DNA of 20,579 nucleotides from the IMG/VR virus record IMGVR_UViG_3300020179_000224, positions 1-20,579 of that record. One strand, given 5' to 3'. The position numbers and the translations under genes are program-made. Below the pieces are notes generated by a model. It was not told the origin of the DNA, did not search any database, and worked only from the letters and a program-made list of their open reading frames with translations. This document shows positions 1 to 20,579 of the stretch, piece after piece (the first letter of the stretch is position 1; each line of letters starts with the position of its first letter). The stretch comes from a virus.

Positions 1-1
1 T

Positions 2-1951
2 GCCGACCTTCAAATCAATAATAACACTTTACAAAGTATCGGTAGGCAGGAAACGGGGCCGGGTGCGTATTTTAACGGCTACCTCACCGAGATCAACTTT
101 ATTGGCGGGCAAGCCCTCACCCCATCTGACTTCGGTGAATACAACGCCACCACAGGAGTATGGCAACCCATCGAATACACAGGCACTTATGGAACCAACG
201 GGTTCTATCTCAACTTCTCTGACAACTCAGGAACCACCTCGACAACGCTAGGCAAGGACTCTAGCGGCAACGGCAACAACTGGACACCGAACAACTTCTC
301 GGTGACTGCGGGTGCTGGTAATGATTCTCTGGTGGATACTCCGACACCCTATGGCACAGACGCTCAAAATGGCGGAGAGGTGCGGGGGAATTACATGACC
401 ATGAACCCGCTTGGTAGTTCTGGAACGCTATCAGATGGAAACTTGAGGGTTGTCACTCCAGCATCACAAGGTCTTACGACTAGAGGAACCTTTGCGGTTT
501 CGTCTGGCAAATGGTACTGGGAAGTGACCTGCGTATCAGACTCGGGTATCAATCAATACATGGTTGGCATTTCAGACATCACGGTTGCACCATCTAGCGG
601 TTCATGGCTTGGCTCAAATGGGTGGGCGTATTACGGATTTAACGGTCAAAAATACACTAACGCTGCTGGTGTAAATTACGGAGCAACATTCGGAGATAAC
701 GATGTTATCGGTGTTGCTTTGGACATGGATAACGGAACTGTTACTTTTTACAAAAATGGAGTCTCTCAGGGGCAGGCGTTCAGTGGTTTGACCGGCAAGC
801 AATTGACTCCGTATTTGGGTGACGCAAATGCCACTTGCACATTCACCACCAACTTCGGTCAGCGTCCATTCGCCTACACCGCACCCTCTGGATTCAAAGC
901 ACTCTGCACACAGAACTTGCCTGATCCGACTATTGTCGATGGTGGGGAATACTTTAATACTGTGTTGTGGACTGGTGATGGAGCAAGCAGCCGTGACATT
1001 ACTGGTGTGGGTTTTCAACCTGATTGGGTATGGTTAAAAAGCAGAAGTAACGCAACTATCCATAGAATTTTTGATAGTGTTCGTGGAGCCACAAAAACAA
1101 TTAGTTCAAATTTAACAGATGCAGAATCTATTGAAGCACAACAATTAACAGCATTTATTTCAGATGGTTTTAGTTTGGGTTCAGACGTTGGAACAAACGG
1201 GTCTGCTCGAACATTTGTCGCATGGAACTGGAAAGCCAACGGAGCAGGGTCTAGCAACACCGCAGGGACAATCACTAGCACTGTGTCTGTGAATACGACC
1301 AGCGGGTTTAGCATTGTGACTTATACGGGAACAGGTGCTAATGCGACTGTGGGGCATGGGTTGGGTGTTGCGCCAAGCATGATGATATTTAAGTCAAGAT
1401 CAGGAGGCGCTAGTTCAGGAGTAAACGATTGGGGTGTTTATCATATTTCAATTGGTAACACTGCCGCAATTCGATTAAATTTAACTAACGCATCAGTTAC
1501 AAATTCTACTTTTTGGAACAACACTTCCCCAACATCTTCCGTATTTTCTCTTGGGTCACAACAGAACCAAAATGAATTAAATTCTGCCTACGTCGCCTAC
1601 TGTTTCGCCCCTGTCGCTGGGTATTCTGCCTTCGGGAGTTACACGGGCAATGGAAGTGCGGACGGGCCGTTTGTGTTCACGGGGTTTAGGCCAGCGTGGG
1701 TGCTTATAAAACAATCAAGTGCGTCTGGTGAAAACTGGCGTTTAATTGATTCGGCAAGAAGTACCTTTAATCAAGCAAACAAACATTTAGTGCCATCAAC
1801 ATCAGGAGCAGAGTCAACGGAAAGTGGTTGGGATATGTTGTCCAACGGATTCAAACTTAGAAATTCAGACGCACACCAAAATGCAAGTGGCGCAACCTAC
1901 ATCTACGCAGCCTTCGCTGAAAACGCTTTTAAAGTCGCTCTCGCCCGATGA
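2..1951 (+). CDS. SPRY-domain phage tail/fibre protein, 5'-truncated
   Basis: Frame 2 is open from the first complete codon of the window to the TGA at 1949-1951, giving 649 visible residues, so the true start lies left of the window. The GTG at 302 is internal. Visible residues 21-75 look like the end of a LamG/concanavalin-like domain (motif GYLTEINFIGGQALTPSDFG). Residues ~150-295 form a SPRY-type beta-sandwich (GKWYWEV, VGISD, DVIGVALDMDNGTVTFYKNG). From ~300 to the end there are three related modules, each opening with Y-T-G-x-G or a similar turn followed by G-x-x-P-x-W/M and closing on an F/Y-V-A-W/Y/F strand. This layout is typical of receptor-binding or tail-appendage proteins of environmental phages. 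Composition alternates along the gene: AT-rich module cores and GC-richer linkers. The exact role (fibre or baseplate appendage) is inferred. Confidence 0.85.
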   Translation, partial: ADLQINNNTLQSIGRQETGPGAYFNGYLTEINFIGGQALTPSDFGEYNATTGVWQPIEYTGTYGTNGFYLNFSDNSGTTSTTLGKDSSGNGNNWTPNNFSVTAGAGNDSLVDTPTPYGTDAQNGGEVRGNYMTMNPLGSSGTLSDGNLRVVTPASQGLTTRGTFAVSSGKWYWEVTCVSDSGINQYMVGISDITVAPSSGSWLGSNGWAYYGFNGQKYTNAAGVNYGATFGDNDVIGVALDMDNGTVTFYKNGVSQGQAFSGLTGKQLTPYLGDANATCTFTTNFGQRPFAYTAPSGFKALCTQNLPDPTIVDGGEYFNTVLWTGDGASSRDITGVGFQPDWVWLKSRSNATIHRIFDSVRGATKTISSNLTDAESIEAQQLTAFISDGFSLGSDVGTNGSARTFVAWNWKANGAGSSNTAGTITSTVSVNTTSGFSIVTYTGTGANATVGHGLGVAPSMMIFKSRSGGASSGVNDWGVYHISIGNTAAIRLNLTNASVTNSTFWNNTSPTSSVFSLGSQQNQNELNSAYVAYCFAPVAGYSAFGSYTGNGSADGPFVFTGFRPAWVLIKQSSASGENWRLIDSARSTFNQANKHLVPSTSGAESTESGWDMLSNGFKLRNSDAHQNASGATYIYAAFAENAFKVALAR

Positions 1952-1974
1952 GCATTTAACACAAGGAACTAATC

Positions 1975-2526
1975 ATGTTTCAATACAACGGACAACCAGT
2001 AAACATCTATAGAGAGTTTTTCCGTAGTGATGGTGTGCGCTACGAAAACCTACTTAATGCTTCGGTGCGTCAGAAGATTGGCATTGTAGAAACCAATGAC
2101 CCTGATCCTTTTGAGCCTAGAAGCCCAGACTACGATCAACGCTTCTACTGGGGCGTAGACAATCCCAAGTTGCTCAATGACCGCGAGGAAGTGGACGAGG
2201 ATGGCAACCCGCTTTATGTCAAAGTGCTTCGCGAGGTTGATGGTGAACCAGTGATGGTGGACTCAGACAAGCGTCTAGTCACCAAGGGGCTTAAAAGCCA
2301 ATGGACTGCCCAGGTAAAGGACACTGCCAACAAGATGCTAGCACAAACCGATTGGATGGTCATTAGGCAGGCTGAGAGGGGTGTGGCAGTGCCTGATGCA
2401 GTGGCAGATACACGCAATGCCATCATTGCTGAGACAGACCGTTTAGAGGCTGCTATAGCCGCTTGTAAAAACGTTGAGGAATTGATTGCTGTAGTAGGCT
2501 CACAAAATTGGCCTTGGGAGAATTAA
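1975..2526 (+). CDS. Tail fibre assembly-like protein
   Basis: 183 residues, with an AAGGA ribosome site just upstream of the ATG. The N-terminal ~75 residues are charged and aromatic, rich in D, P and Y. The C-terminal third carries the pattern LAQTDWMVIRQAERG, then VPDAV, then a helix ending in ELIAVVGSQNWPW. This arrangement, TDW-x-x-x-R-x-x-E-x-G followed by a helix and a closing WP, recurs in tail-fibre-assembly (chaperone-type) proteins and in short appendix domains of fibre-associated proteins. The position between two fibre-type genes supports a role in folding or attaching a fibre. No membrane segment or signal peptide is seen. Assignment is by motif and context only. Confidence 0.6.
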   Translation: MFQYNGQPVNIYREFFRSDGVRYENLLNASVRQKIGIVETNDPDPFEPRSPDYDQRFYWGVDNPKLLNDREEVDEDGNPLYVKVLREVDGEPVMVDSDKRLVTKGLKSQWTAQVKDTANKMLAQTDWMVIRQAERGVAVPDAVADTRNAIIAETDRLEAAIAACKNVEELIAVVGSQNWPWEN

Positions 2527-2871
2527 ATGGGACTGAACGCTTTTACCGTACTCGGTAACACCTGCAAAATGACGGCTGCTTCTAGCCCTCCTACGCCTAT
2601 TCAGGTTTCTAGCACAACCCTGGGTGGCAACCAGTACCGCATCATCAACCTCTCGACCACTACTACAGCGTTCCTGTCCTATGCGGCTACGGCTGCCCAG
2701 GCAACGACAAACTGTGTGATTCCGACTGGCGATGGTGCAAACTCAAAAAACTGCATACCGTTGCTGCCAAACACGGATGAGATTCTGTCCTTTATTCCCA
2801 ATGGATTTTTTACAGCCCGTACTTCAACAGGCACGGCTGAAATTTACATCACGCCGGGTGATGGCCTCTAA
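2527..2871 (+). CDS. Small beta-rich phage protein (paralogue of 13397-13741)
   Basis: 114 residues; the ATG directly follows the previous TAA and has GGGAG upstream. The protein is rich in T, S, A and N, has no long helix, and ends on IYITPGDGL, which looks like a small beta-barrel or sandwich. It shares length and pattern with the 114-residue protein at 13397-13741: an NQ-x-R-h-x-N-x-S strand near residue 40, a central P and N turn, and a terminal Y-h-TPG-[DE]-G-[LF]. Its place beside fibre genes suggests a virion decoration or fibre-associated protein. Function is unknown. Confidence 0.6.
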   Translation: MGLNAFTVLGNTCKMTAASSPPTPIQVSSTTLGGNQYRIINLSTTTTAFLSYAATAAQATTNCVIPTGDGANSKNCIPLLPNTDEILSFIPNGFFTARTSTGTAEIYITPGDGL

Positions 2872-2881
2872 GGAGTAGATC

Positions 2882-3619
2882 ATGCTAAAGGTTGCGGGTG
2901 GCGGTGGTGCAGCGGTAGGGGCGGTTGTATATCAAGGTACGTGGGATGCCTCTACAAACACGCCTACGCTAACCTCTAGTGTCGGAACCAAGGGCGACTA
3001 CTATGTTGTCTCGGTTGCTGGCAATACAAACCTCAATGGCATTACAGACTGGGTGGCTGGTGATTGGGCCATTTTTAATGGCTCGGTCTGGGAAAAGGTA
3101 GACAACACTGAGGCTGTTATCAGCGTCAACGGGCAGACTGGTGCGGTGATTCTAACTGCTGCCAATGTGGGTGCGGCTGCCAACACGGTTGAAATCATTG
3201 CAGGCGTTGGGCTGGACGGTGGTGGCAACCTGGCTGCCAACGTCACGATTGACTTGGCTAACACGGCTGTAAGTCCCGCAACCTATGGGGATGCAAACAA
3301 TGTGGCTCAATTTACTGTTGATGCCCAAGGGCGCCTAACCTCTGCTGCCAATGTTGCCATTAGCATATCCACAGCCAATGTCACTGGCTTGGGCACTATG
3401 GCGACTCAGAACGCCAATGCAGTAGCAATTACTGGTGGGAATGTGGCTGTAACCAATGTTTCAGCCTCAAACGTAACAGTAACCGCTAACTTGTATGCAA
3501 ACCTTGCTACGGCTAATACGGCTGCTATGCCTGATCCCAGTCTGCCATTGAACCCTGAAGGTTATGTTTCGGTGGTAATCAACGGTGCAACCAAGAAAAT
3601 TCCTTACTACGGAGTGTAA
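2882..3619 (+). CDS. Tail fibre-type protein with repeated beta motifs
   Basis: 245 residues with an AAGGAG site that overlaps the stop of the preceding gene. The N-terminal block (about residues 18-78) has YQGTWDAST, GTKGDYYVVS, ITDWVAGDWAIFNGSVWEKV, a carbohydrate-binding-like or attachment module common in phage fibres. It is followed by SVNGQTGAVILTAANVGA, a classic fibre linker, then a GVGLDGGGNL / VTIDLANTAVSPATYG / FTVDAQGRLTSAANV series found in repeat-rich fibre shafts. The C-terminus (NPEGYVSVVINGATKKIPYYGV) is a short beta segment. The protein probably forms part of a receptor-binding or capsid-appendage fibre. The family assignment is from recognised motifs; the target is unknown. 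Confidence 0.75.
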   Translation: MLKVAGGGGAAVGAVVYQGTWDASTNTPTLTSSVGTKGDYYVVSVAGNTNLNGITDWVAGDWAIFNGSVWEKVDNTEAVISVNGQTGAVILTAANVGAAANTVEIIAGVGLDGGGNLAANVTIDLANTAVSPATYGDANNVAQFTVDAQGRLTSAANVAISISTANVTGLGTMATQNANAVAITGGNVAVTNVSASNVTVTANLYANLATANTAAMPDPSLPLNPEGYVSVVINGATKKIPYYGV

Positions 3620-3621
3620 GA

Positions 3622-3843
3622 GTGGACCCTCAATGGCTCATTAACCTTGGATTTGGTGCGGCTGGTGCCTTTGGCATGTGGATCCTTAATAGACTTAGTA
3701 CGTCCGTCGAAAAGATTGAGGACAGCGTTAAGGATATGCCCTTGAGGTATGTGACCAAAGATGACTACCGAGAGGACATTGTTGAGATCAAAGGCATGTT
3801 GGGCAAGATATTTGACCGCCTGGAGACTAAGGTAGACAAATGA
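3622..3843 (+). CDS. Small membrane-anchored coiled-coil protein
   Basis: 73 residues from a GTG start; GGAG at 3611-3614 is well spaced for it, and no better in-frame start exists. Residues ~5-23 form one hydrophobic, glycine-rich membrane segment (INLGFGAAGAFGMWIL). The remainder is charged and helical (SVEKIEDSVKDM, DIVEIKGMLGKIFDRLE), probably a short coiled coil on one side of the inner membrane. Such proteins in phages are often lysis accessories or holin-like. It overlaps the next gene by ATGA, putting it at the head of the ACP/ketosynthase cluster, so it could also serve as that cluster's membrane anchor. No specific family was recognised. Confidence 0.6.
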   Translation: MDPQWLINLGFGAAGAFGMWILNRLSTSVEKIEDSVKDMPLRYVTKDDYREDIVEIKGMLGKIFDRLETKVDK

Positions 3844-4187
3844 GCCTCAACATGGACGCCCTGGCAACCCCTATCTTTGGGGAGCCAGACAGCCTTAGAG
3901 ACTTTCTTTTTGAGAATGGCATCCAGCATCAAGTCTTCTGTGAGCGTCTGACTGACGCTGGTTTTAGCGTCCCACGCTACCCTCTTATTGACGCCGATCC
4001 TCAAGACCTAGACGATTGGTTGCAAATACATCAACTTGAACACCAACGCTTTGCTACAATCCTTAACTTGAATGATCCATTTAACTTGCTGGACTTGGAC
4101 TTCAACCAAGAGGATGACTTTTATGATTGGGTAAACAGTCATCTGTTAATCCATGAACAAATAGCAAGATCGTTGGGGGTGACATGA
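3840..4187 (+). CDS. Triple helical-repeat protein upstream of ACP, unknown function
   Basis: 115 residues, acidic; ATG in an ATGA overlap with the previous gene and AAGG 7 bases upstream. It contains three copies of a ~20-residue helical unit of the form L-x-D-[FW]-L-x3-[NH]-x3-H-[QE]. Aligned residues are D21/D59/D96, F22/W60/W97, N26/H64/H101 and H30/H68/H105, with periods of 38 and 37 residues. I believe similar D-W-x-x-x-H-x-x-x-H units occur in unannotated proteins of environmental phages, but I cannot name a family. The paired histidines could bind metal or pack between helices. The protein is coupled to the ACP gene by another ATGA overlap, so it may be a partner of the ACP or a virion component. 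Confidence 0.65.
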   Translation: MSLNMDALATPIFGEPDSLRDFLFENGIQHQVFCERLTDAGFSVPRYPLIDADPQDLDDWLQIHQLEHQRFATILNLNDPFNLLDLDFNQEDDFYDWVNSHLLIHEQIARSLGVT

Positions 4188-4477
4188 TTGCTGATGCAGA
4201 CTTCTTCCGTTTATTCGATGCTTGTGCGGTCCTAGCCAAGACGCCAAACAACCCGCCAATACCGGCAGGATCATTAGATGATCTACTGCCAAGCCTCAAT
4301 GTAGACAGCCTGGATACCATCATCATTGGCATGTACATGTGCGACATATTTGGCGTGCCAGAAGAGGTTGGCAAGACCATGCAGGTGCGCTCTGTAGGCG
4401 ATCTAAAGGCTTTCCTGCTTGCCAATGCCACTGTGGAGTCAATCGACGTGGATAAGGTCATTGAGAACCTTAAATGA
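4184..4477 (+). CDS. Acyl carrier protein (ACP)
   Basis: 97 residues; ATG overlaps the preceding stop (ATGA) and GGGGGTG lies just upstream. Residues 39-56 (NVDSLDTIIIGMYMCDIF) match the ACP signature: Ser42 in V-D-S-L-D is the 4'-phosphopantetheine attachment site and begins helix II. GVPEEV (57-62), TMQVRSVGDLKAFLLAN (65-81) and the last helix match ACP loop II to helix IV. Length is somewhat over the usual ~78 because of a longer loop after helix I (TPNNPPIPAG) and a C-terminal tail. Helix II has only two acidic residues (D44, D54), fewer than in typical fatty-acid ACPs, which could mean a dedicated partner enzyme. The ketosynthase follows with a 4-base overlap. No phosphopantetheinyl transferase is visible, so the host's would be needed for activation. 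Confidence 0.88.
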   Translation: MIADADFFRLFDACAVLAKTPNNPPIPAGSLDDLLPSLNVDSLDTIIIGMYMCDIFGVPEEVGKTMQVRSVGDLKAFLLANATVESIDVDKVIENLK

Positions 4478-5598
4478 GCCTCTATCTGACCCATGGATTC
4501 ACTGCCTACAGCACCAAAACCGAGTTATTTGACGAAATAATCCACCCCCAGCGGGTGCATTGGCTGCCCCAAACGTACCAAAAAGCCAAGACTGGCTTCA
4601 CTTACGCTCCCCATATCCTTGCAGATATGGTCCTGCCCCCAGAAAAAATTTCATGGATTAGGGAAAACCCTAGTATAGGGAAGACGGCGTTCATCCTTGC
4701 CGGTGGCAACCAGCACTTTGCTGGCATCAACCCCAGGGACAACCAGAAAGACACTCGGCTGCATTACGTCTACAAGTTCCTGCCGTTTACCCTGACCAAT
4801 GTGTATGCAGGTAGGATGGCCCAGCAAATATGTGAGCCAGACTACATTTCCACGGATGCCACTGCCTGCGTATCCAGCCTCAAGGTGTTGCAAGACTGCC
4901 TGATGCTGGAGCAGTTTGGCTACACCCGTTTTGTGATCCTGTCGGTCGAGGATGCAGTGACCAACTCAGTCCTAGAGTTCTTTGGAGACTCGGGTGCTTG
5001 CCTGACCAAAAAACGGGAAGAAGAGGAAAAAATCATGCCAAGCGCATTTGATAGCGTGAATGGCGGGTTCTACGTGGGCCAGGGCGCTGCATTTGCGGTC
5101 CTGATGAGCGAGAAAGAGGTGGCTTACTACGGGCTACATCCCAAGGCTAGGCTGGTTTCTGCCTGCCACTCTGCCGAGAAACTGAGCAATGCCATAGGGC
5201 AGAGAGAAGATGGCAAGGGATATTCTGATGCAATAGATGGAGCGTTAACTTATGGTCAAGTTCATGCAAGTGAAATCACTATTGTTAAGACTCATGGCAC
5301 GGGCACCAAATCAAACAACGCCTCGGAAAAGGCTGGGTTACAAAGATCACTTAAAGACTTCGTAGCCACGTCTTACAAGCAAAAAATAGGACATACGATG
5401 GGCGCTTCGGGGTTGCTAGAAACCCTACTTTTGCTTGACAATTTGGCGTATGGTGTTGTACCAGGAATAGCCAACAGGACTGAGAAGGACGATGTTTTCT
5501 TGTCCGAGGACTGTGAGGCTCCAGATGGCTTAGTGTTGAGTGTAGCGGCAGGAATGGGCAATGTTTACTCTGCGGCTATCTTTGAACCTGTGAGGTAA
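4474..5598 (+). CDS. Beta-ketoacyl-ACP synthase (KAS I/II-type ketosynthase)
   Basis: 374 residues, thiolase fold of the FabB/FabF type, predicted to catalyse decarboxylative Claisen condensation on ACP-bound acyl chains. Catalytic residues are visible: Cys132 in DATACVSS, His274 in KTHGTGT, Lys302 and His307 in YKQKIGHTMGASG, the same K-x4-H spacing as FabF. NGGFYVGQGAAFAVL (196-210) matches the D-G-F-V-x-G-[DE]-G-A segment. The protein is ~35 residues shorter than E. coli FabF. At the C-terminal glycine-rich loop (AAGMGNVYSAAIF, 358-370) the usual gatekeeper Phe residues appear as Ala359 and Met361, which could alter the acyl pocket. The gene starts within the ACP stop (ATGA) with no strong ribosome site, implying translational coupling. 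The Cys-His-His set argues against a chain-length-factor or a dead homologue. Substrate and product are unknown. Confidence 0.9.
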   Translation: MSLYLTHGFTAYSTKTELFDEIIHPQRVHWLPQTYQKAKTGFTYAPHILADMVLPPEKISWIRENPSIGKTAFILAGGNQHFAGINPRDNQKDTRLHYVYKFLPFTLTNVYAGRMAQQICEPDYISTDATACVSSLKVLQDCLMLEQFGYTRFVILSVEDAVTNSVLEFFGDSGACLTKKREEEEKIMPSAFDSVNGGFYVGQGAAFAVLMSEKEVAYYGLHPKARLVSACHSAEKLSNAIGQREDGKGYSDAIDGALTYGQVHASEITIVKTHGTGTKSNNASEKAGLQRSLKDFVATSYKQKIGHTMGASGLLETLLLLDNLAYGVVPGIANRTEKDDVFLSEDCEAPDGLVLSVAAGMGNVYSAAIFEPVR

Positions 5599-6050
5599 TG
5601 CCGATGCAAATGGTAGACAGTAAAAGCGAGATGTTAACGCCAGAGGATATTATCGGCATTGCTGGGATGAACACTGATGCTAATGTTGACTATGGACAAC
5701 TGGTTCAGATGATTAACACTGAACTGCAAATGCCCAACACTTTGTTTATTCGGCAGGGCAACACACTGTTTATTCTGCACAAAGCAGAGCCAAGAGTGGG
5801 TTGGTTCCGTGCCTTAAACGCTGATACAGCGCCAAACTTCATTGAAAACGGGAACGAGTTTATTCGTGCCTGCTACAAACTTGGGTTTGATACGGTGGCA
5901 ACAACCTTTCAAGACTCATCCTTGCTCAACATTTTTAGAGCAATTTCGCGCAATCCACCCAATCCAGACATGGGTTACAAGGTACAGGAAACGAGTGACG
6001 GGGGCTTCCAAGTAACGGTCCAGTGTGGGCCATTAAGGGGGGCCGATTAA
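5598..6050 (+). CDS. GNAT-fold-like protein after the ketosynthase
   Basis: 150 residues from ATG 5598 (TAATG overlap with the ketosynthase stop); a second ATG at 5604 is better spaced from the GAGG at 5591-5594 and would give 148 residues. The predicted order is strand-strand-strand-helix-strand-helix-strand-strand: NTLFIRQGNTLFILHKA, VGWFRALNAD, NFIENGNEFIRACYKLG, FDTVATTFQD, SSLLNIFRAI, then MGYKVQETS and FQVTVQC. This is the topology of GNAT acyltransferases and resembles the small GNAT-like protein (gp13 type) that precedes the internal virion genes of T7. No clear Q/R-x-x-G-x-G/A acyl-CoA loop is seen, so catalysis is doubtful. It could be a late-morphogenesis protein or an ACP-using acyltransferase. 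Confidence 0.55.
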   Translation: MPMQMVDSKSEMLTPEDIIGIAGMNTDANVDYGQLVQMINTELQMPNTLFIRQGNTLFILHKAEPRVGWFRALNADTAPNFIENGNEFIRACYKLGFDTVATTFQDSSLLNIFRAISRNPPNPDMGYKVQETSDGGFQVTVQCGPLRGAD

Positions 6051-7474
6051 TGTCAGCAGTAGTTAAGGCAGTTACCAATGTCGTTAGCGACGTTGTAGAA
6101 GGCGTTGGAGATGTTTTGGAAGATGTTGGCGAGGCCGTCGTTAATGTTGTTGAAACCGTTGTTGAGAACCCTGAAATTATTGTTATCGCTGTTGCTGCTC
6201 CATACGCCGTAGGTGCGGTTGGTACGGCTGCTGGCGCATCTGCTGCAACAATTGCAGCCATTACTCCACCGATTACGGCTGCCGCTATTACTGCAAGCCA
6301 GGGTGGTGACTTAGAAGATATTGGCAAGGCTGCTTTGACGGCCTATGTTGCTCCCCAGGTCGGTAAGGCTGTTGGCGGCGCCACTGCACAGGCCGTTGCT
6401 GGTTCTGGCATGTCTAACGCCATGCAGCAAACAGTGGTCAATACCATTTCATCTGGCGCTGCAGGGGCCACTGCCGCTGCTATTCAGGGCGGTGACATTG
6501 GTAAAACCGCGCTACTCGGCGCAGCCGGTGGAGCAGGTGGAACTCTTGCAGGACAGGCCGCTGCTGAATTGACTGACAGTGAGATGGCTGTTCGTTATGC
6601 AGAACGTGCAGGCCAGGTTGCTGCTCAAGGTGGTGACGTGGGGATGGCACTTGCCCAACAAGGTATTTCTGACATAACCAAGTCTCTTACCAGCAAACCC
6701 AAAGATCAGCCCATGACTCGGGAAGAGTTGGCTGATGCTACGTACCAGTTGTTGCAAGAAGAACTGTCTGCTATTGAGGGTAAGGGACCGCGCACTGGTG
6801 TGCAGGTTGCTGAAGCAGGCATGTCTGACAGGCCGCCGCTACGTATTGACATTGAGGGTGTTGGTGACTTTAGTTCTGAAGACAGGGTCGGTGGTCGAGG
6901 CGAAATGCCAGAGACAACATTGCCGCCTGTTGAAGTTACTGCCGACATGGATGTTGGTGAGTTGACCGATGCCCAGTTGATTGACCTGGTGCGTGCTGGT
7001 CAACGCCGCCGTCAAGAGGCCACTCGTCCTGCCGAGCCAAGAGAAACAGAGGGTGAAGGCGATCAAAGGCTGCCTGACGTGGTAGTTGAGGCCGATGCAG
7101 AGGAAATTAGTGATGAAGAAATTCTTGATCTGATTCGTCTTGGCATGGACCGCGCTGAAGGTGGTGAGGGCGCTGGAGAGGAAACATTGCCCGAAACAGT
7201 TGTTAAAGGTGAAGCAATTCCCGAGGGTGAGATGGAACTTGGGGGTGGTGAAGGCGAGGGTGAGCGTCCTGTAACGCCACGTGTCTTTGGCACTCCTATT
7301 GTTGCCGAGCAGGTTGCCCGTCGTGGTCCTACTTCATTGACTCCAAGGCAGGTTGGGCAGGGTTACAGCGCCATTATTGGTGACAAAGAACCCACGTTTG
7401 GTGGTGATCCGGGGCAACAGCAAGAGGTATGGAACGTCCGTTCTCTGCGTCTGCGTAAAGCGTTAGGACTCTAA
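6050..7474 (+). CDS. Internal-virion-type protein with Gly/Ala-rich N-half and acidic repeats
   Basis: 474 residues from ATG 6050, chosen over the upstream GTG at 6023 because AAGGGGGG at 6035-6042 sits 7 bases before it and the ATG overlaps the previous TAA. Residues 1-40 are valine-rich and acidic; 41-175 are Ala/Gly-rich and hydrophobic, able to form membrane-associated helices. QGGD occurs three times (84-87, 146-149, 193-196), each opening an Ala/Gly helix. Residues 291-317 and 341-366 are copies of L-P-x-V-x-V-x-A-D...E-[LI]-[ST]-D-x-[QE]-[LI]-x-D-L-[VI]-R-x-G, with a third degenerate start at 380. The next three genes are of the same general kind, so this is probably an ejection or internal virion protein. 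The specific role is inferred from context. Confidence 0.65.
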   Translation: MSAVVKAVTNVVSDVVEGVGDVLEDVGEAVVNVVETVVENPEIIVIAVAAPYAVGAVGTAAGASAATIAAITPPITAAAITASQGGDLEDIGKAALTAYVAPQVGKAVGGATAQAVAGSGMSNAMQQTVVNTISSGAAGATAAAIQGGDIGKTALLGAAGGAGGTLAGQAAAELTDSEMAVRYAERAGQVAAQGGDVGMALAQQGISDITKSLTSKPKDQPMTREELADATYQLLQEELSAIEGKGPRTGVQVAEAGMSDRPPLRIDIEGVGDFSSEDRVGGRGEMPETTLPPVEVTADMDVGELTDAQLIDLVRAGQRRRQEATRPAEPRETEGEGDQRLPDVVVEADAEEISDEEILDLIRLGMDRAEGGEGAGEETLPETVVKGEAIPEGEMELGGGEGEGERPVTPRVFGTPIVAEQVARRGPTSLTPRQVGQGYSAIIGDKEPTFGGDPGQQQEVWNVRSLRLRKALGL

Positions 7475-7475
7475 G

Positions 7476-8486
7476 ATGAATACTCTAAAGATGATGTTCG
7501 GTGGTGGCGCTGATGTTGCTCAGTTAGCCGAGATGATCCGTCGATTCGGGCGTGGAGAGGACAAGATTCTTGCCCATATCACGCCTGAAGAGGCTGCCAA
7601 ACTCAGGGAGATGGGCGGCAGCGGAGACATTAACCCGATGACTGGGCTACCGGAGTTTCAAGATGACTACGGCGAGTTATTGGCTTCTGAGCGTGATTAC
7701 AGTCCTGCTGCAAATTATGAGGGTTTTGACGCAACATTCCCAAACTTCAACCAACCTTCTTATGGGGAAGTAGACGCTCCTTTCCCTAGTTTTGACCAGC
7801 AATACCCCAGTTATGGTCAGGTAGCAGCAGGCCTTCAAGAGCCGTCTTACCTGCCTGCTGATGCTCAATATGAGATGGCCCTGGCTGATGCACAGCGTGG
7901 TGCCCCAGCGCCCCTTGGCAGGGCTGTTGGCGAAGAGGATGAGAACATATTTAGACGTGGTGAGCGCCGTCTTGAGGAACTGCAGGCCGTCCTTAACCGC
8001 TATCCCAATCTAACTAGAATTGGTGGTGCCGGTGTTAATTTGATCGGGCAGGCGCTACTTGCTCAACGTGCCAATCGGCAACGTGAAGCCCAGGCCGCTG
8101 CAGAGCGTGCCCGTGCTGTTCCCTTCCGTGCTGCTCAGTCTGAGGCTATGGCCCGTGCCCAAGGTGGCGGGTTAACGCCTCAACAGGCTAGGGAGATGGA
8201 GATTTCCCAGGCACGTGCCCGTCAAGGACTGAGTGCCCAGAATCTGGGCGCTGGTAGTGCTGCGGCTGGAATTTTGGCTGGTCAGCAAACCCGTGCCCGT
8301 AGCGTGGCAAGGCAAGAGAGTTTTGACCAGGCGCTTAAATTAGCAGGAATTGCCGATGACTATGAGCGCCGTGCTATTGCTGCTGAACTTGCTGCAGACA
8401 AAGAGTTGGCTGCCCTGTTTGGCAACATCCTAGCCAAAGAGATTAGTGCTGCAACCCGCACTGAGGCGCCCCCAAGGAGAGGTTAA
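7476..8486 (+). CDS. Putative internal virion/ejection protein
   Basis: 336 residues; ATG one base after the previous TAA. Residues 35-61 contain ITPEEAAKLREMGGSG then INPMTGLPEF, a motif I recognise from minor virion proteins of many environmental phages. A linker rich in Y, P and F follows, with an imperfect repeat: FPNFNQPSYGEV at 88-99 and FPSFDQQYPSYGQV at 103-116. From ~155 onward the protein is Ala/Arg/Gln-rich and strongly helical (ANRQREAQAAAERARA, REMEISQARARQG), with a possible membrane-active segment at ~182-197 (IGGAGVNLIGQALLAQ). It lies between two other large helical proteins, overlapping the downstream gene by one base (TAATG). Its role in forming a trans-envelope ejection channel is inferred from context. 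Confidence 0.6.
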   Translation: MNTLKMMFGGGADVAQLAEMIRRFGRGEDKILAHITPEEAAKLREMGGSGDINPMTGLPEFQDDYGELLASERDYSPAANYEGFDATFPNFNQPSYGEVDAPFPSFDQQYPSYGQVAAGLQEPSYLPADAQYEMALADAQRGAPAPLGRAVGEEDENIFRRGERRLEELQAVLNRYPNLTRIGGAGVNLIGQALLAQRANRQREAQAAAERARAVPFRAAQSEAMARAQGGGLTPQQAREMEISQARARQGLSAQNLGAGSAAAGILAGQQTRARSVARQESFDQALKLAGIADDYERRAIAAELAADKELAALFGNILAKEISAATRTEAPPRRG

Positions 8487-10078
8487 TGGCTAGTCCAGAG
8501 AATCAGACCAGTACCCTGCCGGATACTTTAGGCACCCTGCCTGAGAGATTGACTCGTTTTGGCGCTGCACCTAGCGTAGAAGCCCGTGGTGCAGTTGCTA
8601 GAAAAGAGATGCCTGCCCTATTCCGTGGTGCAGCAGAAGCGGAAGCAGAAGCCAAGATGGGCGCTTTTGAGCGTGACCAAGAAAAGATTCGCAAAGAGAC
8701 AGAAGCAGAGCGTGGTGTTGCGCGTGGCACCCGCATGGCTGGTCAGCAACTAGAGGCTGGTTTGCAACAACGTGGAGTCTTTGAGGCTCCCAAATACACT
8801 GCTGCAGACTATGCCAAAAACTCTGCCACTCGTCTTATCTCTGCTGTGCTGCTTGGTGGTATAGCCAAAACCTCTGCCATGGGGCAACTCAAAGCAATTG
8901 AGGCCATGCAGAACGCTGAAGAGCAGGGCCTGATAAATGATTTTGAGGCTGCCCGGATGCGGTTTGATGAGCAGGAAAAGCAGCGCCTAGACAACAATAA
9001 AATGCTCAAAGACAGGTTTGATCGCATGATCGACCTACTGAGCAAGGACCGCAATGCAGCATTGGTAGAAGCCAAACTTATTGAAGGAAACCTGGGCAAA
9101 GGAATCATTGCGGCTGAACTGCGTGCAGGCAACTTTGCCAAGGCGTATGACTTGTTTAACAAGGCTGCCGAGGCTGCTGATCGAGTGGCGTTGGAGAAGG
9201 CCAAACCATCTGCTAGAAGCGCCGCTGCTGGACCCGGTGGAAGAATGGGCACACCAGGATTTACAGAAGAAATCATCCTTCATCCGTCAGGCGTTCCATT
9301 GGCGCAAATTGATATTTACGAGGGATTGCAGGGCAAAGACCTTGCGGATACCAGAAAAGAAGAGGCTGCGCTTGCTAAAACTGTTCGTCAACAATTGATA
9401 ACAGACAGTAACAAACAGCGAACCATTAGAAGCGACATGGACAAGGCAGAGCAGGCGCTTAAAAACATTATTGCCAAGGGTGGTCAGCCGACTGGTGGCA
9501 TTTACGGTTTGCCAGTAATCGGTGGGATTATGCAGGACATTAGGACTTCTCAAGACCCTGATGCGTCTACATTTAGAACGATTGCTGCTGCTATGCAGCG
9601 TAACGCCTACGTGCCTGGTGAGGGCCAGATTTCTAACTTTGAGCGCCAGTTGTTTGCACAGGCTAACTTGGACCTTGGACGCCCCATGCAGACCAACTTT
9701 GACCTGATTGAAGCCAATAGGATTGCTGCTGAAAGGGCAATAGAGCGTTCCAAGTTTTTTGAGCGTTACTTCAGCGTCAACCGCACGCTGTCTGGCGCTG
9801 ATGACTTGTGGGAGCAGTACATCAACAACAACCCAATTCTGATTCAAGATGACAAGGGCCAAATTGTTAAAAACCGCAACCGTGCCAACTCTTATGAAGA
9901 ATACTTCAGAAGCATTGAGGGGCGTCGTGCTGGTGGCGCAAGTCCTAGCAGACCTTCTCAGGCACCTCAAACCATTACAAGAGAAGACATTGACTTTACG
10001 GCGCGACAACGCAACATGACAGTTGAAGATGTAATAGCAGAGGCCCGTAGGCGTGGTTTCACCATTGAGGGGGAATAA
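8486..10078 (+). CDS. Putative internal virion protein, long helical
   Basis: 530 residues; the ATG shares its A with the previous TAA. The first ~85 residues are charged and coiled-coil-like (AEAEAEAKMGAFERDQEKIR). Residues ~112-130 are mildly hydrophobic (TRLISAVLLGGIAKTSAMG) and may insert in a membrane. Residues 130-230 are again helical and highly charged. A conserved-looking region at ~330-445 includes GGIYGLPVIGGIMQDIRTSQDPDAS, FRTIAAAMQRNAYVPGEGQISNFERQLF and a following helix. The C-terminus ends in a short helical tail (TREDIDFTARQRNMTVEDVIAEARRRGF). The gene is part of a four-gene block (474, 336, 530 and 794 residues) resembling the internal-protein blocks of short-tailed phages. 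The exact function is not identifiable from sequence alone. Confidence 0.6.
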   Translation: MASPENQTSTLPDTLGTLPERLTRFGAAPSVEARGAVARKEMPALFRGAAEAEAEAKMGAFERDQEKIRKETEAERGVARGTRMAGQQLEAGLQQRGVFEAPKYTAADYAKNSATRLISAVLLGGIAKTSAMGQLKAIEAMQNAEEQGLINDFEAARMRFDEQEKQRLDNNKMLKDRFDRMIDLLSKDRNAALVEAKLIEGNLGKGIIAAELRAGNFAKAYDLFNKAAEAADRVALEKAKPSARSAAAGPGGRMGTPGFTEEIILHPSGVPLAQIDIYEGLQGKDLADTRKEEAALAKTVRQQLITDSNKQRTIRSDMDKAEQALKNIIAKGGQPTGGIYGLPVIGGIMQDIRTSQDPDASTFRTIAAAMQRNAYVPGEGQISNFERQLFAQANLDLGRPMQTNFDLIEANRIAAERAIERSKFFERYFSVNRTLSGADDLWEQYINNNPILIQDDKGQIVKNRNRANSYEEYFRSIEGRRAGGASPSRPSQAPQTITREDIDFTARQRNMTVEDVIAEARRRGFTIEGE

Positions 10079-12462
10079 TGGCTAGAGACATACTAGGCGA
10101 CACGGCAGCAGCATCTGCACAGCGCGGCAGGGACATATTTGCTCAAGAGGTGCCTACACCAATTGGCACAGACTTTGCGTTTGAACCATCTGGCGCAACA
10201 ACCCCCGAATTTGACGTAGCAAAAATTCCTGAAAGCACGGTTTACGGCGGTGCTTTGGGCACTGTTACACCCGAAATCTTGAGGTACGGTGGCAGAGCAT
10301 TGCAGGTTTTACCCTTTGGTCAGCCTGCTGCTGGCACGTTGGGTCGCGGTATGGAAGTGGCTGCAGAGGCTGGAAGAAGGCGTCGGGGCGTACTCGCCGC
10401 TGAAGGCGCTGTAGGTGGTGGCGTTGGTGAAACGCTGTATCAAACAACTAGCGCCATGGGCGCACCGGAGCCAGTGTCTATTGGCGCAAGCGTTGTTGGT
10501 GGCATGGTTGCTCCTACTGCGTTAGGTCAGTTTCTTTCCAGACTTCCGTTTTTGAACAAATCTATTGCGGATGCAAGAGAAGGTGGTTTCGGTGACGCTG
10601 CAAGAAGTTTTGCAGAGAGGCTACGTGGTGGCAAGCCTGCCGAGTCCAGAGAGGCCATAGACCAAGTTGTGCGTGCCTTAGATGATGAAGTGCAAGCCAT
10701 TCGTAGTCGTGGTCAGGCGCAAGCAAACCAGATTATGTCAACTGCCGAGGCTGAGATTGCCCGTCTTGGCCCTGATGCAGCGCAACAGGCTGCACAGATA
10801 CGCAAGCGTGCAACCGACCAGGCTGCCGCATTGCTGTTTAGAGCCAATCAGCAGGTAGAGCAGCGTCAACTGGCGTTAAGAAGAATCAAGCAGGAGCAGC
10901 GTTTTGGTGAGCAAACCACAATAGGCGAGACAACCCGCCGTGCCGTTGGTGAGCCACGGGAAGCCACGGATGTAGGTCAAGCACTGCGTGACCGCATAAC
11001 CACGGTGCAAGGTGACAGGCTCACGCGGCGTTCTAAACAGGCCGACACGGACAAAAGGGCTGTGGCAGCCGAGGTCGATGCTAAACAGGGTGCGGGAATT
11101 GGTGTAGACGCTGACCCTAAAAGCGGCCCTATTTATCAGGAAATGATTGCCGACTTGCAAAAGCGTTTGGGCATTGGCGAGGCTAGGCTAGAGGCACCTT
11201 TTGCCGAGATGACTGAGCCTAGAACCAGGCGCACCTTACAGGAAATTTATAGCGTACTCAAACCGACTCAAGGTGAGGTCGGGGGTGTGGCGGTGACGCC
11301 CAAGGTTAGTTTTGAGTCTTTGGATGCTTTGCGCCGTCGCCTGGGAGAAATTTACCGTTCCCCACCGGCTGAAGGTGCGGCAGCCATGGACGCCACAATT
11401 GCAAAGGATTTTTACAAAAAATTGTCGGAAATACTGGGTGAATACTCTCCAAACCAAAAGCAATTTATATCTAATTACGAAACTCTTTCTAAAGAACTAA
11501 ACGTATTTAAGACTGCGGCTGGTCGGAAAGCGACTGCCGTGGATCGCTATGACCCAGAATCCTTTGCTACTGACCCTGCCAAACTGCCTACCAATTACTT
11601 CTCCACTCGTACATCAGTACAAGACTTAATTGAGTTAACGGGTGGTGATAAGAAGTTTGTAGAGCAGCAGGCTGCGTCTTTTGTCTCCCGGCAGTTAGAA
11701 GGTGTACGCACCCCGCAGGCTGCGGCTGAGTTTGAGGCCCGTAACCGTGATTGGCTGCGTGAGTTTCCTGATCTGCAAGCCTCTGTCAAACGCTACATTG
11801 ACAGCCTGGGGTTTGCTGAAACCAGGGGCCGCAGGCTTACTGAGGCTGGTAAGGCTCTGCGTACCGAAATTGGTGAGTTGCCTATCAGGGCGCGCAAAGA
11901 GGCTTCCAAACTAGGCAAAGAAGCGGATGTTCAGGCCCGTGCAGTTGAGGGCATCACTGGCAAAACAACCACTGCCGCAACCAGGGCTGCTAACGAGGCG
12001 CGTGCTGCCGCTAATGTGCAGGCTAGATTGTTGCAGCGCACGCCACAACAAGATCAACCAAGATACTTTGATAGCCTTATTTCCGCTGGCGATACAGACA
12101 AATTGGCTGCGGCTGCTCCGGTCATTAAAAGCGATCCACAGTTAATGAATAGTTTTGTAGAGGGCGTGCGTATTACATTGTCAAGAATGGACCCCCAAGA
12201 AATTGGAAATAACTACAGGCGCACTGTGCGACCTGCGTTGGAAAAGGCTGGATTGGCAAGCAAGGCACAACTGGACAATATAGATCGTCAGGTGCGTCTA
12301 ATTGAAATTTCCGGTACGCCAGAACTTCGACCAGGCTTGATGGTTACGGCTATTCGCAATACATTGGCTGCTGGTGGTGGTATGGCTACTAGCCGTTTAA
12401 TGGATTCGTTAGGATTAAGTTTTGCAAACTCTTACTTAGGAGCGCCAGATGCCTCTCGTTAA
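10078..12462 (+). CDS. Large internal-virion-type protein
   Basis: 794 residues, the largest protein in the window; TAATG overlap with the previous gene. An N-terminal Gly/Ala/Pro-rich part (about residues 60-165) has hydrophobic stretches such as [19 protein letters not shown] long Ala/Gln/Arg-rich coiled coil follows at about 190-290. The middle (about 345-500) is a helical domain with [30 protein letters not shown] and [18 protein letters not shown]. The rest is more helix, and the end ([26 protein letters not shown]) is weakly hydrophobic. No enzyme motif such as a lysozyme-type transglycosylase site was found. The size, helical makeup and position at the end of the virion block suggest an ejection protein. 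The 3' end overlaps the next small gene by 14 bases. Confidence 0.6.
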
Positions 12463-12586
12463 AGGTTATAGCCAAAAGACGATTAGCAAAAATATTTCTA
12501 AGGAAGTGAGGCGTGGCAAGCCTCAGAAACAGGCGGTTGCCATAGCGTTATCCACGGCCCGTAAAGCCAGGAAGGAAAAGCGATGA
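12449..12586 (+). CDS. Small basic phage protein (45 aa)
   Basis: 45 residues, starting inside the 3' end of the 794-residue protein gene and ending in an ATGA overlap with the next ORF; AGGAGCG lies upstream of the ATG. The protein is strongly basic: it opens with [15 protein letters not shown], followed by [18 protein letters not shown] and a run of Arg/Lys. I recognise this K-G-Y-S-x-K-T-I-S-x-N-I pattern with K-P-x-K-Q-A-V-A-I-A-L from many short phage proteins of unknown function. It might bind nucleic acid. The reading frame is too short for default gene finders, but overlap and pattern make it credible. Confidence 0.7.
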
Positions 12587-12762
12587 AACAGTATGGCAAA
12601 GATGGCAGTGAGTATGAGAAGTCTCAGCCTGGAGATACGGAGACTGCCCGTAAGATCAAGGAAGTAACAGAGTCTAGAGAGTTTATGAAGGGCACTTCCA
12701 TGCTACTTGGCAATCGTCGCATGCGCCGGGACAAGAAAGAGGGAAGGTCGATGGAGAGATGA
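12583..12762 (+). CDS. Small charged protein (59 aa), unknown
   Basis: 59 residues, from the ATG in the ATGA overlap with the 45-residue gene (AGGAAGG at 12570-12576 is a good ribosome site) to the TGA that overlaps the next ATG. The protein is hydrophilic, rich in K, E and R, with a [14 protein letters not shown] helix and a basic [11 protein letters not shown] tail. No family is recognised. The chain of 4-base overlaps on both sides supports it as a real gene in the late operon. Confidence 0.6.
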
Positions 12763-12968
12763 GTAAGAAGTTAAAGGGCGTCAACCCCGAGTTAGAGGAT
12801 GCGATAAGCAAACTGTTGCGGGAAGTGATGCAGGATCAGACGGCATCGTTAACTGACAAGACCAAGGTACTTGATAGGGCATTGAAACTTGAACAGATCA
12901 AACAAAAAATCAGCGACGATGAATGGGGCAAAGGATTCTATACAACCGAGGAAGAAGGAGAAGAATGA
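12759..12968 (+). CDS. Small acidic helical protein, possible small packaging subunit
   Basis: 69 residues; ATGA overlaps at both ends. It is helical with an acidic tail: NPELEDAISKLLREVMQD, then LTDKTKVLDRALKLEQIKQKI, DDEWGKGF and a Glu-rich end. Short proteins with the [LT]-D-K-x-K-V-x-D-R-A-x-K-L-E pattern and a D-D-E-W-G-x-G-F end occur in late regions of environmental phages. By place and size it could be a small terminase (DNA-recognition) subunit, but no large terminase follows and there is no clear DNA-binding motif, so that role is only a guess. Confidence 0.6.
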   Translation: MSKKLKGVNPELEDAISKLLREVMQDQTASLTDKTKVLDRALKLEQIKQKISDDEWGKGFYTTEEEGEE

Positions 12969-13195
12969 TGACGGACGGGGCTGTGTTCAAGATAGTAAGG
13001 GTGGCATTGGAGATAATCTCTATGCGGTTATTGACCATCCTGGCTATGGTTGGCAGTTTCCTGCTGGCCTGCTGGACCATGTGGGACCCCACGTGGGAGA
13101 GGATGGCGATGGCTGGGTTCTTTGCCGTGTGCGTTTTTTTACCGTGCATTAACTGGGAAAGGAAGAAGAATGAAAATGACGATCAAAAAGAGTGA
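12965..13195 (+). CDS. Two-helix membrane protein, holin-like candidate
   Basis: 76 residues from the ATG at 12965 (ATGA overlap with the previous stop; GAAGGAG just upstream). Longer readings starting at 12923 would overlap the previous gene extensively and lack a ribosome site. Two membrane segments are visible: about 18-40 (ISMRLLTILAMVGSFLLACW) and 47-63 (MAMAGFFAVCVFLPCI), with a charged C-terminal tail (ERKKNENDDQKE). Its size and topology fit a small holin or lysis regulator, in a region that also encodes a holin-like protein and an endolysin. A dedicated role is not shown by the sequence. Confidence 0.6.
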   Translation: MMTDGAVFKIVRVALEIISMRLLTILAMVGSFLLACWTMWDPTWERMAMAGFFAVCVFLPCINWERKKNENDDQKE

Positions 13196-13397
13196 AACGA
13201 CGGTCATGGCAATGGATCGCTCTGCAGGCAAACCCATTCGCCAACAGTCGATTCAAGACACCTACGGGCTTGGGAAACCTAGCCGCACTAACCCCATGGG
13301 TGGCTTTATGGGCATGCACTGCTACTCGGGTTCTTCCGATCAGAAGCAATCGCCTACTAGCAAACCAGGCAATGCCGGTGGCAAAAGGATCATCTAA
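13170..13397 (+). CDS. Small hydrophilic protein (75 aa), unknown
   Basis: 75 residues from ATG 13170, with GGAAGAAG just upstream; it overlaps the end of the membrane-protein gene by 26 bases. In-frame codons further upstream (to 13050) are a shadow of the membrane protein. The protein is polar with K/S/T-rich ends and a G/M-rich centre (GLGKPSRTN, MGGFMGMHCYSG). Its end shares the A of the next ATG (TAATG). No family recognised. Confidence 0.55.
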   Translation: MKMTIKKSETTVMAMDRSAGKPIRQQSIQDTYGLGKPSRTNPMGGFMGMHCYSGSSDQKQSPTSKPGNAGGKRII

Positions 13398-13741
13398 TGG
13401 CTAACAACATCCCCTTTCAGGAGATGGGCAAGACGGTAAGAATCAACACTTCTAACGTCGCTAATACCGTTGCGGTAACAGCCGATTCTCCTTGCAATCA
13501 GTTGCGTCTACACAATGGTTCTGCAGCAGAAGTGTTTGTACGGCTTGGCACAACAAGCACTTCCAATGCTGCAATTCCAGTTGCCGGAACGCCAGAGTAC
13601 GGCATGTTATTGCACAACAACTCAACTCATGTTTTTACTGCACCGAGGTCTACAAGTAATTCTGGTGGTTATGTATTTTTTGTTTCAACGATTTCGGCAA
13701 GTAACACCGTTGTCTACGTTACGCCTGGTGAGGGTTTCTAA
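13397..13741 (+). CDS. Small beta-rich protein (paralogue of 2527-2871)
   Basis: 114 residues, same length as the protein at 2527-2871. Shared features: NQLRLHNGS near residue 35-43 versus NQYRIINLS, a T/S/N-rich middle with a central P, and the terminal YVTPGEGF versus YITPGDGL. It is beta-strand-rich and has no membrane or signal segment. It is joined on both sides by TAATG overlaps, directly before the holin-like gene. It may be a virion surface or fibre-associated protein; function unknown. Confidence 0.6.
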   Translation: MANNIPFQEMGKTVRINTSNVANTVAVTADSPCNQLRLHNGSAAEVFVRLGTTSTSNAAIPVAGTPEYGMLLHNNSTHVFTAPRSTSNSGGYVFFVSTISASNTVVYVTPGEGF

Positions 13742-14118
13742 TGTTTGACCCGTTGAGCGTCGCTGCCATCTTCGGCCCATTAGCGGTCGAGGCAGGTAAG
13801 GCGCTTATCAACAAATATGTTGCACCTGCTGAGTTTAAGCCTGCAACCATAGACCAGTACGTGCAGATGCGTGATGTAGACCTACGCATGTTCCAGGCTA
13901 TGAATGACGCTGGCGGTGCCAATCCATCCTACCCATGGGTGGATGCCATTGTGCGTCTTATGCGCCCCACCGTGGCTGTCATAGTCTTAGGCACCTGGGC
14001 TTGGAGCAAGTTAAATGGCACCCCGTCAGAGGCCATAGATAACTTTGCGGCAGCCATAGGGTTCTACCTCTTTGGTGATCGCACCCTCTTTTATGCAAGG
14101 AAGGGAATGCAGAAGTGA
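13741..14118 (+). CDS. Holin-like protein (3-TM holin family type)
   Basis: 125 residues; TAATG overlap with the previous gene. It starts MFDPLSVAAIFGPLAVEAGKALINKYVAP, followed by a polar amphipathic section (DQYVQMRDVDLRMFQAMND), then PSYPWVDAIVRLMRPTVAVIVLGTWAW (main membrane segment about 74-89) and AIGFYLFGDRTLFYARKG (second segment about 101-112). The pattern of W-V-[DE]-A-x-V-R-x-x-R-P with a closing F-Y-L-F-G-D-R recurs in phage proteins of the three-helix holin type. It overlaps the endolysin start by GTGA, the expected holin-endolysin order. It would form pores in the inner membrane late in infection. Confidence 0.65.
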   Translation: MFDPLSVAAIFGPLAVEAGKALINKYVAPAEFKPATIDQYVQMRDVDLRMFQAMNDAGGANPSYPWVDAIVRLMRPTVAVIVLGTWAWSKLNGTPSEAIDNFAAAIGFYLFGDRTLFYARKGMQK

Positions 14119-14489
14119 TTGACTGGGGCATGTATCCGAACTTCAAGGAGTCTGAGTTTGCCTGCCGACACTGTGGCAAGACAGAGATGGACCCTAATTT
14201 CATGTTGCGCTTGCAGACCCTCAGAACTCGTTACAACAAGCCCATGACCATCACTTCAGGGTATCGGTGCAAACAGCACCCTGTAGAGGCTGTGAAGGCT
14301 TCTGCTGGCCCCCATAGCATTGGCAAGGCTGCTGACATAGCGGTGCAGGGTGCTGATGCCCACCGTCTTCTTTCTCTTGCGCTTGACCTTAATTTTAAAG
14401 GTATTGGAGTGCAGCAGAAAGGTGACAAACGTTTCCTGCATATTGATGATGTTAGTGAGGGCTCACGCCCTACTGTCTGGAGTTACTGA
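14115..14489 (+). CDS. Endolysin, peptidase M15 (D,D/L,D-carboxypeptidase type)
   Basis: 124 residues from GTG 14115 in a GTGA overlap with the holin stop. The M15 (VanY-like) zinc peptidase signature is visible: SGYRCKQHP (48-56), then HSIGKAADI with zinc ligands His67 and Asp74, and FLHIDD with the third ligand His109. The N-terminal FACRHCGKTEMDPNF is the usual extension of phage M15_3 endolysins. It cleaves peptide cross-links in murein; there is no signal peptide, consistent with holin-dependent release. Length is normal for this single-domain group. Gram-negative hosts are typical for such short lysins. Confidence 0.9.
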   Translation: MIDWGMYPNFKESEFACRHCGKTEMDPNFMLRLQTLRTRYNKPMTITSGYRCKQHPVEAVKASAGPHSIGKAADIAVQGADAHRLLSLALDLNFKGIGVQQKGDKRFLHIDDVSEGSRPTVWSY

Positions 14490-14734
14490 TGGCTAAGAAG
14501 AATGTCTCTTTAGCGGTTGGTCGTGGTGAGAAGTTACCCGTTAGCAAGGGTGCTGGGCTTACGGCTAAAGGTAGGGCGAAGTACAACCGGGAGACGGGCA
14601 GCAATCTAAAAGCCCCTGCTCCTAATCCTAAAACCAAGCGTGATGCCGCTAGAAAGAAGTCCTTTTGTGCCCGTAGTCAGGGATGGAAAGGTGAGCGTGG
14701 CAGAGCCGCTAGAGCCAGATGGAATTGTAGGTAA
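14489..14734 (+). CDS. Small basic phage protein (DUF6321-like)
   Basis: 81 residues, TGATG overlap with the endolysin. It is Arg/Lys-rich: GAGLTAKGRAKYNRETGSNLKAPAP, then RDAARKKSFCARSQGW and a terminal RARWNC. This G-L-T-A-K-G-R-x-K-Y-N-R-x-T-G-x-x-L with K-K-S-F-C-A-R is a pattern I recall from phage proteins grouped as DUF6321, usually found near structural genes; the family name is from memory. The C-terminal part is shorter than in the forms I remember. Possibly a nucleic-acid-binding or virion-associated protein. Confidence 0.65.
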   Translation: MAKKNVSLAVGRGEKLPVSKGAGLTAKGRAKYNRETGSNLKAPAPNPKTKRDAARKKSFCARSQGWKGERGRAARARWNCR

Positions 14735-14748
14735 CGTTTGTTTTTAGC

Positions 14749-14756
14749 AAAGGAGG
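14749..14756 (+). promoter_or_regulatory. Strong Shine-Dalgarno before 15-codon ORF
   Basis: AAAGGAGG at 14749-14756, 5 bases from the ATG at 14762, is among the strongest ribosome sites in the window. It favours translation of the 15-codon ORF rather than the 113-residue gene, whose GTG start is 22 bases downstream of this site. Confidence 0.65.
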
Positions 14757-14761
14757 AAATC

Positions 14762-14809
14762 ATGCCAGGACGAGGCCGTGGGCGTGGTAATAGACCACCC
14801 AAAAAGTAA
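14762..14809 (+). CDS. Tiny basic peptide MPGRGRGRGNRPPKK (15 aa)
   Basis: A 15-codon ORF with near-ideal ribosome site, encoding an Arg/Gly/Lys peptide. The 113-residue ORF begins inside it in another frame. It could be a real nucleic-acid-binding micropeptide, a translational leader for the overlapping gene, or the remnant of a longer basic protein. The strength of the ribosome site is the main support. Confidence 0.4.
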   Translation: MPGRGRGRGNRPPKK

Positions 14810-15119
14810 AACAGATTGGGATAGTTATTTTGCCTCAATCAAGCAAGAATGTCCTTGGAGTTACATTGCATGGCAACGAGGGCAGATTGACATTGTTGAG
14901 TGGGATGGTGACATTTTACCGTTAGGCGATCTACAGGCCAGAATCTATATCGTAGACACTGACCATAAAACGCTAGAGCAAATGTCAATAGACTTAGACG
15001 AGGGCGAATACGAGTGGCTCTTTAGTTACCCAGAGTACGGAGAGTTTGCAACCCCTGAGAAAGTTTTAATCCAACAGTTGAGGGCTAGACTTACCGAATT
15101 GAGGAGCAAACATGAGTAA
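14778..15119 (+). CDS. Conserved hypothetical acidic protein (113 aa)
   Basis: 113 residues from GTG 14778; GTG 14784 is the only nearby alternative, and no in-frame ATG precedes residue ~70. It has HPKSKTDWDSYF, CPWSYIAWQRGQIDIVEWDG, then LPLGDLQARIYIVD, LFSYPEYGEFATPEKVLIQQLRARL. I recall short phage proteins with the same K-T-D-W-D-S-Y-F ... C-P-W-S-Y pattern, all of unknown function. It is acidic, without membrane segments. The start lies inside the 15-codon ORF, and the end overlaps the next gene's ATG by 8 bases. Confidence 0.65.
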   Translation: MGVVIDHPKSKTDWDSYFASIKQECPWSYIAWQRGQIDIVEWDGDILPLGDLQARIYIVDTDHKTLEQMSIDLDEGEYEWLFSYPEYGEFATPEKVLIQQLRARLTELRSKHE

Positions 15120-15261
15120 ACCAGGGCTTTATGCCAACATCAATGCTAAACGTGAAAGAATCAAAGCAGGTTCTGGCGAGAGAATGAGAAAGGTGGGTAG
15201 TAAAGGCGCCCCCACCGCCAAAGCATTTAGGGATTCTGCCCGTACCGCCAAAAAGAGATAG
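15112..15261 (+). CDS. Small basic phage protein (49 aa)
   Basis: 49 residues; GAGGAG precedes the ATG, and the start overlaps the previous stop. The sequence starts MSKPGLYANINAKRERIKAG, then MRKVGSKGAPTAKAFRDSARTAKKR. This G-L-Y-A-N-I-x-A-K-R-x-R-I-x-x-G-S-G-E pattern with G-A-P-T-x-x-A-F is a common short, basic phage protein of unknown function. It is the last gene of the rightward operon, followed by a terminator. Confidence 0.75.
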   Translation: MSKPGLYANINAKRERIKAGSGERMRKVGSKGAPTAKAFRDSARTAKKR

Positions 15262-15302
15262 GTTTCGCAGCCGTAGTCTCCCTGGGGTCTTTTAGACCTT
15301 TC

Positions 15303-15339
15303 GCCCCTGGTTACTTCTCCTTCCCAGGGGCATTTTTTT
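15303..15339 (+). terminator. Intrinsic terminator ending the rightward late operon
   Basis: Stem GCCCCTGG (15303-15310) pairs with CCAGGGGC (15324-15331), an 8-bp GC-rich stem with a 13-base loop, followed after one A by seven T (15333-15339). A smaller hairpin GGTCT-TTT-AGACC (15286-15298) lies just before it. The T run also contains the complement of the stop codon (TTA, 15338-15340) of the convergent minus-strand gene, so the two operons meet here with almost no spacer. Confidence 0.85.
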
Positions 15340-15547
15340 AATATCGGCTGTTTATCAAACCGATTATTTCACCGGCTGTTAGCGCAGCAGATTGATCGTC
15401 TCCCATGACCATCTTGGCTACTACGCTACCGTCACGGTCTAGTATTTTAATTGCACCAGGGTCTAACTTCACAGCCCATGGCGTCCTTAACTGGTCAGCC
15501 ATCCACTCACGTTCTCTGCCTACTTCCTCATGCCAACGCTGGTCCAT
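15338..15547 (-). CDS. Hypothetical small protein (69 aa)
   Basis: 69 residues on the minus strand, with AGGAG upstream of the ATG. It is charged and amphipathic: WHEEVGREREWMADQLRTPW, then VKLDPGAIKILDRDGSVVAKMV and LTAGEIIGLINSRY. No family recognised. It overlaps the upstream glycosyltransferase gene by 20 bases and is the last gene before the convergent terminator. Confidence 0.6.
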   Translation of the reverse strand: MDQRWHEEVGREREWMADQLRTPWAVKLDPGAIKILDRDGSVVAKMVMGDDQSAALTAGEIIGLINSRY

Positions 15548-16289
15548 CGCCGTCTCCTGTTACTGGGTCTGTAGTAGGCACCAGGGTGCCCTCGAAGGTG
15601 TAACTACCCATGTGCCCCAACTCGCACCAAGGGGCCGCATAAACCGTCCCACCGTGCTTTCTCCACTGGTGGCAGAAGTGATAGTCCTCAGAGAGTAGGC
15701 GCCCCGACTCGGGGTCTATGGGCGTCTCAAAAAAGGCATAGATTTCCTCTCCCGTTTTGTAGGCGCTCATATCGTTTTTGTAAACCGGCGTGTACTCTTT
15801 CATCTTCTCAAAGACGCTGCGCTTGACCAGCATAAAGCCAGTGCCCAGGGCTGCTACCTCGCATGGTTCGTCTCGCTTGACCACGACGTTGTTACCGCCG
15901 CCAATCAGATTGACCACAAAGGCGCCGGTATGGTTGGCAAGGTTCTCTTTCCCGTCATTAACTGCCTGTTTCACCTGTGCCCAGTTGATCTCTTTCTTTG
16001 GGTAGATGCCGCCAATAATGTCTTTATCAGCATCAATCATTCGCAGCACATCCTGTGGCCTAAACTTTATGTCAGCGTCGATCCAAAACAAATAGTCAGC
16101 CTCACTCTTGAGGAACTGGTGGGCAAGGTTGTTGCGCCCTCTGGGTATTAGTGATTCATTAAACATGAATGAGCATGCAATCTTGTGGTTGGCTGCTGAT
16201 GCGTGGGAAACAAGATTAAGCAGGGATTGAACGTAGATGCCTGAACACATACCACCGTACATAGGCGTTGCAACATAAATATGGGCCAT
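15528..16289 (-). CDS. GT-A-fold glycosyltransferase
   Basis: 253 residues; AGAGGA lies upstream of the ATG. The start MAHIYVATPMYG and RGRNNLAHQFL (50-60) are typical of GT-A transferases. YLFWIDADIKF carries the Asp-Ala-Asp (71-73) metal and nucleotide-sugar site, and GTGFMLVKRSVFEKM (149-163) and LSEDYHFCHQWRKHGG (199-214) match the acceptor/catalytic end. Phages use such enzymes to glycosylate DNA bases, virion proteins or host surface; the substrate cannot be told here. It lies at the end of the minus-strand recombination operon, separated from it by 64 bases. Confidence 0.8.
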   Translation of the reverse strand: MAHIYVATPMYGGMCSGIYVQSLLNLVSHASAANHKIACSFMFNESLIPRGRNNLAHQFLKSEADYLFWIDADIKFRPQDVLRMIDADKDIIGGIYPKKEINWAQVKQAVNDGKENLANHTGAFVVNLIGGGNNVVVKRDEPCEVAALGTGFMLVKRSVFEKMKEYTPVYKNDMSAYKTGEEIYAFFETPIDPESGRLLSEDYHFCHQWRKHGGTVYAAPWCELGHMGSYTFEGTLVPTTDPVTGDGDGPALA

Positions 16290-16353
16290 GATTTCCTCTA
16301 ATATTGTTTATAGGTGGGGCAAGCCACGGTGCCACTGTGCCCCGGCAGTGGTC
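16290..16353 (-). other. 64-bp intergenic gap with dyad symmetry
   Basis: Largest gap inside the minus-strand operon. It holds CCACTG/CAGTGG arms (16332-16337 and 16346-16351) and alternative arms GGGGCA (16316-16321) with TGCCCC (16338-16343), so two mutually exclusive hairpins are possible. No T run follows on the minus strand, so it is not a standard terminator. It may be an RNA-processing or attenuation site, or simply the leader of the glycosyltransferase gene. Confidence 0.35.
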
Positions 16354-16713
16354 CTAACTATCCCCAGGCGGGGATTCATCCCGTGACTGATGGGGGTCCA
16401 TCTCATTTGCTAATAACTTCAGCAGATCAGGCAGGTGCAAGACGGCTAAAGACTTCTTGCCGTCAGCCCGCATGATGACTATTGGAGTCTGCCCTGACTC
16501 ACAGGCAGTCTCTGCCTGGTCCATAAACTCATGCACGGCAATCTTCCTGCGCCGTTTGCACTCAATGAGGTATTGCCCCAGTATCAAATCGCCCTCTTCG
16601 GACTGCTGATACTGCTTGAGATTGCGCTTAATCCGCACCCCAAGCATGTCGAATATCTCATTGGCTACCTCTCGTTCATAGGTAGCACCGCGCTGTCTGC
16701 TAATCTTTGCCAT
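16354..16713 (-). CDS. PDDEXK nuclease, Holliday-junction-resolvase-like
   Basis: 119 residues; TGATG overlap with the upstream gene. The start MAKISRQRGATYEREVANEIFDML has the Glu of motif I (E13 or E15). GDLIL gives Asp42, and YLIECKRRRK gives Glu51-x-Lys53, the core of PDDEXK nucleases. IAVHEFMDQAETACESGQTPIVIMR is the usual helix-strand after the active site. Size and basic patch (KRRRK) resemble archaeal Hjc-type and phage resolvases that cut branched DNA. Its neighbours (SSB-like protein, annealing protein, exonuclease) support a recombination role. The C-terminal ~15 residues are a disordered polar tail. Confidence 0.75.
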   Translation of the reverse strand: MAKISRQRGATYEREVANEIFDMLGVRIKRNLKQYQQSEEGDLILGQYLIECKRRRKIAVHEFMDQAETACESGQTPIVIMRADGKKSLAVLHLPDLLKLLANEMDPHQSRDESPPGDS

Positions 16714-16991
16714 CAGAAGGGCACATCTCCATCGTCATCCCGCCGCTTACTTGGGAATGGGTTGGTGTTGCCCTGGCCTTCAGGACGCACGTAATTGTCT
16801 TCCTTGAGGCTAATCAAGGCACCGCCCGCAGTCTCTTTGGTCCAGGCTGCAAGTTTAAGTGTCTCACCAGCCGCATAGGATCGCTCTAGTTTCATCTCTC
16901 CACGCCAGTCCGGGCCTTGGCCCTTCTTAAAGCGATTGGTCAGCAGCACGCCCGTTCCTGGCTGTCGCTCTCGTTGTTGATACTCACTCAT
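16713..16991 (-). CDS. Small protein with SSB-like acidic C-terminal tail
   Basis: 92 residues with AAAGGAG upstream of the ATG. The core (VLLTNRFKKGQGPDWRGEMKLER, LKLAAWTKETAGGALISLKED) follows the N-x-x-K-x-x-x-x-P-D-x-R-G-E ... A-W-x-K-x-x-x-x-G-x-x-x-S-L pattern of small phage and DUF736-like OB-type proteins. The last residues DDDGDVPF (85-92) closely resemble the D-D-D-I-P-F tip of bacterial SSB that binds repair and replication proteins. In a recombination cassette this suggests a single-strand DNA binding or SSB-mimic protein. Binding is not shown by sequence. Confidence 0.6.
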   Translation of the reverse strand: MSEYQQRERQPGTGVLLTNRFKKGQGPDWRGEMKLERSYAAGETLKLAAWTKETAGGALISLKEDNYVRPEGQGNTNPFPSKRRDDDGDVPF

Positions 16992-17495
16992 TTACTGCTC
17001 CTTTCTCAGTTTTGCCCAATTAAACTGGGCGCTCATTAACTCATCGAAGTCAAAGTGCTTGCCGAAGCACCGACGGAACTGCACCACCTTCTCATCAAAC
17101 CCCCAACGCCGGTTGTCATAAATGTAAACCGCTTCGGGTAACTCCAATCCTCGGTATACAAAATCAATGCCTCGGTTGGTTGCTGCCCATATCCCGCTTC
17201 TGGCGCCCTTGGATTCGATCAGAGTCCAATGCTCCAGAAGGGGATATGTCTTGCTCTTGAGCATCCACCTGGGCGCACTGTTCTGCACGTCCACCCAAGG
17301 GTCAGCAGGGTTGCCATGGTCAATAATCCACTTCAGGCAAAGGGCTAGGTGCTGGCTCAGTTTGATCTTGTAAACCTTGCCCCACTTCCCACAACACGGG
17401 CAGTGCCCACCCTCGCCTTCAATGGTCTGATTCCATGACGTTCTAAGCCTGCCTAGATATTCCTGCTCGTCAGCAAACAGGTCTAGGTTAGTCAT
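16992..17495 (-). CDS. Cys-rich zinc-ribbon-like phage protein, unknown
   Basis: 167 residues; its ATG overlaps the upstream gene's end by 8 bases. A zinc-type motif HCPCCGKWGKVYK (31-43) has C32-x2-C35, and H49 and C53 may complete a site. Downstream are WTLIESKGARSGIWAATNRGIDFVYRGLELPEAVYIYDNRR and a terminal aromatic helix. I recall similar proteins in phage replication or recombination blocks without a known role. A DNA-contact function is plausible but not demonstrated. Confidence 0.65.
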   Translation of the reverse strand: MTNLDLFADEQEYLGRLRTSWNQTIEGEGGHCPCCGKWGKVYKIKLSQHLALCLKWIIDHGNPADPWVDVQNSAPRWMLKSKTYPLLEHWTLIESKGARSGIWAATNRGIDFVYRGLELPEAVYIYDNRRWGFDEKVVQFRRCFGKHFDFDELMSAQFNWAKLRKEQ

Positions 17496-18339
17496 TGTGT
17501 TCTTCTCTGAGCGCCAAAGTTAACTCTTGCTTAACCTTGCCTATGCCATGACTGAGAACCTCATAGAGGCCCTTACTCTCTTCCTTAATCATTCCGATGA
17601 TAAAGTCATTGCACTCATGTAGGGCTTCGATCTTTGCAAACTTGTCAGCAATAGAAAACTTTTTAGAGTCATTGATCTTGTCCACCATGGTTAAAAACCC
17701 ATCGACCCAATCCTCATTGTTTGCGTACTTGGCATAGGGTTCTTTGGCACCAGGCACCATGAAGACGATCCCCACCACCGGCTGCTCTATGGCCTGCACC
17801 TCTTGAGTCTCGACAATCGGAGCAGCCCTTACAGCGCCTGGAATGGTTTCTACCTCTGTTTCGTCGAGCATGCCCAGGCCACAATGGGCTAGGACTGCTC
17901 TTCTAATGGCTTTCGTAGTCGCTTTAAGAATTGCATTAGCCAGTGCGTCACCTCTTGCACTTCCGACGGATACCGCGCCCTGATTCTCGCTAACACGCCC
18001 ATCAGCCGCAGTAACTCGTACCGAGACAATGTATATGTCATCAATCCTTTCTCGGTGCGTAATCTGAGTCGACAGTCGATGAATTGCACAGAGTTGCTGG
18101 GTTGCTCCTGCGTTGGCATACAGAATCTCCTTGCCGTTGAGTTTAAGTAAGTCAAAAGGTTTGGCAGCAGGATCAAGCCCTACCTGCCTGCAGCGAAACA
18201 GGTAGTAGTTTTTCTTCTGTTGCTCGTTTAAGCCACTTAGATCGCCACGCAGGACGATGGATTCCTGGATAGCAGGGTCCAGTACATCCTTACCCACCAC
18301 GGCCCCTACAGCCTCATTTAAGGTTCTTACGTTGCTCAT
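17488..18339 (-). CDS. Candidate single-strand annealing/recombination protein
   Basis: 283 residues; GAGGGA upstream of the ATG. The region 45-165 is the conserved part: YYLFRCRQVGLDPAAKPFDLL, ILYANAGATQQLCAIHRLS, YIVSVRVTAADGRVSENQGAV and DALANAILKATTKAIRRAVLAHCGLG. The last stretch, a basic helix with A-x-x-x-A-x-x-R-A after two beta hairpins, recalls Rad52/ERF/RecT-type annealing proteins. The C-terminal third is helical and charged. A YqaJ exonuclease is two genes upstream, the usual partner of such annealers. The family is inferred by pattern and context, not by a decisive motif. Confidence 0.5.
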   Translation of the reverse strand: MSNVRTLNEAVGAVVGKDVLDPAIQESIVLRGDLSGLNEQQKKNYYLFRCRQVGLDPAAKPFDLLKLNGKEILYANAGATQQLCAIHRLSTQITHRERIDDIYIVSVRVTAADGRVSENQGAVSVGSARGDALANAILKATTKAIRRAVLAHCGLGMLDETEVETIPGAVRAAPIVETQEVQAIEQPVVGIVFMVPGAKEPYAKYANNEDWVDGFLTMVDKINDSKKFSIADKFAKIEALHECNDFIIGMIKEESKGLYEVLSHGIGKVKQELTLALREEHND

Positions 18340-18571
18340 ATTCTTCCCTCATTTTGTAAAAGATTGGACCGTCTTTGCCAAACCATAAACCAGCACAGGC
18401 AAACTCCAGGTCATCGTGTGGACGGGTAACATCAAGCGCCGCCTTCCACCCTTGTTTGTATGCTTCTTTGGCTACGTCTTCGGGCGAAACGTGAGTCCAT
18501 AGAATTACGCCCACCGTCAGCAGAGAGCCAATAAAGATCATTGCCATGTCTCTAATCAATACGTCTCTCAT
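18314..18571 (-). CDS. Single-helix membrane protein (85 aa)
   Basis: 85 residues; ATGA overlap with the exonuclease stop. One membrane segment lies near the N-terminus (~7-26, RDMAMIFIGSLLTVGVILW), followed by a cytoplasmic or periplasmic part with VAKEAYKQGWKAALD and LEFACAGLWFGKDGPIFYKMREEYEQR. The last pattern (FAC-A-G-L-W-x-G-K) I recall from short phage proteins. It overlaps the annealing-protein gene by 26 bases. Function unknown. Confidence 0.6.
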   Translation of the reverse strand: MRDVLIRDMAMIFIGSLLTVGVILWTHVSPEDVAKEAYKQGWKAALDVTRPHDDLEFACAGLWFGKDGPIFYKMREEYEQRKNLK

Positions 18572-19461
18572 TTGACTAGAAACCTTCTTGACCCTGGCTG
18601 CTCGACTACAAACTGCTCATAAATGTCAGGCATAGAGGACTTGAATAGGTCAGCAGAGAAACGCTTGGACGCTTTGGCGGTCTTCCATGTAGCCAGTACG
18701 TGCCCATCGACTGTGACCAACTCTGCGGCTTCCATCATGTAACCCTGGATAGCCGACTGCCACTTCTCTTCCTGCGCCTCTAGGTCTTTGATCTGGGCCT
18801 TGAGCGCCTTGAGTTGCATGGCTGCATGCTCTAGGCTTTGAGTGGCTATGAGTTTGTTGCCATCGTCTTGACGGTAGACCAGACGGGCAGCATCTCCCAT
18901 CGTCTCAGGATCAAAGGAACGTGCCTGGATGCGGCCCCAAACTACTGCCATCTCACGCAGGTGCAAGTCCATTTGGTCAGCAGAGAATTGCAACGGGAAA
19001 CCCACGATTTCCTGCCCACCAAAACAGACAACCAGCACCACATTTTCGATCTGGTGAACAGTGGCCTCATGCAAGCATTGCACCCTATAGCCCAGGTCAA
19101 CGTCGCTAGAACCATTGTCACCGTACTTTTTACGCTGGTGAGCGCCCAGGTTCTTGACCTCGTAAAGTGTCTTACCATCCTCGCTGATGTAGTCGAAGTG
19201 GCTTGCCATCCATGTTTCTTTGGGATGATAAAGGGCATAGTCAGCGTCTTTGAAGTTTATTTGATTGCGTCTAGCGAACTCGCGCATGATAGGTTCCTGC
19301 ATGACCAAGCCCATCTGCACTTGCTCGACATTGGATAGGTCATCAAGTGGCTTGACTCCCCACTTTTCTGCTGCCACCTCTCCACCACGGCCCTCGACTA
19401 GACGGCGTGAATCGTTAGACCACCAGGCGTTGTTGCGTACTTCAGGCGTGAAGTCACTCAT
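18568..19461 (-). CDS. YqaJ-type exonuclease (lambda-exonuclease fold)
   Basis: 297 residues; AGGAG precedes the ATG. It degrades double-stranded DNA ends to expose single strands for recombination. Motifs: RRLVEGRGGEVAAEKWG near the start, QMGLVMQEPIMREFARR with Glu56, WMASHFDYI with Asp90, YEVKN with Glu101 and Lys103 (the D...E-x-K active site), then YRVQCLHEATVH, the Q-containing final motif. From ~215 a coiled coil (QLKALKAQIKDLEAQEEKWQ) leads to a C-terminal domain ending LATWKTAKASKRFSADLF, as in many phage YqaJ proteins. It forms the first large gene of the minus-strand cassette, paired with the candidate annealing protein. Confidence 0.85.
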   Translation of the reverse strand: MSDFTPEVRNNAWWSNDSRRLVEGRGGEVAAEKWGVKPLDDLSNVEQVQMGLVMQEPIMREFARRNQINFKDADYALYHPKETWMASHFDYISEDGKTLYEVKNLGAHQRKKYGDNGSSDVDLGYRVQCLHEATVHQIENVVLVVCFGGQEIVGFPLQFSADQMDLHLREMAVVWGRIQARSFDPETMGDAARLVYRQDDGNKLIATQSLEHAAMQLKALKAQIKDLEAQEEKWQSAIQGYMMEAAELVTVDGHVLATWKTAKASKRFSADLFKSSMPDIYEQFVVEQPGSRRFLVK

Positions 19462-19645
19462 CTTCTTGATCTCCTATGATTACAGGTATGCCATTGGCCT
19501 TGGAATATGTAGTAATCTCAAGGTTGTGCGAACAGTTCTCAGTAAGAATAACGATGGTGCGCCTAGCCGACTCATACGGCTGCCGTGGTTTGTTTTCGTC
19601 TAGCACGTAGATACGTGTGACGTTGTGTATATCTAACGTTGTCAT
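19454..19645 (-). CDS. Hypothetical small protein (63 aa)
   Basis: 63 residues; GAGGGG upstream of the ATG. Beta-strand-like: TRIYVLDENKP, RRTIVILTENCSHNLEITTYS, GIPVIIGDQEDE. No membrane segment or recognised family. It overlaps the exonuclease start by 8 bases. Confidence 0.55.
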   Translation of the reverse strand: MTTLDIHNVTRIYVLDENKPRQPYESARRTIVILTENCSHNLEITTYSKANGIPVIIGDQEDE

Positions 19646-19661
19646 ATCAGCCCCTCATAAG

Positions 19662-19856
19662 TTAGAACGGTTTGTCGATCTTTAGTACCACCTTCACCAC
19701 TCTGGCAGACCGAACCTTCCAGAAGTGGTTGTCATCTAACCATGACTGCGCCCTCGCTCTGGTCTTAAACAGTGCAACTTTGAAGTCATGGTCGGAATAC
19801 TCATGTTCAACTAGGCTACCTTTTGTTAACTGAATAGCCCACATAGGTTTACGCAT
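19662..19856 (-). CDS. Hypothetical small protein (64 aa)
   Basis: 64 residues from ATG 19856, placed 8 bases after GGAG; a GTG one codon upstream is also possible. It has AIQLTKGSLVEHEYSDHDFKVALF and RARAQSWLDDNHFW, with a basic strand at the end. No family recognised. The start overlaps the end of the coiled-coil gene. Confidence 0.5.
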   Translation of the reverse strand: MRKPMWAIQLTKGSLVEHEYSDHDFKVALFKTRARAQSWLDDNHFWKVRSARVVKVVLKIDKPF

Positions 19857-20025
19857 CACTCATCTCCACCATCTCTAACTCAAGACGGCGGTTGCGTAAC
19901 GCATTGACACTACGGGTTAACGCTTGCACAGATGCTCTGGCTTGCTCTAGTTGTTGCTCATACTGCTGCTCAAGCAAACGTATGCTATCGACTAACTCGT
20001 AGTCATAGACTGGTTTGGTTTCCAT
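19849..20025 (-). CDS. Small coiled-coil protein (58 aa), first gene of minus operon
   Basis: 58 residues from ATG 20025, chosen because GAGGGAG is 6 bases upstream; a longer reading from 20064 lacks such a site. Most of the protein is an amphipathic coiled coil: LVDSIRLLEQQYEQQLEQARA, then VQALTRSVNALRNRRLELEM. It may be a dimeric regulator, but there is no clear helix-turn-helix. It is the first gene downstream of the 20026-20473 control region. Confidence 0.55.
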   Translation of the reverse strand: METKPVYDYELVDSIRLLEQQYEQQLEQARASVQALTRSVNALRNRRLELEMVEMSDA

Positions 20026-20104
20026 GGTTAACTCCCTCATAGTTAGGACGGATAGATACTGCACAACTGCACACTACACTCGTTAGACCATCAATGCAAC
20101 ATCT

Positions 20105-20128
20105 GTTCATTACTTTTTAACTATGAAC
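20105..20128. repeat. Inverted repeat GTTCAT-N12-ATGAAC
   Basis: Perfect 6-bp arms around a 12-base AT-rich spacer, ~80 bases upstream of the first minus-strand gene. Possible regulator-binding site; short enough to be chance. Confidence 0.4.
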
Positions 20129-20154
20129 ATAAGCAAACCGATAGCCTAGATGCC

Positions 20155-20163
20155 TGTGAATAA
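20155..20163 (-). promoter_or_regulatory. DnaA-box-like site (TTATTCACA)
   Basis: Minus strand reads TTATTCACA, a full match to the TTATNCACA consensus. It is in the same orientation as a second site 210 bases away. Supports host DnaA binding; not proof of an origin. Confidence 0.5.
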
Positions 20164-20226
20164 GTCTGATTCCCTATAGACATATAGATATAGGTATTCT
20201 ATAACAGATGATACCTATAGCCTATA

Positions 20227-20257
20227 GTTATATGTAGTCTTGTTCCGTATATGTAAA
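20227..20257 (-). promoter_or_regulatory. Possible sigma70-like early promoter
   Basis: On the minus strand, TTTACA (20257-20252) and TATAAC (20232-20227) each match the -35/-10 consensus at 5 of 6 bases, but the 19-base spacer is long. The first TATAG palindrome (20216-20226) would overlap the transcription start, as a repressor operator would. Weak call. Confidence 0.25.
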
Positions 20258-20298
20258 AAACAGCCATAAATAAAAATGATATAGGCTATAGTTATAGG

Positions 20299-20318
20299 AA
20301 CCGTATGGTCATACGGTT
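20299..20318. repeat. 9-bp inverted repeat AACCGTATG/CATACGGTT
   Basis: Perfect 9-bp arms with a 2-base centre; pairing extends to 20296-20321 in RNA with one G-U. The tiny centre favours a protein-binding operator over an RNA hairpin. Confidence 0.55.
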
Positions 20319-20331
20319 TCTATTCATGGGT

Positions 20332-20346
20332 CGTATAGGCTATACG
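20332..20346. repeat. Inverted repeat CGTATAG-G-CTATACG
   Basis: Perfect 7-bp arms around one base; it encloses the third TATAG-S-CTATA copy and extends it by CG on each side. Confidence 0.5.
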
Positions 20347-20364
20347 TTTACTATATCCCTGGCC

Positions 20365-20373
20365 TGTGGATAA
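20365..20373 (-). promoter_or_regulatory. DnaA-box-like site (TTATCCACA)
   Basis: Minus strand reads TTATCCACA, the strongest E. coli-type DnaA box. Same orientation as the box at 20155-20163, flanking the palindrome cluster. Confidence 0.55.
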
Positions 20374-20413
20374 CTTGGGGTAGGGGCTATAGATAGCGAA
20401 GTAGCACTTGTGT

Positions 20414-20450
20414 GGGGAGTCGCTTGGCCTTTAAGGGGCCTGCGCTCCCC
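20414..20450. repeat. Strong imperfect hairpin, ~13 bp
   Basis: Arms GGGGAG, CGC and GGCC (20414-20429) pair with GGCC, GCG and CTCCCC (20437-20450), with small bulges and a 7-base loop. A second small hairpin AGGAT-TTG-ATCCT (20458-20470) follows. There is no T run on either strand, so it is not a classical terminator. It sits just past the stop of the partial minus-strand ORF. Confidence 0.5.
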
Positions 20451-20470
20451 CAGCGGTAGGATTTGATCCT

Positions 20471-20528
20471 GCGCTATCCAATTGGTTTAGAGAAAACGCA
20501 CCCAAGTGTCCCTGTGGCGCTATCCAAT
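20471..20528. repeat. 12-bp direct repeat GCGCTATCCAAT
   Basis: Copies at 20471-20482 and 20517-20528, 46 bases apart. One lies at the 3' end and one inside the partial ORF at the window edge. CCTGCGCT also recurs at 20439-20446 and 20468-20475. Confidence 0.5.
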
Positions 20529-20578
20529 CGTTTTTGATAGGTTGCTATCAACTGCTGCCGCATATCGTTGTAGGCTCC
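20474..20578 (-). CDS. 3' end of a minus-strand ORF running off the window
   Basis: The minus-strand frame is open from the window edge for 34 codons to TAG (complement at 20474-20476): it reads AYNDMRQQLIATYQKRLD, then a short G/F/P-containing tail. The other two minus frames close early. The helical, charged start looks protein-like, but 34 codons can be chance. Beginning lies outside the window. Confidence 0.35.
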   Translation of the reverse strand, partial: GAYNDMRQQLIATYQKRLDSATGTLGCVFSKPIG

Positions 20579-20579
20579 C

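Follow-up and report, generated by a model that had tools for sequence, protein, structure and literature searches.

Sequence comparisons identify a predicted acyl carrier protein-ketosynthase gene pair as an autonomous two-gene cassette of phages

In bacteria (E. coli and Desulfobulbaceae among them), the standard gene order places acpP, encoding the acyl carrier protein (ACP), before fabF, encoding the ketosynthase (KS) KAS II. Genes of the ACP or FabF type have also been described on phage DNA and proposed to be auxiliary metabolic genes: roseobacter prophages carry fabG-acpP-fabF (PMC8224337), Alteromonas phage R22Y carries an ACP gene (PMC11705849), and freshwater pelagimyophages carry fabF (PMC7029224). 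As described, these virus-borne fatty acid genes are either single or part of a bacterial-order set with fabG, with no phage-only ACP-KS pair and no change of slot, and this sets them apart from the locus reported here, in which the pair is obligate across a whole phage group. We found no paper describing this pair in the literature searched, subscription papers and preprints lying outside the search. One deposited sequence, MW202545.1 (Caudoviricetes sp. ctpbd312, Manatee Spring), has the same ACP-KS-GNAT-fold gene order. Its KS, 57% identical to ours, is annotated as a 3-oxoacyl-ACP synthase; its ACP is a hypothetical protein in the record, and the pairing is not noted. The deposited KS coding sequence (L002:19998-21098) omits the first 156 bases of the ORF, and as deposited it therefore no longer overlaps that of the ACP.

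Compared with bacterial acpP-fabF, the phage pair shares the gene order, the KS fold, the Cys-His-Lys-His catalytic residues, and the DSLD serine motif. It differs in the length of the KS (374 residues rather than 413), in the gate (AGMGN rather than FGFGG), in its level of identity (16 to 21%), and in the junction between the two genes, which overlap by 4 bp rather than lying 87 bp apart. The phage pair also has no adjoining fabD or fabG and was found only in phage DNA.

The locus lies in a 20,579-base virus record, the whole of which we refer to as the window, containing virion and lysis genes followed by recombination genes on the opposite strand. Positions 302 to 1951 encode a tail-fiber-like protein with SPRY (E = 1.3e-19) and DUF7483 (E = 8e-127) matches. 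The ACP gene (4184 to 4477, 97 amino acids) and the KS gene (4474 to 5598, 374 amino acids) are both on the plus strand, at the coordinates given in the original prediction, and the ACP stop codon and KS start codon share the ATGA at 4474 to 4477. Upstream on the same strand is a 115-amino-acid protein (3840 to 4187) with a triple repeat that we read by eye in the translation. Downstream, also on the plus strand, are a GNAT-fold protein (5604 to 6050, with a possible start also at 5598) and, at 6053 to 7474, the first protein of a putative ejection or internal virion block; this last ORF and those following it had no family match in Pfam or PHROG, and their ejection identity comes from position and composition. 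All four genes from the repeat protein to the GNAT-fold protein had been said to overlap. This is slightly overstated: there are ATGA overlaps between the repeat and ACP genes and between the ACP and KS genes, but a 1-bp overlap (TAATG) between the KS and GNAT-fold genes exists only if the latter starts at the first ATG, at 5598, and the 5604 start is favored by its GAGG spacing and by the N termini of relatives.

To place the pair among viruses, we scanned IMG/VR and found at least 531 viral contigs with a relative of the KS, a lower bound, since the scan found only contigs carrying one of two short motifs; these contigs are not independent of one another, and many are fragmentary. Conservation and pairing were then counted in fetched loci, the best 80 per scan query, rather than in all 531 contigs. 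In what follows, the "late" and "early" slots of the pair are read from the neighboring genes.

The window ACP alone had no Pfam match. The PP-binding family (PF00550) was matched by 16 of 23 members of its family (best E = 3e-4), and when the family profile was compared with PDB sequences, the best matches were ACPs (E = 3.8e-5). Ser42 (4307 to 4309) sits within a D-S-L-D that is invariant in the family alignment, and a DS(L/M)(D/G) serine motif was present in all 184 phage ACPs counted. On these comparisons, the ORF at 4184 to 4477 is an acyl carrier protein with Ser42 as its predicted phosphopantetheine serine, as first proposed from its V-D-S-L-D motif.

The window KS matched Ketoacyl-synt_C over the Pfam cutoff (E = 8.8e-14), while its ketoacyl-synt match (E = 0.0017) fell just short. 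The KS family profile matched FabF in the PDB (E about 1e-25), and an AlphaFold model (pLDDT 82, with the pocket segment at residues 80 to 105 poorly modeled) matched FabF structures, the best with E = 8.5e-23 and a TM score of 0.78. In a MAFFT alignment, Cys132 (4867 to 4869), His274 (5293 to 5295), Lys302 (5377 to 5379), and His307 (5392 to 5394) occupied the positions of E. coli FabF TACTS, HGTST, and KSMTGH; Cys132 and Lys302 align with the catalytic Cys and Lys, and His274 and His307 with the first and second catalytic His. The concern that these residues might lie outside the active site was therefore not borne out. The Cys, HGT(G/S)T, K..xGHT, and GMG motifs were kept in all 186 distinct full late-slot KS genes among the fetched loci. 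We conclude that the ORF at 4474 to 5598 encodes a ketosynthase of FabF fold, with predicted condensing activity and a Cys-His-Lys-His site that is intact, so that the four catalytic residues named in the original prediction stand.

The gate of the enzyme is altered. Where FabF has NSFGFGGTN, the window KS has VAAGMGNVY (Met361 at 5554 to 5556), and the FabF-type GFGG gating loop was absent, with GMGN in the window and GMG in all 186 KS genes. Because of this GMGN gate, we class the KS as a relative of KAS I/II and not as FabF proper, and its substrate, even its reaction, may differ.

The two genes are tightly linked. An ACP gene was directly upstream of the KS gene in 184 of 184 testable late-slot cases, and the 4-base ATGA overlap was present in 178 of these 184 relatives. 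The adjacency and overlap first noted in the window thus extend to its relatives, and neither gene was seen there without the other, as it might have been had the linkage been fortuitous; a condensing enzyme that appears intact, accompanied by its own carrier, is a recurrent feature of hundreds of phage contigs. In the window's clade, NG86 dN/dS ratios, taken from unsaturated dS only, were 0.08 to 0.22 for the KS and 0.11 to 0.27 for the ACP. Purifying selection, as estimated from these ratios, acts on both genes, and together with the kept motifs, the low ratios indicate that both are maintained as coding genes with their catalytic residues intact. Both belong to PHROG families listed as unknowns, phrog_28189 for the ACP (E = 2.4e-4) and phrog_35856 for the KS (E = 4e-33). 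When compared with that of L007, the window KS is near identical over its last third (about 5210 to 5598) and diverged before it, which looks like intragenic recombination. The triple-repeat protein is 91 to 99% identical among the window, L003, L004, L164, and L105, where the KS is only 71 to 88% identical, and its dN/dS ratio is about 0.01 to 0.09.

The pair is not confined to the late site. The phage of contig G115 (also L283) has neither gene at the late site; instead, its ACP and KS genes, intact and joined by the ATGA overlap, occupy 10,197 to 11,581, between an SNF2-type helicase gene and a 102-amino-acid ORF, in a block that also encodes a single-stranded DNA-binding protein and has genes of the primase/helicase and PD-(D/E)XK nuclease types. 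Seven more contigs carry the pair in the same replication-block slot, before homologues of the 102-amino-acid ORF. In all eight early-slot pairs, the KS retains the catalytic residues and the GMG gate, and the ACP is directly upstream. Conversely, the early slot of G105 is vacant, the helicase gene running directly into the small ORF with a 4-bp overlap, and the sole KS gene (55,428 to 56,516) occupies its customary position ahead of the GNAT-fold gene. Each slot is thus known both filled and empty. The KS tree requires at least two changes of slot, and because the G115 KS and GNAT-fold protein both group with those of L161, relocation within the lineage is favored over import. Since the two genes are absent together from the late site and intact together elsewhere, we conclude from this comparative evidence that ACP-KS is an autonomous two-gene cassette that moved as one unit and that the late location is not essential for it. 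The ORF marking the early slot (about 102 amino acids; L373:8579-8887, L377:3196-3513, and G105:37814-38107) has the conserved ending WRYHFxKGVEFIKKEL; by eye it resembles an HTH or sigma protein, and it had no Pfam or PHROG match.

A recently host-derived auxiliary metabolic gene would be expected to have close cellular relatives. We scanned 84,980 bacterial and archaeal genomes with two short motifs, which distant relatives could escape, and obtained two matches, only one of which was this KS. It lay on a 37.6-kb contig in a Balneolaceae metagenome-assembled genome (MAG), together with terminase, portal, and capsid genes and the window's other genes; the second match was an ordinary fabG-acpP-fabF operon (Desulfobulbaceae). 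The KS gene was absent from the other 91 genomes searched of the MAG's family and the contig may be misbinned, so we did not accept Balneolaceae as the host. The same MAG (G001 contig C6, L194-L198) has a cluster of large polyketide-synthase-like ORFs with five ketosynthase domains. In a small tree with few outgroups and long branches, the phage KSs formed a single clade with 100/100 support, its stem about 5 changes per column long, and the range of 16 to 21% identity covers E. coli FabF and FabB, two other FabFs, and polyketide synthase KSs. With a phage-only clade and a sole genome match on a contig of phage genes, we rejected bacterial contamination or prophage spillover as the source. Judging by these sequences, the KS is probably a separate, phage-only enzyme lineage, far diverged from bacterial FabF, and labels such as "fabF" or "fatty acid AMG" would hide it. 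We infer from the gene order, which copies that of bacterial acpP-fabF, a hint of ancient capture.

The explanation that we prefer, and to which we give somewhat better than an even chance, is that the pair is an autonomous, phage-specific condensing module in which the KS performs a single condensation with the phage ACP as carrier, the remaining steps falling to host enzymes. A host phosphopantetheinyl transferase would convert the phage ACP to its holo form, and host FabD would load it with malonyl. The phage KS would take up an acyl chain on Cys132 and condense it with the malonyl on its own ACP, giving a β-ketoacyl-ACP, and host FabG, FabZ, and enoyl reductase would complete the cycle. 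The purpose may be to lengthen or redirect the host acyl-chain supply in infection by means of a virus-owned carrier and condensing enzyme. Searches of 20 long contigs, some of them incomplete, for three families, the acyl/malonyl transferase (PF00698), AcpS-type (PF01648), and FabG-type (PF13561) families, were negative, and the same searches were positive in control genomes; those steps would thus have to be supplied by host enzymes. The phage ACP is only partly similar to AcpP, so we assume that host AcpS and FabD would recognize it. This large group of uncultivated phages has probably long used such chain-lengthening chemistry, to judge from the sequences, and the pair suggests that phages own a piece of acyl-chain chemistry. 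It also offers a clean two-gene target for biochemistry.

More tentatively, and with considerable doubt, the pair might be seen as a virus-evolved, host-insulated system in which the altered-gate KS uses only its own carrier and makes a product that host FabF and FabB do not, the cassette working from either the replication or the late block. It is unlikely, if a shade less so than the alternatives below, that the pair serves instead to make a specialized β-ketoacyl-derived product (a signal, a membrane-active lipid, or an antidefense molecule) on an insulated phage ACP, and not ordinary elongation. The deep phage-only KS clade, the invariant altered gate, and the strict coinheritance of the KS with a private ACP, which fits dedicated partners, all suit such a product, but no releasing or tailoring enzyme accompanies the pair in both slots, and the GNAT-fold protein does not do so either.

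Excess FabF or apo-ACP is toxic to E. coli. The pair could act by interfering with host lipid synthesis, tying up malonyl, phosphopantetheine, or acyl chains on the phage carrier and so slowing phospholipid synthesis or weakening the envelope, and this would fit a gene set limited to the carrier and the condensing enzyme, no reductive enzyme having been found. The four-residue active site is intact in every copy, however, which suggests that turnover matters, beyond binding, and we consider interference quite improbable.

We think it very improbable that the GNAT-fold protein acylates a virion or envelope component with a chain made by the pair. The GNAT-like identity proposed for this protein holds at the level of fold: a structure model (pLDDT 88.5) had PDB GNAT matches from E = 3e-4, with TM scores of about 0.5 to 0.6, and there was no sequence-level match. 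The gene directly follows the KS gene in 178 of 179 late-slot cases, which is what virion acylation would have in its favor. Several findings speak against it. The canonical acyl-CoA pyrophosphate loop, R/Q-x-x-G-x-G/A, was not found, the segment before the corresponding helix reading RALNADTAPNF by eye. The GNAT-fold gene and the short upstream protein are retained in five contigs with no ACP or KS at the late site, and these empty sites represent four separate changes on the GNAT-fold protein tree; four of the contigs (L105, L139, L227, and L286) are fragments of 5.6 to 19 kb, so that the pair may lie elsewhere in those phages. L105, which retains a repeat protein 94% identical to the window's, has a 98-bp remnant of the 3' half of the KS gene, matched by the KS profile and containing three in-frame stops. 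In G115, the GNAT-fold gene stays among the virion genes while the pair is in the replication block, and the virion-type protein that follows the GNAT-fold gene has a similar N terminus with or without the pair. Virion acylation is disfavored because no candidate for transferring the chain accompanies the pair in each of its two slots.

By the same comparisons, the GNAT-fold and repeat proteins belong with the virion genes and not with ACP-KS. The four-gene functional cluster originally envisaged is accordingly reduced to two genes: the conserved adjacency expected across phages was seen for the GNAT-fold gene after the KS gene in nearly every late-slot case, but it breaks down at the five sites without the pair and in G115, where the pair is far from the other two genes. 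The GNAT-fold gene immediately precedes ejection-type genes, in the position that T7 gp13 and P22 gp14 occupy relative to internal virion or injection genes; the same positional argument was used to compare a GNAT protein of a cobavirus to T7 gp13 (PMC6775973). Against the single sequences of T7 gp13 and P22 gp14, the hhalign probability was below 1% in each case, so homology was not detectable in these comparisons. By analogy of position with T7 gp13, the GNAT-fold protein probably acts in the virion or in ejection and lies outside the cassette.

We give almost no credence to bacterial contamination or to an acpP-fabF segment recently acquired from a host as an ordinary auxiliary metabolic gene: the standard bacterial order makes a distant capture origin plausible, but the low identity to bacterial KSs, the single long-stemmed phage clade, and the contrast between hundreds of viral contigs and one phage-gene contig among the cellular genomes argue against it. 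We also examined FabF in named phages. The 30 records were mostly unannotated, bacterial-looking DNA, and only MW202545.1 belonged to this KS family. Several of them with Listeria, Staphylococcus, and Enterococcus phage labels (OR846827, OR848561, and OR844991, for example) encode an unannotated ordinary FabF, 47 to 52% identical to that of E. coli, and may be bacterial contigs.
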